Positions 1 through 64,000 of a DNA stretch of 64,000 nt are shown one piece after another; the stretch's first letter is position 1; every line of letters starts with the position of its first letter. Below the pieces are notes generated by a model. The model searched no databases and was not told the origin of the DNA. It worked only from the letters and a program-made list of their open reading frames with translations. The stretch is from Owenweeksia sp. (GTDB taxonomy: Bacteria > Bacteroidota > Bacteroidia > Flavobacteriales > Schleiferiaceae). The position numbers and the translations under genes were made by a program. The stretch spans positions 62,001 to 126,000 of the forward strand of contig JANQPD010000091.1 in the NCBI GenBank assembly GCA_028285465.1, in the 5' to 3' direction.

Positions 1-963
1 GTTTTGCAGCATGTTGCGCATTTGCAAAAAAGAGCCGGCCAAAAAAGTAAGCTTTCCTACCGATATCTCCCCCTGCACTGTATCGTATATGATGTACACG
101 TATGCTCCATAGTAGGCTAAGGTACCTATGGCAGACAGCAACACTCCCCAAAAGGCCCTGCTGCTGGCCAGCTTCTTGTTTGCTTTATAATATGCATCTG
201 CGAGTTCTTTAAAGCGCTGCGCAATAAAATCCTGGAGCCCAAAGATCTTGATCTCCTTGGCGGTTTCGTCACTGGCGCCTATGTAGCGTAAATAGTCCAG
301 TTCCCTGCGTTGAGGGGTCCAGCCACGTGTAAGGCTATAACTTCTTTCGCTAAAAGCACTCTCCCCCAAAAATGAAGGAATAATGGCCACGAATAAAATA
401 AGGATAAGCAGGGGCTTAAAAGCAATGAGGCCGATGGAAAAGAATAGGATGGTAATAATGTCTTGCGCCTGTGTAAGGGTCTGGCTCATTAAAACTGTCC
501 GGCTGGTGGTTTGCCTGCGCGCACGTTCCAGTTTGTCGTAAAACCTGCTGTCTTCAAATTGATACAGGTCCAGCGTGGCCGCATGTTTGATCAGCTTTAC
601 TGAAGTCTGGTTACTGAAAAGGTCACCGAGCAGGCTATCCAGCAGGGTTATCCCCCGGTTGATGATGTCACTCAGCAAGGCAAGGCCCAACTCCATGCCC
701 AGGTACAACCAGATCAGACGGAAGGAAGGCGTGGCCTGGTCTATTTGAAGGATAATCTCATCGATGATCAGCTTTCCCACCCACAGCATAATTACCGGAA
801 TGGCAGCCTTGGCCAGGCGCAGCAGGATATTGCCCAGGGTCATAACAGGCGATGTATCCCAGATCATCTTAAAAAAGCGCGGCAGGTTCTGAAAAGCACC
901 CAGCCTTTCTTTCACACTTACTTTATCTTCTCTTGGTTCAAAGGGGTTCCTGATGATTGCCAT
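1..963 (-). CDS. ABC exporter, N-terminal membrane part (cut by window edge)
   Basis: The reading frame starts at the ATG at 963 and is open for 321 codons to the window edge. It begins MAIIRNPFEPREDK and contains long hydrophobic segments, then the transmembrane-domain pattern of type I (ABCB-like) exporters, ending near GEISVGKLTFLAGSFLQM, which resembles the last helix before the ATPase domain. The ATPase domain with Walker motifs would lie outside the window, so ATP hydrolysis is inferred from the family. Such proteins are inner-membrane homodimers or heterodimers exporting lipids, peptides or drugs; the substrate cannot be told. It lies downstream of mdh on the same strand but behind a strong terminator, so it is probably transcribed separately. 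Confidence 0.85.
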   Translation of the reverse strand, partial: MAIIRNPFEPREDKVSVKERLGAFQNLPRFFKMIWDTSPVMTLGNILLRLAKAAIPVIMLWVGKLIIDEIILQIDQATPSFRLIWLYLGMELGLALLSDIINRGITLLDSLLGDLFSNQTSVKLIKHAATLDLYQFEDSRFYDKLERARRQTTSRTVLMSQTLTQAQDIITILFFSIGLIAFKPLLILILFVAIIPSFLGESAFSERSYSLTRGWTPQRRELDYLRYIGASDETAKEIKIFGLQDFIAQRFKELADAYYKANKKLASSRAFWGVLLSAIGTLAYYGAYVYIIYDTVQGEISVGKLTFLAGSFLQMRNMLQN

Positions 964-985
964 AATGCAAATATCTTATGAAAAG

Positions 986-1020
986 AAAAACCCCTCTTCC
1001 TGCCAGGGCAAAAAGAAGGG
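986..1020 (-). terminator. Rho-independent terminator after mdh
   Basis: On the minus strand a stem of up to 14 pairs (CCCTTCTTTTTGCC against GGCAGGAAGAGGGG, with a few G-T pairs) is followed directly by five Ts. It sits 28 bases after the mdh stop and 22 bases before the ABC exporter start, so it should end mdh transcription. Confidence 0.8.
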
Positions 1021-1047
1021 CTTATGATAAAAGCTATTTATAAAGCT

Positions 1048-1968
1048 TTACAAAAGGCCGTTTGTTTTGCGCACGGCATCGGCACTTTCCTGTAACTTTT
1101 CTTTTTCGGCATCATCCAACCCGATCTCCACAATTTCTTCGATGCCGGATCTGCCGATAAGGGCCGGAACCCCGATGCAAATGTCATCCAGGCCGTATTC
1201 TCCTTCCAGTTTACAAGAGCAGGGGAACATTTTTTTACTGTCTTGCGCAATGGCCTGTACCATGGCCGAAACCGCTGCCCCGGGCGCATACCAGGCAGAA
1301 GTGCCCAACATTTTAGTAAGGGTGGCTCCGCCAACTTTAGTGGCTTCCTTAACCTCTTCCAGGCGCTCCCCGCTTATAAATGCGGAAACAGGCACGCTGT
1401 TACGCGTAGCCAGGCGGGTCAAGGGGATCATGCCGGTGTCGCTATGGCCACCGATCACCATTCCGTCTACATCACTTGCCGGACACTCCAAGGCCTCGGC
1501 CAAGCGATATTTGAAGCGGGCAGAGTCAAGCGCGCCCCCCATACCAATGATACGGTTCTTGGGTAAGCCCAATTCTTTATGTGCCAGGTAAGTCATGGTA
1601 TCCATAGGATTAGAAACCACGATGAGGATCACATTTGGAGAGTGCTCGATGATCTTACCGGCTACGTCTTTTACAATGCCGGCATTAATGCCGATGAGTT
1701 CTTCACGGGTCATTCCCGGCTTACGTGGAATACCGGAAGTAATTACCGCCACATCGCTATCGGCTGTTTTGCTGTAGTCGTTGGTGCTCCCTATAATTTG
1801 AGTATCAAATCCATTCAGAGAAGCGGTTTGCATCAGGTCCATGGCCTTGCCTTCGGCAAAGTTTTCCTTGATGTCTACCAACACCACTTCTGAAGCAAAA
1901 TTTTTGATGGCTATGTATTCGGCACAACTGGCCCCTACGGCACCGGCACCTACTACGGTAACTTTCAT
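1048..1968 (-). CDS. mdh: Malate dehydrogenase
   Basis: This 306-residue protein is a malate dehydrogenase of the LDH-like group: it converts malate and NAD+ to oxaloacetate and NADH in the TCA cycle, in the cytoplasm. The N-terminal GAGAVGASCAEYIA is the Rossmann dinucleotide-binding loop, the Asp at the end of the second strand (VDI) suits NAD, the active-site loop has IPRKPGMTR with the substrate-binding arginines, and DSARF and GGHSDTG carry the catalytic Asp and His. The length is normal for the family (about 305-315). The ATG start gives the Rossmann fold directly at residue 1. It is a single-gene unit with a terminator at its end. Confidence 0.97.
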   Translation of the reverse strand: MKVTVVGAGAVGASCAEYIAIKNFASEVVLVDIKENFAEGKAMDLMQTASLNGFDTQIIGSTNDYSKTADSDVAVITSGIPRKPGMTREELIGINAGIVKDVAGKIIEHSPNVILIVVSNPMDTMTYLAHKELGLPKNRIIGMGGALDSARFKYRLAEALECPASDVDGMVIGGHSDTGMIPLTRLATRNSVPVSAFISGERLEEVKEATKVGGATLTKMLGTSAWYAPGAAVSAMVQAIAQDSKKMFPCSCKLEGEYGLDDICIGVPALIGRSGIEEIVEIGLDDAEKEKLQESADAVRKTNGLL

Positions 1969-2078
1969 AGTATAAGGTATTTGAAATGTTTAAGTATGAT
2001 GCTGCTAAAGTATAAAGCCCGGGGCAAACCCAGCGATAGTTTACAGCTGATTTTACAGGAAAATCATGGAAAGTCAAC

Positions 2079-2107
2079 AAAAAACCCCGGGGGTTAGCCC
2101 GGGGTTT
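2079..2107 (-). terminator. Terminator of the rpoBC-DUF3467 operon
   Basis: On the minus strand AAACCCCGGG, a short loop and CCCGGGGTTTTTT form a GC-rich hairpin ending in Ts, 9 bases after the DUF3467 stop codon. It marks the end of the long secE-to-DUF3467 transcription unit. Confidence 0.85.
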
Positions 2108-2115
2108 GTAGTAGA

Positions 2116-2436
2116 TTAAGCTTGTCCTTGCGGACCGCCAAAGTTCAGCGGGATCTGCGGTTGTTCCGAATCCTGAATCTCTCCATGCTGCGCTTCAAAG
2201 CGCGCTACATTTTCCTGCATCGCACGTAAAAAGCGTTTGGCATGTTGCGGAGTAAGCACAATACGCGATTTCACTTTCGCCTTGGGCACCCCGGGCATGA
2301 TCTTGATAAAGTCCAGCACAAATTCGCTGGCTGAGTGGTTGATGATCGCCAGGTTGCTATACGTACCTTCCGCTACCTCCTCACTCAGTTCCACGTTGAT
2401 CTGGCCTTCCTTCTGCTCCATTTTTTCTTCAGCCAT
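2116..2436 (-). CDS. DUF3467 family protein, rpoC-linked
   Basis: This 106-residue protein (start MAEEKMEQKEGQINVELS) belongs to the DUF3467 family, whose function I do not know. The core has alternating strands (VAEGTYSNLAIINHSASEFVL) and then a segment rich in basic residues, KSRIVLTPQHAKRFLRAMQENV, which could form a helix that contacts nucleic acid or protein. The C-terminus is acidic and proline rich. It begins 5 bases after the rpoC stop, so it is co-transcribed with the RNA polymerase subunits. The rpoC-DUF3467 pairing is common in Bacteroidota, as far as I recall. A role with RNA polymerase is only inference from this placement. Confidence 0.85.
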   Translation of the reverse strand: MAEEKMEQKEGQINVELSEEVAEGTYSNLAIINHSASEFVLDFIKIMPGVPKAKVKSRIVLTPQHAKRFLRAMQENVARFEAQHGEIQDSEQPQIPLNFGGPQGQA

Positions 2437-2441
2437 GAGAA

Positions 2442-5400
2442 TTATCCGTTTATCTCTTCTTCTACTTCAACGCTGTCCGCTGCTTTCAGCCTGTCGTAAT
2501 CTTCCTGTGAGCCTACAATGATGTTGTTGTACTCTTTAAGCCCGGTACCCGCAGGTATTTTATGGCCTACAATTACGTTTTCTTTCAGGCCCTCCAGGGT
2601 ATCGCGCTTGCCGTTAACGGCCGCTTCGTTCAATACTTTGGTGGTTTCCTGGAAGGAAGCTGCCGAAATAAAGGACTTGGTCTGTAGCGAAGCCCGGGTG
2701 ATTCCCTGCAATACAGGACGTGCTGTAGCCGGGTTGGCGTCACGTGCCTCTACCAGCTCTTTGTCTGCTCTGCGCAATAAGGAGTTTTCATCCCGCAGCT
2801 TACGGGCAGAAACGATCTGCCCGGCTTTCAGGTTCTCGCTGTCCTTGGCGTCTACGATCACTTTCTTATCAAAGATCCAGTCGTTTTCCTTGATGAAGTC
2901 ATTCTTATGCACGAGGTTGCTTTCCAGGAAGCTGGTATCCCCCGGATCCTGGATCTCTACTTTGCGCATCATCTGACGTACAATTACCTCAAAGTGCTTG
3001 TCGTTGATCTTCACCCCTTGTAAACGGTATACTTCCTGTACCTCATTTACCAGGTATTCCTGTACGCGGTTAGGTCCTTGAATAGCCAGGATATCTGCGG
3101 GGGTAATGGCTCCGTCAGAAAGAGGCATACCTGCACGTACAAAGTCATTTTCCTGTACGAGGATCTGCTTGCTCAGGTTAATGAGGTATTTTTTCACCTC
3201 ACCTGTGCGGCTTTCCACGATGATCTCCCGGTTGCCCCGTTTGATCTTACCGTAAGAAACCACCCCGTCAATTTCAGAAACCACAGCCGGGTTAGAAGGG
3301 TTACGTGCTTCAAACAACTCGGTTACCCTTGGCAGACCACCGGTGATATCACCAGCCTTAGCAGACTTACGCGGAATTTTCACGAGGGTTTTTCCGGCCT
3401 TGATCTTATCTCCTTCCTCTACGGTAATGTGTGCCCCGATAGGTAGGGTATAATGCTTAAGCTCGTTTCCTTTGCTATCTACAATAGATATGGTAGGGAT
3501 CATTTTGCGGTTCCGGTTCTCAGAGATCACTTTCTCCATAAAGCCGGTTTGCTCGTCAATCTCTACCCGGTAGGTAACGCCCTGTTCTATATCGGTAAAC
3601 TTGATGGAACCGGCCGTTTCAGAAATGATCACCGCATTGTAGGGATCCCACTCGCAGATCACATCTCCTTTACTCACCTTTTGCCCTTCAACGGATACCC
3701 GTAAGAAAGAGCCGTAAGGCACATTGTTAGTGGCCAGGTTGATCCCGGTTTTCTCATCTATCAATTTCATTTCGGCCGTCCGGCCAATTACAATTTCCAC
3801 CTCATTTCCTTCACCGTCTTCTCCTTTTACCGTACGCAACTCATCAAACTCTATACGTCCGTCAAACTTGGCTTTGATGGAGGATTCCTCGGCTACGTTA
3901 CCTGCCGTACCTCCCACGTGGAAAGTACGAAGGGTAAGCTGCGTACCTGGTTCACCGATGGATTGGGCGGCAATTACACCAACCGTTTCTCCTATCTGTA
4001 CCATTTTGCCGGTAGCCAGGTTGCGGCCGTAACATTTCGCACAAATTCCCCGATCGGATTCACAGGTAAGGGCAGAGCGCACCTCTACCATTTCTATCGG
4101 AGAGTTTTCAATTTTATCAGCTGCCTCCTCGTTTATTTCTTCCCCTGATTTCACGTATACTTCACCTGAAATCGGATCTACTACATCGTGTAAAGACACA
4201 CGGCCAAGGATACGGTCAACCAGAGGCTCTACCATTTCCTCGTTTTTCTTAAGAGCCGTTACTTCCAGTCCGCGTAGGGTACCACAATCTTCTTCATTGA
4301 TGATCACATCTTGGGAAACATCTACCAACCTACGGGTCAGGTAACCCGCATCAGCCGTTTTAAGGGCCGTATCTGCAAGCCCCTTACGGGCACCGTGGGT
4401 TGAGATAAAGTACTCCAGGATAGAGAGGCCTTCTTTAAAGTTCGAGATAATCGGGTTCTCAATGATCTCACCTCCGGAAGAACCGGACTTTTGAGGTTTG
4501 GCCATCAGACCACGCATACCGGAAAGCTGGCGGATCTGCTCCTTAGAACCCCGTGCACCGGAGTCAAGCATCATGTAGATCGGGTTGAATCCCTGACGGT
4601 CCGTGATCAGGTGATGCATGGCACGCTCGGTAAGACGGGCATTGGTGTTGGTCCATACGTCAATTACCTGGTTGTACCGTTCATTATTGGTGATCAGACC
4701 CATATTATAACTGTTCAAAATGCCTTCGATCTGTGCTTCGGCATCAGAAACCAGACTTTCTTTTTCTTCGGGAATGATGATATCTCCCAAACTAAAGGAT
4801 AGCCCTCCTCTAAAGGCTGTATTGTATCCCAACTGCTTTATGCTGTCAAGGAAATCGGCCGTAGTAGGAATATCTGTTAATTTTAAGATATCAGAAATAA
4901 TTCCCCTCAAAGCCTTTTTTGTCAATACTTCGTTTATGAAGGGTACATTATCCGGTACAGACTGGTTGAAAATAGTACGCCCTACGGACGTTTCGATCAA
5001 CTTCATTACCAGGTTTCCTTCTTCATCACGAACCCGTGCACGCACTTTAATGGGGGCATGCAGGTCTACGCGACCTTCATTATAGGCAATCTGTACTTCC
5101 TCATCAGAATAGAAGGTCATACCCTCTCCCTTAATCGGATGTTCCGGTGTATGCTTTCTTATCTTAGTGATGTAATACAGTCCCAGTACCATGTCCTGAG
5201 AAGGAACGGTAATGGGTGAGCCATTGGCTGGGTTCAAAATATTGTGCGAGGCCAGCATCAACAACTGTGCTTCCAATACCGCAGCAGAACCTAACGGAAG
5301 GTGTACCGCCATCTGGTCTCCGTCAAAGTCAGCATTAAAGGCCGTACAGGCCAATGGGTGCAATTGGATCGCCTTCCCTTCAATAAGCTTGGGTTGGAAA

Positions 5401-6764
5401 GCCTGGATGCCCAGACGGTGCAAAGTGGGTGCCCGGTTTAGCAATACAGGGTGTCCTTTCATTACGTTTTCCAGGATATCCCATACTACTGGTTCGCGCT
5501 TGTCAATAATCTTTTTAGCCGATTTCACAGTCTTTACAATGCCCCTTTCAATCAGCTTGCGCACGATAAAAGGCTTGTAGAGCTCTGCCGCCATGTTTTT
5601 AGGTAAACCACACTCATGTAGTTTCAGATCCGGGCCCACCACAATAACGGAGCGCGCAGAATAATCTACCCGCTTACCCAATAAGTTCTGGCGGAAACGC
5701 CCCTGCTTTCCTTTCAATGAATCGGAAAGAGACTTCAGTGCCCGGTTAGAGTCCGTTTTAACGGCACTTGACTTCCGGGTATTGTCAAACAAGGAATCAA
5801 CGGCTTCCTGCAGCATACGTTTCTCATTGCGCAAGATCACTTCCGGTGCCTTGATCTCCATCAAGCGCTTCAAACGGTTGTTCCGGATGATCACCCTGCG
5901 GTACAGGTCATTGAGGTCGGAAGTAGCAAAACGGCCACCATCTAAAGGCACCAATGGGCGCAATTCAGGTGGAATTACGGGAACTACTTTCACGATCATC
6001 CACTCAGGACGGTTTTCAATACGTGTATTGGCATCGCGGAAAGCTTCTACTACCTGTAAACGTTTCAAAGCCTCTTGCTTACGCTGCTGTGAAGTCTCTG
6101 TGTTTGCCTTATGACGGAGGTCGTAAGACAACTGATCAAGATCTAAGCGGGCCAGAAGATCAATAAGTGCTTCCGCTCCCATCTTAGCGATAAATTTATT
6201 GGGATCGCTGTCTTCCAGGTAATTGTTTTCGCTAGGCAAACGCTCCAGCATATCCAGGTACTCCTCTTCTGTAAGGTACTCCATGTACTTCACCGGGGTG
6301 CCATCGGCATGGGCTGCATTACCCGCCTGTATCACTACGTAGCGTTCGTAGTAAATAATCATGTCGAGCTTCTTGGTAGGCAAACCAAGCAGGTAACCGA
6401 TTTTATTGGGCAGGGATTTAAAGTACCATATATGAGCTACAGGCACCACCAGGTTGATGTGACCTACGCGCTCTCTACGTACTTTTTTCTCGGTAACCTC
6501 TACACCACACCGATCGCACACGATGCCTTTGTAGCGGATACGCTTATACTTACCGCAGGCACATTCGTAATCCTTTACAGGACCAAAGATGCGCTCGCAG
6601 AACAAACCATCGCGTTCGGGTTTATGCGTACGGTAGTTGATGGTTTCGGGTTTCAGCACCTCACCATAGGAGCGTTCCAGCAAAAACTCAGGCGAAGCCA
6701 GGCTGATGGTGATGCTGCTAAAGTTGCTGCTGTAATTGTTTTTATCGTTTTTCCTTAGAGCCAT
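2442..6764 (-). CDS. rpoC: DNA-directed RNA polymerase subunit beta'
   Basis: This 1440-residue protein is the beta' subunit of RNA polymerase. The N-terminal zinc site is visible as [13 protein letters not shown] followed by VCDRCG, the absolutely conserved catalytic loop as [12 protein letters not shown] with its three Mg2+-binding aspartates, and the second zinc site as [13 protein letters not shown]. The trigger-loop and bridge-helix region follows ([19 protein letters not shown]). Length matches Bacteroidota homologs, which are a little longer than E. coli's 1407. It lies 31 bases behind rpoB and 5 bases ahead of the DUF3467 gene, all in one operon. Confidence 0.99.
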
Positions 6765-6795
6765 GTATCGGGAAAATTAAATTCTAAATAAGTGA

Positions 6796-9700
6796 TTAAT
6801 CGAGGGTGATCTTTAAGCCAAGGCCGTTGAGTTCGTGCAACAATACATTGAACGACTCAGGAATACCTGGTTCAGGCATAGGGTCACCTTTCACAATGGT
6901 TTCGTAGGTTTTAGCCCTACCTACCACATCATCCGACTTTACGGTAAGTATTTCGCGCAAGATGTTTGAAGCACCAAAAGCTTCCAGTGCCCACACCTCC
7001 ATCTCACCAAAACGCTGACCTCCAAACTGGGCTTTACCACCCAGGGGCTGCTGCGTAATAAGCGAGTATGGACCAATAGAACGCGCGTGCATTTTATCGT
7101 CTACCATATGGCCTAGTTTGAGCATGTAAATCACACCTACACTTGCCGCCTGGTGGAAACGTTCCCCTGTTCCTCCGTCATACAGGTAGCTATGCCCGAA
7201 TTGAGGGATACCGGCTTCTTCCGTATATTTATTGATGTCTTCAATAGAGGCTCCGTCAAAGATGGGCGTGGCAAATTTCTTACCCAGTTTCTTACCGGCC
7301 CAACCGAGCACGGTTTCATAGATCTGGCCAATGTTCATACGCGAAGGTACCCCCAGTGGGTTCAGTACAATATCTACCGGAGTTCCATCTTCCAGGAAAG
7401 GCATGTCTTCGTCACGCACGATCTTGGCTACGATACCTTTGTTTCCGTGGCGCCCGGCCATTTTATCCCCTACTTTAAGCTTGCGCTTTTTGGCGATGTA
7501 TACTTTGGCCAGTTTCACAATACCGGAAGGCAATTCATCCCCAATACTGATGGTAAATTTCTTTCTGCGGTATACCCCGGAAACGTCCATTACCTTGATC
7601 TTATAGTTGTGGATCAGCGTTTCGATAAGGTGGTTTTTATCCTTATCTGTGGTCCAGGTACCCCCTACTATACGGGTGTAGTCGTCTATGCTGTTGAGTA
7701 CCTTCTGGGTAAACTTGGTTCCTTTGGGAATTACGTCTTCAGCGAGGTCATTTTTAACGCCTTGACTGGTTTTACCAGCTACCAGGATGTTCAGCTTATC
7801 CAGGAAGTTTTGACGGAGCACTTCCATTTTAGTGTTGTACTCCTGATCCAAACTCTCCAGTTCTTCTTTATCCTGCGCCCGTTTTTTCTTGTCTTTTACA
7901 GAGCGGGAGAAGAGTTTTTTGTCAATTACCACACCACTTAACGAAGGGGAAGCTTTCAGAGACGCATCTTTTACGTCACCTGCCTTATCGCCAAAAATGG
8001 CGCGCAGCAGCTTTTCTTCCGGTGTTGGGTCAGACTCTCCTTTAGGTGTGATCTTCCCGATGAGGATGTCGCCCGGCTTAATCTCTGCTCCTACACGTAC
8101 AATGCCGTTTTCGTCCAGGTCTTTTGTAGCTTCTTCACTTACGTTAGGAATGTCTGAAGTAAGTTCTTCTGCTCCCAATTTGGTGTCGCGCACTTCAAGA
8201 GAGTACTCATCGATGTGAATGGAGGTGAAGATGTCTTCACGCACTACTCTCTCAGAAATTACGATGGCGTCCTCAAAGTTGTATCCCTTCCAGGGCATAA
8301 AGGCTACCTGCATATTTCTACCCAGGGCAAGGTCTCCCCCCTGGGTGGCGTATCCTTCACACAATACCTGTCCGGCCGTTACGCGCTGGCCTTTCTCTAC
8401 CAGGGGTTTCAGGTTTATCGAAGTACCTTGGTTGGTTTTCCGGAATTTAACGAGCTCATAGGTTCTGAAATCATCTTCAAAGCTCACTAAACGCTCATCG
8501 TCCGTACGGTCATACTTGATACGGATGGTAGTGGCATCTACATAATCTACCACACCGTCTCCTTCTGCATTTACCAATACGCGGCTGTCGGAAGCTACAC
8601 GTGCTTCCAGGCCGGTACCTACAATGGGTGCCTCAGGACGCAACAAAGGCACGGCCTGCCGCATCATGTTTGATCCCATCAAGGCACGGTTTGCATCATC
8701 GTGCTCCAAAAAGGGAATAAGCGATGCCGAAATAGATGCGATCTGGTTAGGCGATACGTCCATATAGTCGATCTTGTCGGGCTCAACTAAAGGATAATCT
8801 GCTTCATCGCGTACTTTTACACGGTCGTTCTCAAAATTGCCGTCCTCTTTCACAGGGGCATTGGCCTGGGCAATTACCTTTTCTTCTTCTTCCTCTGCAC
8901 TTAAGTACACCGGGCTCTGGCTAAAGTCTATCTTACCTTCTTCTACCTTGCGGTAAGGTGTTTCCAGGAAGCCCATTTTGTTCACCTTTGAGTACACACA
9001 CATAGAGGAGATCAAACCGATGTTTGGTCCTTCAGGGGTTTCGATGGGGCAAAGGCGACCATAATGGGTATAGTGTACGTCACGCACCTCAAAGCCGGCA
9101 CGCTCGCGCGATAAACCACCTGGTCCGAGGGCAGAAAGCCTGCGCTTATGGGTGATCTCAGCCAGCGGATTGGTTTGATCCATAAACTGAGAGAGCTGAT
9201 TGGTGCCAAAAAATGAATTGATCACAGAAGACAAGGTCTTGGCATTGATCAAATCGATGGGCGTAAACACCTCGTTGTCGCGTACGTTCATCCGTTCGCG
9301 GATAGTACGGGCCATACGGGCAAGGCCTACACCAAATTGGTTAGCCAATTGTTCTCCAACGGTACGTACGCGCCTGTTGCTCAGGTGGTCGATGTCATCA
9401 ATCTCCGCTTTGGAGTTGATCAGCTCGATCAGGTATTTTACAATACTCAGGATATCGTCTTTTGTCAATACCTGGGTAGTGCTTTCTACATCGAGTCCCA
9501 ATTTTTTGTTTAGCCTGTAACGGCCTACTTCACCGAGGTTGTAGCGCTGCTCGGAGAAAAACAATTTGTCAATGATGCCCCGTGCTGTCTCCTCGTCTGG
9601 TGGCTCAGCATTACGTAACTGGCGGTATATATGCTCCACGGCTTCTTTTTCCGAGTTCGTGGGATCTTTTTGTAAGGTATTGTGGATGATCGAAAACTCA

Positions 9701-10620
9701 GAGGCTTCGATATCTTCTTTGTGCAACAAAATGGTTTGCACATCGGCATCCACGATTTCTTCGATATGGTCTTTTTCCAGCACGGTATCGCGGTCAAGCA
9801 CCACTTCGTTCCGCTCTATGGAAACCACCTCACCTGTATCTTCGTCTACAAAGTCCTCGATCCAGGTTTTCAACACACGGGCAGCCAACTTGCGGCCCAT
9901 CACTTTTTTCAATCCTGTTTTGGATACTTTCACCTCTTCCGCCAGGTCAAAGATCTCCAGGATGTCTTTATCCCGCTCATAGCCGATCGCTCTGAGCAAG
10001 GTAGTAAGGGGCAACTTTTTCTTACGGTCGATGTAGGCATACATCACACTATTGATGTCTGTAGCAAACTCTATCCAGCTTCCTTTAAAAGGAATGATAC
10101 GGGCAGAGTAGAGCTTGGTACCATTGGCGTGGTAGCTCTGGCCGAAGAACACACCGGGAGAACGGTGCAGCTGAGAAACTACTACGCGCTCCGCGCCATT
10201 GATAATAAAGGTACCCCGGGGGGTCATATAAGGAATAGTACCGAGGTATACATCCTGCACGATGGTTTCGAAATCTTCGTGCTCGGGATCGGTACAGTAT
10301 AGTTTAAGTCTCGCTTTAAGGGGCACGCTAAAAGTAAGGCCACGCTCGATGCATTCATTTTCGCTATAGCGTGGTGGATCTACAAAGTAGTCGATAAACT
10401 CCAACACAAATTGATTGCGTGCGTCTGTGATGGGGAAATTTTCACTAAACGTTTTATAAAGGCCTTCGTCCTGCCTGTCGTCTGGTTTAGTATCAAGTTG
10501 AAAGAAGTCTTTAAAGGACTTCAATTGAATATCCATGAAATCTGGATAATCAAAGGCATTTTTGATAGAGGCAAAGTTTACCCTGCCATCTAACATTTTA
10601 GTTGCCGATAAATTGGTCAT
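6796..10620 (-). CDS. rpoB: DNA-directed RNA polymerase subunit beta
   Basis: This 1274-residue protein is the beta subunit of RNA polymerase, forming the active-site cleft with beta'. The rifampicin-pocket region reads [19 protein letters not shown], then [20 protein letters not shown] and [13 protein letters not shown], all highly conserved. The C-terminus has [14 protein letters not shown] and [20 protein letters not shown], the switch/clamp contacts. Nothing in the rifampicin pocket looks like a known resistance change: the positions equivalent to E. coli D516, H526 and S531 are D, H and S. Co-transcribed with rpoC; a hairpin between rplL and rpoB may tune its level. Confidence 0.99.
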
Positions 10621-10656
10621 TGCGGAAATGAAATAAAGTTAAACTAAACACAAAAG

Positions 10657-10694
10657 GGTTTAGGCCAATCACGCGTACGTGAAAGGCCTAAACC
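10657..10694 (-). terminator. rplL-rpoB intergenic hairpin, possible attenuator
   Basis: In the 99-base gap between rplL and rpoB the minus strand has a perfect 10-pair stem, GGTTTAGGCC and GGCCTAAACC, with a further CACG/CGTG stem inside its loop. It is followed by CTTTTGTG, a weak T-run. In E. coli an attenuator and an RNase III site occupy the same gap; by analogy this may let only part of the transcription pass from ribosomal-protein genes into rpoBC. Confidence 0.6.
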
Positions 10695-10719
10695 AATCTT
10701 TAAAAGCCGGTGAAGGCGA

Positions 10720-11097
10720 TTACTTCACCTCTACTTCAGCACCAGCTTCTTCCAGCTGAGCTTTAAGGGCTTCGGCTTCGTCTTTTGCAACACCTTCTTT
10801 AAGAGGCTTAGGAGCTTCGTCTACAAGCGCCTTAGCTTCTTTAAGACCTAATCCGGTAAGTTCTTTTACAAGCTTTACAACAGCCAGTTTAGAACCACCA
10901 GCAGCCTTAAGGATCACATCAAATTCTGTTTTTTCGTCACCACCGGCGGCATCACCACCAGCAGCAGGACCGGCAACGGCTACAGCAGCAGCTGCAGGCT
11001 CAATACCGTGCTCTTCTTTCAGGTAAGTAGCCAGTTCGTTTACCTCTTTGATGGTAAGGTTTACCAGCTGATCGCCTAGTTCTTTAATATCTGCCAT
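10720..11097 (-). CDS. rplL: 50S ribosomal protein L7/L12
   Basis: This 125-residue protein forms the flexible ribosome stalk that recruits translation GTPases. The N-terminal dimerisation helices ([20 protein letters not shown]) bind L10, an alanine/glycine-rich hinge follows (around residues 38-55), and the C-terminal domain has the conserved [20 protein letters not shown] and [16 protein letters not shown] that touch elongation factors. It is 67 bases downstream of rplJ and, as usual, next to it. Length is typical. Confidence 0.98.
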
Positions 11098-11164
11098 TTT
11101 GGACTTTTCTTTTGAATTAAAAATTAAATAAACGTATGGAAGCGAAAGTGCGTAACTTGGTTGT

Positions 11165-11686
11165 TTATGCTTCTCTCTCCTCTAAGGTTTTTAATAAACC
11201 TCCAAGTGTGTTCTTGCCACTTTGCAGGGCAGATACCACATTCTTGGCAGGAGATTGCAGCAAGGCAATAACATCGGCAATAAGCTCTTCTCTGGACTTA
11301 AGTGTAGAGAGTGCTTCTACCTGGTCATCCCCGATATACACTGATTCCTCAATGTAAGCTCCTTTCAGAATCGGTTTTTTCGATTTTTTTCTAAACTCTT
11401 TAATCAGTTTAGCAGGAGCGTTTCCGGTATCCGAGATCATGATACTGGTGTTGCCTTTCAAAGTAGGAAAGAGGTCGTCAAAGCTTTTGCCGCTCTTTTC
11501 CATAGCCTTTTTAAGGAGGGTATTTTTTACAACATTCAACTTGATGTTGCTCTTGAAAGCTAACCTGCGTAAGTTGGATGTTTGTTCAGCATCCAAACCG
11601 GCAATATCCGTCAGATAGACAATATTGCTCGCCTCCAGCGCTTCCGTCAGCTTCTCAATTTCTAAGTTCTTTTCTTCTTTGGTCAT
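11165..11686 (-). CDS. rplJ: 50S ribosomal protein L10
   Basis: This 173-residue protein is L10, the base of the L7/L12 stalk on the large subunit. The N-terminal part ([20 protein letters not shown], then [20 protein letters not shown]) binds 23S rRNA together with L11, and the C-terminal helix ([18 protein letters not shown]) is the docking site for L12 dimers. It lies 18 bases after rplA and 67 before rplL. In many bacteria L10 represses its own operon by binding a leader RNA; I did not see a clear leader structure in the 18-base gap. Confidence 0.98.
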
Positions 11687-11704
11687 CTTTAGAAAGTTCT
11701 GGGA

Positions 11705-12394
11705 TTAAACAGATTTAGCGTCAATTCTAATGCTAGGGCTCATTGTGCTGCTCATCGCAATGCTCTTGATGTAGGTTCCTTTTGCCGCTGAAGGTTTAAG
11801 GCGCAGCAAAGTCTTTAAAAGCTCTTCTGCGTTTTCCTTGATCTTACCTTCTTCAAAAGAAGCCTTGCCTACTGCTGCATGCACAATGCCGTAACGGTCT
11901 ACTTTAAAGTCAATTTTACCTGCCTTTACTTCAGATACCGCTTTAGCCACATCCATGGTTACCGTACCCGTTTTGGGGTTGGGCATAAGGCCACGCGGAC
12001 CTAGCACTCTACCTAAAGGACCGATCTTACCCATTACACTGGGCATGGTTACGATCACATCCACATCGGTCCAGCCACCTTTGATCTTTTCAATATACTC
12101 CTCCAGACCAACGTAATCTGCACCGGCATCCTTGGCTTCCTGCTCTTTGTCGGCCGTTACCAAAGCCAATACTTTTACATCTTTACCGGTTCCGTGAGGC
12201 AGGGTCACTACGCCACGTACCATTTGGTTAGCCTTACGCGGGTCAACCCCCAAACGTACCGCCAGGTCAATAGAAGCGTCAAACTTCATGCTCGACACTT
12301 CTTTTACCAAGCTGCTGGCTTCTTCGATAGAATAGGTTTTGTTCTTATCGATCTTTGCCAACGCTTCTTTTCTTTTTTTACTGATTGTAGCCAT
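11705..12394 (-). CDS. rplA: 50S ribosomal protein L1
   Basis: This 229-residue protein is L1, which forms the mobile L1 stalk that moves deacylated tRNA out of the E site. Conserved blocks are visible: [48 protein letters not shown] (the interdomain and rRNA-binding region) and [15 protein letters not shown]. The length is the usual 229-235. It starts 24 bases after rplK and is part of the rplK-rplA-rplJ-rplL group. Confidence 0.98.
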
Positions 12395-12418
12395 TTTTAA
12401 ATTTCTTTTAGAGATGGA

Positions 12419-12856
12419 TTAAAATGGTTTATTACCAGTTACCGTAAGACCCATGCTACGGGCTGTACCTGCAACCATACGCATGGCAGACTCTACCGTA
12501 AAGGCATTTAGGTCTTGCATTTTATCTTCTGCGATAGCCTTTACCTGGTCCCAGCTTACCTTCCCTACTTTCTGCAGGTTGGGTGTAGAGGAACCTGATT
12601 TCACTTTTGCCGCTTCCAACAGTTGCACTGCTGCGGGTGGTGTTTTGATGATGAAGTCGAAAGACTTATCCATGTACACCGTGATCACAACAGGCAAGAC
12701 CTTACCTTGCTTATCCTGGGTACGAGCGTTGAACTGCTTACAGAATTCCATAATGTTCACGCCTTTGGCACCAAGGGCAGGACCAACGGGTGGTGAAGGG
12801 TTCGCAGCGCCACCTCTTACCTGAAGCTTAATTATCGCGCTTACTTCTTTTGCCAT
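12419..12856 (-). CDS. rplK: 50S ribosomal protein L11
   Basis: This 145-residue protein is L11, part of the GTPase-associated centre together with L10/L12. The N-terminal domain has the proline-rich [20 protein letters not shown], which is the thiostrepton-contact region, and the C-terminal rRNA-binding domain carries [19 protein letters not shown] and [15 protein letters not shown]. Normal length. It is 74 bases downstream of nusG. Confidence 0.98.
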
Positions 12857-12930
12857 TTTCTTCTTGTATTATTAACTAATTTCCATTACCGGGTTGGAAG
12901 CTTCCCGGGTTTATAGAGCTCACAATATTA

Positions 12931-13482
12931 TTATCCTTCTTTTTCTACCTGCATGTACGAAAGCTCCAATGGAGTTTTCCTACCGAAAATCTTCACCATC
13001 ACTTCCAGCTTGCGCTTCTCTTCATTAATCTTCTCAATGGTGCCGTTAAATCCGTTGAAAGGGCCATCGATCACTTTCACCGTTTCCCCTACAATGTACG
13101 GGATGTTGATCTTCTCATCCGTTTCAGATAGTTCATCTACTTTTCCGAGCATGCGGTTCACTTCACTTTGGCGCAAAGGCACGGGATCTCCCCCTTTCAC
13201 CTCACCCAAAAAACCGATCACTCCGGGAACATTCTTAATGGTATGGATCAGTTCACCCGTTAAGTTCACCTCTACCATGATATACCCGGGAAAGTAGTTG
13301 CGCTCTTTGCTTACTTTCTTTCCGTTCCGGATCTGGTATACCTTTTCGGTAGGTACTAGGATCTGCCCCAGGTAATCTGACATACTCACCCGTACGATCT
13401 CATTTTCGATGTACGTTTTTATCTTGTTTTCCTGGCCTGAAATTGCCCGTACTACATACCATTTTTTCCCGCCTTCACTCAT
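12931..13482 (-). CDS. nusG: Transcription elongation/antitermination factor NusG
   Basis: This 183-residue protein is NusG, which binds the RNA polymerase clamp, raises processivity and links transcription to Rho or to ribosomes. The NGN domain begins KKWYVVRAISGQENKIKTYI and contains RNYFPGYIMVEVNLTG; the KOW domain is at the C-terminus (VGETVKVIDGPFNGFNGTIE). There is no large inserted domain. It starts 29 bases after secE, the standard bacterial arrangement, and precedes rplK. Confidence 0.98.
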   Translation of the reverse strand: MSEGGKKWYVVRAISGQENKIKTYIENEIVRVSMSDYLGQILVPTEKVYQIRNGKKVSKERNYFPGYIMVEVNLTGELIHTIKNVPGVIGFLGEVKGGDPVPLRQSEVNRMLGKVDELSETDEKINIPYIVGETVKVIDGPFNGFNGTIEKINEEKRKLEVMVKIFGRKTPLELSYMQVEKEG

Positions 13483-13511
13483 TGTTTTTCCGTTCTAATT
13501 TTAATTCAGAA

Positions 13512-13706
13512 TTAAGCAAACAATCCGTAGAAAGCTTCCAGCGCCGTGCTGATAATCTTATCCATAACAAAAATGAGCAGGGCGATAACAATCGAGGCTA
13601 CCGCCACCAACACAGATGTCTTTTGCAGCTCTGTCCAGGTGGGCCATGAGGTTTTGTGCAGCAACTCCTCGTATGATTCTTTAAAGTATGTACTTACCTT
13701 ACTCAT
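13512..13706 (-). CDS. secE: Preprotein translocase subunit SecE
   Basis: This 64-residue protein is SecE, the essential small clamp of the SecYEG channel in the inner membrane. It has the amphipathic FKESYEELLHKTSWPTWTEL segment with the conserved W-P, then one transmembrane helix (SVLVAVASIVIALLIFVMDK). The single-helix form is usual outside gamma-proteobacteria. It lies 16 bases after tRNA-Trp and ahead of nusG. Confidence 0.97.
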   Translation of the reverse strand: MSKVSTYFKESYEELLHKTSWPTWTELQKTSVLVAVASIVIALLIFVMDKIISTALEAFYGLFA

Positions 13707-13722
13707 ATTGTTTCATCATTTG

Positions 13723-13795
13723 CACGGGCGGTAAGATTCGAACTCACGACCTTCGGTTTTGGAGACCACTGCTCTACCAGCTGAGCTACGCCCGT
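13723..13795 (-). tRNA. tRNA-Trp (anticodon CCA)
   Basis: The minus strand folds as a 73-base cloverleaf: acceptor ACGGGCG pairs with CGCCCGT, the T loop is TTCGAAT between GTGAG and CTTAC, and the anticodon loop is CTCCAAA, giving CCA. The discriminator base is G, as expected for Trp. CCA is not encoded. It lies immediately upstream of secE. Confidence 0.97.
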
Positions 13796-13860
13796 ATATT
13801 TTATTTCAACCCGGTTATTAAAACATCTCTTTAGTTGAACTCAACTTCCCCTTTGGTTTT

Positions 13861-13881
13861 GTCCCCAACAAGGTTGGGGAC
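13861..13881. repeat. Perfect 9-pair palindrome in the tRNA-Trp leader
   Basis: GTCCCCAAC, a 3-base loop and GTTGGGGAC form a perfect hairpin 66 bases upstream of tRNA-Trp and just downstream of the proposed promoter. It lacks a T-run on either strand, so it does not look like a terminator. It could be a leader RNA structure or a dispersed palindromic repeat. Confidence 0.6.
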
Positions 13882-13890
13882 CGTATGACA

Positions 13891-13921
13891 CAAAGTTTAA
13901 GGCTTTATTTATCCCCCCAAA
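13891..13921 (-). promoter_or_regulatory. Promoter for tRNA-Trp-secE-nusG operon
   Basis: On the minus strand TTTG (13921-13918), exactly 19 bases, then AAACTTTG (13898-13891) match the Bacteroidota promoter TTTG-N19-TAnnTTTG with one base changed in the -7 box. It lies about 95 bases ahead of tRNA-Trp, downstream of the tuf terminator hairpin. Confidence 0.6.
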
Positions 13922-13945
13922 CTTTACATCCTTTTATTTAGGCAG

Positions 13946-13975
13946 AAAGGCGCCCCGATAAATCGGGACACCTTT
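13946..13975 (-). terminator. Hairpin after tuf, probable terminator
   Basis: The minus strand forms a stem of about 13 pairs (AAGGTGTCCCGAT with ATCGGGGCGCCTT, including G-T pairs) about 30 bases after the tuf stop. The T-run behind it is short (TTTCTG), so termination may be partial, allowing read-through into tRNA-Trp and secE. Confidence 0.6.
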
Positions 13976-14006
13976 TACCTAATCTTGTATGAAAAAGAAC
14001 TTCTTC

Positions 14007-15194
14007 TTATTCAGTAATTTCAGTTACCTGACCGGCACCTACGGTTCTACCACCCTCGCGGATTGCGAAACGCAGGCCTTTGTTGATTGCAACAGGAGCA
14101 ATCAGGTCTACGGTGATGGATACGTTATCACCGGGCATTACCATTTCAGTACCTTCAGGCAAGTGAATCTCACCGGTTACGTCAGTTGTACGCAAGTAAA
14201 ACTGTGGACGGTACTTGTTGTGAAATGGTGTATGACGGCCACCTTCTTCTTTTTTAAGGATATACACCTCAGCTTTGAATTTGGTATGTGGGGTGATGGA
14301 GCCTGGCTTACAGATTACCATTCCTCTGCGGATGTCAGATTTCTCGATACCACGCAGTAAGATACCTACGTTATCACCTGCTTCACCACGGTCAAGGATC
14401 TTACGGAACATCTCCACACCAGTGATGGTGGAGTTCAGTTTCTCATCACCAAAACCGATGATCTCTACAGCGTCACCTGTGTTGGCCACACCTGTTTCAA
14501 TACGCCCGGTAGCAACAGTACCACGGCCGGTAATAGAGAATACATCTTCAATAGGCATCAAGAATGGCTTCTCGTTGTCGCGCTCTGGCTCTTCGATCCA
14601 CTCATCTACTGCCTTCATCAATTCCATTACGGTATCTACCCACTTTTGCTCACCGTTCAATGCACCCAGAGCAGAACCTTGGATCACAGGTGAGTTATCC
14701 CCGTCATATTCATAGAAAGAAAGCAATTCGCGGATTTCCATTTCCACAAGCTCAAGAAGCTCCTCGTCATCCACCATATCCACTTTGTTCATGAACACAA
14801 CGATACGTGGAATACCAACCTGGCGACCCAAAAGGATGTGCTCACGTGTTTGTGGCATAGGGCCATCAGTAGCCGCTACAACAAGGATAGCTCCGTCCAT
14901 CTGGGCGGCACCTGTTACCATGTTTTTTACATAATCCGCGTGACCAGGACAGTCAACGTGGGCGTAGTGACGGTTGGCCGTCTGGTACTCAACGTGAGAA
15001 GTGTTGATCGTAATACCCCTTTCTTTTTCTTCAGGAGCGTTATCGATAGAGTCGAACGAGCGAAGTTCAGAAAGACCGGCATTTGCCAATACCGTAGTGA
15101 TTGCAGCTGTCAAAGTGGTCTTACCGTGGTCAACGTGTCCGATGGTTCCGATGTTCAAGTGGGGTTTATCCCTTTTGAATGTTTCTTTTGCCAT
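14007..15194 (-). CDS. tuf: Elongation factor Tu
   Basis: This 395-residue GTPase brings aminoacyl-tRNA to the ribosome. The GTP-binding motifs are clear: GHVDHGKT (G1), the RGITI switch I, DCPGH (G3), NKVD (G4) and GSAL (G5). Domain 2 has [13 protein letters not shown] and domain 3 ends [18 protein letters not shown]. It has the full length of the family. It lies 66 bases behind tRNA-Thr(GGU), so it is probably part of one transcript with the four tRNAs upstream. It is the only tuf copy in the window. Confidence 0.99.
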
Positions 15195-15259
15195 GGTTTT
15201 TAAAACTTAGTTTTAATAAAATATATAAATAAGCAAGACCACTATGGTCTTTCACTTAG

Positions 15260-15331
15260 AGCCAATGAGGGGATTTGAACCCCTGACCTCTTCCTTACCA
15301 AGGAAACGCTCTACCCCTGAGCTACATCGGC
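15260..15331 (-). tRNA. tRNA-Thr (anticodon GGT)
   Basis: The 72-base minus-strand cloverleaf has acceptor GCCGATG paired with CATTGGC (one G-T pair), T arm AGGGGTTCAAATCCCCT and anticodon loop TTGGTAA, giving GGT. It is the last tRNA before tuf, the position of thrT in E. coli. Confidence 0.97.
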
Positions 15332-15416
15332 AGTCATTAGTCAATTCGTTGATCAGTCAATTGGTGATCAGCAAGAACACCAATCAACCCTTTTCTCCAA
15401 TCAACCAACTTCTACC

Positions 15417-15525
15417 TTGAGCGGGAAATGGGATTCGAACCTCCCGATATCCATCGGGACAGGCGCGACTGGTCGCTCTCTTCGAAGACTTTACCAAATC
15501 ACGCAACGAAACCAATTTCGCCACT
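15417..15525 (-). pseudogene. tRNA-like relic carrying a second tRNA-Gly 3' end
   Basis: Positions 15417-15441 repeat 15526-15550 (the T arm, acceptor 3' strand and flank of tRNA-Gly) with 24 of 25 bases identical, but no matching 5' half exists, so it cannot fold as a tRNA. On the minus strand the unit begins AGTGGCGAAATTGG, which resembles the 5' part of a tRNA-Leu, and contains the hairpin TCCCGATGGATATCGGGA next to the T arm. It may be left by tRNA recombination or by excision of an element integrated in tRNA-Gly. The origin is inference; the repeat is directly seen. Confidence 0.6.
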
Positions 15526-15528
15526 TTG

Positions 15529-15602
15529 AGCGGGAAACGGGATTCGAACCCGCGACCCTCAGCTTGGAAGGCTGATGCTCTAGCCAGCTGAGCTACTCCC
15601 GC
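15529..15602 (-). tRNA. tRNA-Gly (anticodon TCC)
   Basis: The 74-base cloverleaf has acceptor GCGGGAG with TTCCCGC (one G-T pair), D arm GCTCAGCTGGCTAGAGC, anticodon stem-loop TCAGC-CTTCCAA-GCTGA giving TCC, and T loop TTCGAAT. The discriminator is T, normal for bacterial tRNA-Gly. Its 3' end is duplicated 109 bases away. Confidence 0.97.
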
Positions 15603-15609
15603 TTATATT

Positions 15610-15636
15610 GCGGTTTAAACCCTGTGTTTAAACCGC
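15610..15636. repeat. Perfect 11-pair hairpin in tRNA spacer
   Basis: GCGGTTTAAAC, loop CCTGT, GTTTAAACCGC lies between tRNA-Gly and tRNA-Tyr. Without a T-run it is more likely a processing structure for the multi-tRNA precursor than a terminator. Confidence 0.6.
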
Positions 15637-15650
15637 CTGGCTTGTACATG

Positions 15651-15732
15651 TGGGGAGAGCAGGATTCGAACCTGCGAAGGTAAAACCAACAGATTTACAG
15701 TCTGTCCTCGTTGGCCGCTTGAGTATCTCCCC
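15651..15732 (-). tRNA. tRNA-Tyr (anticodon GTA)
   Basis: An 82-base type II tRNA: acceptor GGGGAGA with TCTCCCC, anticodon stem-loop ACAGA-CTGTAAA-TCTGT giving GTA, a long variable arm and T arm GCAGGTTCGAATCCTGC, discriminator A. It has the place of tyrU in E. coli. Confidence 0.97.
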
Positions 15733-15754
15733 AGTAAATTCAAGAACACATAAA

Positions 15755-15781
15755 AGCCAAATCCTGTTGCAAGATTTGGCT
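15755..15781. repeat. 9-pair hairpin in tRNA spacer
   Basis: AGCCAAATC, a 9-base loop and GATTTGGCT lie between tRNA-Tyr and tRNA-Thr(TGT). It resembles the hairpin in the next spacer in placement but not in sequence; a role in precursor processing is inference. Confidence 0.5.
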
Positions 15782-15821
15782 CAGAAATCATTTTAAAAGA
15801 TCAAATCTCTCAAAATACTAG

Positions 15822-15895
15822 AGCCGATGGAGGGATTCGAACCCCCGACCAGCTGATTACAAATCAGCTGCTCTGGCCAACTGAGCTACATCGGC
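15822..15895 (-). tRNA. tRNA-Thr (anticodon TGT)
   Basis: The 74-base cloverleaf has acceptor GCCGATG with CATCGGC, anticodon stem-loop GCTGA-TTTGTAA-TCAGC giving TGT, and T arm with loop TTCGAAT. It is the first gene of the tRNA-tuf unit, like thrU in E. coli. Confidence 0.97.
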
Positions 15896-15906
15896 AGTGC
15901 CTTTAT

Positions 15907-15938
15907 AAAAAAGAACAGCCCGCTTTAAAAACGGACTG
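15907..15938 (-). terminator. Terminator after hpf
   Basis: On the minus strand CAGTCCG and CGGGCTG form a 7-pair stem followed by TTCTTTTTT, 49 bases after the hpf stop. The promoter of the tRNA-tuf unit lies directly over its upstream side, so new transcripts start inside the first arm. Confidence 0.7.
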
Positions 15939-15969
15939 CAAATGTAATAACAATTTGTATTGCTACAAA
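15939..15969 (-). promoter_or_regulatory. Consensus promoter of the tRNA-tuf operon
   Basis: On the minus strand TTTG (15969-15966), exactly 19 bases and TACATTTG (15946-15939) are a perfect match to the Bacteroidota promoter. The start of transcription should fall near 15933, about 38 bases ahead of tRNA-Thr(TGT). Confidence 0.8.
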
Positions 15970-15987
15970 CGCTGGAAAAAATATTTT

Positions 15988-16293
15988 TTACGAGGCGTAA
16001 ACCCGCTGCCTTTCTTTGTATTTCTTCAACTGCCGGCCAAGGGCTTCGGTAGACATGTCAGCCGCATGCTCAAAGGACTTGCATTGTTTTTTTACTACCA
16101 TTTCCTGTCCCGGCACACTGAGTTTGATCTCCGCAATTTTATTCTCCTTTGTGTGGTTGTTGTCTACTTTGAGGTATACCTCACCGTCAATAATGCGGTC
16201 GTAGAACTGCTCGAGCTTATCCATGCGTTTCTGGATAAAGTTGATGAGCTTGATGTCGGCATTGAAGTTAACAGATTGCACGCGTACTTTCAT
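15988..16293 (-). CDS. hpf: Ribosome hibernation promoting factor (short HPF/YfiA type)
   Basis: This 101-residue protein is a short HPF/RaiA family member. It binds the decoding centre of the 30S subunit in resting cells and stops translation. The beta-alpha-beta-beta-beta-alpha fold is visible in MKVRVQSVNFNADIKLINFI, the strand GEVYLKVDNNH, and the basic second helix FEHAADMSTEALGRQLKKYK. There is no C-terminal dimerisation domain of the long form. It starts 5 bases after xerC, so the two are co-transcribed. It ends at a terminator before the tRNA operon. Confidence 0.92.
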   Translation of the reverse strand: MKVRVQSVNFNADIKLINFIQKRMDKLEQFYDRIIDGEVYLKVDNNHTKENKIAEIKLSVPGQEMVVKKQCKSFEHAADMSTEALGRQLKKYKERQRVYAS

Positions 16294-16298
16294 AAGCC

Positions 16299-17177
16299 TT
16301 AAGAGTTTTTTGGCCCTCTCGGGTGAGCCTGATTATACGTTTGTTTTAGTTTGTCAACAGAATTGTGGGTATAAACCTGTGTGGCAGCCAAGCTGGAATG
16401 CCCGAGCAATTCTTTGATGGAGTTTAAGTCTGCGCCCCGGTTCAACATGTGTGTGGCAAAAGAATGACGCAATACATGCGGACTCTTTTTCTCTATCCCG
16501 CTGACTAAACTAAGGTATGTATTCACTACTTTATAGACAAACTTTGGATATAGTTTTTTGCCTTTTTTAGTGGTAAACATCGGATCAGTCGCACGGGCAC
16601 TGGAAACACGCTCACGATGCGCTACGAGCTTTGTTGTAAAATGCGTGGTTAGGGGAATGATGCGCTCTTTATTGCGTTTACCCAATACTTTCAGCGTCCC
16701 CTCTGCTTCATTGAAATCTACCCAACACAAGCCAATGAGTTCCGCAGACCGCATACCGGTGTTGTAGAACGTTTCAATGATCAGGCGCTCCTGCGGATCC
16801 TCAAACGGCACTTTATCCAAAAGCCTGCTCAAGTCCTCCTCTTCTATTACACGCAGGAGCTTCTTGGGCGCTTTAGGTGCAACTACGCGATCCATGGGGT
16901 TCTGGCGGATCTCTTTTTGTTGCAGTAAGTATTTGAAGAAGCTTTTATAGGTGCTTAACTTGCGTTTGACCGAATTTGGTTCAAACGCTTCCTCCATCAT
17001 TTCAAGCACATAAGCCCTTAGCATATGATGAGTTACATCCTGCCACTCTTCCTCTATTTCGTATTGCCGCTTCAAGAAAGCAGCCAAACCCTCCAAGTCG
17101 TTTTGATAAGCACGTACCGTATGCATTGAGTAGCGCTTTTGAAGCCTGATATGATCTAAAAACCGGGTAGTGAGCAT
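16299..17177 (-). CDS. xerC: Tyrosine recombinase XerC/XerD
   Basis: This 292-residue protein resolves chromosome dimers at dif sites together with a partner recombinase at the septum. The N-terminal SAM-like domain begins LTTRFLDHIRLQKRYSMHTV; the catalytic domain has the first Arg in NTGMRSAELIGL, a Lys in the following beta-hairpin (GKRNKERIIPL), HVLRHSFATH, LLGHSSLAATQVYTH with the His and the nucleophile Tyr. I chose the ATG at 17177; the longer frame from 17219 would be translated from the rpsU terminator. The name xerC is by Bacteroidota custom; it could be called xerD. Confidence 0.9.
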   Translation of the reverse strand: MLTTRFLDHIRLQKRYSMHTVRAYQNDLEGLAAFLKRQYEIEEEWQDVTHHMLRAYVLEMMEEAFEPNSVKRKLSTYKSFFKYLLQQKEIRQNPMDRVVAPKAPKKLLRVIEEEDLSRLLDKVPFEDPQERLIIETFYNTGMRSAELIGLCWVDFNEAEGTLKVLGKRNKERIIPLTTHFTTKLVAHRERVSSARATDPMFTTKKGKKLYPKFVYKVVNTYLSLVSGIEKKSPHVLRHSFATHMLNRGADLNSIKELLGHSSLAATQVYTHNSVDKLKQTYNQAHPRGPKNS

Positions 17178-17216
17178 AAAAAAACCAGGAAATGCCTCTT
17201 TAGCAAATCCTGGTTT
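17178..17216 (-). terminator. Terminator after rpsU
   Basis: The minus strand pairs AAACCAGGA with TCCTGGTTT and continues into seven Ts, 41 bases after the rpsU stop. The T-run ends at the xerC ATG, so xerC depends on read-through or on a promoter inside this region. Confidence 0.75.
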
Positions 17217-17256
17217 CAAATATACTGGATTGAACGGCTCTTAAGAGACCGATCAA

Positions 17257-17448
17257 TTATTCTTCAGCCTGGTTCTTCTTCTGAATGTAGGCAGCCTTGA
17301 TCACCTCCTTTCTACGCTCAACAGAAGGCTTTACAAACTGCTGACGGGCACGCAAAGCGCGCGAAGTGCCAGTGCGGTCAAACTTTCTTTTGTAACGCTT
17401 CAGGGCGCGATCTATGGATTCTCCTTCTTTTACAGAAATAACTAACAT
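17257..17448 (-). CDS. rpsU: 30S ribosomal protein S21
   Basis: This 63-residue protein is S21: the typical start MLVISVKEGESIDRALKRYK and the basic RALRARQQFVKPSVERRKE are both present. S21 binds near the anti-Shine-Dalgarno end of 16S rRNA, and in Bacteroidota it takes part, with S18 and S6, in hiding that end, which is why Shine-Dalgarno sequences are little used. That is known for the phylum, not visible here. It has its own promoter and terminator. Confidence 0.97.
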   Translation of the reverse strand: MLVISVKEGESIDRALKRYKRKFDRTGTSRALRARQQFVKPSVERRKEVIKAAYIQKKNQAEE

Positions 17449-17472
17449 GCTCAGTCTTTGATTTTAGGGCTG

Positions 17473-17502
17473 CAAATGTAAGGACTTTTGAAAACCCTGC
17501 AA
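17473..17502 (-). promoter_or_regulatory. Promoter of rpsU
   Basis: TTG (17502-17500), exactly 19 bases, then TACATTTG (17480-17473) on the minus strand, 24 bases ahead of the rpsU ATG. It is a perfect -7 box of the Bacteroidota type. Confidence 0.75.
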
Positions 17503-17518
17503 TAGCTTATGCCGAAAA

Positions 17519-18685
17519 TTATTTCATCAGGTTCTTGGAAATAACCACTTTCTGGATCTCAGACGTACCCTCTCCGATAGTACACAGCTTCACATCCCGG
17601 TAGAACTTCTCTACGGGAAAGTCTTTTGTGAACCCATATCCTCCAAAAATCTGCACGGCTTCATTGCACACGCGCACTGCCACTTCTGAAGCATACAATT
17701 TTGCCATTGCTCCGGCCTGGGTTACTTTACCCCCTTTGTTTTTAATGTCTGCCGCTTTATAAGTGAGCAACTCGGCTGCTTCAATTTCCGTAGCCATATC
17801 AGCCAGCTTAAAAGAGACCCCCTGAAACGAAGAGATGGGTTTCCCGAACTGTTCCCGTTCTTTACTGTATTTTACAGCGGCATCCAGGGCGCCCCGGGCC
17901 GTACCTAGCGACAAGGCAGCTATTGAGATCCTTCCACCATCCAATACCTTCATTGCCTGGATAAAACCGTCCCCGATTTCACCCAATATGTTTTCTTTGG
18001 GCACCCGGCAATTGTCAAAGATCATCTCAGCCGTTTCCGAAGCGCGCATGCCTAATTTGTTCTCTTTCTTACCCCCTGTAAAACCAGGTGTACCCCGTTC
18101 AACCACAAAGGCCGTAATGCCATGGCTGTCTAAAAGCTCTCCTGTGCGGGCCAATACCACGGCAATATCCCCTGTAATACCGTGCGTGATCCAGTTCTTC
18201 GCCCCGTTTAATACATAGTGATCCCCATCCTCTTCTGCCGTAACGCGCATGCGCATGGCATCTGAACCTGTATTGGCTTCCGTTAATCCCCAGGCACCGA
18301 TCCATTCTGCCGTAGCCAACTTAGGCAACCACTTCTTTTTTTGTTCTTCGTTGCCAAACTGCAATATGTGCCCTGTACAAAGGGAATTGTGTGCCGCCAT
18401 ACTCAGTCCGATAGAAGGATCTACACGGCTCAACTCGGTAATGGCAGCCACGTATTCTGTGTAGCTGAACCCACTACCCCCATATTCCTCGGGTACCAAC
18501 ACCCCCATGAGCCCCAACTCACCCAGTTGCTTAAACACTTCAAGCGGGTATTCCTGGCTTTCATCCCACTTCATGATGTTGGGACGAATGTGTTGCTCAG
18601 CAAAATCACGTACCATGTCTTCTACCATCTTCCTCGTTTCGGAAATTCCGAAATCCATCGTCATTGCTGTCTCTGTATCAATCAT
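17519..18685 (-). CDS. Acyl-CoA dehydrogenase (short/medium-chain type)
   Basis: This 388-residue flavoprotein oxidises acyl-CoA to trans-2-enoyl-CoA in fatty-acid or amino-acid breakdown, passing electrons to ETF. Conserved blocks are GAWGLTEANTGSDA and LNGAKNWITHG (FAD and substrate binding), RASETAEMIFDNCRVP, KEREQFGKPISSFQ, and the C-terminal IGEGTSEIQKVVISKNL with the catalytic Glu in the G-E-G-T-S position. Length is typical (about 380-390). The first ATG is used; a start nine codons later (MDFGISETR) also fits. The chain length of the substrate cannot be told from sequence reading. Confidence 0.93.
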   Translation of the reverse strand: MIDTETAMTMDFGISETRKMVEDMVRDFAEQHIRPNIMKWDESQEYPLEVFKQLGELGLMGVLVPEEYGGSGFSYTEYVAAITELSRVDPSIGLSMAAHNSLCTGHILQFGNEEQKKKWLPKLATAEWIGAWGLTEANTGSDAMRMRVTAEEDGDHYVLNGAKNWITHGITGDIAVVLARTGELLDSHGITAFVVERGTPGFTGGKKENKLGMRASETAEMIFDNCRVPKENILGEIGDGFIQAMKVLDGGRISIAALSLGTARGALDAAVKYSKEREQFGKPISSFQGVSFKLADMATEIEAAELLTYKAADIKNKGGKVTQAGAMAKLYASEVAVRVCNEAVQIFGGYGFTKDFPVEKFYRDVKLCTIGEGTSEIQKVVISKNLMK

Positions 18686-18816
18686 TACTTAAAAGCGTTT
18701 AGGCAAAGGTGAAAGGAAATACTATTCCTACACCTCTAAATATGATGCAATTTTACTGAATATTACAGGATCTACCAACAGGTCATTTCAATGCGCAACG
18801 GAATAAATAGTTTGGC

Positions 18817-21141
18817 CTAAAGCCGGATGAGTCTTTTGTATTCTTCCTCATCACCAAAAAGTATGGCGGCTTTTAACCTTTGTTTCCAGGGGGATTCTTC
18901 TATCTCGGCCAACAGTTGATAAAGCACACTTATTTGATGCACTTCTATTTGTTGAAGCTTATTTTTAAACTCTACAACGCTTTCATCCGCCTCATCAAAC
19001 TCTGCTTTATCTGCGGCAGGGGTAAAAGCATATTGCTTGTCCTGCAAAGGCTCTTTCCGCTTTGGGTCGACTGGCAGCTCTACAATAAACGTTGCTCCAT
19101 TTCCGTAATCCGACTCTGCCCTTACCCTCCCTTTATGCGCCTCTACCGCCAGCTTACAGAAAGTAAGTCCCAGTCCTGTAGAGGCGCTTTTGCCTACAGT
19201 AGGAGAAGTGTCGTTCCAAAATTTATCAAAGATATAGGGCAGCTTCTCGGGAGAAATACCCTCCCCCTGGTCTACCACACGTATACTTAAAAATTCCGGA
19301 TCGCTGCCTTTTAGCGCGGTGGCCATCTTAATGGTGCTCATCGGTGGTGAATACTTAATTGCATTGGTAAGCAAGTTCACCCACACCCTCGTCATTATTT
19401 CTTTATCCACATCTATAACTGGGTCATACGCCAGGTCAACCTCCAGCCTCGTGGCAGACATCTTTAAAAAGAGTTGTACTTGCTTTTGAGCCTCCTCCAG
19501 GACCTCCGATATCCGGCATGGCTCCAGGTTTAATTCAATGCCTACCTCTTCAAATTTCTGAGCCTGCAGCATGTTTAACACAAGGTTATGTAACATACGC
19601 CCCGATTGGCTTATCAGGTTCATCTTCTTGTTGTTCTTTTCACTGTCAGACAGTCCCAGGATCACATTGAGTGAATTCTTCATATCGTGGGCGATCATAT
19701 GGGTAAGCCCTTCTTTAAAATGGGAGAGGTCTTTTAATTCGTTGTGTGCTTCCGTGAGCTGCTGCGCACTTTTTGTGATTTTTTGGTTCTGCAGCATAAT
19801 CAGGTTGGTTTTTTCTTCAAACAAGCGGGCGCTTTTCTTTTTTCGCGCATACTGTTGGTAATAAACGAAGGCGATAAGCAATACGATAAATGAAACCCCT
19901 ATGTATACCTGCTTAAGCAACCGCTCCCTTTTTAATTCGGCAGTGTAAAGCAAGTCCTTTTTTTCCTGGTCTAAAGCTATGCTGGCCCGTTCCTTGTCTA
20001 TTTTATACTCGTACTCAATTCGCGCAATCTCTTTTATTTTATCTTCATTCAATAAGGAGTCATTGCTCTCATGGAAAATCTTAAAGTACTCCAGGGCCAG
20101 ATCATTTTTGTTCATTTTCTCATAGATCCGGGAAAGGTTATTCGCAGCAACCCCCATTGGTTTAAGCAATTTTTTTTCATAAGCCAAGACATAGGCTTGC
20201 TTATAATAAGACTCTGCCTTTGCTAGCTCATTCTCATAAAGCATTGTCTGCCCCAGGCCTAATAGGCTTTGCGTTATGATATACGGGTTTTCACAGGACC
20301 TTCCTTTATCTAAGGAAAGCTGATAATAAAACCGGGCACTGTCCACCTCATTCAATTTCATATAAGCAGTACCCATACCCAATTCAGAAAAAACAGCTCT
20401 ACAGAAGGCATTGATCTTGTTCAAGGTAGCGATGGCCTCGTAATAGTAGCTTAGGGACTGCTCAGGGCGTCCACTACTTTCCAGCACCTCACCAATATTG
20501 TTTTTAACCACACCTATGCCGAATTCATTTTTTCTGGTCTGGAAGATTTCCAGTGCCTGGCTATAATAATTCATGGCTTTTTCCCAATCTTCCTGGTTTT
20601 TATAGATCAGGCCAATGTTTACCATTGAAATGGCCACTCCATTTGTATCACGGCGCTCCTCGTCAATCTTCAAAGACTTTTGATAATTTTCGATAGCCCT
20701 GGGGTAATTTCCCTGGATGCGGTATAAATTGCCTACGTTATTCAGTATAGCGCTCTGTCCTTTTTTGTCATTTATCTCCCCGTAGAGCAAAAACGCTCTT
20801 TCAAAAAAGGTGATGGCGCTGTCGTATTCGCCAACATACCAGTACCCTATTCCTTTATGGTTATGCGCTCTTGCAAGGCCTCTTTGGTACCTCAACTTTT
20901 CAGACAAGCTTATGGCCTGATCAGAAAGCACTATAGTACGCCTTGGTTCTGAAGGGTGTAAGTGAAAAGCTAAATCATTTAACGCATTAACTTTATTGGT
21001 ATCCTCCTGAACCTCTTCAAGATAGGTTTCCAGGCTATCCACTAAAGGGTTTTGTGCTAAGAGTGGTTTAGTCCACAAAACTAAACCAAGAAACACAACT
21101 AAGCTTATGCAAAAGCGATGAGGCAGGTTTCGTTCTAACAT
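18817..21141 (-). CDS. TPR-containing sensor histidine kinase
   Basis: This 774-residue protein has a signal peptide (cleaved near PLLAQ, about residue 30), a periplasmic array of TPR repeats over roughly residues 70-390 (for example NNVGNLYRIQGNYPRAIENY), one membrane helix at about 409-427, a phosphorylation site at about 486 (MIAHDMKNSLN) and a GHKL ATPase domain (WVNLLTNAIKYSP, VVDQGEGISPEKLPYIFDKF, STGLGLTFCKLAVEAH). There is an extra C-terminal tail of about 80 residues. This layout is common in Bacteroidota. No response regulator lies next to it, so its partner and signal are unknown. Confidence 0.93.
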   Translation of the reverse strand: MLERNLPHRFCISLVVFLGLVLWTKPLLAQNPLVDSLETYLEEVQEDTNKVNALNDLAFHLHPSEPRRTIVLSDQAISLSEKLRYQRGLARAHNHKGIGYWYVGEYDSAITFFERAFLLYGEINDKKGQSAILNNVGNLYRIQGNYPRAIENYQKSLKIDEERRDTNGVAISMVNIGLIYKNQEDWEKAMNYYSQALEIFQTRKNEFGIGVVKNNIGEVLESSGRPEQSLSYYYEAIATLNKINAFCRAVFSELGMGTAYMKLNEVDSARFYYQLSLDKGRSCENPYIITQSLLGLGQTMLYENELAKAESYYKQAYVLAYEKKLLKPMGVAANNLSRIYEKMNKNDLALEYFKIFHESNDSLLNEDKIKEIARIEYEYKIDKERASIALDQEKKDLLYTAELKRERLLKQVYIGVSFIVLLIAFVYYQQYARKKKSARLFEEKTNLIMLQNQKITKSAQQLTEAHNELKDLSHFKEGLTHMIAHDMKNSLNVILGLSDSEKNNKKMNLISQSGRMLHNLVLNMLQAQKFEEVGIELNLEPCRISEVLEEAQKQVQLFLKMSATRLEVDLAYDPVIDVDKEIMTRVWVNLLTNAIKYSPPMSTIKMATALKGSDPEFLSIRVVDQGEGISPEKLPYIFDKFWNDTSPTVGKSASTGLGLTFCKLAVEAHKGRVRAESDYGNGATFIVELPVDPKRKEPLQDKQYAFTPAADKAEFDEADESVVEFKNKLQQIEVHQISVLYQLLAEIEESPWKQRLKAAILFGDEEEYKRLIRL

Positions 21142-21225
21142 TTCGTTAATTTCTGATAATTCAAGCTGTTAGCGCCTGTAAAGGTATGCCTTTAGCGGTT
21201 ATAACCGATTTACCGGGAATACTTC

Positions 21226-22308
21226 CTACTCAACAGATAAGTACGGTTTAGTTTTTTTAAAGAGTGAATCATTCATACCTTCAAGGTGTTTGAGCTCTTC
21301 AATGCTCTTAAAGGGCCTTGTTTGCTCTCTGAAATAAACAATGCTTTTAACCATTTCATAATCCAAATAAGGGTGCCTTACAAGTGTTTTGAAATCGGAT
21401 TTATTTAAATCCAGGGGCATAAGGTCTATATGCTCCAGCTTTAGATATGGCTCTATTTTGCGGTACTTTTCATCGTTTACCCCGTATATCTCGCGTACTT
21501 GCTCAATAGAAACAAAACCACCTAAACGCGCCCTGTACTTCACAATACGCCTGGCAAGAAAAGGACTTATGCCCCAAACCCGGCTTAAGGCCGATGAGTC
21601 GGCCAAAGCTATATCCGCTATCGGACTTGTTTTTTTCTTTTCTTTGGGTAACGCACTTGTATCAATATGTATGTAGGGCAACATCTCTTCTACTAAGGAA
21701 GAATCTAAACTATACACCGCGTAAAGCTGGTTTTCAGTCTTGAAAGGTTTTACTTTTTCCCTGTAAGCAATTACGCCTTTGGCCTGCCCATCTTTAAGCC
21801 CCATTGCACGTAGTTCACTTTTTGATATCTGGTTGGGGTCAAATGTTTTAAGGGCCAGTTTTTTATCCTTTTGACCTCTACCAAAGTATACTTGTGTATC
21901 AGGCAATTGTATAAAAGGCGCTACATGTGCAAACCAGGTACTATCCATCCCATAAATCCGCAAAACATCCTTTTTGCTACGAAACACCCCTCCTTTATTT
22001 ACATAGTTCCGCATCTTTTTACGTAATTCACGGCTTAACCCTAAAACTTTGAGAACAGAGTCATTCGCTTCATTCGGGTCAAAAGCAAAAGCCGGAGGAA
22101 GTACAGATGCTTTATACCGCGCAAGGCTATCCTGCTCAAGCATTGCTGTAAAAGCCAACCGGGTTTCATCATCCAGCGTTTCGGGTGCATAAAACCATTC
22201 ATCATAATAGAGGGCGACCTGCAGGGTTAAAATGCAAAAAAGCAGCACAAACAAACCGTTACGCTGCTTTTTTGAAAAATGTGCGAATTCTTTTAACCTG
22301 GCCCACAT
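21226..22308 (-). CDS. Membrane-anchored helix-hairpin-helix (ComEA-like) protein
   Basis: This 360-residue protein has one N-terminal membrane helix (QRNGLFVLLFCILTLQVALY) followed by four helix-hairpin-helix units, each with a pattern such as VLGLSRELRKKMRNYVNKGG, MGLKDGQAKGVIAYREKVKP, VWGISPFLARRIVKYRARLG and HPYLDYEMVKSIVYFREQTR. HhH repeats of this type occur in ComEA, which binds DNA during uptake, so DNA binding outside the inner membrane is possible. It begins 6 bases after the small NSS subunit gene, so it is transcribed with the transporter. A link in function between them is not evident. Confidence 0.85.
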   Translation of the reverse strand: MWARLKEFAHFSKKQRNGLFVLLFCILTLQVALYYDEWFYAPETLDDETRLAFTAMLEQDSLARYKASVLPPAFAFDPNEANDSVLKVLGLSRELRKKMRNYVNKGGVFRSKKDVLRIYGMDSTWFAHVAPFIQLPDTQVYFGRGQKDKKLALKTFDPNQISKSELRAMGLKDGQAKGVIAYREKVKPFKTENQLYAVYSLDSSLVEEMLPYIHIDTSALPKEKKKTSPIADIALADSSALSRVWGISPFLARRIVKYRARLGGFVSIEQVREIYGVNDEKYRKIEPYLKLEHIDLMPLDLNKSDFKTLVRHPYLDYEMVKSIVYFREQTRPFKSIEELKHLEGMNDSLFKKTKPYLSVE

Positions 22309-22314
22309 TACGCA

Positions 22315-22458
22315 TTACCTGGGATCATCGTCATTATCTTCATAAGAATCCGGTTCAGGCCTGGGTGGCGTTTTAAGCACTCTCCAAAAAAAATAGGCCG
22401 TGAAACCCGCTACCATCACCTGGGTAGCTACCATTAATAGTATTGCGGAAGTATTCAT
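22315..22458 (-). CDS. Small subunit of NSS transporter (MetS-like), 47 residues
   Basis: The ATG at 22458 overlaps the stop of the transporter gene as ATGA, and the frame runs 47 codons to a TAA at 22315. The product starts MNTSAILLMVATQVMVAGF, makes one membrane helix, continues with TAYFFWRVLKTPPRP and ends in an acidic tail (DSYEDNDDDPR). This is the shape and position of MetS, the small subunit of MetP-type methionine/alanine NSS importers in Gram-positive bacteria, and small membrane ORFs follow NSS genes in other bacteria too. Function is inference; that it is a translated gene is well supported by the overlap and the tight spacing on both sides. Confidence 0.8.
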   Translation of the reverse strand: MNTSAILLMVATQVMVAGFTAYFFWRVLKTPPRPEPDSYEDNDDDPR

Positions 22459-24155
22459 ACGGATGCAGTTTGTAAAGCGTTTCTTCTTCTTTTCTTATAA
22501 GCTATATATACCAAAGCGCTAAGTCCGACAAAAAGCGTACTTAACAATAAGCGCGCAATATTGACCAGTACTATTTTTCTTTCGAGGCGTGCAATCACAT
22601 TTGCATCGGTGGCTGCAGCTATTTGCGCTTTAATTCCCGAGTTCTGTAACATCTGGATAATACTTCCATTGTCCAATGTCCAACCCTGCCCATCAAATAA
22701 ACCGGAAATGGCAACGGCCCAGTCTCCCCCCTCGGGTAAGAAAAGTGAACCTAAAAATACAATTATTAAAAGGAGCGGAGTTATGGTGAGCATAATCCCC
22801 TTAAAAAAGGAGGGTACTTTAATGTCTGCTCCCGAAAGCAATTCGTGCCAGCCTCTTTTGATCCCGAAGATCCAAGCAAAAAGAACCGCTTCTGCAAGAG
22901 CAAAGACCACCAGTGACATGGTACCGGCCCAATAATCGTATTCATTGAAAAGCACCTGGTCTACCACTCCGTTTTCCATAACCTGGTACACCAACACCGT
23001 GGGCAACCCAAAGAAAGCAATTACAGCCCCGAAGGTCCAGGCCGCTTTTTTGCGGTTAAAGTTGTATTCGTCCTGCATAAAACCCATCCAGGGAGTACCC
23101 ATGGCCAGTGAAGAAGTGATCCCGGCAAAAAACAGAAGTCCAAACCAAAACACACCGGCAATATTGCTGATGTAGGCTCCCCATTGGTCAAAAAGATACG
23201 GCATGGTTTGAAAGGCCATCCCGAATCCCGCGTTTTCCTTTACCCAATCGATGCCTAAGTAACCCGCAGCAATAGGAACCACGATGAGGCTGCCCAATAC
23301 GACCTCGACAAACTCGTTCATAAAGCCGGCTGATACGGCGTTTAATGCGATGTCGTCCTTCGACTTTAAATAAGAAGCATAACAATGTATGGTGCCCATA
23401 CCAACCGACAGGGTGAAAAACATCTGGCCGGCCGCAGCCAGCCAGACGGTTGGATTGGAAAGAGAATCGAACTGTGGCGTCCAAAGAAAGTTTAGCCCGT
23501 CCCACGCACTGGCATCAGGATTTGCTGCAGAGGCACCGGAAGTACCCAGGGTAAGCCCGCGAAATGCTAAAAACGCACCAAAGATCAAAAGGAGCGGCAC
23601 CCCGATCTTGGCTGCTTTTTCTACTCCTTTTAGCCCTCTGGAAAGAATATACGTATTGAGTAACAAACACAGAATGTAAAATACGGCCGCTTCGTACGGG
23701 ATACCGGTTGTGGACTTCCCTATTTTGAGGTAGTTGTTGAAAAAATCCGCTACCTGCCCCTGGTTCATCCCGCTAAAGGTGTCAAAAACAGAATGGAAAA
23801 CATAGCTTAGTGTCCACGACTCAATGTAACAATAATAAGCCGCTACCGCCACATTGGTAAAGATGCCAAATACACCGAAGTATTTCCAGAAACGCAATTT
23901 ACCCATGCTGTCCAGGATAAAGGGAGTAGAGTGATTGCCTTGCTTACCACCAAAACGTCCCATGGTCCATTCTATCCATAAAAGCGGGATTCCCATAAGG
24001 AGGAAACATACGAGATAGGGAATAATGAAGGCCCCTCCCCCGTTTTGTACCGCCTGTACGGGAAACCGCAAAAAGTTTCCCAATCCAACGGCATTGCCAG
24101 CCATGGCCAAAATCAATCCGACACGCGAGCCCCAGGCTTCTTTATTTGCGCTCAT
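22455..24155 (-). CDS. Sodium-dependent NSS/SNF family transporter
   Basis: This 566-residue inner-membrane protein is a neurotransmitter:sodium symporter family member (LeuT fold) that imports an amino acid or related compound with Na+. The signature first helix is clear: WGSRVGLILAMAGNAVGLGNFLRFP, given here as WGSRVGLILAMAG followed by NAVGLGNFLRFP, then NGGGAFIIPYLVCF. Around twelve membrane helices follow. A large hydrophilic loop near the C-terminus (about residues 480-540, ALFDGQGWTLDNGSIIQML region) is longer than in LeuT. The stop overlaps the start of the small subunit, so the two are translationally coupled. Substrate unknown. Confidence 0.93.
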   Translation of the reverse strand: MSANKEAWGSRVGLILAMAGNAVGLGNFLRFPVQAVQNGGGAFIIPYLVCFLLMGIPLLWIEWTMGRFGGKQGNHSTPFILDSMGKLRFWKYFGVFGIFTNVAVAAYYCYIESWTLSYVFHSVFDTFSGMNQGQVADFFNNYLKIGKSTTGIPYEAAVFYILCLLLNTYILSRGLKGVEKAAKIGVPLLLIFGAFLAFRGLTLGTSGASAANPDASAWDGLNFLWTPQFDSLSNPTVWLAAAGQMFFTLSVGMGTIHCYASYLKSKDDIALNAVSAGFMNEFVEVVLGSLIVVPIAAGYLGIDWVKENAGFGMAFQTMPYLFDQWGAYISNIAGVFWFGLLFFAGITSSLAMGTPWMGFMQDEYNFNRKKAAWTFGAVIAFFGLPTVLVYQVMENGVVDQVLFNEYDYWAGTMSLVVFALAEAVLFAWIFGIKRGWHELLSGADIKVPSFFKGIMLTITPLLLIIVFLGSLFLPEGGDWAVAISGLFDGQGWTLDNGSIIQMLQNSGIKAQIAAATDANVIARLERKIVLVNIARLLLSTLFVGLSALVYIAYKKRRRNALQTASV

Positions 24156-24296
24156 ATAAAAAGTTAAATGTGATTTTTATTAGGCGTGAGGCCAAATATA
24201 TAAAGATAATGACAGCTTGCTAGAAATAAGCCGCGCATCTCCTGACAAAGAAGCAGAATATTAAAGGCCTTCTCCTCTGGCCCGGTTTTTAGAAAC

Positions 24297-24304
24297 TACT
24301 TTTG
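24297..24304 (+). promoter_or_regulatory. -7 box of the ABC exporter gene
   Basis: TACTTTTG matches TAnnTTTG and lies 20 bases ahead of the ATG at 24325. No clear TTG is seen 19 bases upstream. Confidence 0.5.
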
Positions 24305-24324
24305 TCTTCTTTAAAACACTCCAC

Positions 24325-26100
24325 ATGGCGAATGAAAAGAAGCGGATTGCCTTTAGCAAGTCCACTTTTAAAAAGTCACTAAAACTTTATAAATATATAA
24401 AGCCCTACCGCGGTGAGTTTGCGGTGGGTCTGTTTTTTTTACTGCTCTCCAGCGCGGCCAACCTCGCTTTTCCAAAATACCTGGGCGAACTCGTTGATGC
24501 CACCAACAGCAACCAAATTTATGAGAACATACAGGAGATCTCCCTTATCCTGATTGCCATTCTGATTGCACAAGCCATTGTTTCTTTTTTCAGGATTGTC
24601 CTCTTTGTGAACGTTACGGAAAAAACACTGGCTTCACTTCGGCAGGCCACTTACAGACACCTGATCAAACTACCTATCACTTTCTTTAACCAAAAGCGCG
24701 TAGGTGAGTTAAACAGCCGCATTTCGGCCGACATCAGTTTGTTACAGGAAACTTTTACTACTACCCTGGCAGAATTCATCCGCCAATTGGTGATCATCTT
24801 TGGTGGGGTAGTCATATTGCTTTACACTTCTCCACAACTCACGTTGTTTATGCTAGCCATCGTGCCGGTGGTCATTGTAATCATGATCTACTTCGGGCAT
24901 TTTGTGAGGCGGTACTCAAAAGATGTGCAGCAAAAAGTGGCTGAATCCAATACGCTGGTCGAAGAGACGCTGCAAGGCATCTCAAATGTAAAAGCCTTTG
25001 CCAACGAGTTTTTAGAGATCTTGTCTTACAAGAAAAAAACAGATGAGGTGGCCAAGGTTGCCATTAAAGGGGGAAAGTACAGGGGTGCCTTCAGTTCTTT
25101 TATAATACTCGGTTTGTTCGGCGCTATTGTGGCCGTTATCTGGCAAGGGGTTAATCTTATCGCGGCGGGAGAACTTGAGGTGGGAGAGTTGTTTAGCTTC
25201 ATCATCTACTCGGGCTTTGTCGGGGGTTCTATTCGCGGTTTTGCCGATGTATATGCGCGTATTCAAAAAGCATTGGGAGCAACCGAGGAGCTTATGGAGA
25301 TCCTGGAAGAGGATACCGAAAATCTGGATGAAGAAGGCAGCAAACGGACTTTACCCTCATTCAAAGGCAAAGTAGCGTTTAAGAATGTCTCTTTTTCTTA
25401 TCCCACACGTAAGGACATCCCAGTGCTTACTGACCTAAGCTTCACAGCCGAACAGGGGGAACAGATCGCATTGGTGGGGCCAAGTGGGGCAGGTAAGTCA
25501 ACGCTTGTTTCGCTCCTTATGCGTTTTTATGAGGCGGATCAGGGGCAACTCCTGTTTGATGACCGGGAAGCCGGCACATATGGACTGAGTGAATTACGCA
25601 ATCAAATGGCAGTAGTGCCGCAAGATGTATTTTTATTCGGAGGAAGCATCCGGGAGAACATACTGTATGGCAAGCCCGATGCGAACGAAAAAGAACTGAT
25701 CGAAGCTGCCAAACAAGCTAACGCCTGGACCTTCATCCAAGGTTTTCCCGAAGGCCTGGATACTATAGTGGGGGAACGAGGCGTACAACTATCCGGTGGG
25801 CAAAGGCAACGGGTAGCGATTGCCCGGGCTGTACTCAAGAATCCAAAAATCCTTATCCTGGACGAGGCCACTTCTGCTCTCGATGCAGAAAGCGAGCGCC
25901 TGGTGCAGGAGGCGCTAGACAGACTTATGCAGGGGCGCACCTCTATTGTAATTGCACACCGCCTGGCCACCGTTCGGCAAGCAGATAAAATACTGGTTAT
26001 GGATCATGGTCGTATAGTAGAAAGCGGCACACATGAAGAGTTGTTGCAAATTGAAGATGGCCTGTACCATAGTTTAAGTGACTTACAGTTTACCACCTAA
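24325..26100 (+). CDS. ABC exporter, fused membrane and ATPase domains
   Basis: This 591-residue protein is a type I (ABCB/MsbA-like) half-transporter. The first 310 residues carry six membrane helices, beginning YIKPYRGEFAVGLFFLLLSS, with coupling-helix sequence FFNQKRVGELNSRISADI. The ATPase domain has Walker A GPSGAGKST, Q-loop VPQDVFLFGGSIREN, signature LSGGQRQR, Walker B ILILDEATSALD and the H-loop IAHRLATV. All catalytic residues are present, so it should work as a homodimer. Substrates of close relatives are lipids, drugs or peptides; none can be assigned. It is divergent from the NSS gene and has its own promoter. Confidence 0.93.
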   Translation: MANEKKRIAFSKSTFKKSLKLYKYIKPYRGEFAVGLFFLLLSSAANLAFPKYLGELVDATNSNQIYENIQEISLILIAILIAQAIVSFFRIVLFVNVTEKTLASLRQATYRHLIKLPITFFNQKRVGELNSRISADISLLQETFTTTLAEFIRQLVIIFGGVVILLYTSPQLTLFMLAIVPVVIVIMIYFGHFVRRYSKDVQQKVAESNTLVEETLQGISNVKAFANEFLEILSYKKKTDEVAKVAIKGGKYRGAFSSFIILGLFGAIVAVIWQGVNLIAAGELEVGELFSFIIYSGFVGGSIRGFADVYARIQKALGATEELMEILEEDTENLDEEGSKRTLPSFKGKVAFKNVSFSYPTRKDIPVLTDLSFTAEQGEQIALVGPSGAGKSTLVSLLMRFYEADQGQLLFDDREAGTYGLSELRNQMAVVPQDVFLFGGSIRENILYGKPDANEKELIEAAKQANAWTFIQGFPEGLDTIVGERGVQLSGGQRQRVAIARAVLKNPKILILDEATSALDAESERLVQEALDRLMQGRTSIVIAHRLATVRQADKILVMDHGRIVESGTHEELLQIEDGLYHSLSDLQFTT

Positions 26101-26171
26101 TCCACTTTGCGTGGTTAATAAGAAATAGAGAAAAGCCAAAAGTGTAAGACCAAGCGTTGTTTCTTTAAGGT

Positions 26172-26489
26172 ATGAAAAAGCTCTGGATAAAAATCAGTGA
26201 CAAACCATGGGTGAAATTTGCTACCAACAAGTTTATATTGGCTACCCTGGCCTTTGTGCTGTGGATGTTTTTTTTGGACGTAAATTCAGTGCTGATTCAC
26301 TATGAACTCAACGCGGATAAAGAGGAGCTGGAGCAAAGCATCCTCTACTACCGCACAGAAATAGCCAAAGACAAGCAATTGCTCGAGGAGCTCACTTCGG
26401 ACCCCGAAAAACTGGAGAAATTTGCCCGCGAGCAATACTGGATGAAAAGACCAGGTGAAGAGATCTACCTGATCGAAGAAGCTCACTAA
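26172..26489 (+). CDS. FtsB/DivIC-like septum formation initiator
   Basis: This 105-residue protein has a short cytoplasmic start, one membrane helix (KFILATLAFVLWMFFLDVNS), then a coiled coil (ADKEELEQSILYYRTEIAKD) and the conserved FtsB-type ending EKFAREQYWMKRPGEEIYLI. FtsB forms a complex with FtsL and FtsQ at the division site. It follows the ABC exporter on the same strand with a 71-base gap. Assignment to FtsB rather than DivIC is not possible by eye, because both share this layout. Its stop overlaps the 3' end of the convergent helicase gene by 4 bases. Confidence 0.85.
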   Translation: MKKLWIKISDKPWVKFATNKFILATLAFVLWMFFLDVNSVLIHYELNADKEELEQSILYYRTEIAKDKQLLEELTSDPEKLEKFAREQYWMKRPGEEIYLIEEAH

Positions 26490-27901
26490 AAGTATTCTTC
26501 CCCAAAACCGATCAGATATACTTTATCCCTGGCCCGGGTCATAGCGGTGTATAACCAACGTAAGGTTTCCAGATCCGGTTGTCCGGAAGGCATCCAGGGT
26601 TTTTCCACAAATACGTTTTCCCATTGCCCTCCTTGTGCTTTATGGCAGGTAATGGCATAGGCAAATTTCACCTGTAAGGCATTGAAGTAAGGGTTAGCGC
26701 GCACCTCCAGGTGACGCTTGTTTTTTTGTGGAATGTCTGCATAATCTGCCAATACTTCCTGATAAAAAGCCTGAGACTCCTCCCAACTTAGTGAAGCAGC
26801 TGGTTTGTCAATTACATCCAGCATTATGATGGTTTCAAAAGGTGCTTCCTGCGGGTAATCTACCATCCGGACCTTAACGCGGGCAAAACGATGCCCGTAA
26901 AAAGCATTGCGTTCGTAGATCTGAAGTAGCTCAACAATGTCTCCATTGGCTATAAAACCAGCCTTGCTTGCTTCAGGCAACCAGTAATAGTTGTTTTTTA
27001 CCACCATAAAATAATCCCCTGCGCCAATTTCTTCTTCTTGCCACAGGATACGCGCCCGTATTTGCTGGTTGTAGAGCGCTGCCCGTTTATTGGAACGCAC
27101 AAGTATGGCTGTATCTTCTCTTCCCGCATTTGCAAAGGAATGATTTAGGGCATCTTCTACCTCAAACCCCTCTACCAGCCGTATCACCTCTGCCCCGGTT
27201 TGGATCTTTGGCAAAACAAAAGGTTCCTGCTCTTGCAAAAGGCGTAATTGTGTAGCATTCGCCAAGATCTGAGAATTTCCCGATTGGCGCATTACTTCTT
27301 TCATCTCACATTCGGAAACCTTTAAGCCATAGGCTGTTTGCAAAAACTTGTGATCCAAAGCGGGGCTTTCGCTATCTCCAACCGGCGAAAGTTGTGCCTT
27401 GTCCCCTACCAGAAGCAACTTACAGTTTACACCCATTTGTACAAAGTGAAGCAGGTCTTCCAGCAAACTACGCGATGAAAAAGAGCGGTCACCTCCATTT
27501 GCGATCATTGAGGCCTCGTCAACAATGTACAGGGTGTTCGCCGCTTTATTTTCCCTTAAGGTGAAGGCCGTACCCGCAGCAGTTTTCTTAGAACGATAGA
27601 TATATTTATGAATAGTGAAGGCAGCCTTTTGGCTATATTGAGTCATTACTTTGGCAGCCCTCCCGGTAGGTGCTAACAGTGCCGTTTTTTGCTTAAAGGC
27701 AGGCAGTGTGTGCACCAATGTTTTGATCAGTGTAGTTTTACCGGTACCGGCATAACCTTTCAGCAAAAAGATGTGCTGTGTACCGGGAGTAAGACAGTAA
27801 CGTGCCAATAGCTCCAGGGCATACGCTTGATCAGCCGTAGGGCTAAGAGGGAAATTACGCTTTAGGGCAGAAGAAAATTTACCGAAACCTGAGGCATCCA
27901 T
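26486..27901 (-). CDS. RecD-like SF1 DNA helicase
   Basis: This 471-residue protein is a superfamily 1 helicase of the RecD/Dda type that unwinds DNA 5' to 3'. Walker A is at about residues 48-57 (LKGYAGTGKTTL), motif Ia LLAPTGRAAKVM, Walker B YIVDEASM, motif III LLVGDKAQLSPVG, and the C-terminal UvrD_C_2 part FAYAITCHKAQGGQWENV with the last motif WLYTAMTRARDKVYLI. It lacks the N-terminal domains of RecD2, so it is closer in size to Dda or Pif1. I chose the ATG at 27901: the open frame to 28003 runs through the divergent promoter of the next gene. Confidence 0.9.
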   Translation of the reverse strand: MDASGFGKFSSALKRNFPLSPTADQAYALELLARYCLTPGTQHIFLLKGYAGTGKTTLIKTLVHTLPAFKQKTALLAPTGRAAKVMTQYSQKAAFTIHKYIYRSKKTAAGTAFTLRENKAANTLYIVDEASMIANGGDRSFSSRSLLEDLLHFVQMGVNCKLLLVGDKAQLSPVGDSESPALDHKFLQTAYGLKVSECEMKEVMRQSGNSQILANATQLRLLQEQEPFVLPKIQTGAEVIRLVEGFEVEDALNHSFANAGREDTAILVRSNKRAALYNQQIRARILWQEEEIGAGDYFMVVKNNYYWLPEASKAGFIANGDIVELLQIYERNAFYGHRFARVKVRMVDYPQEAPFETIIMLDVIDKPAASLSWEESQAFYQEVLADYADIPQKNKRHLEVRANPYFNALQVKFAYAITCHKAQGGQWENVFVEKPWMPSGQPDLETLRWLYTAMTRARDKVYLIGFGEEYF

Positions 27902-27941
27902 GGCGTAAAAATAACCGCTATACAATGGCTTTAAAAACAAT

Positions 27942-27970
27942 TTTGCCAACAAAAAAAAGTTGTAGATTTG
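27942..27970 (+). promoter_or_regulatory. Promoter of the 28005 gene
   Basis: TTTG (27942-27945), 17 bases and TAGATTTG (27963-27970) match the Bacteroidota promoter with a slightly short spacer, 34 bases ahead of the start codon. Confidence 0.6.
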
Positions 27971-28004
27971 CCCGCAACAGTTCAATAAATAGCCCAAAAA
28001 CACT

Positions 28005-28613
28005 ATGAGTTCAACGGTTCAGACAGTTTTGAAAATCGTATTTGCACTTGCCATCATCGGGTTGTCGTACTACCTGTATGAGATCATCCAGGAGCCTATA
28101 CGTTTTGAAAAAATCAAAGACAAGCGTTATACACAAATTAAAGACCGTCTTGAAAACATCAGGGACGCGCAAAAGGCTTACCGTGCAGAGTACGGTGTTT
28201 TTGCCAAAGACTTTAACACACTCATTGCCTTTGTAGATACGGGTAAGCAGTCCATTATTGAACGGAAGGACTCTTCATTCATGTATTACAATAAGGTGTA
28301 TCAACAGGATATGAAAAAGGACACTGTGGTTGTAAAGATTTTGGGCTATCAGGACGTGAAGAAGAACCTTTTTGGAGAAAGCTTTGATGCTTCTCAATTG
28401 CGTTACATTCCTTTTACCGATAACGCAGAGTTTGATCTGGCTGCCGGACGTGTGGAAGCAAACCAGGTGGTAGTTCCTGTTTTTGAAGCGAAAGCACCGA
28501 ACCGGATTGTCTTTGCCGATATCATGAAAAAGTATCGCCAGTTCATAGATGTGGACTACGCGCTTACGATCGGCTCTCTGCAAGAACCCACTTTGAGTGG
28601 AAACTGGAAATAA
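28005..28613 (+). CDS. Membrane-anchored envelope protein, pseudopilin-like shape, unknown function
   Basis: This 202-residue protein has one N-terminal membrane helix (TVLKIVFALAIIGLSYYLYE), then a charged helical stretch (KDRLENIRDAQKAYRAEYGV) and a C-terminal mixed domain probably outside the inner membrane. The stretch AQKAYRAEYGVFAKDFNTLI is like the segment after the helix in type II pseudopilins (an aligned alanine-rich helix, then a Tyr-x-x-x-Tyr-Gly turn), but no prepilin peptidase site is present. It is found with DUF3822 and rsmD in relatives, as I recall. The next gene overlaps it by 17 bases. Function unknown. Confidence 0.75.
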   Translation: MSSTVQTVLKIVFALAIIGLSYYLYEIIQEPIRFEKIKDKRYTQIKDRLENIRDAQKAYRAEYGVFAKDFNTLIAFVDTGKQSIIERKDSSFMYYNKVYQQDMKKDTVVVKILGYQDVKKNLFGESFDASQLRYIPFTDNAEFDLAAGRVEANQVVVPVFEAKAPNRIVFADIMKKYRQFIDVDYALTIGSLQEPTLSGNWK

Positions 28614-29457
28614 GCACTTACGAAGAATTGCCTTTAGTAGAGACTTAAGCCTCGATGCAAGCAGCATTAAGCGCACACATGCTGTAATAAATGTAAGGTA
28701 TGATGGTTTGTCTGTTCTTGTTTTCTCTGAAGACAAGAAAAAGATTGTAGGCAGTTTCAATACGGACTGGGCACCACGCAAAGATCCCGAAGAACTTGTA
28801 ACAAAACTGGAACTTACCCTCAACGGGCTTGCTTTGGATATAAAACAGTGTAAAAATTTGCACTGGTTGTTAAGCCTGGAAAAGTTTGCGTTAATCCCAA
28901 GTGATTTTTATGTAAAGGGGCACGGCAGACAGATATTAGAAAATACTGCGAGGCTTAATAAAGGAGAACACATTTATACGGATGTATGGGCGGGAAACGA
29001 AATTGCACATGTATTTGCTATTCCCAACCCTATCATTGACTGGATTACCACCCACTTTCACGGCAGCACTTTTTCGCATAGCGCAACCGCGATAAACCGT
29101 TTGTACAAGTCTTACCCGAAGTCCGAAACTTTTGCCTTGTTACAGGTTGAGGATTATTCTGCAGAGTTTTATGTTGCCGATAAAGAAAGGCTCAAGTTTT
29201 ATAACATCTTTCCCTACGAAATAGAAGAAGACCTGCTTTACTTAATCCTCTTTGCCCTGGAACAAAGCGGTATTTTGGCGCCAGAAATAGAATTGAAATT
29301 AGCCGGAAAAGCTATTAAGGGAGAAAAGCTCTATATGCTGCTTGAAAACTATATGGGCAGTTTAAAACCGATCTCCCTGCCCGGTTATTTCGAGGTATCT
29401 CCTCAAATTGGCATACAGGAAGTACGCAGAGCATTCAAATTACTCGGAGGCGCATGA
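28597..29457 (+). CDS. DUF3822 family protein
   Basis: This 286-residue protein belongs to DUF3822, a Bacteroidota family of unknown role. The pattern of two similar halves, the first with HAVINVRYDGLSVLVFSEDK and the second with TFALLQVEDYSAEFYVADKE, followed by FPYEIEEDLLYLILFALEQS and a strand-glycine IELKLAGKAI, looks like the actin/ASKHA fold of the PilM and GspL type, though without the phosphate-binding glycine loops of active ATPases. That fold is my inference. It overlaps the gene before by 17 bases and rsmD by 4 (ATGA), so the three are tightly coupled. Confidence 0.8.
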   Translation: METGNKHLRRIAFSRDLSLDASSIKRTHAVINVRYDGLSVLVFSEDKKKIVGSFNTDWAPRKDPEELVTKLELTLNGLALDIKQCKNLHWLLSLEKFALIPSDFYVKGHGRQILENTARLNKGEHIYTDVWAGNEIAHVFAIPNPIIDWITTHFHGSTFSHSATAINRLYKSYPKSETFALLQVEDYSAEFYVADKERLKFYNIFPYEIEEDLLYLILFALEQSGILAPEIELKLAGKAIKGEKLYMLLENYMGSLKPISLPGYFEVSPQIGIQEVRRAFKLLGGA

Positions 29458-30005
29458 CACGAATCATTAGCGGAAAATTCAGGGGCAAGCACATCAAAGC
29501 TCCTAAAAACCTCCCTGTACGTCCTACTACCGATATGGCGAAAGAAAGCCTGTTTAACATCCTGAACAACCGCTTTTACTTTGATGAGATCAAAGTATTG
29601 GACCTCTTTGCCGGCACCGGCAATATCAGCTATGAATTTGCGAGCCGTGGCAGCGAACACATTATAGCAGTCGATGGATCGCATGCTTGTGTACAGTTCA
29701 TGGAAAAAATGACAGACGAAATGCAAACTACCGGTCTTTTTCCTGTAAAGTCAGACGTATGGCAGTATCTCGACCGCGAATACAACAAGTACGACCTGGT
29801 GTTTGCCGATCCTCCTTTTGACTTTGATGTTGAGGACTATGAAAAACTGGTAGATAAAATATTCTTCAAAAATCTACTGGCTGAAGACGGTCTTTTGATA
29901 GTCGAGCACCAGGAGCGCATATTGCTGGACCACTTTGAGCATTTTAGCCATGACCGCAAATACGGCAACATCCGCTTTAGTTTCTTCGAGCATGATAAAA
30001 TATAG
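29454..30005 (+). CDS. rsmD: 16S rRNA (guanine966-N2)-methyltransferase RsmD
   Basis: This 183-residue SAM-dependent enzyme methylates G966 of 16S rRNA in the assembled 30S subunit. It starts TRIISGKFRGKHIKAPK, the typical opening, then has the SAM-binding motif VLDLFAGTGNISYEFASRG, and the catalytic motif FADPPFDFD (DPPF in place of DPPY, common here). Length is typical. The ATGA overlap with DUF3822 points to translational coupling. Confidence 0.95.
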   Translation: MTRIISGKFRGKHIKAPKNLPVRPTTDMAKESLFNILNNRFYFDEIKVLDLFAGTGNISYEFASRGSEHIIAVDGSHACVQFMEKMTDEMQTTGLFPVKSDVWQYLDREYNKYDLVFADPPFDFDVEDYEKLVDKIFFKNLLAEDGLLIVEHQERILLDHFEHFSHDRKYGNIRFSFFEHDKI

Positions 30006-30066
30006 CATCCTCTCATACTAAAAGCTGTCCTTTTACGATTCCATTTGGAATCAAGCTTTACTTGCT

Positions 30067-30699
30067 ATGAAAACAATAGCCTCTTTAACCTTGCTGCTTT
30101 CCTTTCTTTTTTCTTTCGGACAAGCGGAAATTGCCATTGACCCTAAAGCATTTGTTCACCACGCCATTGCAGGCTATGGCCTTAACAACCTTGGAAAAAG
30201 TGCGCACGTAGTTTATGCTTTGGAATACAAAAAGAACCTGCTCTACGGGGGAATCCGCATACAGGAAAACGCCTTTGACAACCCATTGCTAGCAGAAAAT
30301 AATGAAGTGTACCGCTCTGACGTGGGAGGAAGCCGCTTTGGTTTTTTGATCGGGTATCAACGAAACTTTCATTTTAAAGGTTTTAACATCGTACCCTTGC
30401 TTTCAGCGGACCTTGAATACGCTTACCTGGGCTCATGGGAAAACATTCCCCTTTATAACAATAATGGCAACTTTATAGGCATCTTCAGGGAGGAAATGGC
30501 AGCACGGTCGCTATGGCTACCTGGCCTAAATGTGGGTTTTGAAGCAAATATTTACAGAGGGCTGTATCTTAAACAAATTATTGGCTGCACCGCCTTGTTT
30601 GACACCAGATATTCCCGCCAGAATTTTAATGATGAACCCTTCTCCTCTTTCAACGGCCTGCTTTTCGGTCTCAGAGTGTCTGTGGCCTACCGCTTTTAG
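30067..30699 (+). CDS. Secreted outer-membrane-type protein, unknown function
   Basis: This 210-residue protein has a signal peptide (MKTIASLTLLLSFLFSFGQA, cleaved at about residue 20) and then alternating amphipathic strands with many aromatic ends (YALEYKKNLLYGGIRI, FGFLIGYQRNF, LNVGFEANIYRGLYLKQIIG), finishing VSVAYRF. The terminal Phe after alternating residues is the usual mark of an outer-membrane beta-barrel, so an 8-strand barrel is likely. I do not recognise a named family. It follows rsmD by 61 bases and converges on rdgB with a 4-base overlap. Confidence 0.75.
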   Translation: MKTIASLTLLLSFLFSFGQAEIAIDPKAFVHHAIAGYGLNNLGKSAHVVYALEYKKNLLYGGIRIQENAFDNPLLAENNEVYRSDVGGSRFGFLIGYQRNFHFKGFNIVPLLSADLEYAYLGSWENIPLYNNNGNFIGIFREEMAARSLWLPGLNVGFEANIYRGLYLKQIIGCTALFDTRYSRQNFNDEPFSSFNGLLFGLRVSVAYRF

Positions 30700-31277
30700 C
30701 TTTTTAAGAAGTTGATGAACTTTTGCAAAGCCCGGGCGCGATGGCTGATCCTGCCCTTGTCAGCGGCATTCATTTCCGCAAAAGTGAGGTTGCTTTCTTC
30801 CGGTTTAAAAACAGGATCATACCCAAAACCTTTACTGCCTCGCTTTTCATACAGGATCTGCCCTTTTACTTCCCCCTCAAAATAATATTCCGTGCTATAC
30901 TCATCTATATACGCGATAACCGTTCTAAACACCGCCTGGCGGTTTTCCTTCTCCCGCATCGCCCCTAACAGCTTATCCATGTTTGCCTCTGCGTTAGCCA
31001 AGGGACCTGCATAGCGAGCCGAATAAACACCTGGCTTTCCTTCCAGTGCTTCTACTTCAAGGCCTGTGTCATCCGCAAAACAGGCCATGCCTGTTTTACC
31101 ATGGAGAAAGCGCGCTTTGATAGCTGCATTCTCCTTTAAAGTAGTACCCGTTTCCGGAATATCCTCCGTAAAATCGAGGTCATAGAGGTTTTTAACTATA
31201 TACTCCTCCCGAAGCAATGCTGCGATTTCACTCGATTTATTCCTGTTATGTGTAGCAAAAAACAAGGTTTTAAGCAT
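30696..31277 (-). CDS. rdgB: dITP/XTP pyrophosphatase (RdgB/HAM1)
   Basis: This 193-residue enzyme hydrolyses non-canonical purine triphosphates such as dITP and XTP to monophosphates, cleaning the nucleotide pool. The family opening LKTLFFATHNRNKSSEIAAL, the loop FADDTGLEVEALEGKPGVYS ARYAG (substrate and metal contacts), and the C-terminal KGFGYDPVFKPEES and NAADKGRISHRARAL are all present. I chose the ATG at 31277, which overlaps the rlmH stop by 8 bases; the longer frame to 31331 is unlike the family. Confidence 0.95.
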   Translation of the reverse strand: MLKTLFFATHNRNKSSEIAALLREEYIVKNLYDLDFTEDIPETGTTLKENAAIKARFLHGKTGMACFADDTGLEVEALEGKPGVYSARYAGPLANAEANMDKLLGAMREKENRQAVFRTVIAYIDEYSTEYYFEGEVKGQILYEKRGSKGFGYDPVFKPEESNLTFAEMNAADKGRISHRARALQKFINFLKS

Positions 31278-31743
31278 GGTGGTAAGGTTCGTTATGTAAA
31301 ATAGTAAATGCCCTGTACAATTGTTCTGCAAAAATGCAACGGATAATCTGGTGAGAAAAGGTCATGCGTGAAAGAGACAGCTTCTCGTTGGCCCTCTGGT
31401 GTACTTCCGGGGCAAAGCCATAAGGTCCTCCCACGGCAAACACAAGGCGCCTCAGTCCCTGGTTCATGCACTTTTGTAGAAGTTGTGCAAAAGCGGGACT
31501 GTCCATTTCTTTCCCCTTCTCGTCCAGCAATACCAACCAATCCGAATTGTCAATCTGTTGCAAAAGCTGGTCTCCTTCACGCTGCATTATTTGTTTTTCA
31601 CTCGATGATCTGGTATTTTTTAAATCTGGCAAAACCCCGGTTTCAAAAGAGATGTAATGCCTGAGGCGGTTGTAATACAATTGCTCAAGGGCTTGCACGT
31701 GTGCATCTGAGGTCTTTCCATGTTGGAGAAATAGTATTTTCAA
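31270..31743 (-). CDS. rlmH: 23S rRNA (pseudouridine1915-N3)-methyltransferase RlmH
   Basis: This 157-residue SPOUT methyltransferase modifies pseudouridine 1915 in helix 69 of 23S rRNA. The family features are the start MKILFLQHGKTSD, the strand WLVLLDEKGKEMDSPAFAQL, the knot sequence LVFAVGGPYGFAPEVHQRAN and the end SLSRMTFSHQIIRCIFAEQL YRAF. The start codon is TTG at 31743, which matches the family's first residues exactly. It is followed by rdgB with an 8-base overlap and diverges from nadC. Confidence 0.95.
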   Translation of the reverse strand: MKILFLQHGKTSDAHVQALEQLYYNRLRHYISFETGVLPDLKNTRSSSEKQIMQREGDQLLQQIDNSDWLVLLDEKGKEMDSPAFAQLLQKCMNQGLRRLVFAVGGPYGFAPEVHQRANEKLSLSRMTFSHQIIRCIFAEQLYRAFTILHNEPYHHA

Positions 31744-31784
31744 AAGCCGTTTTTTTATGTTAAAAGTTAAGTACTTTGCCCTCT

Positions 31785-32630
31785 ATGATGGATCAAAAGT
31801 ACTTGAAGGATTTTATACGGCGCGCTATTGCCGAAGATATAGGTGACGGAGACCACAGCAGCAACTGTTGCATACCGGAAACTGCATCGGGACGTGTACA
31901 CTTGCTGGTAAAGGAGGAAGGCGTGTTAGCTGGTATGGCCGTAGCGGAAGCTGTATTTAAAGAGATCGAACCGCGCATCCAGTTTAACGCTTTGCTGGCG
32001 GATGGAGATTTTGTGAAAGCCGGAGCCATTGCTTTTACTCTGGAAGGCTCTGAACGTGCATTGTTGCGCGGAGAACGCCTGGCGCTAAACCTAATGCAAC
32101 GCATGAGCGGCATCGCTACAAAAACAAACCAATTGGTACGGCTGCTAGCAGGTACAAAAGCGAGGTTATTGGATACGCGTAAAACAACGCCCAATATGCG
32201 CGCTTTTGAGAAACTTGCCGTTAAGATAGGAGGCGGATACAACCACCGGATGGGTCTTTACGATATGATTATGCTAAAGGACAATCACGTGGATTTTGCG
32301 GGAGGTATAACAGAAGCCATTACCAAGGCAAAAGCGTATTTAGCCGAAAACCAACTGGACATACCTATAGAGGTTGAGACCCGGAACCTTAACGAAGTAA
32401 ATGAAGTATTACAAACAGGAGGAGTGCAACGCATTATGTTCGATAATTTTTCGCCTGAAACCACTAAAGAGGCCGTAGGCCTGGTAAGAGGCACTTACGA
32501 GACGGAATCATCCGGTGGAATCACCGAAAAAACCATCCGGGACTATGCAGAGGCCGGGGTTGATTTCATTTCGGTGGGTGCCTTAACCCATTCTGTGAAA
32601 AGTCTGGACCTTAGTTTGAAAGCTTATTAA
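31785..32630 (+). CDS. nadC: Nicotinate-nucleotide pyrophosphorylase (carboxylating)
   Basis: This 281-residue enzyme makes nicotinate mononucleotide from quinolinate and PRPP in NAD synthesis. Conserved parts are ERLALNLMQRMSGIATKTNQ, LLDTRKTTPNMRAFEKLAVK, GGGYNHRMGLYDMIMLKDNH and ISVGALTHSVKSLDLSLK. A start at the ATG 31785 (or 31788) fits; an in-frame TTG nine bases earlier belongs to a GTACTTTG motif that looks like a -7 promoter box, leaving almost no 5' leader. nadA and nadB are not in the window. Confidence 0.95.
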   Translation: MMDQKYLKDFIRRAIAEDIGDGDHSSNCCIPETASGRVHLLVKEEGVLAGMAVAEAVFKEIEPRIQFNALLADGDFVKAGAIAFTLEGSERALLRGERLALNLMQRMSGIATKTNQLVRLLAGTKARLLDTRKTTPNMRAFEKLAVKIGGGYNHRMGLYDMIMLKDNHVDFAGGITEAITKAKAYLAENQLDIPIEVETRNLNEVNEVLQTGGVQRIMFDNFSPETTKEAVGLVRGTYETESSGGITEKTIRDYAEAGVDFISVGALTHSVKSLDLSLKAY

Positions 32631-32632
32631 GC

Positions 32633-33550
32633 ATGTGGCAGCGCCTAAAGGAATTATGGCATACAATAGAGGTACAATCGCAACGTATCAAATTACCTCT
32701 TTTTGAAGGGTTGAGCCTTTACGATGTGACTTCCTTTTTCTTTCGCGGTATTGTAGAGGGACGCATTACCAATCGAGCAGGCAGTGTGGCCTACAGTTTT
32801 TTTATCGCCTTATTCCCGGGGATCATTTTCTTGTTTACGCTTATTCCCTATTTCAACGTAGCCACTTTGCAGGAAGAAATATTTAATATGTTGTACCGGG
32901 TTATGCCTCCTGATACCTTTGATGCTGCCCAAAGTACCATTGAAGATGTCTTAAAAAACAAAAGAGGTGGATTACTTTCCTTTGGCTTTGTATTTGCTCT
33001 GCTTTTTGCTACCAACGGTGTAAACTCTCTTATTTCAAATTTTAACCATTCTGCGCACCAGTTGGAAATCCGAAGCTTTTGGAAACAGCAGTTGGTAGCG
33101 CTTATTCTCACTTTGGTCATTGCCCTAACGTTTTTGGTAGATGTGGTATTGATTATTTTCAGCTCAACCGTACTCAATGAAGTACTCTCATTTTTGCACC
33201 TGGATACCATTTCTCCTCTCATTGTTGAAACGACGCGTTTCCTGTTGATGTTACTGGTGGTTATGTTCACTATTACCATCTTATACAACTATGGCCCGGC
33301 CAAAAGGCGCGAATGGCGTTTCATTTCACCAGGCGCCCTATTGGCTACTGCCCTTATCATTATCAGTTCCTTTGGGTTCAGTTTTTATGTCTCAAACTTT
33401 TCTCAGTACAATAAGTTATATGGTTCCATCGGTACTTTACTGGTCATCTTGCTGTGGATTTACGTGAATGCCCTGGTGCTTATTTTAGGGTTTGAGTTAA
33501 ACGCAAGCATTGCCTCGGCCAAGTACAAAAGAGAAATTAGAACGTATTGA
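32633..33550 (+). CDS. YihY/BrkB family inner-membrane protein
   Basis: This 305-residue protein has the YihY/virulence-factor BrkB (formerly 'ribonuclease BN') pattern: an amphipathic start, then about six membrane helices, with AGSVAYSFFIALFPGIIFLF and TLLVILLWIYVNALVLILGF ELNA as the typical first and last. Despite the old name it is not a nuclease; the function is unsettled. It begins 3 bases after nadC and is followed within a base by the DUF2147 gene, so the three form an operon. Confidence 0.9.
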   Translation: MWQRLKELWHTIEVQSQRIKLPLFEGLSLYDVTSFFFRGIVEGRITNRAGSVAYSFFIALFPGIIFLFTLIPYFNVATLQEEIFNMLYRVMPPDTFDAAQSTIEDVLKNKRGGLLSFGFVFALLFATNGVNSLISNFNHSAHQLEIRSFWKQQLVALILTLVIALTFLVDVVLIIFSSTVLNEVLSFLHLDTISPLIVETTRFLLMLLVVMFTITILYNYGPAKRREWRFISPGALLATALIIISSFGFSFYVSNFSQYNKLYGSIGTLLVILLWIYVNALVLILGFELNASIASAKYKREIRTY

Positions 33551-33551
33551 T

Positions 33552-33992
33552 ATGCTTTGGATTTTGGTAATTGCTTCGAGCCTGCTTTCCATTTTCGGAC
33601 CTAAGTCAGACCAGATCATAGGCGTCTGGATGACCGCAGAACAAGAAAGTAAAATCGAGATCTATAAAAAGGGAAACCAATACTATGGGAAGATCGTTTG
33701 GATTGAAGATGAGTTGGGGCCTGATGGGAAGAAAAGACTGGATGTAAACAACCCTGATGAACATAAGCGCAACCGTCCTTTGGTCGGTTTAACCATTGTA
33801 AAAAACCTCGAATGGGATGCGGAGGAACGGGAGTGGAATGAAGGCGAAGTTTACGATCCGGAAAGCGGGAGTACCTATTCTGTATTCGCCCGTTTGCAAA
33901 CAAAGGATGAATTGTATCTCAAAGGGTATATTGGCTTTTCCCTTTTGGGAAGGAGTACGGTTTGGAAGAGGGTGGAATATACTCCTTTTTGA
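33552..33992 (+). CDS. DUF2147 family exported protein
   Basis: This 146-residue protein has a signal peptide (MLWILVIASSLLSIFG) and the DUF2147 core: IIGVWMTAEQESKIEIYKKG, YYGKIVWI, LVGLTIVKNLEW and GEVYDPESGSTYSVFA, ending GRSTVWKRV. The family is a small lipocalin-like beta barrel in the periplasm or envelope, with unknown ligand. The ATG at 33552 lies one base after the YihY stop; the longer frame to 33510 would overlap YihY and has no signal peptide at its start. Confidence 0.88.
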   Translation: MLWILVIASSLLSIFGPKSDQIIGVWMTAEQESKIEIYKKGNQYYGKIVWIEDELGPDGKKRLDVNNPDEHKRNRPLVGLTIVKNLEWDAEEREWNEGEVYDPESGSTYSVFARLQTKDELYLKGYIGFSLLGRSTVWKRVEYTPF

Positions 33993-34027
33993 CGAGGTTA
34001 CCTCATCATACATCAGTTCGCTCTACT

Positions 34028-36583
34028 CTATCGCAACAAAGTAAGATATCCTCGTAACACCTTATCACCGGCGTCAAAAACATAGAAATATACTCCTTCG
34101 GGAACTGGTTGTCCTTTATAAAGACCATTCCAAAAAATCTTATAAGGTAGATCGGTATTAAAAAGAATCTCACCCCATCGGCTGTAAATTTTTATTGAAT
34201 TAACATAACCACATGGTGTTCCGCCTATAAAAAACACTTCATTTAACCCGTCTCCATTAGGGGTGAATACATTAGGAATAAATGGCCCTCTTGCTTCACC
34301 ATTTGACCTTATGTAAACTGAATCTTTGAAGATCAAGTTACATAATGAATCAGTTACGTGGAGATATACTAAATATACACCTTCATCTGCATAACTCACC
34401 ATTTGCTCCTTCTCCCATCCTTCTGAACCATTTCCAAAATCCCAATAATACGCAAATCGACTATTACTATTTTCCACAGAAAAGCTGACCTTTCCTTCCG
34501 CACATGTTGGTCCTTCAAAACTAATTTTAGGCCTTAATGAATCGGGCAGATTCTGTTGTAAATAGATATTCATTGTATCGCGAATAATACATCCACTGCC
34601 AGGATCAACAACTTCCACCCATACCTGTTGGGTACTGTCGGCAAGGAAACTATTGCTACCCAAAATGCCATTCCATTTTATATTTTGATATGTGTTATTT
34701 ACATTCAGAACTATGGACAGACAGCTTATGGTATCCTCTGGTAACAAGTCTATTTGTAAATTAACCACTTCAATGGTCACCGTGTCGTACACAGCGCAAG
34801 CACCATTTGAAACTTCCAAGTAATAGTCGGTTGTGCTGACTGGAGAAATCGTTATAGAAGCTGTGGTCGCAGTAAATCCTCCACTCCAGCGGTATTGAGC
34901 TGTTGGATTTCCACCTAAAGGAGTAATCGTTATAGAATCTCCCAGGCATATCGTCTGCTGTCTAAAAGGCATAGATATGCTCGGATAATTTTCAATTGAA
35001 ACATCTATTGTGTCTTCTACGACACATCCCGTTTGAACGTGCGTTGCTGATACTACAACTACTTTTGAGCTGTCAACGATGTGATTACTATTTCCAGGTT
35101 GCCCATTCCAAAAAATGTTTTGATAATTACCATTAAGGAGCAGCGTTACTGGTTGACAACTTGAAGTATCGGGTGGGAATAGGTTATCACCTGAAAACAC
35201 ATTTACCGTTACGGTATCCAATTGGGAACAAGTCCCGTCCGAAGATTCGAGGTAATAGCTGGTAGTAACAGATGGAGAGACCAAAATATCTTTTGTATTT
35301 GCCTGAATTCCTCCGCTCCATTGATATTGAAGAGCAGGGTTTGAAGCTATTGGGCTTAGCAAAAGAGTATCACCTCTACAAATTGTCTGATTCCTCAAAG
35401 GTGGGGTAACAGAAATACCTAAACCACTCGGAATTATTGGAAAGTTGGGTACTCCCACCAGGCACTTCTTGCCTCCCAAGTTAATGCCTGAAGCAGAAAA
35501 GCCACAACTAACTGCCGGATTATTGGGAGCATTCACCATCCCCATATTTAGTTTCCCATTGAGTTGACCGATCATATTGGAGATATACAACTTGCCATCC
35601 CTTCCTAAAAAAACACCTCCAGCCAAATCTGAAAAGGTTCCCACGAGCGTGCCCGATGACGCAATCTGAGCTTGATTCCCTGCTTGAAGATCAAATTGAT
35701 ACAACCTCCCTGATAAAATAACCGTCCCATATAGTTTAGACCCATCAGGAGAAAAGGCTACACCATAGGCTGTATTGTAGGAGGGCGAAGAAAGCGTTAT
35801 TGGATTGGAAACAACTCCAGTAGCAATATCAAAATCATAAACTTCAAAGACATTCATGTTGCGTATTGCCAAAGCAATCCTATCCCCTTGTTCTGAAAAA
35901 ACCATCTTCCCTACAGCGTTAACACCATTGCCATTAGGTCCAGTTCCATTTTGATGAATGGTACCTATATTTGAGGTAACTGTCGATGAAAAACCAGAAG
36001 CATCGAGAACATCAGCATAAAAAGTATTGGAATTCCATCCATGGCTTAGTACCCAAAAGTTACCATCACACCTTTTTATTGCTGTTAATTTTTCAGTAGT
36101 TGGGGTTCTGAGAAGGGTATTTTTTGATGATGCAACAACTGCTCCATTTCCACCTGCCAAGGTTATATCTACAATAGAATAGCGCATACCTCCTGAGCCT
36201 CCTACTTCATCAACTGTTATTATGTAGTAGAGCGTAGTGCTACCCGGCTTGGGTAAAATAAGTGTTTCCATAGAACTCGCACCCCCTGACAACCCGGTTC
36301 CATTCATCATGATAGCATGATTTCTGTTCCAGACAGTTTGACCATTTGTGTAAAAGAGCAAATTCCCATTACTATCAGAAATAGTAGAACAAGCTTCTGG
36401 CGCCACCATTTGACTGTTTGTAATCACAGTAGGAGGATTCGTGGAAAAATTCAATCCAGCCTTATCTCCAAAATACACTATATCATACTCTTGAGCGTAT
36501 GATGTCAAAGCTGAAAAGACTAAAACAAATGCAGAGAAGTAATTAAGACATGATTCTCGGTAAGAATTTTTAGTTGATCTCAT
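34028..36583 (-). CDS. Secreted T9SS type B cargo protein with Ig-like repeats
   Basis: This 851-residue protein has a signal peptide ending near TSYAQ (about residue 30), a beta-propeller-like region (residues about 35-395, with SDSNGNLLFYTNGQTVWNR and AYGVAFSPDGSKLYGTV), two or three Ig-like repeats each beginning QTICRGD or QTICLGD and containing YYLESSDGTCSQLDTVTVNV-type ends, a PKD domain (YYWDFGNGSEGW), and the gliding-motility type C-terminal domain NVFTPNGDGLNEVFFI to the end. The last is the type B signal for the type IX secretion system. It should be exported to the cell surface. Its role there is not known. Confidence 0.92.
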   Translation of the reverse strand: MRSTKNSYRESCLNYFSAFVLVFSALTSYAQEYDIVYFGDKAGLNFSTNPPTVITNSQMVAPEACSTISDSNGNLLFYTNGQTVWNRNHAIMMNGTGLSGGASSMETLILPKPGSTTLYYIITVDEVGGSGGMRYSIVDITLAGGNGAVVASSKNTLLRTPTTEKLTAIKRCDGNFWVLSHGWNSNTFYADVLDASGFSSTVTSNIGTIHQNGTGPNGNGVNAVGKMVFSEQGDRIALAIRNMNVFEVYDFDIATGVVSNPITLSSPSYNTAYGVAFSPDGSKLYGTVILSGRLYQFDLQAGNQAQIASSGTLVGTFSDLAGGVFLGRDGKLYISNMIGQLNGKLNMGMVNAPNNPAVSCGFSASGINLGGKKCLVGVPNFPIIPSGLGISVTPPLRNQTICRGDTLLLSPIASNPALQYQWSGGIQANTKDILVSPSVTTSYYLESSDGTCSQLDTVTVNVFSGDNLFPPDTSSCQPVTLLLNGNYQNIFWNGQPGNSNHIVDSSKVVVVSATHVQTGCVVEDTIDVSIENYPSISMPFRQQTICLGDSITITPLGGNPTAQYRWSGGFTATTASITISPVSTTDYYLEVSNGACAVYDTVTIEVVNLQIDLLPEDTISCLSIVLNVNNTYQNIKWNGILGSNSFLADSTQQVWVEVVDPGSGCIIRDTMNIYLQQNLPDSLRPKISFEGPTCAEGKVSFSVENSNSRFAYYWDFGNGSEGWEKEQMVSYADEGVYLVYLHVTDSLCNLIFKDSVYIRSNGEARGPFIPNVFTPNGDGLNEVFFIGGTPCGYVNSIKIYSRWGEILFNTDLPYKIFWNGLYKGQPVPEGVYFYVFDAGDKVLRGYLTLLR

Positions 36584-36629
36584 GAAGCAGGAAATAAGAT
36601 AAGGTACTCTATGTCACAACAAAATTACA

Positions 36630-36875
36630 CTATTTAACCATTTTCACCATATCTCTGGTAAGCGGAGTCCCGCAACGGAGTGCCCTTGTTGCTACACCAT
36701 GCTCAATCACTTGCTCAAAATGTTTTGGATGCATTCCATTTCCAGGCCTTACCGACCGAACATTCATTGAAGTAAACCTTTCTACTTTCTTTATATCCTT
36801 AATTATATACAAAGAACAGGAATGCTCCCTATTCTTTAGTTTTTTAGCATCAAAAGAAAAATCAACCCTCCCTGC
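36630..36875 (-). pseudogene. C-terminal fragment of NeuB/PseI-type nonulosonate synthase
   Basis: About 81 codons on the minus strand, open from 36875 to a TAG at 36630, read GRVDFSFDAKKLKNREHSCS, then LYIIKDIKKVERFTSMNVRS and VRPGNGMHPKHFEQVIEHGV. This is the end of the TIM barrel and the SAF (antifreeze-like) domain of sialic, legionaminic or pseudaminic acid synthases, where VRPGNGLHP is the hallmark. The catalytic barrel, more than 250 residues, is missing. The break lies where an IS3-family remnant begins, so the gene was probably cut by that insertion. Two unusual residues (VERF for GE-F) suggest drift after inactivation. Confidence 0.8.
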
Positions 36876-37616
36876 GAAGCAATATATGTATTCGTTATGA
36901 CTTTGGGCGTATATACATAATATTACGCAGAGAGGGTTTTAAAGATAATCACAAACGGATGTATAGAGTTTACTGTGAGGAAGGGCTTAACCTTCGCTCT
37001 AAGCGTCATAAAAGAAACCGTTCTGCAAGCTCTTAGAAAGCCTCTTAAGGGTTCCGCCTCTAGTTTACATAAATGTTGGAGCATGAATTTCGTGTCGGAT
37101 CAATTGGACAATGGCAGCCGTTTCCGTGCCTTAACTGTAGTGGATAATTTTAGTCGAAAATGTTTAGCTATTCATGCAGGAAAGTCACTTAAAGGAAGTA
37201 ACGTGGTAGCCATAATGGAGAACTTTACTGCTGATGATAAATTATTGCCAGCACGCATAAAAGTGGACAATGGCAGCGAATTTATCAGCAAAGTATTGGA
37301 TAAATGAGCTTATGAAAATAAGGTGGAACTGGATTTCTCAAGGCCCGGAAAGCCTACCGACAATCCCTTTATTGAGAGTTTTAATGGCTCCTTCAGGGAT
37401 GAATGCCTCAATACAAATTGGTTTTTCTCCTTGGAGGATGCACAGGAAAAATTCGATATTTGGAGGGCAGATTATAACGGGTTTCGACCACATAGTTCAT
37501 TGAAATGAATTAAAATAGCTCAGATTCTCTAATTGTGGTCAGTACCTAAATATGGGAGGAGGTCATCGCCCTGGATTCTCTAGTCTTAAATTGTCCTATC
37601 TATCGGGGGGAGGTCA
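36876..37616 (+). mobile_element. IS3-family insertion sequence remnant, transposase orfB broken
   Basis: The plus strand encodes most of the IS3 OrfB transposase (IS407-like subgroup by wording). It reads RYDFGRIYIILRREGFKDNH and YRVYCEEGLNLRSKR, shifts frame at about 37033 (one extra T), continues CWSMNFVSDQLDNGSRFRAL to VDNGSEFISKVLDK, meets an in-frame TGA at 37305 in place of a Trp codon, and goes on through FSRPGKPTDNPFIESFNGSF to RPHSSLK at 37505 and a stop. The catalytic D, D and E are still present (VSDQL, VDNGSE and ESFNG). The left end and orfA are missing, so it cannot move by itself. Confidence 0.88.
37523..37616 (+). repeat. Two tandem IS3-type right ends
   Basis: After the transposase, GATTCTCTA occurs at 37523 and 37574, and each copy runs about 40 bases to a G-rich end, GGGAGGAGGTCA (to 37565) and GGGGGGAGGTCA (to 37616). 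Read on the minus strand both begin TGACCTCC, an IS3-type terminal repeat. The two differ in the middle, so they come from related but different elements. Confidence 0.55.
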
Positions 37617-37665
37617 CGAAGCCTGTATTTTGGTTTATCACAAATTAGAGTATTTGTTATTGCTC

Positions 37666-38301
37666 TCACCTTGAATCTTTTATTTTTATCAAAACTGACC
37701 TGATATTATCTGCAATAACCTCATGTCCATATTTATTTAAGTGATGGTGATCATTGAGTATCCCCTCCATAGGAAAACCACAACTCTCTATAAAATGGAA
37801 ATGACCTTTTAATATCTGATTGTAAATAGCAATGCTGTTTTCAATACCAGGAACCTTTTTCTCATACTCTAATGATGCCGGTAATATACCAATGGCATAT
37901 ACAGGAATATTACTAAATTCATTTTTTATTTTTATAGCGGTTTTTTCAAACTTTACTCGAGAAGTGCGTTTTAATCCTCTATAGCGCCTTAGAAAACTTG
38001 TTAGGCCTTTTGCTCTTATCCCTAGCCTATTTAATATTTTTTTTTCAAATTCTGTAAAGGCCCTTGGCGCACAATCAACAATGCCACATTGTATAATAAC
38101 CAAATCCGGCTCAAAATACTTGTAGTAAAAGATTTGGCGAAACAAGTCCCAAATAGTAGCCCCTCCAATAGCACTATCAACAATCAACATTTCAGGAAAC
38201 TCTTTCCGTAGAATACTCAAATAAGTTTCTTCATATTTGACAACTTGTCCATTCTCTTCCCTAGGTAGAGATAATGAATCTGTTAAAAAAAGTATTTTCA
38301 T
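37666..38301 (-). CDS. SGNH/GDSL-type hydrolase
   Basis: This 211-residue protein has the four SGNH blocks: MKILFLTDSLSLPREE with the nucleophile Ser after Asp, the oxyanion glycine in DSAIGGATIWDL, VIIQCGIVDCAPR in the place of the GxND block (Asp for Asn), and DHHHLNKYGHEVIADNI with the catalytic Asp-x-x-His. There is no signal peptide, so it acts in the cytoplasm or is attached by partner proteins. In glycan gene clusters such enzymes often add or remove acetyl groups. It is next to a flippase and sulfotransferase, so a role on a surface glycan is likely but not shown. Confidence 0.85.
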   Translation of the reverse strand: MKILFLTDSLSLPREENGQVVKYEETYLSILRKEFPEMLIVDSAIGGATIWDLFRQIFYYKYFEPDLVIIQCGIVDCAPRAFTEFEKKILNRLGIRAKGLTSFLRRYRGLKRTSRVKFEKTAIKIKNEFSNIPVYAIGILPASLEYEKKVPGIENSIAIYNQILKGHFHFIESCGFPMEGILNDHHHLNKYGHEVIADNIRSVLIKIKDSR

Positions 38302-38307
38302 ACATTT

Positions 38308-38750
38308 TTATTTAAAAATCGTAGCATCTTCTTTAATTTTCTGCAATGCTCCAAAGTTACTTTTATATGTAAATAAGTGGCAATCTTTACATTCTACAAG
38401 TTTATACTTTTCATCAAAAAATCCAAATAAATACACCTCATAATGCTTCAAATTTTTCCTTATGATAATCTTTAAAACCTTGTGTAATACGCACAATATT
38501 ATCACTTCCTTTTGCCCCTCATAAATCTCTAAACATATTATCGGTATTTATATATTTTTTATCAAAGCACATCTAATAAAACTTTCGTTTTCCCGGCAGT
38601 CTATTCTCTTGGCTCTGGTGAACAAAACTCAAAAACCCAAGTGCATTCTCTACAAAATTCGCACCATTTCCCTCATGACTTTAGTCAAATACTTTGGCAT
38701 AAAGTGCATCAGTATACCAGGTCAAAATACCAATCTTTAAAAGGGGTATC
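38308..38750 (-). pseudogene. Decayed gene in glycan locus, original function unknown
   Basis: On the minus strand one frame from about 38750 reads PLLKIGILTWYTDALYAKVF, stop, SHEGNGANFVENALGFLSFV, HQSQENRLPGKRKFY, stop, MCFDKKYINTDNMFRDL, stop, GAKGSDNIVRITQGFKDYHK. A frameshift near 38440 leads into YEVYLFGFFDEKYKLVECKD CHLFTYKSNFG, ending at 38308. The long protein-like stretches between single stops suggest a gene that has decayed. The opening KIGILTWY recalls polysaccharide pyruvyl-transferase proteins, but this is too little for a name. The rest of 38302-39065 is AT rich and holds only this and the remnant at 38900. Confidence 0.45.
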
Positions 38751-38899
38751 GAGGCCCTAGCCTTAAATAATATTAACTCACAATGATAACATACGTGTTT
38801 TTTAATGGCATAACCCTATAACTAGATTCTATACAAATTCTTAAAGTCTCTCTTTCGTAAAAATTGAAGCTATAAGTAAATACACAATTCATTTCTAAC

Positions 38900-39070
38900 T
38901 CAGATATTCTTACCCAATACATTAACAGAATATTCATTCATATTCTTTTTATTTACACCAAACAAACCTTGCACAAAACGCGCCCCATTCTTCCATATTT
39001 TGAAAGCTTTTTTCAGTATACTCTTTTTAAAGTGCCAGCAAGGTCGAAGGTAAAGCGAGCTAAAGTCATT
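38900..39070 (-). other. Start-less coding remnant behind the flippase
   Basis: Overlapping the flippase stop in another frame, 57 codons without a start codon read NDFSSLYLRPCWHFKKSILK and then KAFKIWKNGARFVQGLFGVN, ending at a TGA at 38900. The composition is protein-like and basic, unlike random AT-rich sequence. It may be the last part of a lost gene, or a C-terminal extension of the flippase reached by a frameshift; the flippase already has a normal length, so the first is more likely. Confidence 0.35.
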
Positions 39071-40565
39071 CCTTCTTACTCACATTAAATATCCGTAGTA
39101 TCCCCTTTAGTAAATTGTTAATCTCATCTACTGGCCTTACATAAAACATGAAAACTCCAACCATGATAAGAAACAGGAGGTTTCTAAGAATCAAGTCCTT
39201 CCAAATACCTATGTTAAATGGAGTACCTAAAAGACCAAATACGCTTATAAAAAAAACAAGAACCACAAGATGTGTTTTTGTAAATGGCTGGATTCTTTCT
39301 ACCCGCCAGAGGAAGTAGATCATTACAGAATTGCTAAGGGCAACTGAAGACCCCAGGGCTATAGCGGCCCCTATTATCCCATATACTGGCACTAACACGA
39401 CATTCAATAAAATCACTATTACAACCAAGCCTATATTAGCATACAAGGAAAAACGATAATGCCGCGAATTTCCAATTATCACACCATTCGCTCCTGTAGC
39501 CAAGTCAATCAACCTACTAATGCCCAAAATTAAAACCACATATTTGGCTAAGGTGAAAGAATCATCTTTATCAGGAATCAAGGAAACAATAAAATCAATA
39601 TTTATCCAAATCCCCAAGAATAAAATACCTCCAATAACAATTTCCGTTATCGCCGTTTTTTTATACACCAAGTCAATAGCTGGCACATCATTTACCAGCC
39701 ATGCCTTAGAAATAAATGGCGTAGCAGCAGTTATAACAGCCCTAGCCGGAACGTGAATCAAGCTTATTACATTCTTAGCAATCACAAGGACAGGAAGCAT
39801 TTGAAGACCAATGTACTTAGATACGAATAATGCATCCAAATAATTGATAATCCAACCCGATGCTCCTGCTAATATTGAAAACAATCCAAACTGAGTATAT
39901 TCCTTATAATTTGACAAATTAAAAACAGGCCAGCCGAATCCAAGCATATTCCTTTTCCAAAGGTAAATAAGCGCTATCGCCAAGTTAAGTAGATAAAGGC
40001 TCACATACATATAAAGGAATCTCTCCAATGAGAGCGAAAAAACATATCCTACCATTATTACCAGAAACACTCCAATTCGAAAAATAACATTGTTTAAAAA
40101 AATTGGTAAGTGCGATCTTGAATGAGAAATAAATATGGATGAAAAATAATCGAAAAATACCATTACTGCTACCAGAAGTAGCAGCAGATTATAGTAGCTC
40201 GAAAACAGGTTGCGATCATTTGGTGAAGTAAACCAGTCTATTACCAGCGTCTTGCCAAAAAAAAGAGCCAGCAACAACAAAAAACAACCTATAATACTAA
40301 GCATCAACGTAAAACCAAGAACATTTCCTCTTCCATTTGTCAAGCCTGGTAAGAACCTACGAAGAACTGCCGGCATGCCAAAATGTCCAAAGCTTCCTAT
40401 TACAGTAGCCATTGCCACAAACAACTCCAATAAGCCCCAGTATTCATTTTTCTCACTGAATATTATTGGGAATAGGAATATCCTGTTCACCATTCCTAAG
40501 GCCATCCCTGCATAGGAACTAATGAAACTTACAATGCTCTGCTTGCCGATCTTCCCTACCATCAC
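39066..40565 (-). CDS. Polysaccharide flippase (Wzx/MATE-like)
   Basis: This 499-residue inner-membrane protein has about 14 hydrophobic helices and the pattern of Wzx/MOP superfamily flippases: GKIGKQSIVSFISSYAGMAL at the start, a GHFGMPAVLRRFLP motif after helix 2, and paired helices throughout. Such proteins move lipid-linked oligosaccharides across the inner membrane. Its start overlaps the sulfotransferase stop by 4 bases (ATGA), so both are translated together. The DNA is AT rich compared with the flanking core genes, which points to horizontal transfer. Confidence 0.88.
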   Translation of the reverse strand: MMVGKIGKQSIVSFISSYAGMALGMVNRIFLFPIIFSEKNEYWGLLELFVAMATVIGSFGHFGMPAVLRRFLPGLTNGRGNVLGFTLMLSIIGCFLLLLALFFGKTLVIDWFTSPNDRNLFSSYYNLLLLLVAVMVFFDYFSSIFISHSRSHLPIFLNNVIFRIGVFLVIMVGYVFSLSLERFLYMYVSLYLLNLAIALIYLWKRNMLGFGWPVFNLSNYKEYTQFGLFSILAGASGWIINYLDALFVSKYIGLQMLPVLVIAKNVISLIHVPARAVITAATPFISKAWLVNDVPAIDLVYKKTAITEIVIGGILFLGIWINIDFIVSLIPDKDDSFTLAKYVVLILGISRLIDLATGANGVIIGNSRHYRFSLYANIGLVVIVILLNVVLVPVYGIIGAAIALGSSVALSNSVMIYFLWRVERIQPFTKTHLVVLVFFISVFGLLGTPFNIGIWKDLILRNLLFLIMVGVFMFYVRPVDEINNLLKGILRIFNVSKKE

Positions 40566-41416
40566 TTCTCACTCCAATAAGAAAGGTCAAGTTCCGGAAG
40601 TAATTCCTGTAATTCTCCCTTTATTCTTTGAGATAGTGGTTTTAAAGAGCCTAACAATTCAGTGTCTTTGTCATTTCTTGAAGGAAGCATCCCGCTATTA
40701 AGCCTAAGATAGAAGGGAAGTAATACCTTTTGGAGCTTATGTGGAATCAATGGTTGAAACCTCAGTCCCGTTTGGTGCAGCCAGCCTGATTTAATAGCGA
40801 CCGTCTCATTGCGATGCTGAAAATCAAAGCCCTCGTAAAACTGGCCATCTATGCCTAAAAATTCACAAACCTCTTTTACCACTTTTTCCTTGCCCTCCAT
40901 TAAATCTTCAAAAACCAGAACCTTAACCCTTTCTTTTCCAAAAGTCTCCAACCAAGTTTTTAGATAGTAGGCATATTCCACTTGATAAGTGGCATTTGAC
41001 CTCTGGAGATACTGCTCAAAAGAACCCTTAAAGGTTTTTGTTCTAAACTTAATCATTCTATAGTGGCTATATACTTGAGCTGCTGGCTCTCTCAGTATAA
41101 AAATGATTTTAGGTTTAGTCGGCAATAAGTTTAACTGTTCCCGAGCTGTATTTTCGTACAGGTAGTGAGCCGTAGCTTCAAAGGCTAAATGGTTCTTATC
41201 ACAACTTTCAAAAAAATGGCCATAGGCTTCCAGGCCATGTTCTTTAAAATTGCGCCTGTTATTAAAACGGCTAATTTTATCTACGAAAAAAAAGGTCTCT
41301 TTGAGCTTGGACCCACAAACATCTGGATGTTCAGCCAGCCAAAAATACAGTGAGCTGGTGCCACTCTTAGGGGCTCCCCCGATAACGAAATCCGGATATC
41401 TTTGATTTTTGCTCAT
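40562..41416 (-). CDS. Sulfotransferase (PAPS-dependent)
   Basis: This 284-residue protein has the sulfotransferase_1/NodH-like PAPS sites: the 5'-phosphosulfate loop FVIGGAPKSGTSSLYFWLAE at the N-terminus and the 3'-phosphate site IFILREPAAQVYSHYRMIKF. EATAHYLYEN between them carries the acceptor site. It would move sulfate from PAPS to a carbohydrate hydroxyl in the cytoplasm. PAPS synthesis genes are not in the window. It is coupled to the flippase behind it, so the likely acceptor is the glycan that the flippase exports. Confidence 0.9.
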   Translation of the reverse strand: MSKNQRYPDFVIGGAPKSGTSSLYFWLAEHPDVCGSKLKETFFFVDKISRFNNRRNFKEHGLEAYGHFFESCDKNHLAFEATAHYLYENTAREQLNLLPTKPKIIFILREPAAQVYSHYRMIKFRTKTFKGSFEQYLQRSNATYQVEYAYYLKTWLETFGKERVKVLVFEDLMEGKEKVVKEVCEFLGIDGQFYEGFDFQHRNETVAIKSGWLHQTGLRFQPLIPHKLQKVLLPFYLRLNSGMLPSRNDKDTELLGSLKPLSQRIKGELQELLPELDLSYWSEK

Positions 41417-41490
41417 ACTGGGCGAAAGTATCCATTTTTAAAAATGCAACATGAATATTTTTATAATTTAATGCTTCCGAAAGGTCTTAG

Positions 41491-41498
41491 TAGTTTTG
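41491..41498 (+). promoter_or_regulatory. -7 box candidate for the YfhO-GT2 operon
   Basis: TAGTTTTG matches TAnnTTTG 54 bases ahead of the YfhO start. A weaker TACTATTG lies at about 41526. No -33 TTG at the right distance was seen. Confidence 0.4.
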
Positions 41499-41552
41499 TT
41501 GGTCGAATGGAGTTCAAATAATTAGTACTATTGCTCCACTAACAAAAACAGC

Positions 41553-44057
41553 ATGTCGCATACCTTTAGCCCAAAGTCTTTTTTCTATAGCTGGATACTT
41601 CCGGTATTGGTTGGTTTAGTTGTAGTTTACACCTATTTCTCTCCCATCTTACAAGGTAAGGTTATCGCGCAAGATGACATTATGCTTGGATATGCTAAAA
41701 ACAAACAAATAAAAGACTACAGGGAAAAAACGGGCGAAGAACCACTATGGACCGATGCTATGTTTAGTGGAATGCCTACTTTTCAACTTTCTACCCGGTA
41801 CCCCAATAACTGGCTAAGCAAAATTCATGTTTTCTTTTCAAGTGTTTTTGGCAAATCAAGCTGGTTATATGTTTTCCCGATATTAGTAATTGCCTTCTTT
41901 TTAATGGGGCGTAGTTATAGTATTGATCCTTGGCTTAGCATTATGGGTGCATTAGCCTTTGCTTTTTCCGCCTTCTTTATTATTTCATTTGCCGCAGGAC
42001 ATGTTTCCAAAGTAAGAACGGCAGCGTATATACCGATCATAATCATAGGTATTGTATTGACTTACCGGGGAGCATGGAAAAGTGGTTTTAGTTTTACAGC
42101 CATTGGTTTTGGCCTTTCCATACTATCAAATCACTTTCAGATAACTTTTTACACTTTATTGATTATATTATGTATCGGTATCGTTTACCTAGTTGATTTT
42201 ATTAAAAAGAAAAGATTGACCCTCTTTTTAAAACGGTCTGTTATAATCCTGGGTGCCGCGATATTAGGCGCTGCCCCAAATTTCGGGCATTTGTGGACTA
42301 CAATGTCTTATACTAAGGAGACTATAAGAGGTGCCAATACCAGGCTTGTAGAGAAGAGTGAAACCGGGTCTTCAGAAAAGGAGGGATTAACCTGGGAATA
42401 TGCAATGGCATGGTCTATGGGTAAAGCGGAGACTTTAAATCTGTTTATCCCATTCCTTACTGGAGGAGGAGCAAAAGAGTCATATGAAGGAACAGAAACA
42501 TACGAAAGGCTACAAGGTATTTTCAGGCAACAGGGTATGGGCAAGACACAAGCTCAACAAACCGCCAATCAATACTCAGGGAGTATTTTATATTGGGGAG
42601 ACCAAAGTCTTGTAAATGGCGCATATTATGTGGGAGCTGGCATGGTCTTTTTATTTGTTTTGGGCCTACTTATCATAAAAGGCCCTACACGTTCTTGGAT
42701 CATAGCAGCTACGGTACTATCCATATTTATGGCGTGGGGGTTGCACTTTGAAGCATTTAATAGAATTTTATTTGATTACCTGCCTCTTTATAATAAGTTT
42801 AGAGTTCCTAGCATGGCTTTGGTGATCGTATTCTTTCTGGTCCCGTTAAGTGCAGTATTAGGTTTAAAGGAGGCTATGAATGCAAATAATCAGAAAGAAG
42901 TAAAGAAAAAATTATTATTTAGCTTGTATATAACAGGAGGGCTTGCACTTTTTATTGGTTTAATAGGCCCCTCCTTATTTGATTTATCCAGTGTTAGAGA
43001 TGCGCGCTTCATAGAACAGGGCTTTTCAGAAGATATGATCCTTGGTGACCGGGCTTCACTTTTAAGGTCATCTGCCTTTAAAAGTTTGTTATTCGTCTTG
43101 GCTACATTTGGTGTCGTATGGTTGTACGTCAACCAGAAGATAAAAAAACCTGTCTTTCTGGGGTTATTGTTGTTCATTGTTTGTATTGATCTGATCCCAT
43201 TTGATCGTGATCAACTGGGAGCCGAAGAATTTGTTACGGAGAAAAATCTATTGGCCGAATCAATTCCTTCTCCTGCCGATCAAATCATTTTAAATGATGA
43301 TGACCTTCATTATCGTGTATTCAATTCGACCGCAGGACTTACTTCTGATAGTTATACTTCATATCATCATAAATCAATAGGGGGTTATCACGGAGCTAAA
43401 TTAGTTCGCTATCAAGATCTCATAGAGAACCAGCTCTCCAGAAACAATTTAGCTTGTTACAACATGCTAAACGCCAAATGGATTATTAGCAGAAACCAGA
43501 AAGGCATTGAGCAAGCTCAATTGAATCCAAATGCATGTGGAAATGCGTGGTTTGTAAAAAAGGTAACACCTGTTGATGGCCCCCGTGCGGAAATGGACGG
43601 GATGAATAATTTTGATCCGTTGAACGAGGCCTTCATAGATGAAAGAGAATTTGACGAATATATTGCTACTCTAACTTCTGCTATTGACTCGGGAACAATT
43701 AATGAGATAAGTTTAACTCACTACGATCCTAAACATCTAAAATACAAGGCATCGGTCTCTAGTCCCGAGGCCTTAGCCGTTTTTTCCGAGATTTATTATA
43801 AAGCACCCGGGCAGGAATGGCATGCATTTATTGATGGAGAAGAAGCTGAGCACATTAGAGTAAACTATTTATTACGGGGCTTAAAAGTCCCTCAGGGAGT
43901 ACATGAAATCGAATTTAGGTTTATTCCTAAAACTTATTTTATGGGCCAAAAAATCGATTTGTTTTCTAGTATTCTTTTATTTGGAAGTATTTTATTTCTA
44001 ATCCTTTTGGGTCTCAGAAATACTCTTAAAAAACAGGGGAATCCCAATGACAAATAG
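41553..44057 (+). CDS. YfhO-family large membrane protein
   Basis: This 834-residue protein has a hydrophobic half of about twelve helices (residues 10-550), starting with WILPVLVGLVVVYTYFSPIL, and a soluble C-terminal part (YHRVFNSTAGLTSDSYTSYH, AKWIISRNQKG, VNYLLRGLKVPQGVHEIEFR) ending in a last helix. This is the YfhO family. In Gram-positive bacteria YfhO glycosylates lipoteichoic acid, and the fold resembles GT-C glycosyltransferases; in Bacteroidota its target is unknown. The GT2 gene starts inside its last 11 bases, so both belong to one operon and probably one glycan pathway. Confidence 0.88.
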   Translation: MSHTFSPKSFFYSWILPVLVGLVVVYTYFSPILQGKVIAQDDIMLGYAKNKQIKDYREKTGEEPLWTDAMFSGMPTFQLSTRYPNNWLSKIHVFFSSVFGKSSWLYVFPILVIAFFLMGRSYSIDPWLSIMGALAFAFSAFFIISFAAGHVSKVRTAAYIPIIIIGIVLTYRGAWKSGFSFTAIGFGLSILSNHFQITFYTLLIILCIGIVYLVDFIKKKRLTLFLKRSVIILGAAILGAAPNFGHLWTTMSYTKETIRGANTRLVEKSETGSSEKEGLTWEYAMAWSMGKAETLNLFIPFLTGGGAKESYEGTETYERLQGIFRQQGMGKTQAQQTANQYSGSILYWGDQSLVNGAYYVGAGMVFLFVLGLLIIKGPTRSWIIAATVLSIFMAWGLHFEAFNRILFDYLPLYNKFRVPSMALVIVFFLVPLSAVLGLKEAMNANNQKEVKKKLLFSLYITGGLALFIGLIGPSLFDLSSVRDARFIEQGFSEDMILGDRASLLRSSAFKSLLFVLATFGVVWLYVNQKIKKPVFLGLLLFIVCIDLIPFDRDQLGAEEFVTEKNLLAESIPSPADQIILNDDDLHYRVFNSTAGLTSDSYTSYHHKSIGGYHGAKLVRYQDLIENQLSRNNLACYNMLNAKWIISRNQKGIEQAQLNPNACGNAWFVKKVTPVDGPRAEMDGMNNFDPLNEAFIDEREFDEYIATLTSAIDSGTINEISLTHYDPKHLKYKASVSSPEALAVFSEIYYKAPGQEWHAFIDGEEAEHIRVNYLLRGLKVPQGVHEIEFRFIPKTYFMGQKIDLFSSILLFGSILFLILLGLRNTLKKQGNPNDK

Positions 44058-44985
44058 GCTAGGTCAAATTACCTTATCTATTATTGTTTGCACCTACAAC
44101 CGCGAGAAGTACATCTTGCGAAACCTGCAAGCACTTGTTGATCAAGAGGATATTGATAAGTCCAGGTATGAGGTAATTTTAGTGAACAACAATAGTCCTG
44201 ACGATACTGAAAATATAGTTCATGATTTTATTTCAAATAATCAGTCAACTCATATTCGGTATTATAAAGAACTTAACCAAGGGCATACTTATGCTCGAAA
44301 TCGTGGTATAAGAGAATCTGAAGGCAAGTTCCTCGCTTTTCTGGATGATGATGCTTTTGTCAGGCCAAACTATTGCCATAATCTTTTGGTGTTCTTAGCA
44401 GAATATCCCGAAGCGCATATGGTCGGAGGGCGGATTTACCCCATCTATGAAAATGGTATAGAACCTAAATGGATGACTTCTTATCTTCTGCCCTTGGTAG
44501 TAGCTTTAGACAAGGGAGACTCGGTATTGGAATATGCGCAAATGAAATTTCCAACGGGGGCCAACATGGCCTTTAGAAGAGAAGTATTTGAGAAAAGTGG
44601 TTTATTTAACACGGATTTGGGAAGAAGAGCTCAAAACTTGCAAGGTGGTGATGAAAAAGAAATGGTTTTAAGAGCTAAGAAACACGGCTTTAGAGCATTT
44701 TATGCACCAGATGTTATTGTAGATCATATCATCCCTCCCAACCGGTTGGAAATTAAATACATAAGAGGCCTTGCCCTTGGAGTGGGTGCTCATGAGCGCA
44801 CTCGATTAACGCTTCAAGGAAAAGGGGCTTTATTAAAAAAATGGTTAAGTGAAGGGGGCAAAACCCTCGGTACGATCGTGTTGTTTTTATATTTTTCTAT
44901 TCAGGGCAATTTTGGGAAAGGACTTATGCTTGTACGGTTCCGTTACTGGGTAATAAAAGGCTTGGCAGGGTTAGAGAATTCATAG
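44047..44985 (+). CDS. Family 2 glycosyltransferase
   Basis: This 312-residue protein is a GT-A fold, family 2 transferase. It opens LSIIVCTYNREKYILRNLQA, has VNNNSPDDTENI, RNRGIRESEGKFLAFLDDDA with the DxD-type metal site, VGGRIYPIYENGIEPKW, PTGANMAFRREVFEKSGLF and the acceptor loop GGDEKEMVLRAKKHGF. The GGDE and RNRG patterns are typical of enzymes adding sugars to lipid-linked or polysaccharide chains. There is a hydrophobic C-terminal stretch that could touch the membrane. It is translated together with YfhO (11-base overlap) and its 3' end overlaps the convergent GT42-like gene by 43 bases. Confidence 0.92.
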   Translation: MTNRLGQITLSIIVCTYNREKYILRNLQALVDQEDIDKSRYEVILVNNNSPDDTENIVHDFISNNQSTHIRYYKELNQGHTYARNRGIRESEGKFLAFLDDDAFVRPNYCHNLLVFLAEYPEAHMVGGRIYPIYENGIEPKWMTSYLLPLVVALDKGDSVLEYAQMKFPTGANMAFRREVFEKSGLFNTDLGRRAQNLQGGDEKEMVLRAKKHGFRAFYAPDVIVDHIIPPNRLEIKYIRGLALGVGAHERTRLTLQGKGALLKKWLSEGGKTLGTIVLFLYFSIQGNFGKGLMLVRFRYWVIKGLAGLENS

Positions 44986-45893
44986 TATGGGAGAAGTGGA
45001 TATAGTTTAGACTCTTTACTCCCTATAAATAAAGTCACCCCTCTTTTTTTCAACTCCTCTTTTAGGATTTTAAGGTATTCATCAATTGGTAATGAACCAT
45101 AAAGCGATGTAACCCTCCTATCTATGGTCATATGACTTCCCCCTTTTTTAGATCTTCCTGTCTCCTCTGAACGGGCTTTGATAAATTGAGCCAGGTCATT
45201 AATGCTTTCGTCGTGGCTGTCCTTCATAAACCAATAGTGTGGATTGCTCAAATCTATTCCCAATAAAACTATTTCTTTATACCCCATCAGATAACACATC
45301 ATTATTACATAGGACAAACTACCCGCATAGTGTATGATATCACCAAGGTTCGCGTTTTCATCATCCAAACAAGCTATTATTGCCTTTCTCAGCAGGTATT
45401 TATTAGTAGTATGAATGGTATAGGGAGCAAAGTAATACACCTGTTCCTTAGGTAGTTCAAAATGACCTTCATAAGAAACGGCTGATTTTATAAAATGTTG
45501 ATATTGAATAAACAACGTAGTATCGGCATATAGACTCTTTTTTTGATTGAATTTGTCTATGATTTTTTTTGATAAAACTAAATCAGGAGGTGTTTCTAAG
45601 CCATAGTAAGTAGGTACGTGAGGATGAAAGCACCAGGTGTTAAATCCAAAACTATCATGAGCTTTGATCATTTTCCATTGGAGCTCGGTAACATGGTTTA
45701 TAGAATAACCGCCACCTAAAATAAATATCTGATCACTGGTCTTTTTTGATTGCATATCAAAATTGACAATCGAGCGGTCTCCTCTTTGTTTCATCAATTT
45801 AAGCTTACGGTTGCGATCATAATAATCCCAAGCCATCCACAAACCAGATGAAGAGGCAATTCTTTTCGCAAGCCTTTTCAATGAACTAGTCAT
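44943..45893 (-). CDS. GT42/Maf-like putative sialyl- or nonulosonyl-transferase
   Basis: This 316-residue protein is not a clear member of any family I know by eye, but its plan matches GT42 sialyltransferases and the DUF115 part of Maf proteins: a glycine-rich strand near residue 55 (IFILGGGYSINHVTELQWKM), FGFNTWCFHPHVPTYYGLET where CstII has its acceptor/CMP loop, then the hallmark AGSLSYVIMMCYLMGYKEIV, LLGIDLSNPHYWF, and late in the protein KELKKRGVTLFIGSKES. The GYKEI-x-L-x-GID motif is shared with CstII. A substrate is not shown. The nearby NeuB fragment makes a nonulosonic acid donor plausible. Confidence 0.6.
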   Translation of the reverse strand: MTSSLKRLAKRIASSSGLWMAWDYYDRNRKLKLMKQRGDRSIVNFDMQSKKTSDQIFILGGGYSINHVTELQWKMIKAHDSFGFNTWCFHPHVPTYYGLETPPDLVLSKKIIDKFNQKKSLYADTTLFIQYQHFIKSAVSYEGHFELPKEQVYYFAPYTIHTTNKYLLRKAIIACLDDENANLGDIIHYAGSLSYVIMMCYLMGYKEIVLLGIDLSNPHYWFMKDSHDESINDLAQFIKARSEETGRSKKGGSHMTIDRRVTSLYGSLPIDEYLKILKEELKKRGVTLFIGSKESKLYPLLPYYEFSNPAKPFITQ

Positions 45894-46060
45894 AATTTGT
45901 CAGGTTATCAAAGTGTTTAAAAAATATAGCATAGAGATTTATTGCAAGGTTAAGTTGCCGTAAGGTAAGAGTACACAAAACCGAAAAGCAAGCTGAACCA
46001 ACGACCCTTTTACTGCTGCAAATATGTGAAACTACCCCATAAATCTCGTAGTCTAATATG

Positions 46061-46068
46061 TATCTTTG
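46061..46068 (+). promoter_or_regulatory. -7 box of the T9SS type A gene
   Basis: TATCTTTG is a perfect TAnnTTTG box 24 bases ahead of the ATG at 46093. It argues against the upstream TTG (46066) as the start codon, since that lies inside the box. Confidence 0.65.
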
Positions 46069-46092
46069 TCCTTAATCTGTAATGCCTTGATC

Positions 46093-48999
46093 ATGAATAC
46101 GCTTACGCTACTTAAAAGAGTATTGTGCCTCCTCTCTTTTTCCTCCATCTGTTCCCTAAGCGCACAAACCTTTACCAAACTAAACAACACCGACATCAAC
46201 GCACTCACCGGTGATGTGTTTGTGGCGACACCTATTGACTACAACAACGACTACCTTATAGACCTGATCATTGGCGTAAACGGCCCCGATGGTATGTTTA
46301 CACAAACAGACTCGCTTACGTTTCAGTTTGACAACACAAAGAATATAGTCTCCAACATTGGAAGTACGGCTTTAAGTTCTTCGTGGGCCGATGTGGACAA
46401 CGATTGCGACCTAGATGTATTCTGGCCTAAGATAGACGGAGGGGCTATCAATTACTTCTTTGAGAACAACGGAGATGGTACTTTTACCCGGATCACCACC
46501 GGAAGCCTGGTTACCGATAACATCAAAGCACGCGGAGCCGTTTGGGGCGATTATGACAATGATGGACTGGTTGACCTTTTTTTATCCAGGATTAGCACTA
46601 CAAACGGCTCCTTTACAAACTGGCTTTATAAGAATCATGGAAATTTTTCTTTTAGCAGGATTGATACAGGGGCTATCGCTGCACAGGCTGCTCCAAGTTC
46701 TAATACTACCTGGGTTGATATTGATAATGACAACGATCTAGATCTCTATGTGGCAAACAGGATGAACTTTCAGAATGAGTTAATCATAAACAAGGGCAAT
46801 GGCCATTTTATAGAAAACGATAGTTCTCAACTAACCAACATCTCAAATAACTCCATCGGAAGCAGCTGGGGAGACTTCAACAATGACGGGTACCAGGATG
46901 TTTTTGTGTCTAACGTACACGGAGAGAAAAACGAACTCCACATCAATAATGGAGACGGTTCTTTTACACAGGTGCTCACGGGCGACATTGTAAACGATCA
47001 GCATAATTCGCTTGGGTCTACCTGGGCCGATTTTGATAATGACGGGCTTTTAGATCTTTTTGTTGGTCAAAACGGTAATATGTGGCCCCGGAACAATCAT
47101 TTATTTCGCAACAACGGAGATAGTACTTTCACAAAGATCACCAGTGGTGTACAATATACCGATCTGGATCAAACCCTGGGCGTTTCAGGTATTGACTTTA
47201 ACCGGGACGGAGCTGTTGATATTATTGCTGCAGGGCGTTACAATACAGGTTTAAGCATTTACTTGAACGATGGCAGCACAAATGGGTTTGTCAATTTTAC
47301 ACTCAAAGGCTCTACCAGCAATAGAAGTGCCATTGGCGCGCGTATGGTAATCAAATCTGCCTTAGGTAAACAAACACGGGTGGTCAGCACTTCCAGTGGA
47401 TACCCTTCACAAGACGATTTTTCTTTGCATTTTGGCTTGAATCAGGATACCCTTATTGACTCACTGTGGGTGTTTTGGCCTTCCGGAAATACTTGTATTA
47501 TGCAAAACATCCGGATAAATGCCTTTTATAACCTGGATGAAAGTGGCTGCGCGCTGGATACGGTTACAGAGGCTAGGTTTTTGGATTCGACCAGTTATTT
47601 CAACGTACACTTTACCAATAAAACCGTAGGGGCAATTTCATCCTATTTGTGGGAATTCGGAGATGGAAACTCTTCTACTCTTTTTACACCCAGCCACCGG
47701 TATGCGGCACCTGGAAAATATTGGGTAACGCTTACCGCTTATGACAACTACTGTAAACACCGCATTTATGGCGATAGTGTGACCGTTTGCCCGGATACCG
47801 CCTCGGCATTTTTTACGTATACGCAAAATGGCACCCAAATCACCTTTAGTGATTCCTCCAATATGTCGGCCCATACCTTTAGCTGGACGGTAGATGGGAT
47901 TCCCGTATCCAGTCAGAATAGTTTTGTTTACACCTACAACCAAAGCGGTCAGGTACAAGTGTGTCTTACCGTCACCGACTCCTGCTACAGCAAAAGCTAT
48001 TGCAAAAACATTCCCTTGTGTACCGATACACTTGATCCAGGTTTTACGGCATCAGTAAGTACATTTACCGGAAGTTTTTTAGCGAGCTCCAGCGATACAA
48101 ACTTAATCTCCACATGGGACTTTGGAGATGGCTTTGTAACGGTAACGAAAAATACAGGCATCCCTGTACAACACACCTATTCCTCATCGGGCACCTATTA
48201 TGTGTGCCATACTATAGCAGACAGCTGTAATGCTTTTGTCTTTTGTGATTCCATCGACATCTGCTTAGACCCGGTACATGCTGCTTTCTCCTACTCCATA
48301 TCCGGCAATATAGTCAACTTCACAAATCAATCTACAGGTGCCAGTAGTTATCACTGGGATTTTGGAGATGGAAATCAATCCACAACAAGCGACCCTACCA
48401 ATTACTTCACGAATTCAGGTATGTATAACGTATGCCTGGTGGCTCAAAATAATTGCAACAGTGATACGACTTGCTTAGCCGTATACGTATGCGGAGCTAC
48501 CGGAAGCGCCTCCTTCACCCAAATACAAATGCCTAATATTCCTTTAGGCGTGCAATTCACCAACACCAGTGTGAACCATATAAGTCAGTTGTGGGACTTT
48601 GGTGATGGTTCTACCTCAGCAAACACAAACCCCCTGAAGATTTATACTACTCCCGGGAATTACACCGTCTGCCTGAGCATTGTTGACAGCTGCGGAGGCC
48701 TTGACTCTATCTGCAAGACATTAAACCCTGAGACCATTAGCATCGCAGAAAGCACTATAGCCGGGGACATTTCTCTATTCCCAAATCCTGTTGCACAGAA
48801 ACTATTCCTTCAAAAACGTACACAATTCAAGGAGGAGATACGGGTAAATCTGTTTAGCCTGACAGGAAAGAGGATCGTTACCAAAACTATGAGATCGGAA
48901 AAGCTTATCATAAATATGAAAATGCTGCCAAAAGGAATTTACCTCATAGAGCTTTCATCAGGAAAAGAACGAATCCAGAAAAAAATTCTAAAGCAATAA
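46093..48999 (+). CDS. Secreted T9SS type A cargo with FG-GAP, ASPIC/UnbV and PKD domains
   Basis: This 968-residue protein has a signal peptide (LLSFSSICSLSAQ), a series of FG-GAP/VCBS repeats with calcium-type loops (DYDNDGLVDLF, DFNNDGYQDVF, DFDNDGLLDLF) over residues about 40-400, an ASPIC/UnbV domain (GSTSNRSAIGARMVIKSALG), at least four PKD domains (YLWEFGDGNSS, STWDFGDGF, YHWDFGDGNQST, QLWDFGDGSTS) and a C-terminal domain ISLFPNPVAQKLFL to LPKGIYLIELSSG, the type A T9SS signal. It would be attached to or released from the cell surface. I chose the ATG at 46093, just before the signal peptide. Confidence 0.93.
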   Translation: MNTLTLLKRVLCLLSFSSICSLSAQTFTKLNNTDINALTGDVFVATPIDYNNDYLIDLIIGVNGPDGMFTQTDSLTFQFDNTKNIVSNIGSTALSSSWADVDNDCDLDVFWPKIDGGAINYFFENNGDGTFTRITTGSLVTDNIKARGAVWGDYDNDGLVDLFLSRISTTNGSFTNWLYKNHGNFSFSRIDTGAIAAQAAPSSNTTWVDIDNDNDLDLYVANRMNFQNELIINKGNGHFIENDSSQLTNISNNSIGSSWGDFNNDGYQDVFVSNVHGEKNELHINNGDGSFTQVLTGDIVNDQHNSLGSTWADFDNDGLLDLFVGQNGNMWPRNNHLFRNNGDSTFTKITSGVQYTDLDQTLGVSGIDFNRDGAVDIIAAGRYNTGLSIYLNDGSTNGFVNFTLKGSTSNRSAIGARMVIKSALGKQTRVVSTSSGYPSQDDFSLHFGLNQDTLIDSLWVFWPSGNTCIMQNIRINAFYNLDESGCALDTVTEARFLDSTSYFNVHFTNKTVGAISSYLWEFGDGNSSTLFTPSHRYAAPGKYWVTLTAYDNYCKHRIYGDSVTVCPDTASAFFTYTQNGTQITFSDSSNMSAHTFSWTVDGIPVSSQNSFVYTYNQSGQVQVCLTVTDSCYSKSYCKNIPLCTDTLDPGFTASVSTFTGSFLASSSDTNLISTWDFGDGFVTVTKNTGIPVQHTYSSSGTYYVCHTIADSCNAFVFCDSIDICLDPVHAAFSYSISGNIVNFTNQSTGASSYHWDFGDGNQSTTSDPTNYFTNSGMYNVCLVAQNNCNSDTTCLAVYVCGATGSASFTQIQMPNIPLGVQFTNTSVNHISQLWDFGDGSTSANTNPLKIYTTPGNYTVCLSIVDSCGGLDSICKTLNPETISIAESTIAGDISLFPNPVAQKLFLQKRTQFKEEIRVNLFSLTGKRIVTKTMRSEKLIINMKMLPKGIYLIELSSGKERIQKKILKQ

Positions 49000-49007
49000 A
49001 AGCCTGT

Positions 49008-50087
49008 TTATAAGAGTGCATTTAAAATGCTCCTTGCACTCTTTCCATTTCCATAAGGCTGTTTTGAAAAATCTGCGTTGATCTGATCTAAAAAACGAGG
49101 GAGCAGTAGAGCAGGAAGTTCAGCCGTGTCTTTCACTAAAAAATTAGCGTTGAGTTCGACTAGCTCCGTCCACTCCGTTTCATTGCGTAATGTAAAGCAA
49201 GGTTTTTGGGCGTAGTACGCTTCCTTCTGTAAGCCTCCACTATCTGTAACTACTGCCTTAGCATGCAACAAAGCGGACAACATACCGAGATACGACAAAG
49301 GTTCTACGACTTTAATCTTAGTAGAAATACCAAGGCGCTTTAAGGCCTTGGAAGTACGGGGATGCATAGGGCACAATACGGGTATATTGTCATGTACATC
49401 ATCCAAGGCTGCGAAAATGCTCTTCAGGCGTTCGGTGTTATCGACATTTTCCTGCCGGTGTATACTAGCCAGCACATACCCCTGTGAAACCAATTCGCTT
49501 TCTTGCAGCCAGTCTGCCTCTCTCTTTGCTTTTTCAAAATGGCGTAAGAATACCTCGTACATGATGTCTCCTACTTCAACCACCTCAGCCGTTTGTTCAG
49601 AAATGCCTTCCTTCAGCAAATTAGCCGCTGCATTTTTTGCCGGTACGAAAAGGTAATGGCTTAAACGGTCCGTTAACACCCGGTTTTGCTCTTCAGGCAT
49701 AGTCCAGTTGTAACTTCTCAACCCTGCTTCTATATGCGCCACCTCAATATTCAATTTGGAAGCGGCCAATGCCCCCGCCAGTGTGCTATTTGTATCTCCA
49801 TACAGCACTACCACATCAGGCTTTTCCTGCCGCATGATATGCTCCAAAGCTTCTAACATGCGCCCGGTCATGGCCCCATGTGGAAGACTATGGATGCCCA
49901 AATTGTATTGAGGAGGAGGTATATTTAATTCCGAGAAAAAAACCTCGCTCATTGCCGCATTAAAATGCTGCCCGGTATGCACCATTACCTCTACAAAGCG
50001 TGCATCTTCAGCTACAGCCGCACTCAAGGCGGAGGCTTTGATGAACTGCGGACGTGCACCAATTACGGTCAGGAGTTTTTTCGCCAT
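49008..50087 (-). CDS. wecB: UDP-N-acetylglucosamine 2-epimerase (non-hydrolysing)
   Basis: This 359-residue enzyme makes UDP-N-acetylmannosamine from UDP-GlcNAc. It opens KKLLTVIGARPQFIKASALS, and has VMVHTGQHFNAAMSEVFFSE, VLYGDTNSTLAGALAASKLN, HIEAGLRSYNWTMPEEQNRV and VVTDSGGLQKEAYYAQKPCF, all hallmarks. UDP-ManNAc can lead to enterobacterial common antigen-type sugars or, after hydrolysis, to sialic acids. It lies behind the carB-DUF4834 terminator and converges with the T9SS type A gene. Confidence 0.94.
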   Translation of the reverse strand: MAKKLLTVIGARPQFIKASALSAAVAEDARFVEVMVHTGQHFNAAMSEVFFSELNIPPPQYNLGIHSLPHGAMTGRMLEALEHIMRQEKPDVVVLYGDTNSTLAGALAASKLNIEVAHIEAGLRSYNWTMPEEQNRVLTDRLSHYLFVPAKNAAANLLKEGISEQTAEVVEVGDIMYEVFLRHFEKAKREADWLQESELVSQGYVLASIHRQENVDNTERLKSIFAALDDVHDNIPVLCPMHPRTSKALKRLGISTKIKVVEPLSYLGMLSALLHAKAVVTDSGGLQKEAYYAQKPCFTLRNETEWTELVELNANFLVKDTAELPALLLPRFLDQINADFSKQPYGNGKSARSILNALL

Positions 50088-50100
50088 AGATGTAAAACTA

Positions 50101-50136
50101 AGAAAGGCCTTGAAACTAAACGCCCAAAGCCTTTCT
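50101..50136 (-). terminator. Hairpin after the carB-DUF4834 operon
   Basis: AGAAAGGCTTTG and CAAGGCCTTTCT form a 12-pair stem on the minus strand, 18 bases after the DUF4834 stop, followed by a poor T-run (TTAGTTTT). It is nearly symmetric and could also work on the plus strand. Confidence 0.6.
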
Positions 50137-50153
50137 TGGTCTTTATGTGTGTG

Positions 50154-50396
50154 CTATTCTTTAACTTCTTCGTAGTCTACATAATCCCCTACTCCCTCGT
50201 CCTTTATCTTCCGGTTTTTGGGGTTGGCTATAATAGTAACCTCTCCCTCCTTCTGAAAGGGGTTTTTCCATCGCTGTCCCCCTCTTCCCTGCTGGCTTTG
50301 TGCATACCCCTCGCGGAAAGGCTTCACAAAAAGGGTACGGATAAAAAAATAGACCAGGTAAAATACCAATCCGAATATGACAAATCTCATCAACAT
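50154..50396 (-). CDS. DUF4834 family small membrane protein
   Basis: This 80-residue protein has one membrane helix at the start (MRFVIFGLVFYLVYFFIRTL), a basic and glutamine/glycine-rich linker (YAQSQQGRGGQRWKNPFQKE) and the ending GEVTIIANPKNRKIKDEGVG with YVDYEEV, which I recognise as DUF4834. Its function is unknown. It starts 7 bases after carB and so is transcribed with it. Confidence 0.8.
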   Translation of the reverse strand: MLMRFVIFGLVFYLVYFFIRTLFVKPFREGYAQSQQGRGGQRWKNPFQKEGEVTIIANPKNRKIKDEGVGDYVDYEEVKE

Positions 50397-50403
50397 CTCA
50401 CTA

Positions 50404-53253
50404 CTATTTGCTCAGATATAAATTGCGCTCTGAGTATATTTTTTTAAATACAGGATCGCGCAAATCCTTTATAAAGTAAATCTTCTCCCCGGTAGACTTC
50501 ATTTCAGGCCCCAGGTTTTTGTTCACGTTTGGAAACTTGTTGAACGAAAACACCGGTTGCTTTATTGCCCACCCTTCCTTCCTGGGGTTAAAATTAAAGT
50601 CTGTGACCTTCTTTCTACCTAACATTACTTTGGTGGCATAGTTCACGTAAGGTTCGTCATAGGCTTTCGCAATAAAGGGAACGGTCCTGGAAGCCCTTGG
50701 GTTTGCTTCAATAATGTACACCATATCGTCTTTTACTGCAAACTGAATATTGATCAAACCTTTTGTTTTAAGGGCCAGTGCTATCTTTTTGGTATGATCC
50801 TTAATCTGCTGCATCACAAGGTCTCCTAAATTAAAAGGAGGGAGCGTGGCATTGCTGTCACCCGAATGGATACCACAAGGCTCTATATGCTCCATAATAC
50901 CCAGGATGTATACGTTTTCTCCGTCACAAATGGCATCGGCTTCTGCTTCTATCGCTCCATCGAGATAATGATCCAAAAGCACGCGGTTGCCTGGAATGCT
51001 TTTAAAAAGCTCCACTACATGATGCTCCAGTTCGTCCTGGTTGATCACGATTTTCATCCCCTGCCCTCCTAACACATATGAAGGCCGCACCAGTATAGGA
51101 AAGCCCAACTCATCTGCAAGGCGACGTGCCTCTTCTGCATTGGTAATTACTCCAAAGCGCGGGTAAGGTATGTTATTGGCTTTTAAAAGCTCTGAAAAAC
51201 GACCCCGATCCTCCGCCAGATCCAATGCATCGTAACTGGTACCTACAATAGGCACATTAAACCGGTCCAGCTTTTCGGCAAGTTTCAAAGCGGTTTGTCC
51301 ACCTAATTGTACGATCACTCCTTCCGGCTTTTCATGCAGGATGATATCATAGATATGCTCCCAGAAAACCGGTTCAAAATAAAGTTTGTCAGCCGTATCA
51401 AAATCCGTGGAAACGGTCTCAGGGTTACAGTTGATCATAATGGTTTCGTACCCCTCTTCCTTGGCAGAAAGCACTCCGTGCACACAGCAATAATCAAACT
51501 CAATGCCCTGGCCGATCCGGTTGGGCCCGCTACCCAAAACAATAATCTTAGGCTTGTCAGAACGTTCGCTCTCATTCATCGAATAACGTTCTCCGTTACT
51601 CGTTTCCAGTTCGGCCTCAAAAGTACTATAGTAATAAGGGGTCTGGGCAGGAAACTCTGCCGCACAGGTATCCACCAGCTTCCACACCCGTTTAATGCCA
51701 TACTCCAGGCGTTTGGTATGTACTTCGCTTTCCAGCTTGCCGATCATGTGCGCGATCTGACGATCGGCAAAGCCTTTTTTCTTGGCTTCCAGCAATAATT
51801 CACGAGGAATGCTATCGAGGGTGTAACTCTCAATGTTTTGCTGCAACAAGGCGAGCTCTTCAATTTCCTTTAAGAACCACATATCAATGCGCGTGATCTC
51901 CTGTATGCGCCTTAAGGGAATACCCAGTTGTATGGCATCGTAGATCACAAACACCCGGTTCCAACTGGCGTGCTTTAACATATCCAGGACTTTATCCTGG
52001 TCTGTATACCCTTTTCCATCTGCCCCCAGGCCGTTGCGTTTCACTTCTAAAGATTGAGCAGCTTTGTGCAAAGCCTCCTGGAAACTGCGGCCAATACCCA
52101 TCACTTCCCCAACCGACTTCATCTGCAAACCCAGCGTGCGATCCGCTCCTTCAAACTTGTCGAAATTCCAGCGCGGGATCTTTACGATAACGTAATCCAG
52201 GGTAGGTTCAAAATAGGCCGTAGTGGTTTTGGTAATCTGGTTAAAAAGCTCATCCAAATGATACCCAATAGCCAGCTTAGCCGCAATTTTGGCAATGGGG
52301 TAACCTGTAGCCTTTGAGGCCAAAGCGGAAGAGCGCGAAACCCTTGGGTTAATCTCAATGGCAATGATCTCCTCCTTTTCATCATCACTAACCGCAAACT
52401 GCACGTTGCACCCGCCTGCAAAAGTGCCGATAGAGCGCATCATGTGGATGGCCATATCGCGCATTTTCTGGTACGTTGTATCCGAAAGCGTCATGGCCGG
52501 AGCTACCGTGATGGAATCGCCGGTGTGAATGCCCATAGGGTCCATGTTCTCTATGGAACAAATGATGATCACATTATCATTGGCATCGCGTAACAGCTCC
52601 AATTCGTATTCCTTCCAGCCCAGCAAGGCTTTATCGATCATTACTTCGTGGATAGGAGAAGCCTCCAATCCACGTGAAAGCAGGGGTTCGAATTCTTCTT
52701 TGGTCCAAACAAAACTCGCACCTGATCCGCCCAGTGTATAGGAGGGGCGTATACATAAAGGAAAGCCAAATTTCTGCGCAATCTCTTTCCCTTTCAAAAA
52801 AGAAGTAGCGGTTTGCGCAGGTGCCACGGGCACTCCGATCTTATCCATTAAAAGGCGAAACTCCTCGCGGTCTTCTGTAATGTTGATCGCTTCAATGTCT
52901 ACCCCGATAATACGCACCCCATGCTCTTCCCAAATGCCCATTTTATCTGCTTCAATACAAAGATTGAGGGCTGTTTGTCCACCCATTGTAGGGAGTACCG
53001 CATCAATTTTGTGCTCGGAGAGAATCTTCTCAATAGACTCTACCTCGAGTGGAAGTAGATAAATGTTATCCGCGACTACCTTATCCGTCATGATGGTAGC
53101 CGGGTTGCTATTGATCAAAGTAACTTCTATACCTTCTTCCCTTAACGAACGGGCAGCCTGCGAACCAGAGTAATCAAACTCACAGGCCTGGCCGATTACT
53201 ATGGGCCCACTACCGATAATTAAAACAGATTTTAGAGAAGTATCTTTTGGCAT
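50404..53253 (-). CDS. carB: Carbamoyl-phosphate synthase large subunit, lacking the regulatory domain
   Basis: This 949-residue enzyme makes carbamoyl phosphate for arginine and pyrimidine synthesis from bicarbonate, two ATP and ammonia delivered by CarA. Both ATP-grasp halves are complete: SVLIIGSGPIVIGQACEFDY and EINPRVSRSSALASKATGYP in the first, VLGSGPNRIGQGIEFDYCCV and PFIAKAYDEPYVNYATKVML in the second. E. coli CarB has about 1073 residues because of a C-terminal domain that binds UMP, ornithine and IMP; here the protein ends at YFIKDLRDPVFKKIYSERN, so that domain is absent. That is usual in Flavobacteria as I recall. carA is not in the window. Confidence 0.96.
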   Translation of the reverse strand: MPKDTSLKSVLIIGSGPIVIGQACEFDYSGSQAARSLREEGIEVTLINSNPATIMTDKVVADNIYLLPLEVESIEKILSEHKIDAVLPTMGGQTALNLCIEADKMGIWEEHGVRIIGVDIEAINITEDREEFRLLMDKIGVPVAPAQTATSFLKGKEIAQKFGFPLCIRPSYTLGGSGASFVWTKEEFEPLLSRGLEASPIHEVMIDKALLGWKEYELELLRDANDNVIIICSIENMDPMGIHTGDSITVAPAMTLSDTTYQKMRDMAIHMMRSIGTFAGGCNVQFAVSDDEKEEIIAIEINPRVSRSSALASKATGYPIAKIAAKLAIGYHLDELFNQITKTTTAYFEPTLDYVIVKIPRWNFDKFEGADRTLGLQMKSVGEVMGIGRSFQEALHKAAQSLEVKRNGLGADGKGYTDQDKVLDMLKHASWNRVFVIYDAIQLGIPLRRIQEITRIDMWFLKEIEELALLQQNIESYTLDSIPRELLLEAKKKGFADRQIAHMIGKLESEVHTKRLEYGIKRVWKLVDTCAAEFPAQTPYYYSTFEAELETSNGERYSMNESERSDKPKIIVLGSGPNRIGQGIEFDYCCVHGVLSAKEEGYETIMINCNPETVSTDFDTADKLYFEPVFWEHIYDIILHEKPEGVIVQLGGQTALKLAEKLDRFNVPIVGTSYDALDLAEDRGRFSELLKANNIPYPRFGVITNAEEARRLADELGFPILVRPSYVLGGQGMKIVINQDELEHHVVELFKSIPGNRVLLDHYLDGAIEAEADAICDGENVYILGIMEHIEPCGIHSGDSNATLPPFNLGDLVMQQIKDHTKKIALALKTKGLINIQFAVKDDMVYIIEANPRASRTVPFIAKAYDEPYVNYATKVMLGRKKVTDFNFNPRKEGWAIKQPVFSFNKFPNVNKNLGPEMKSTGEKIYFIKDLRDPVFKKIYSERNLYLSK

Positions 53254-53271
53254 TGTATAAGGGTTTTGGGA

Positions 53272-53286
53272 TCCGCTTTAAGCGGA
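53272..53286. promoter_or_regulatory. Palindrome at the carB transcription start
   Basis: TCCGCTT-A-AAGCGGA (on the minus strand) lies 18 bases ahead of the carB ATG, and the predicted transcription start from the -7 box falls in it. It may be an operator or a leader hairpin. Confidence 0.45.
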
Positions 53287-53291
53287 ATTAG

Positions 53292-53299
53292 CAAAAGTA
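53292..53299 (-). promoter_or_regulatory. -7 box of carB
   Basis: TACTTTTG on the minus strand is a perfect TAnnTTTG, 38 bases ahead of the ATG. The T-run of the rpmH terminator lies just upstream of it. Confidence 0.6.
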
Positions 53300-53310
53300 A
53301 AAACCTATCA

Positions 53311-53343
53311 AAAAAAAAGGTGTTGCCAACGACAACACCTTTT
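53311..53343 (-). terminator. Terminator after rpmH
   Basis: AAAAGGTGTTG, a 7-base loop and CAACACCTTTT form a perfect stem with five further Ts. It begins 26 bases after the rpmH stop. Confidence 0.9.
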
Positions 53344-53368
53344 CAATTATTATGAACAAAGAGACATC

Positions 53369-53524
53369 TTATTTATGACCCATTTCGTCAGACACCGTAA
53401 GTCTTTTTCTACCCCTGGCTCTGCGGGCAGCCACCACTTTTCTCCCGTTGGCCGTACTCATACGCTCACGAAAACCGTGTTTGTTTTTTCTTTTTCTGTT
53501 CGAGGGTTGAAAAGTTCTTTTCAT
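53369..53524 (-). CDS. rpmH: 50S ribosomal protein L34
   Basis: This 51-residue protein is L34. It opens [20 protein letters not shown], continues [20 protein letters not shown] and ends [11 protein letters not shown], the long Bacteroidota form (44-46 residues in most other bacteria). It is very basic and buries into 23S rRNA. The start is fixed by the invariant KRTFQPS. It is a single-gene unit with its own promoter and terminator. Confidence 0.97.
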
Positions 53525-53567
53525 CTTATAATATCTTTAATGCGTGGCTCTTCTAAATTTGGGGCTG

Positions 53568-53597
53568 CAAATATAAGCGTAAAACACAAACTCACAA
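53568..53597 (-). promoter_or_regulatory. Promoter of rpmH
   Basis: TTG (53597-53595), exactly 19 bases, then TATATTTG (53575-53568) on the minus strand match the Bacteroidota promoter, 43 bases ahead of the ATG. Confidence 0.75.
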
Positions 53598-53604
53598 TAG
53601 CCCG

Positions 53605-54402
53605 ATGGGCAAAAATTACATGGAGCATTTTTCAGGCAAAACCATTTGGATTACAGGAGCTTCCTCTGGCATAGGCGAAGCTACGGCAAAGGCACTTTCG
53701 CAAAAGGGCGCCCAACTGATCTTATCCGCGCGCAGAGAAGAAGAACTCAAACGCGTGAAGCAGAGTTGCGCCCAACCGGAAAAGATTAAGATCCTGCCGC
53801 TCGACCTGGAAAAGCACGAACAGGCAGAAAGCTGGGTAAGCGATGCATGGCTCCTTTTTAGAGGCATTGACTTGCTGATCAATAATGGGGGGATTGGTCA
53901 ATATAGCCTGGCTTTGGAGACAACCCCTGAGGTGGAAGAAAAAATCATGGCCATCAACTTTTTTGGTAACATTAAGCTCAGCAAGGCATTACTCCCCAAA
54001 ATGTTGGAAGCAGGAAAAGGGCAGATCATAGCTATAGGGAGCATAGCCGCCAACTTCGGGCAGGCAAAACTAGCGGCTTATTCAGCTTCCAAAGCGGCCT
54101 TGAAGCTGTATTACGAAAGCCTTAAGGAAGAGCTGCACAACACCCCCATTGTAGTGCAGGTAGTAAGTCCCGGCTTTATAAATACCGATGTAACGATAAA
54201 CTCCCTGAAAGGAGATGGAAGCAAGATGAACAAGAACAGCAAAGCCCAGGAAAACGGAATGCCTGCCGCAGTGTTTGCAGAAAAGCTTTTACACGCCATA
54301 AAAAACAAAAAATTCCACACATATATCGGAAAGAAAGAGCTATTAGCTGTTCCCTTTCACACCGTATGGCCCGGCCTATTTTATAAGATGTTACGCAACT
54401 AG
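53605..54402 (+). CDS. SDR family oxidoreductase
   Basis: This 265-residue protein is a classical short-chain dehydrogenase/reductase. It has the nucleotide loop TGASSGIGEATAKALSQKGA, a positively charged residue after strand 2 (ARREEEL), suggesting NADP(H), NNGG at the fourth strand, the catalytic Ser (IAIGSIAANFG) and YSASKAALK with Tyr and Lys. It ends with a membrane-facing segment VPFHTVWPGLFYKML, as in the SDR proteins related to DHRS7. The substrate is unknown. The ATG (53605) could be replaced by the one five codons later. Confidence 0.9.
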   Translation: MGKNYMEHFSGKTIWITGASSGIGEATAKALSQKGAQLILSARREEELKRVKQSCAQPEKIKILPLDLEKHEQAESWVSDAWLLFRGIDLLINNGGIGQYSLALETTPEVEEKIMAINFFGNIKLSKALLPKMLEAGKGQIIAIGSIAANFGQAKLAAYSASKAALKLYYESLKEELHNTPIVVQVVSPGFINTDVTINSLKGDGSKMNKNSKAQENGMPAAVFAEKLLHAIKNKKFHTYIGKKELLAVPFHTVWPGLFYKMLRN

Positions 54403-54482
54403 TACTGCACCGTTTATTGCTTAAAACCAAGGTTTGCCGACCTCATATACTCCTTTAACTTAACGCGCACAAAAGCCCTTGC

Positions 54483-54511
54483 TTGCCGGGAAGCTTAGAA
54501 GTGTATCTTTG
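54483..54511 (+). promoter_or_regulatory. Promoter of the 2OG oxygenase gene
   Basis: TTG (54483-54485), 18 bases and TATCTTTG (54504-54511) are a good Bacteroidota promoter. Since it includes position 54511, the GTG there cannot be the start codon. Confidence 0.7.
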
Positions 54512-54549
54512 TGCTATCCGGCTTTAGTGCCTACCCTATTTTAGACGAT

Positions 54550-55365
54550 ATGCAATTGATAAACCCCACTTATACTTCTGCGGAAGCGCAAGAAAAGCTT
54601 CACAACTCGTTTGGTACGGCCATCCCTTGTAAACACCTGGTTTTAGATGACTTCTTAGACCAGGAAATCGCAGATCAACTATATGAGCACTTCCCCAGCA
54701 TAGATTCGCTGAATGTAAAGCGGAAGAGCCTCAACGAGAATAAAGCGGAAGACTACCATTTTGAACGCTGGCACCCAGCATTTAGCCAGGTACGTGAGGT
54801 AGTGGGCAGTACTGAATTTGCCGCATGGATGACCCGCATCACCGGAGTGGAAAACCTGCGTACTACGAGAGACAGCCTGGGCTCCGGTGTACACCAGGGC
54901 GCCAATGGTTCATACGTAGACGTGCACGTAGATGTAAACATGAATCCCGAGGCCGGTTTATGGCGCAGGGTAAACCTTCTGATCTACCTGAACAAACACT
55001 GGAAAGAGGAATACGGTGGTCACCTGGAACTGTGGGACAAGGAAATGAAGGTAATGCACCAACGGGTAGCCCCTAAGCACAACCGCGCGGTTATTTTCTA
55101 TACGGACGACAACTCCCCGCATGGATATTCCAAGATTGACGTTCCCGAAGGAGAAACACGCAAATCCTTCTATACTTATTTCTATACGGAGATTGGTGAA
55201 GGCTTTAAGTATAGAGACAGCAAGTTTATTTCCAGGCCCGATGAACCTTTGGCTAAAAAAGTAGTAACCGGGGCCAAAGAAGCGGTAAAGATCCGTACCA
55301 AGCAGGTTTTAAAAGCCCTAGGTGTGAAAAGCCTTGATTTTCAAGACAAGAATAAGGATAAATAA
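54550..55365 (+). CDS. 2-oxoglutarate/Fe(II)-dependent oxygenase
   Basis: This 271-residue protein has the double-stranded beta-helix oxygenase fold of the PHD (prolyl-4-hydroxylase-like) group. The iron ligands are the HVDVN pair (His-x-Asp, in a run GSYVDVHVDVNMNPEAGLWR), and SPHGYS with the distal His; the 2-oxoglutarate-binding Arg is in RKSFYTYFYTE. The N-terminal FLDQEIADQLYEHFP is typical of these hydroxylases. A substrate is unknown, though such genes may act on ribosomal or elongation factors or on sugars. The start is the ATG at 54550, after the promoter. Confidence 0.87.
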   Translation: MQLINPTYTSAEAQEKLHNSFGTAIPCKHLVLDDFLDQEIADQLYEHFPSIDSLNVKRKSLNENKAEDYHFERWHPAFSQVREVVGSTEFAAWMTRITGVENLRTTRDSLGSGVHQGANGSYVDVHVDVNMNPEAGLWRRVNLLIYLNKHWKEEYGGHLELWDKEMKVMHQRVAPKHNRAVIFYTDDNSPHGYSKIDVPEGETRKSFYTYFYTEIGEGFKYRDSKFISRPDEPLAKKVVTGAKEAVKIRTKQVLKALGVKSLDFQDKNKDK

Positions 55366-55417
55366 AACTGCCGTGTCCGGAATTAAGGAGGATGGTTTGA
55401 TATGGGAAACTACTACC

Positions 55418-55771
55418 ATGTGCTTGTCGTTCAATGAAGATTCTAACATTTTATTTGTTCATCCCCATCAGGGGTTTAAGGGTAAAGAGACGCTTGACCA
55501 CGCCAAAGAAAATGTAGAGAATACCCTTAAAAAAGTAGGCGATAAACTTACAGGCATTGTAGCCGAGATGCCGCATCACTACATATCAGCAGAACTGACG
55601 CGTTACTACAAACAACACATTCCTGATGTACCCATTGCCATGATTGCGCATTCCTTTTTTCAAAAGATGATCGGTAACTTTTTGCTGAGTTTGGCTTCCC
55701 AGAACCGGCCAACAAAGCTGTTTACCTCTGAAGAAGAAGCTTTAACATGGCTCAACGATCAAATCGGGTAG
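55418..55771 (+). CDS. STAS/SpoIIAA-like protein, unknown function
   Basis: This 117-residue protein (start MCLSFNEDSNILFVHPHQGF) has the alternating strand-helix plan of STAS-like single domains, and ends in AMIAHSFFQKMIGNFLLSLA followed by SEEEALTWLND, which is the pattern of the STAS-like DUF7793 type proteins of Bacteroidota. The ATG at 55418 is used. A TTG at 55397 preceded by a full Shine-Dalgarno AAGGAGG at 55385 is an alternative start; such strong sites are unusual in this phylum. It overlaps no gene and follows the oxygenase by 52 bases. Confidence 0.7.
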   Translation: MCLSFNEDSNILFVHPHQGFKGKETLDHAKENVENTLKKVGDKLTGIVAEMPHHYISAELTRYYKQHIPDVPIAMIAHSFFQKMIGNFLLSLASQNRPTKLFTSEEEALTWLNDQIG

Positions 55772-55844
55772 TACGCTGAAGGTACGGGCATTAAACAAAC
55801 GTGAAGCCATTTTTGAACACCTGCATTGAAGTGTTGTTATTAAT

Positions 55845-57626
55845 CTAGATCAGCCCTCCTCTTCTCATACCCCAACGCATTCCTATAAAGCCAAGGATAC
55901 CCAGTATAGTCCAAAGGACCAGCTTGTCCCATTCCATAAAAATAAGATACCCCATACCAAAGAGTATGCTGTAGACAAACAGTACTCCAAAAAGCCAGGC
56001 CATGAATAAATAAGGTAGGGTATCTTTTTTTGCAGAGGGCTGCTTAAACCTACTCCAAAAACCGCTCGGCTTTACCCGTTCATAAAAATGTTGAAGTACT
56101 TCGCCTTCCGTTGGTTTGGTAGCAAATGTTGCGATCATCCAGGCTATGCTTGTAAACAGCACTGTGAAAATAAAAGGTCCGTTTTGAGCAGTAAAACCTG
56201 AAGGCATTACATCAGGCAGTAGGTATGTACCTATAGCCAGGCCCGCAAAAGGTGCTAAAGTGGCAACTAATTCGCTCCAGGCATTAATGCGCCACCAATA
56301 CCAACGTAAAATAAGCACCATTCCCAAACCGGCTCCACTGGCAATAAGAAACTGGGCCGCTTTGTCAATCATAGTGATCTGGGTGGTTACCCCTAACCCA
56401 ATCAGCATAATCACTACCGTTAAAACCCTGCCCGCCTTTACATAATGCTTTTGGGCTTTCCCGGAGTTTTCAAAACCTGTCTCAGGTCTTACAAAGCGCT
56501 TGTACAGGTCATTTGTTAAATAGCTAGCCCCCCAGTTGAGTTGTGTGGAAATAGTACTCATATAAGCAGATAGAAATCCTACCAACAGCAAGCCCTTTAG
56601 TCCGACCGGCAAAAAATCGCGCATCACCATCACAAAGCCTTTTTTGCTTTCTTCAAGGGGCAGGTCCGGGTAAAGGATCAAGGCACAAAGCCCTACAATG
56701 ATCCAGGGCCAGGGGCGCAAGCCATAATGCGCGATCTGGAAAAAAAGGCTCGAGTACACCGCATCTTTTTCGGTTCTGGCGCTCATCATACGTTGCGAAA
56801 TATAGCCTCCCCCTCCGGGTTCGTTGCCCGGGTACCAACTCGCCCACCATTGAAGGACGATATATGAAAAAAAAGCACCGGCAGTAAGCGAAAACGTGCC
56901 GGTTAAAAGATCACTTCCTCCCCCTATCTGAGGAAAAAAGCCCAGGCGCCAAGCAGGCAATTTAGCCTTGAGCCCTGCAATGCCTCCTACCTCCGGGGCA
57001 TTAAGCACAATTACAGCCAGGATGATGCATCCGGCCATGGCAATAATAAATTGTACGAAATCGGTGATGGCAATCCCCAGTAAACCCGCAACAGAACTGT
57101 ACCCGGCAACCAATACCATCGCTCCGGCCACCACCCAGAAAGCCGTTTGGTACGGCACTTCAAAGAACACCTCTATAATAGATATCAGGGCCACGTTTAC
57201 CCAACCAATGATCACCACATTGAGAAACAAGCCCAAATACACCGCTTTTACACCCCGAAGCACGCGGGCCACCACACCGCTGTAGCGGATCTCTAAAAGC
57301 TCCAACTCGGTAATGATCTCAGCCCTGCGCCACAACCGGGCAAAAAAGAAGGTGGTCAGCATGCCCCCAATCAGCATGTTCCACCATAACCAGTTGCCCG
57401 ATATGCCGTGTTGGGCTATTTTTTCAGTAACCCATAAAGGCGTATCTGCCGCGAAAGTGGTTGCCACCATACTCACCCCGGCTATATACCAGGGCAGATT
57501 CCTTCCGCCAAGAAAAAAATCACTCAGGCTGCTTCCTGCTTTCCCGCGAAAGCGTATGCCTATGAATACAAAGAGCGTGAGAAAAAACACTACTACGATC
57601 CAATCGATTGTATGAAGATGCGTCAT
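55845..57626 (-). CDS. Sodium:solute symporter family protein
   Basis: This 593-residue membrane protein is a sodium/solute symporter (SSS) of the LeuT fold. It starts THLHTIDWIVVVFFLTLF, followed by FFLGGRNLPWYIAGVSMVAT, the typical SSS signature, and SISSVAGLLGIAITDFVQFI-like helices (seen as YSSVAGLLGIAITDFVQF). About 13 membrane helices and a C-terminal tail follow. The substrate, probably a sugar or organic acid, cannot be read. I moved the start to the ATG at 57626; the longer frame to 57854 overlaps a divergent lipoprotein gene and has no membrane helix. Confidence 0.92.
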   Translation of the reverse strand: MTHLHTIDWIVVVFFLTLFVFIGIRFRGKAGSSLSDFFLGGRNLPWYIAGVSMVATTFAADTPLWVTEKIAQHGISGNWLWWNMLIGGMLTTFFFARLWRRAEIITELELLEIRYSGVVARVLRGVKAVYLGLFLNVVIIGWVNVALISIIEVFFEVPYQTAFWVVAGAMVLVAGYSSVAGLLGIAITDFVQFIIAMAGCIILAVIVLNAPEVGGIAGLKAKLPAWRLGFFPQIGGGSDLLTGTFSLTAGAFFSYIVLQWWASWYPGNEPGGGGYISQRMMSARTEKDAVYSSLFFQIAHYGLRPWPWIIVGLCALILYPDLPLEESKKGFVMVMRDFLPVGLKGLLLVGFLSAYMSTISTQLNWGASYLTNDLYKRFVRPETGFENSGKAQKHYVKAGRVLTVVIMLIGLGVTTQITMIDKAAQFLIASGAGLGMVLILRWYWWRINAWSELVATLAPFAGLAIGTYLLPDVMPSGFTAQNGPFIFTVLFTSIAWMIATFATKPTEGEVLQHFYERVKPSGFWSRFKQPSAKKDTLPYLFMAWLFGVLFVYSILFGMGYLIFMEWDKLVLWTILGILGFIGMRWGMRRGGLI

Positions 57627-57662
57627 GTAACAAAGAGTTGGAAAAAGGGCAGCGGCTTTGCC

Positions 57663-57670
57663 TACCTTTG
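57663..57670 (+). promoter_or_regulatory. -7 box of the lipoprotein-methyltransferase operon
   Basis: TACCTTTG is a perfect TAnnTTTG box, with a TTG at 57638-57640 (22 bases spacer), 23 bases ahead of the ATG at 57694. Confidence 0.6.
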
Positions 57671-57693
57671 CCCCGCTTATTTGGCTAAAAATT

Positions 57694-58038
57694 ATGCGCA
57701 TGAAAATAGCACGTTTATTTGTGTTGGCAAGCCTGGCCTTTACTGGCTGCTCTAGCCCACCAGAACCTAAGGACAGAAACCTTGTATCGAAAGAGGTGTA
57801 TAGCTTATCCCTGGGAAATGAGGAGGTGTATGCCGTGCGTATGCACCTTACCACCGATCAACCTGTGGAAGCCCTGGGCGCCAAGGTGAGCCTTTTGAGT
57901 GATACGCAAACCTGGGTTGATACACTTTACCTGGATCTTCAGCAAAACGATACGGTAGAAACAGAAGCTATCTTTAGCCAGGCGCTCAAAAAAAAGTACA
58001 CTAAGGTGCATGCAGACATTGAATTTTTCCCGCTTTGA
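57694..58038 (+). CDS. Small lipoprotein, unknown function
   Basis: This 114-residue protein begins MRMKIARLFVLASLAFTGCS: a short signal peptide and a cysteine that would be lipidated by Lgt after cleavage by LspA. The mature part is about 95 residues of mixed strands with conserved-looking YSLSLGNEEVYAVRMHL and TVETEAIFSQALKKKYTKVH. I do not recognise the family. It is divergent from the symporter and its stop overlaps the methyltransferase start (TTGA), so the two are translated together. Confidence 0.8.
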   Translation: MRMKIARLFVLASLAFTGCSSPPEPKDRNLVSKEVYSLSLGNEEVYAVRMHLTTDQPVEALGAKVSLLSDTQTWVDTLYLDLQQNDTVETEAIFSQALKKKYTKVHADIEFFPL

Positions 58039-59192
58039 GTAATCCGAATTTCACAATGCTGGCCAAAACACTCTATGGCCTGGAAGAGGTTTTGGCAAAG
58101 GAACTACGCACCCTGGGCGCGCAAGAAGTTAAACCGGTAGTGCGTGGGGTGAGTTTTAAAGGCGATATGGGTTTTCTGTACAAGGCAAACCTTTGGCTGC
58201 GTACCGCCGTACGGATCTTGGTACCGCTTACTGGATTTAAAGTGCGTAGCCAGGACGACCTCTACAACAAAATGAAGGCCATTGCCTGGGAAGAACATTT
58301 TGATGTAGGCAAAACCATTTTAATAGATACTACGGTCAAAGAAAGCTTTTTCAGAAACAGCCTCTTCGTTGCTCAATTGGCCAAGGATGCCATTGCAGAC
58401 CGTTTTCGTGAACGCATCGGAAAGCGTCCTTCGGTGAGTACCCGTGAACCGGACATCCGTATTAACCTGTACATCCAAAAGGAAAAAGTTTGGGTAAGCC
58501 TGGATAGTTCGGGCGACTCCCTACACAAGCGGGGCTACCGGAATGCCGTAGACCGCGCCCCTATAAGTGAAGTATTGGCCGCAGGCATTATACAGCTTAC
58601 AGACTGGGACAAACATTCTCCTTTTATTGACCCTATGTGTGGCTCCGGTACTTTTCCCATTGAAGCGGCTTTGCTTGCCTATAATGTGCCGCCCTGTGTA
58701 TTCCGCAAAAACTTTTGCTTTAAGCATTGGAAAAACTTTGATAAAGCGCTTTTTGAATTGATCTTTGATAAAGCACTGGAAAAAGAAAAAAGCTTTCACT
58801 ACCCGATAATGGGGTTCGATAAACTCCCTTCTGTATTGCGCAAGGCAGAACAAAATGTAAGCAATGCACTTATGGAGGAGCAAATCAGCCTGAAGCAAGC
58901 GGATTTCTTTAAAAGCGACCGCCCCGAAGCTGCAGGTCGAAGGGGTACTTTACTGTTTAACCCTCCTTACGGGATAAAGATTGAAGCCAATATTCCTGAG
59001 TTGTACAAGAGAATAGGGGATGCCTTGAAGCAACATTGGGCAGGATATACCGCTTATGTATTCACTTCCAGTGCAGAGGGCATTAAACACATAGGGCTAC
59101 GCCCCGGTAGGAAAATAAGACTCTACAATGGTAAACTGGAGAGTTATCTTTTGCGGTATGACCTGTACGAAGGAACCAAGAAAAAAAAGTAA
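58035..59192 (+). CDS. THUMP-domain RNA methyltransferase (RlmL/YpsC-like)
   Basis: This 385-residue protein has an N-terminal THUMP domain (LAKTLYGLEEVLAKELRTLG, VSFKGDMGFLYKANLWLRTA) and a SAM-dependent Rossmann methyltransferase with PISEVLAAGIIQLTDWD, DPMCGSGTFPIEAALLAYNV and the catalytic NPPYG. It resembles the N-terminal half of E. coli RlmL (23S rRNA G2445-N2) and B. subtilis YpsC. The rRNA target is probable. The start codon is TTG at 58035, supported by the overlap TTGA with the gene before and by the usual short leader of the family before MLAKT. Confidence 0.9.
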   Translation: MSNPNFTMLAKTLYGLEEVLAKELRTLGAQEVKPVVRGVSFKGDMGFLYKANLWLRTAVRILVPLTGFKVRSQDDLYNKMKAIAWEEHFDVGKTILIDTTVKESFFRNSLFVAQLAKDAIADRFRERIGKRPSVSTREPDIRINLYIQKEKVWVSLDSSGDSLHKRGYRNAVDRAPISEVLAAGIIQLTDWDKHSPFIDPMCGSGTFPIEAALLAYNVPPCVFRKNFCFKHWKNFDKALFELIFDKALEKEKSFHYPIMGFDKLPSVLRKAEQNVSNALMEEQISLKQADFFKSDRPEAAGRRGTLLFNPPYGIKIEANIPELYKRIGDALKQHWAGYTAYVFTSSAEGIKHIGLRPGRKIRLYNGKLESYLLRYDLYEGTKKKK

Positions 59193-59203
59193 CCTCTCCT
59201 TCC

Positions 59204-59211
59204 TACCTTTG
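59204..59211 (+). promoter_or_regulatory. -7 box directly ahead of priA
   Basis: TACCTTTG lies 5 bases ahead of the priA ATG (59217). Transcription from it should begin at or very near the A of the ATG, so priA mRNA may be leaderless. Confidence 0.5.
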
Positions 59212-59216
59212 TCTAC

Positions 59217-61673
59217 ATGACGCAATTTGCTGAAGTCATTCTCCCGCTGGCGCTTCCTCAAAATTTCACTTATGGTATCCCTTTGCCTTTACAAAATGAG
59301 GTGGCTGTAGGAAAGCGTGTGGTCGTGCAGTTTGGCAAGCGCAAGCTCTATACCGCTTTGGTAGCTCGTATTGTAGATCAGGCACCTGAGGGCTTTACGC
59401 CTAAGCCCATATTAGAAGTAGAGGACCAAAAGCCTATTGTAAGCGAAACACAGCTTAAGCTTTGGAGCTGGATCAGCGAGTACTACCTCTGCACCAAAGG
59501 AGAAGTAATGACCGCAGCCTTACCGGCAGGCCTGAAGTTGGAAAGTGAAACCCGTGTAGTCCCCAACCGGCTGAAGAAAGTAATTGACGAGGAGCTTACC
59601 GATCATGAATACCTGATTATCGAGGCTTTACAAAGCCAGGATGGGCTTAGCATAAAGGAGATTGCGGATATCACAGAGGTAAAAAACCCGCTGCGCATCA
59701 TTCAAAACTTACTGGGCAAGCACTACATCCTTTTGGAGGAAGAACTCAAAACCGGGTACACGCCCAAAAAGAGACGTTATGCCAGGTTAAAAACGGGTAT
59801 CTCGGATGTTGCCCTAAACGAAATCTTTGCCAGCCTGCACCGTGCACCCAAACAAGCCAACCTTTTGCTCACGTATTTCAAGATGGGCGGGAGTTTAGCG
59901 GAAACCCCTGAATTTTTAGCCTCGCGCCTGCTCAAGCAAAGTGAAGCGGGAGAATCCGCTTTAAAAAGCCTGGAAGAAAAGGGAGTTTTTGAGCTGTTCT
60001 ATGAAAAGGAAATCACCAAGCAATCGGGTGTGGAAAGCGCCAAAAACCTTAAGCCCTTAAGCAACGAACAGGAACAGGCTTTTGATCAAGTAAAACAAAG
60101 CTTCGAAAGTAAGTCCGCTTGTCTGTTGCACGGGGTCACCTCTTCGGGCAAAACGGAGATCTATGTAAAGCTGATCGCGGAGCAACTAAAGGCTAAAAAG
60201 CAGGTGCTTTACCTGGTACCTGAAATTGCACTGACCACACAGCTAATCAAACGCCTGCGCCACTACTTTGGAGAAGCGGTCCTGGTTTACCACTCTCGCT
60301 TTAGCGACCGTGAGCGGGTAGAAGCCTGGATGGATCTACGACAGAACGCGACATCGCCTAAATTAATCGTAGGTGCCCGGAGCAGTTTGTTCCTGCCTTT
60401 TGGTGCCTTAGGCCTAATCATCGTAGACGAAGAACACGAAAGTAGCTTTAAGCAATACGACCCTGCACCACGTTATCACGCACGCGATACAGCCATTGTG
60501 CTCGGTCAGTTGCACAAGGCAAAAGTATTGCTCGGTTCCGCTACCCCTGCTTTTGAAACCTATTTTAATGCCAAGCAAGGCAAATACGGCCACGTTTTGC
60601 TCAACAAGCGTTTTGGTGATTTGCCCCTTCCCGAAATACAGTGTATTGACCTGAAAGAGGCTCACCGCAAGAAAAAAATGCGCGGGCACTTTAGCGAAAC
60701 GCTCCTGGAAGAAATAGAAGGAACTGTAAAAGGCGGAAAGCAGGTCATCCTTTTCCAAAACCGCAGGGGATTCAACAGCATGATCCAATGCCGGAATTGC
60801 GGCACCGTAAACCAATGCAAAAATTGTGACATCAGCCTAACGTACCACAAGCATATAGACCTGTTGCGTTGCCATTACTGCGGCTTTACCCGCCAGGTAC
60901 CTCCAAAATGCCCGGCCTGCGGGAGTATAGAATTAAAGCCGCTCGGCTTTGGTACGGAAAAACTGGAAGAAGACCTCAGCCTTATGCTTCCCGGCATACG
61001 CGTAAAGCGAATGGACCTCGACACTACCCGCAAAAAATATGCGTATGAAAACCTCATAAGTGATTTTGAGGATGGAGAAATAGATGTGTTAGTAGGTACC
61101 CAGATGGTAACCAAAGGCCTGGATTTTGAAAACGTATCTCTGGTTGGCATTATGAATGCAGACACCCTTCTTAACTTCCCTGATTTCAGAGCACATGAAC
61201 GCGCCTTTCAGCTCATGGCCCAGGTGGCCGGCAGAGCGGGCAGGAAAGGGACCCGGGGCAAAGTACTGATTCAAACAAGCAATCCCTATCACCATACCAT
61301 AAGAAAGGTAATGGAGAACAATTATACCGCTATGTTTGAGGAAGAAGTGTATGAACGCAAAAACTACAAATACCCTCCCTATTACCGTTTACTCCGGATT
61401 ACCTTAAAGCACAGGAAGCGCGAGGTGTTGCTGGAAGAAAGCAAAGCTTTGGGTAAACGCCTAAGGCAACGCTTTGGAGAACGCATTTTGGGACCGGAAT
61501 TCCCGCTCGTACCCCGTCTTCGAAATTTTTACATCATGGAAATCTGGTTAAAAATGGAGGGCGGTATCTCTCCGCATAAAGCGAAGCATACCCTGCGTGC
61601 GCTTACGGAGCATTATTTTCAACACGAAGCACAACATAAGCTTCAATTGGTTTTTGATGTGGATCCGCTTTGA
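59217..61673 (+). CDS. priA: Primosomal protein N' (PriA helicase)
   Basis: This 818-residue helicase restarts collapsed replication forks. It has the N-terminal DNA-binding part (FTYGIPLPLQNEVAVGKRVV), Walker A HGVTSSGKTEIYVKL, the DEEH box IVDEEHESSFKQYD, and in the helicase the zinc sites CRNCGTVNQCKNCD and CHYCGFTRQVPPKCPACGS. C-terminal FRAHERAFQLMAQVAGRAGR is motif VI. Full length compared with E. coli (732), with a Bacteroidota-type long N-terminal half. It converges on the YhhN gene with a 31-base overlap. Confidence 0.96.
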   Translation: MTQFAEVILPLALPQNFTYGIPLPLQNEVAVGKRVVVQFGKRKLYTALVARIVDQAPEGFTPKPILEVEDQKPIVSETQLKLWSWISEYYLCTKGEVMTAALPAGLKLESETRVVPNRLKKVIDEELTDHEYLIIEALQSQDGLSIKEIADITEVKNPLRIIQNLLGKHYILLEEELKTGYTPKKRRYARLKTGISDVALNEIFASLHRAPKQANLLLTYFKMGGSLAETPEFLASRLLKQSEAGESALKSLEEKGVFELFYEKEITKQSGVESAKNLKPLSNEQEQAFDQVKQSFESKSACLLHGVTSSGKTEIYVKLIAEQLKAKKQVLYLVPEIALTTQLIKRLRHYFGEAVLVYHSRFSDRERVEAWMDLRQNATSPKLIVGARSSLFLPFGALGLIIVDEEHESSFKQYDPAPRYHARDTAIVLGQLHKAKVLLGSATPAFETYFNAKQGKYGHVLLNKRFGDLPLPEIQCIDLKEAHRKKKMRGHFSETLLEEIEGTVKGGKQVILFQNRRGFNSMIQCRNCGTVNQCKNCDISLTYHKHIDLLRCHYCGFTRQVPPKCPACGSIELKPLGFGTEKLEEDLSLMLPGIRVKRMDLDTTRKKYAYENLISDFEDGEIDVLVGTQMVTKGLDFENVSLVGIMNADTLLNFPDFRAHERAFQLMAQVAGRAGRKGTRGKVLIQTSNPYHHTIRKVMENNYTAMFEEEVYERKNYKYPPYYRLLRITLKHRKREVLLEESKALGKRLRQRFGERILGPEFPLVPRLRNFYIMEIWLKMEGGISPHKAKHTLRALTEHYFQHEAQHKLQLVFDVDPL

Positions 61674-62350
61674 ACCTGATAATACTCTTTTTCGGTTATG
61701 GCAATAACCGAGGTAGCCAGCAAAAACTGGGCAATGGCATAAGTGATCATTACCGCAATGTTGATGTACTTGCTGCCTGTGCCAAACTTCCCGTAGGCCA
61801 GGAGCATATCGGAAATCACAAAACTTATAGCCCCGAGGTTAATAAATAACGCTCTTCTTCCATGGCGTGTACCATAGTTTACGGCGGCAAGCAGCATGGC
61901 AGACAGGGCCACTCCGTAGAGGTTTACCGGGACCTGTAAACCTGAAGGAAGTTGCAACACCACATTCAACAGGTAAAAGCCTGCCACTGTAGGTACAAAA
62001 GCAAGCACAACACTGCGCCAGTTAAAACCTCTTGTATTGCTGAAAAAGAAAAAAGCGTAGCTTAATTGAGCAAGCAAAAAAGCGCCTACACCGGGAAGAA
62101 AATAACTTTCGGCATCTTCAAGCATTAACAATACATCTCCCAGTAGAGAAAGCAACAAAGCCAACACATACACCAGCTTACCCTTAAGTGGCAAACCACC
62201 TACCCTGTGTACAAAATAGGCTAGCAAACTGAACATGAGCAAAGGTTTGCTAATGAGGAAGAGGACATCTTTGTCTTCCGGGCGGTAAAGCGTTACCACG
62301 TGGAGGAAGAGCAAGACAAAGTAAAGCTTGGAAAAGTCTTTAAGTTTCAA
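61643..62350 (-). CDS. YhhN/TMEM86-family membrane protein (possible lysoplasmalogenase)
   Basis: This 235-residue protein has about eight membrane helices. It is a YhhN/TMEM86 family member: the pattern FLISKPLLMFSLLAYFVHRV, LLSLLGDVLLMLEDAESYFL PGVGAFLLAQLSYA and GAISFVISDMLLAYGKF contains the conserved K-P and the G-D/S-D residues of the family. In animals this family cleaves the vinyl-ether bond of lysoplasmalogens; the bacterial function is not settled. The start ATG gives a plausible first helix. Its 3' end overlaps priA by 31 bases. Confidence 0.85.
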   Translation of the reverse strand: MKLKDFSKLYFVLLFLHVVTLYRPEDKDVLFLISKPLLMFSLLAYFVHRVGGLPLKGKLVYVLALLLSLLGDVLLMLEDAESYFLPGVGAFLLAQLSYAFFFFSNTRGFNWRSVVLAFVPTVAGFYLLNVVLQLPSGLQVPVNLYGVALSAMLLAAVNYGTRHGRRALFINLGAISFVISDMLLAYGKFGTGSKYINIAVMITYAIAQFLLATSVIAITEKEYYQVQSGSTSKTN

Positions 62351-62378
62351 AAAGGGCCTGGTTTAGCCCTGCAAGATA

Positions 62379-63179
62379 TCACATCTCGGGCTTGTAATAC
62401 TTCATGGCTTCATGCATCCACTTATTCAGGTTCTTGACCCGGGTGGCGTTACTGGGATGTGTGCTTAAAAATTCGGGAGGCGCCGCATTCCCGGAACGGG
62501 CTGCCATACGCTCCCAAAACTTCGGAGCTTCCCTGGGATCATAGCCTGCCATTGCCATAAATATGAGCCCTATCCGATCCGCTTCGCTTTCGTGTGTGCG
62601 GCTATATGGTAAAATTACGCCTACTTGTGAAGCCAGCCCATATGCCGTCATAAAAAGAGCCTGCGTTTCTTGTGGTTTCTCATTCACGGCTACAGCTAAA
62701 GCTACTCCTCCCAATTGTGTGGCCAAGCCTTGCGACATACGCTCATTGCCATGGCGCGCAATGGCATGCGCAATTTCATGTCCCATTACAACCGCCGTAC
62801 CTGCCTCATCCGCACATATGGGCATAATTCCCGTATAAAAGGCAACTTTGCCCCCGGGCATACACCACGCATTTACGGTATTGTCCTCTTTTAAAAGATT
62901 AAACTCCCATGAATAGCCTTCTACAAGTTCACTGAGATCGTTTTGGCGCAGATATTCTTCGGCTGCATCTTTTATACGCAGCCCGCTGTTTTTCACATAT
63001 TTTGTCCAGGTAGCATTATTGCTAAGCGGCATTTCTTCCAGTACCTGATCATACTGGGCATAGCTCATACTCTGTACCTGGTCGCTGGGAATCAGGTTGA
63101 GTTGTTTTCTTCCGGTCAGCGGAACTGTTTTACAGCTGCCTGCAAAAAAAAGCAGAGCTATTGCAATGTAACGTTTCAT
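62379..63179 (-). CDS. M48-family metallopeptidase, lipoprotein
   Basis: This 266-residue zinc protease has a lipoprotein signal (MKRYIAIALLFFAGSC), the LTGRKQLNLIPSDQVQSMSY region of the Oma1/M48C group, and the catalytic site VMGHEIAHAIARHGNERMSQ with HEXXH, plus the third zinc ligand in SRTHESEADRIGL, and the end HPSNATRVKNLNKWM. Anchored in the periplasm, it would take part in envelope protein quality control. I moved the start to the ATG at 63179; the open frame extends to 63428 but without a signal peptide. Confidence 0.92.
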   Translation of the reverse strand: MKRYIAIALLFFAGSCKTVPLTGRKQLNLIPSDQVQSMSYAQYDQVLEEMPLSNNATWTKYVKNSGLRIKDAAEEYLRQNDLSELVEGYSWEFNLLKEDNTVNAWCMPGGKVAFYTGIMPICADEAGTAVVMGHEIAHAIARHGNERMSQGLATQLGGVALAVAVNEKPQETQALFMTAYGLASQVGVILPYSRTHESEADRIGLIFMAMAGYDPREAPKFWERMAARSGNAAPPEFLSTHPSNATRVKNLNKWMHEAMKYYKPEM

Positions 63180-63311
63180 AAAGTGTGGTTTTGTGTGCTT
63201 AACCTGAAAATTTGGCAATTGTTCTTGATGCGCGAAGACATAATGTCCTATAAACAAAGTCTTTAATGACTTTTTAACAGCTTTAACAGGATTTTTAGCC
63301 CGTATTTGGCA

Positions 63312-63327
63312 TTGGCACTTTAGTTGT
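63312..63327 (+). promoter_or_regulatory. Sigma-54-like promoter of hsp20
   Basis: TTGGCAC (63312-63318), five bases, and TTGT (63324-63327) match the RpoN consensus TGGCAC-N5-TTGC in all but one base, 34 bases ahead of the hsp20 ATG. Transcription would start about 12 bases behind it. It is the only such element I noticed in the window. Confidence 0.55.
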
Positions 63328-63360
63328 CCTGGGGGCAGTATAATTTTAAACATAAAGACC

Positions 63361-63804
63361 ATGACACTAATAAAAAGAAACAACACATCAAGGAATTCAT
63401 TTAATGGATTGCTGGATAATTTTTTCAACGATGGTTTTGGTACGTGGAATGCTTTCGATCATGCTGAATCCACTTTACCTTCCGTGAACATCAAAGAAAG
63501 TAATGAGGGTTTTAACTTATCCCTGGAAGCTCCTGGCTTTGAGAAGGACAATTTCAAAGTAGAGTTGGACAACGACCGCCTTACAATTTCTGCTGAAGTG
63601 AAAAACGAAGAAGAAGAAAGCAACGAACGCTACACCCGTAGGGAGTTTCGGGCACGTAGTTTTAGTCGTTCTTTTGTATTAGGCGAGAACCTCGTAGACG
63701 GAGAGTCTATCTCGGCCAAATATGAAAACGGGATATTGAACGTAAGCCTTCCCAAAAAAGAGGAAGCTAAGCCCCAACCCGTCAAAATGATTGAAATCAG
63801 CTAA
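63361..63804 (+). CDS. Hsp20/alpha-crystallin small heat-shock protein
   Basis: This 147-residue protein is a holding chaperone of the Hsp20 family: it binds unfolding proteins under stress and forms large oligomers in the cytoplasm. The N-terminal arm (NSFNGLLDNFFNDGFGTWNA) precedes the alpha-crystallin domain (VNIKESNEGFNLSLEAPGF to LPKKEEAKPQPVKMIEI). The typical EFRARSFSRSF loop and YENGILNVSLPKK are both present; the C-terminal KMIEI carries an I-x-I-like motif that anchors neighbouring subunits. A sigma-54-like promoter lies upstream and a strong terminator behind, so it is its own unit. Confidence 0.96.
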   Translation: MTLIKRNNTSRNSFNGLLDNFFNDGFGTWNAFDHAESTLPSVNIKESNEGFNLSLEAPGFEKDNFKVELDNDRLTISAEVKNEEEESNERYTRREFRARSFSRSFVLGENLVDGESISAKYENGILNVSLPKKEEAKPQPVKMIEIS

Positions 63805-63827
63805 AATTTTCATAGGTGAGTTGGTTG

Positions 63828-63868
63828 GCAGGCCGGATTGAATTTATTCAGTCCGGCCTGCTTTTTTT
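63828..63868 (+). terminator. Terminator after hsp20
   Basis: GCAGGCCGGATTGAA and TTCAGTCCGGCCTGC form a 15-pair stem with a 4-base loop followed by six Ts, 24 bases after the hsp20 stop. Its 3' half also holds the last codons of the convergent gene at 63844, so it may serve both sides poorly or well; the minus side has no T-run. Confidence 0.92.
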
Positions 63869-64000
63869 ATGGCCTGGACAAATGCCTTCTTGTCTCCGCC
63901 AAAGTTGTTGGTATACAGCGTATCTGCCGGGGTGTAAATAACAAAATTGTTCCGGCTATTTGAATCCGGGTGTATGCTCACCCGGTTTAGTGTAAAGCTC
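63844..64000 (-). CDS. End of an unrecognised gene (cut by window edge)
   Basis: On the minus strand one frame is open from the window edge for 51 codons to a TAA at 63844. It reads SFTLNRVSIHPDSNSRNNFV and then IYTPADTLYTNNFGGDKKAF followed by VQAIKKAGRTE. The stop lies inside the stem of the hsp20 terminator, so the last five or so residues come from that stem. I do not recognise the family; the DNA is protein-like. The start lies beyond the window. Confidence 0.6.
   Translation of the reverse strand, partial: SFTLNRVSIHPDSNSRNNFVIYTPADTLYTNNFGGDKKAFVQAIKKAGRTE

Follow-up and report, generated by a model that had tools for sequence, protein, structure and literature searches.

The window analysed here, a 64,000-nucleotide stretch of an Owenweeksia sp. 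contig, carries a gene for a membrane-anchored protein, hereafter P1, followed by a DUF3822 gene and rsmD. The original prediction took the first two products for a pseudopilin-like and a PilM/GspL-like protein that could form a small trans-envelope assembly. The locus raises the question of what P1 and DUF3822 are related to, and whether the pair serves a pilus, DNA uptake, translation or some other envelope process.

Organization of the P1-DUF3822-rsmD locus

The three overlapping ORFs at positions 28005-30005 are genuine genes (Table 1). P1 and the DUF3822 gene share 17 bases (28597-28613), and the DUF3822 gene and rsmD share the four bases ATGA (29454-29457). In Pfam, the DUF3822 product scored 99.6 bits against a cut-off of 24.9, and the rsmD product scored 125.9 bits with Cons_hypoth95 (cut-off 24); with the NCBIfam RsmD model TIGR00095 the latter reached 107.4 bits, just under the cut-off of 117.5. 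No Pfam model matched P1 above its cut-off, the sub-threshold matches being Pilin_GH (20.3 bits, cut-off 28.9) and Apq12 (E 0.2, chance level), and the only named record matching P1 by similarity was from an uncultured Owenweeksia MAG (67% identical). The helix AQKAYRAEYG pointed out in the original prediction is present at residues 55-64. The boundaries of the pilin-like region in Table 1 correspond approximately to columns 25-76 of the P1 proteins from other classes of the phylum, where these match GspG, and were carried over via the alignment of Bacteroidia and other-class P1.

A RecD-like helicase gene lies on the minus strand at 26486-28003, divergent from P1. Judged by eye, its true start is likely the ATG at 27901, which leaves about 100 bases up to P1. 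A relative was present in 53 of the searched loci.

Table 1. Features of the P1-DUF3822-rsmD locus (positions in the window)
Feature	Position	Strand	Basis and remarks
P1	28005..28613	+	ORF, 202 aa; single hydrophobic segment, pilin-like helix
P1 transmembrane helix, residues 8-24	28026..28076	+	Best 17-residue hydropathy window
P1 pilin-like helix and first loop, approximately residues 31-76	28095..28232	+	Transferred from other-class P1
P1 C-terminal motif S-G-N-W-K	28596..28610	+	AGT Ser codon holds the GTG start (28597) of DUF3822
DUF3822 gene	28597..29457	+	ORF, GTG start, 286 aa; Pfam PF12864
rsmD, 16S rRNA (guanine966-N2)-methyltransferase	29454..30005	+	ORF, 183 aa; Pfam

P1 and DUF3822 are encoded side by side

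By profile searches, P1 homologues occur in 124 of the 296 genomes sampled across the phylum and, within the order, in 106 of 186; the DUF3822 family was found in 77 of the 296. In the order, 104 genomes had both genes, and in all 104 these were adjacent, in the same order and on the same strand, where adjacency means a shared contig and strand and a distance of no more than 700 bases. P1 occurred without DUF3822 in two genomes, and 41 of the 145 DUF3822 genomes had no detectable P1, so DUF3822 can act without P1. Six genomes had two P1 matches, of which the piece nearer to DUF3822 was used; the two pieces lie in one or neighbouring frames in G349, G367, G381, G443 and G447, whereas in G452 the piece not used is on another contig.

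In the other classes of Bacteroidota, the place of DUF3822 is taken by a gene whose product we call X. DUF3822 or X came next on the same strand for 84 of 84 P1 genes in the retrieved loci (57 from Bacteroidia and 27 from other classes), although these loci were picked for having P1 or DUF3822 and the whole-genome count is the fairer measure. Both counts bear out the tight coupling of P1 and DUF3822 that was predicted from the overlaps, and the pair recurs across Bacteroidota, also outside Bacteroidia in the form of P1-X. A literature search, judged by titles and abstract openings, found no paper on the P1-DUF3822 pair.

The overlap coincides with a conserved end of P1, in which G199 and N200 are invariant and W201 is kept in at least 90% of 56 sequences. 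Among 55 loci with the GNW motif, the DUF3822 frame was open at the motif in 33, and 26 of these 33 had a start codon there, start codons of homologues having been chosen by rule. The serine codon preceding GNW was AGT in 26 of 32 cases, against a background of 133/708 in these genes. Of the cases with an open DUF3822 frame, 17 of 18 used AGT, but so did 9 of 14 with a closed frame, so relatedness may explain much of the bias in these counts, which are not corrected for kinship. The codon bias was accordingly downgraded as proof of translational coupling.

DUF3822 is related to PilM

When a DUF3822 profile built from 57 proteins was compared with the PDB, the sole match (E 1.3e-61) was 3HRG, whose deposition title reads "BT_3980 with actin-like ATPase fold". 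The two-lobed actin-like fold of DUF3822 is thus supported by homology to a structure whose title names the fold. According to the available part of a 2014 paper on the type IVb pilus protein PilO2, N-PilO2 matches 3HRG with a Dali Z of 7.4, and PilO2 (PF06864) and BfpC are type IVb pilus assembly proteins (PMC3984277); DUF3822 differs from these in that it was in no pilus operon among the loci seen. BT_3979 is listed as a putative methyltransferase in the accessible portion of PMC8931616. Structure predictions made from two sequences each (the window and L062) gave mean pLDDT values of 36.8 for P1 and 40.4 for DUF3822, too low for either model to be usable.

The window DUF3822 protein showed no match to PF11104 (PilM) at E up to 1, and the link to PilM came through X. 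DUF3822 and X aligned over 211 columns (hhalign 96.6%, E 6.9e-10), while control comparisons gave at most 0.3%, both for DUF3822 with RsmD, RecD, ComEA-like, P1 (two sets) and GspG profiles and for X with five unrelated profiles. The X profile in turn matched the PilM structures 3jc8 (1.2e-17), 5eox (7e-12), 5eou (8.4e-12) and 2ych (1.1e-11), which we take to come from Myxococcus, Pseudomonas and Thermus; the next match was FtsA at 0.06. X aligned with PilM of type IVa pili (PF11104, TIGR01175; 2ych, 5eox, 3jc8) over most of its length. When 15 X proteins were scanned with PilM_2 (PF11104), two scored above the cut-off of 27 (40.8 and 37.7 bits), one scored below it and 12 gave no match; none of the 15 matched the DUF3822 Pfam model, L099, which does so at 24.6 bits, having been left out of the set. 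Other PF11104 matches were not counted as PilM: those of about 410-490 aa were read by eye as FtsA, and those in L194-L197 (about 340-366 aa) as MreB.

These comparisons make it well supported, at the level of sequence, that DUF3822 is a diverged PilM relative. The PilM-type actin-like fold anticipated in the original prediction is borne out by the 3HRG homologue, by homology to the PilM-family protein in the same position and by the Dali match of PilO2. Whereas PilM is encoded with pilN/O/P/Q and functions together with PilB/PilC, the neighbours of DUF3822 and X are P1 and rsmD. The cytoplasmic domain of GspL belongs to the same fold class as PilM and DUF3822, and GspL has its own transmembrane segment and periplasmic domain; E. 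coli GspL gave no match (0.1%, hhalign in global mode). The fold of DUF3822 is already in print, and what is added here is its identity as a PilM relative with a membrane partner.

In alignments with PilM, the X consensus has no acidic residue at the positions of the two phosphate loops of PilM, which suggests, without proving it, that nucleotide binding has been lost. A crude motif scan found a phosphate-2-like motif in 1 of 57 DUF3822 and 4 of 26 X proteins, and a phosphate-1-like motif in 21 of 57 and 6 of 26, respectively. DUF3822 is probably a cytoplasmic pseudo-ATPase.

Other-class P1 resembles GspG pseudopilins in one helical region

P1 of Bacteroidia and P1 of the other classes matched each other at 99.5% (hhalign, E 6.5e-23). 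The 27 other-class members are shorter, about 150-190 aa, and an ending of W-E type replaces GNW. Local hhalign matched other-class P1 to a profile of six GspG proteins (92.8%, E 3.9e-7); the 52 columns involved comprise the helix after the transmembrane segment and the first loop. With E. coli GspG alone, the match was 58.5% (E 9.6e-5). Bacteroidia P1 reached 2% against the GspG profile and 28% against one pseudopilin-like protein. Other-class P1 gave at most 1% with E. coli GspH, GspI and GspJ, no more than 21% with a further eight pilin-like proteins, and at most 0.6% with RsmD, RecD, ComEA-like, DUF3822 and X profiles; 25 other single sequences compared (11 pilins or pseudopilin-like proteins and 14 others, several named by eye) did not exceed 21%. 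Pilin_GH matched 14 of 56 P1 members at E up to 0.1, the best at 6.7e-4.

A prepilin leader G-F-x-x-x-E was found in none of the 27 other-class P1 proteins and in 2 of 56 from Bacteroidia, where it lies inside the transmembrane segment and looks like chance; the same test was positive for four of four E. coli pseudopilins. Compared with GspG (PF08334), therefore, the likeness is limited to the helix and first loop of other-class P1, and P1 is without the leader. A C-terminal likeness to GspG seen by eye was dropped as a ground for membership in that family, since local hhalign supports the helix region only. The pilin-like helix that had been predicted for P1 thus stands in part, through the local GspG match of the other-class members, and the prepilin leader, the defining feature of pilins, is absent. 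Against solved structures the best P1 profile matches were both non-pilins (E 0.27 and 0.089), with pilins at 0.35-0.9, and three PilN-type proteins gave no match to P1.

The charges flanking the transmembrane segment do not fix the topology of P1. A second, N-terminal hydrophobic segment was present in 6 of 56 relatives (L066-L068, L070, L071 and L129). In L133 (4989-6692), P1 has 568 aa; roughly 350 inserted residues separate its pilin-like helix from the GNW end, and no Pfam family matched above cut-off. In two genomes of family f9 (L093:4145-4951 and L095:5793-6614), the central insertion contains glycine-rich repeats, and that of L095 shows a weak likeness, below cut-off, to a biotinyl/lipoyl or HlyD barrel-sandwich domain. 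As the insertions in all three proteins leave the helix and the GNW end in place, these two ends look like the functional parts of P1.

Neighbouring genes and alternative roles of the pair

The gene downstream might suggest that the locus is held together by housekeeping synteny; DUF3822 would then act in translation or alongside RsmD, and P1 would be an unrelated envelope protein. We recognised rsmD in 69 loci in one search and, in a separate count, in 50 of 57 Bacteroidia and 26 of 27 other-class P1 loci; the DUF3822 stop and the rsmD start overlapped or abutted in 55 of 68 (rsmD starts chosen by rule); in several other-class loci, coaD follows rsmD, as judged by eye. However, seven of the 57 Bacteroidia loci that carry both genes of the pair had no rsmD in the retrieved stretch, the window DUF3822 protein matched no further Pfam family at E up to 1, and its published structural relatives, as described in the available text, serve membrane complexes. 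We consider this explanation unlikely. rsmD looks like a conserved positional neighbour, in line with the original suspicion that the link to rRNA methylation may be one of position only.

A second alternative is competence, in that the pair, one member pilin-like and the other an adaptor of PilM type, could belong to a DNA-uptake apparatus together with ComEA and ComEC. Twelve of 27 other-class P1-X loci, three X loci without P1 and L099 have a ComEA-like gene immediately upstream, as detected with a model built from eight proteins, all from these same loci. Its product has a hydrophobic N-terminus and a helix-hairpin-helix, and the ComEA models TIGR01259/TIGR00426 matched all four upstream ComEA-like proteins scanned. 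In Riemerella anatipestifer, transformation requires a helix-hairpin-helix protein and ComEC, and the uptake machinery has been described as unique and, in part, unknown (PMC8459023, available part). On the other hand, 19 of 20 wider Bacteroidia loci had no ComEA-like gene near P1, the remaining one giving a weak match (E 8e-4), and ComEC was not detected in 37 of 104 pair-bearing genomes, 13 of which are at least 90% complete and the others incomplete drafts. The accessible part of the Riemerella study does not name DUF3822 among the transformation genes, although one "hypothetical protein" there was not identified. Because the ComEA-like neighbourhood is not conserved and ComEC went undetected in so many genomes, competence was lowered as the main role, and we regard it as quite improbable.

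The remaining alternative is that P1 and DUF3822 are the missing minor pseudopilin and PilM/GspL of a T4P/T2SS-like machine encoded in the same genome. X is a PilM homologue, and a T2SS-type ATPase and platform are encoded elsewhere in the genome of the window, which is one of three with a strong T2SSE match among 13 P1-bearing Bacteroidia. The other ten gave nine weak matches (E 1e-5 or worse) and one none, and the T2SSF platform had no match in 10 of the 13 (from a sample of 118, tables read by hand). In addition, the machine in the window's genome has its own pseudopilin-like genes, and the L219 cluster has its own PilM-like gene, which X matches at 94.9% (global mode). Such a role is very unlikely. 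A survey of type IV filament systems, in its available part, places what is called the T2SS in Bacteroidetes together with type IVa pili (PMC6668835). Taken together, the unmatched T2SSF in 10 of 13 genomes and the undetected ComEC in 37 of 104 argue that the pair is not simply a part of a pilus or of ComEC-dependent DNA uptake, and a general role of either kind is unlikely.

Several features of these neighbourhoods may be recorded here. The T2SSE ATPase and T2SSF platform of the window's genome lie in one cluster (L216, G000:C94:34000-53000), in which secretin-like and pseudopilin-like genes were recognised by eye. In the window itself, a gene about 6 kb from P1 (21226-22308, minus strand) encodes a 360-aa ComEA-like protein with an N-terminal hydrophobic stretch, noted by eye, and four HHH_3 stretches; this protein might bind DNA and serve competence in this genome. 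In the other classes, dnaJ, in several cases also with grpE and hrcA, precedes all or part of the comEA-like/P1/pilM-like/rsmD run in L155, L160-L162, L198, L199, L201-L207 and L213 (names by eye), an unexpected association of heat-shock genes with genes of pilus type.

A proposed inner-membrane complex

We infer, with moderate confidence, that the pair is co-translated and forms a small inner-membrane complex in which a PilM-like pseudo-ATPase is docked on P1 and which is independent of a pilus motor or platform. The second hydrophobic segment in 6 of 56 P1 proteins and the weakened codon evidence somewhat lowered our confidence in this model. P1 would be held in the inner membrane by its transmembrane helix, with the pilin-like helix and the GNW-ending C-terminal domain probably on the outer side. 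DUF3822 would remain in the cytoplasm as a two-lobed actin fold that has seemingly lost its nucleotide motifs, and would dock on P1 much as PilM does on the bitopic PilN. In type IV pili, PilM is described as coupling from the cytoplasmic side, bound both to the PilN N-terminus and to the motor ATPase (PMC6325625, available part). By this analogy, DUF3822 beneath the membrane may couple the outer domain of P1 to a cytoplasmic partner. The window P1 has few residues before the transmembrane helix, and with so short an N-terminus any such contact would need to differ from that of PilM and PilN.

The pair may have descended from parts for type IV filament assembly. No longer dependent on the pilus platform, it may now serve some envelope process as a scaffold or a signal relay spanning the inner membrane. 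More speculatively, such a motor-free offshoot of type IV filaments, a leaderless pilin-like protein with its own PilM-like pseudo-ATPase, might be a core envelope component of Bacteroidota, kept in small draft genomes of 1-2 Mb that lack detectable ComEC. It might once have served DNA uptake, as the order ComEA-P1-PilM in the other classes suggests. DUF3822, so far a domain of unknown function, can now be identified as a PilM relative that often has a constant partner in the membrane, and these results suggest that PilM-type proteins can outlive the pilus machinery.
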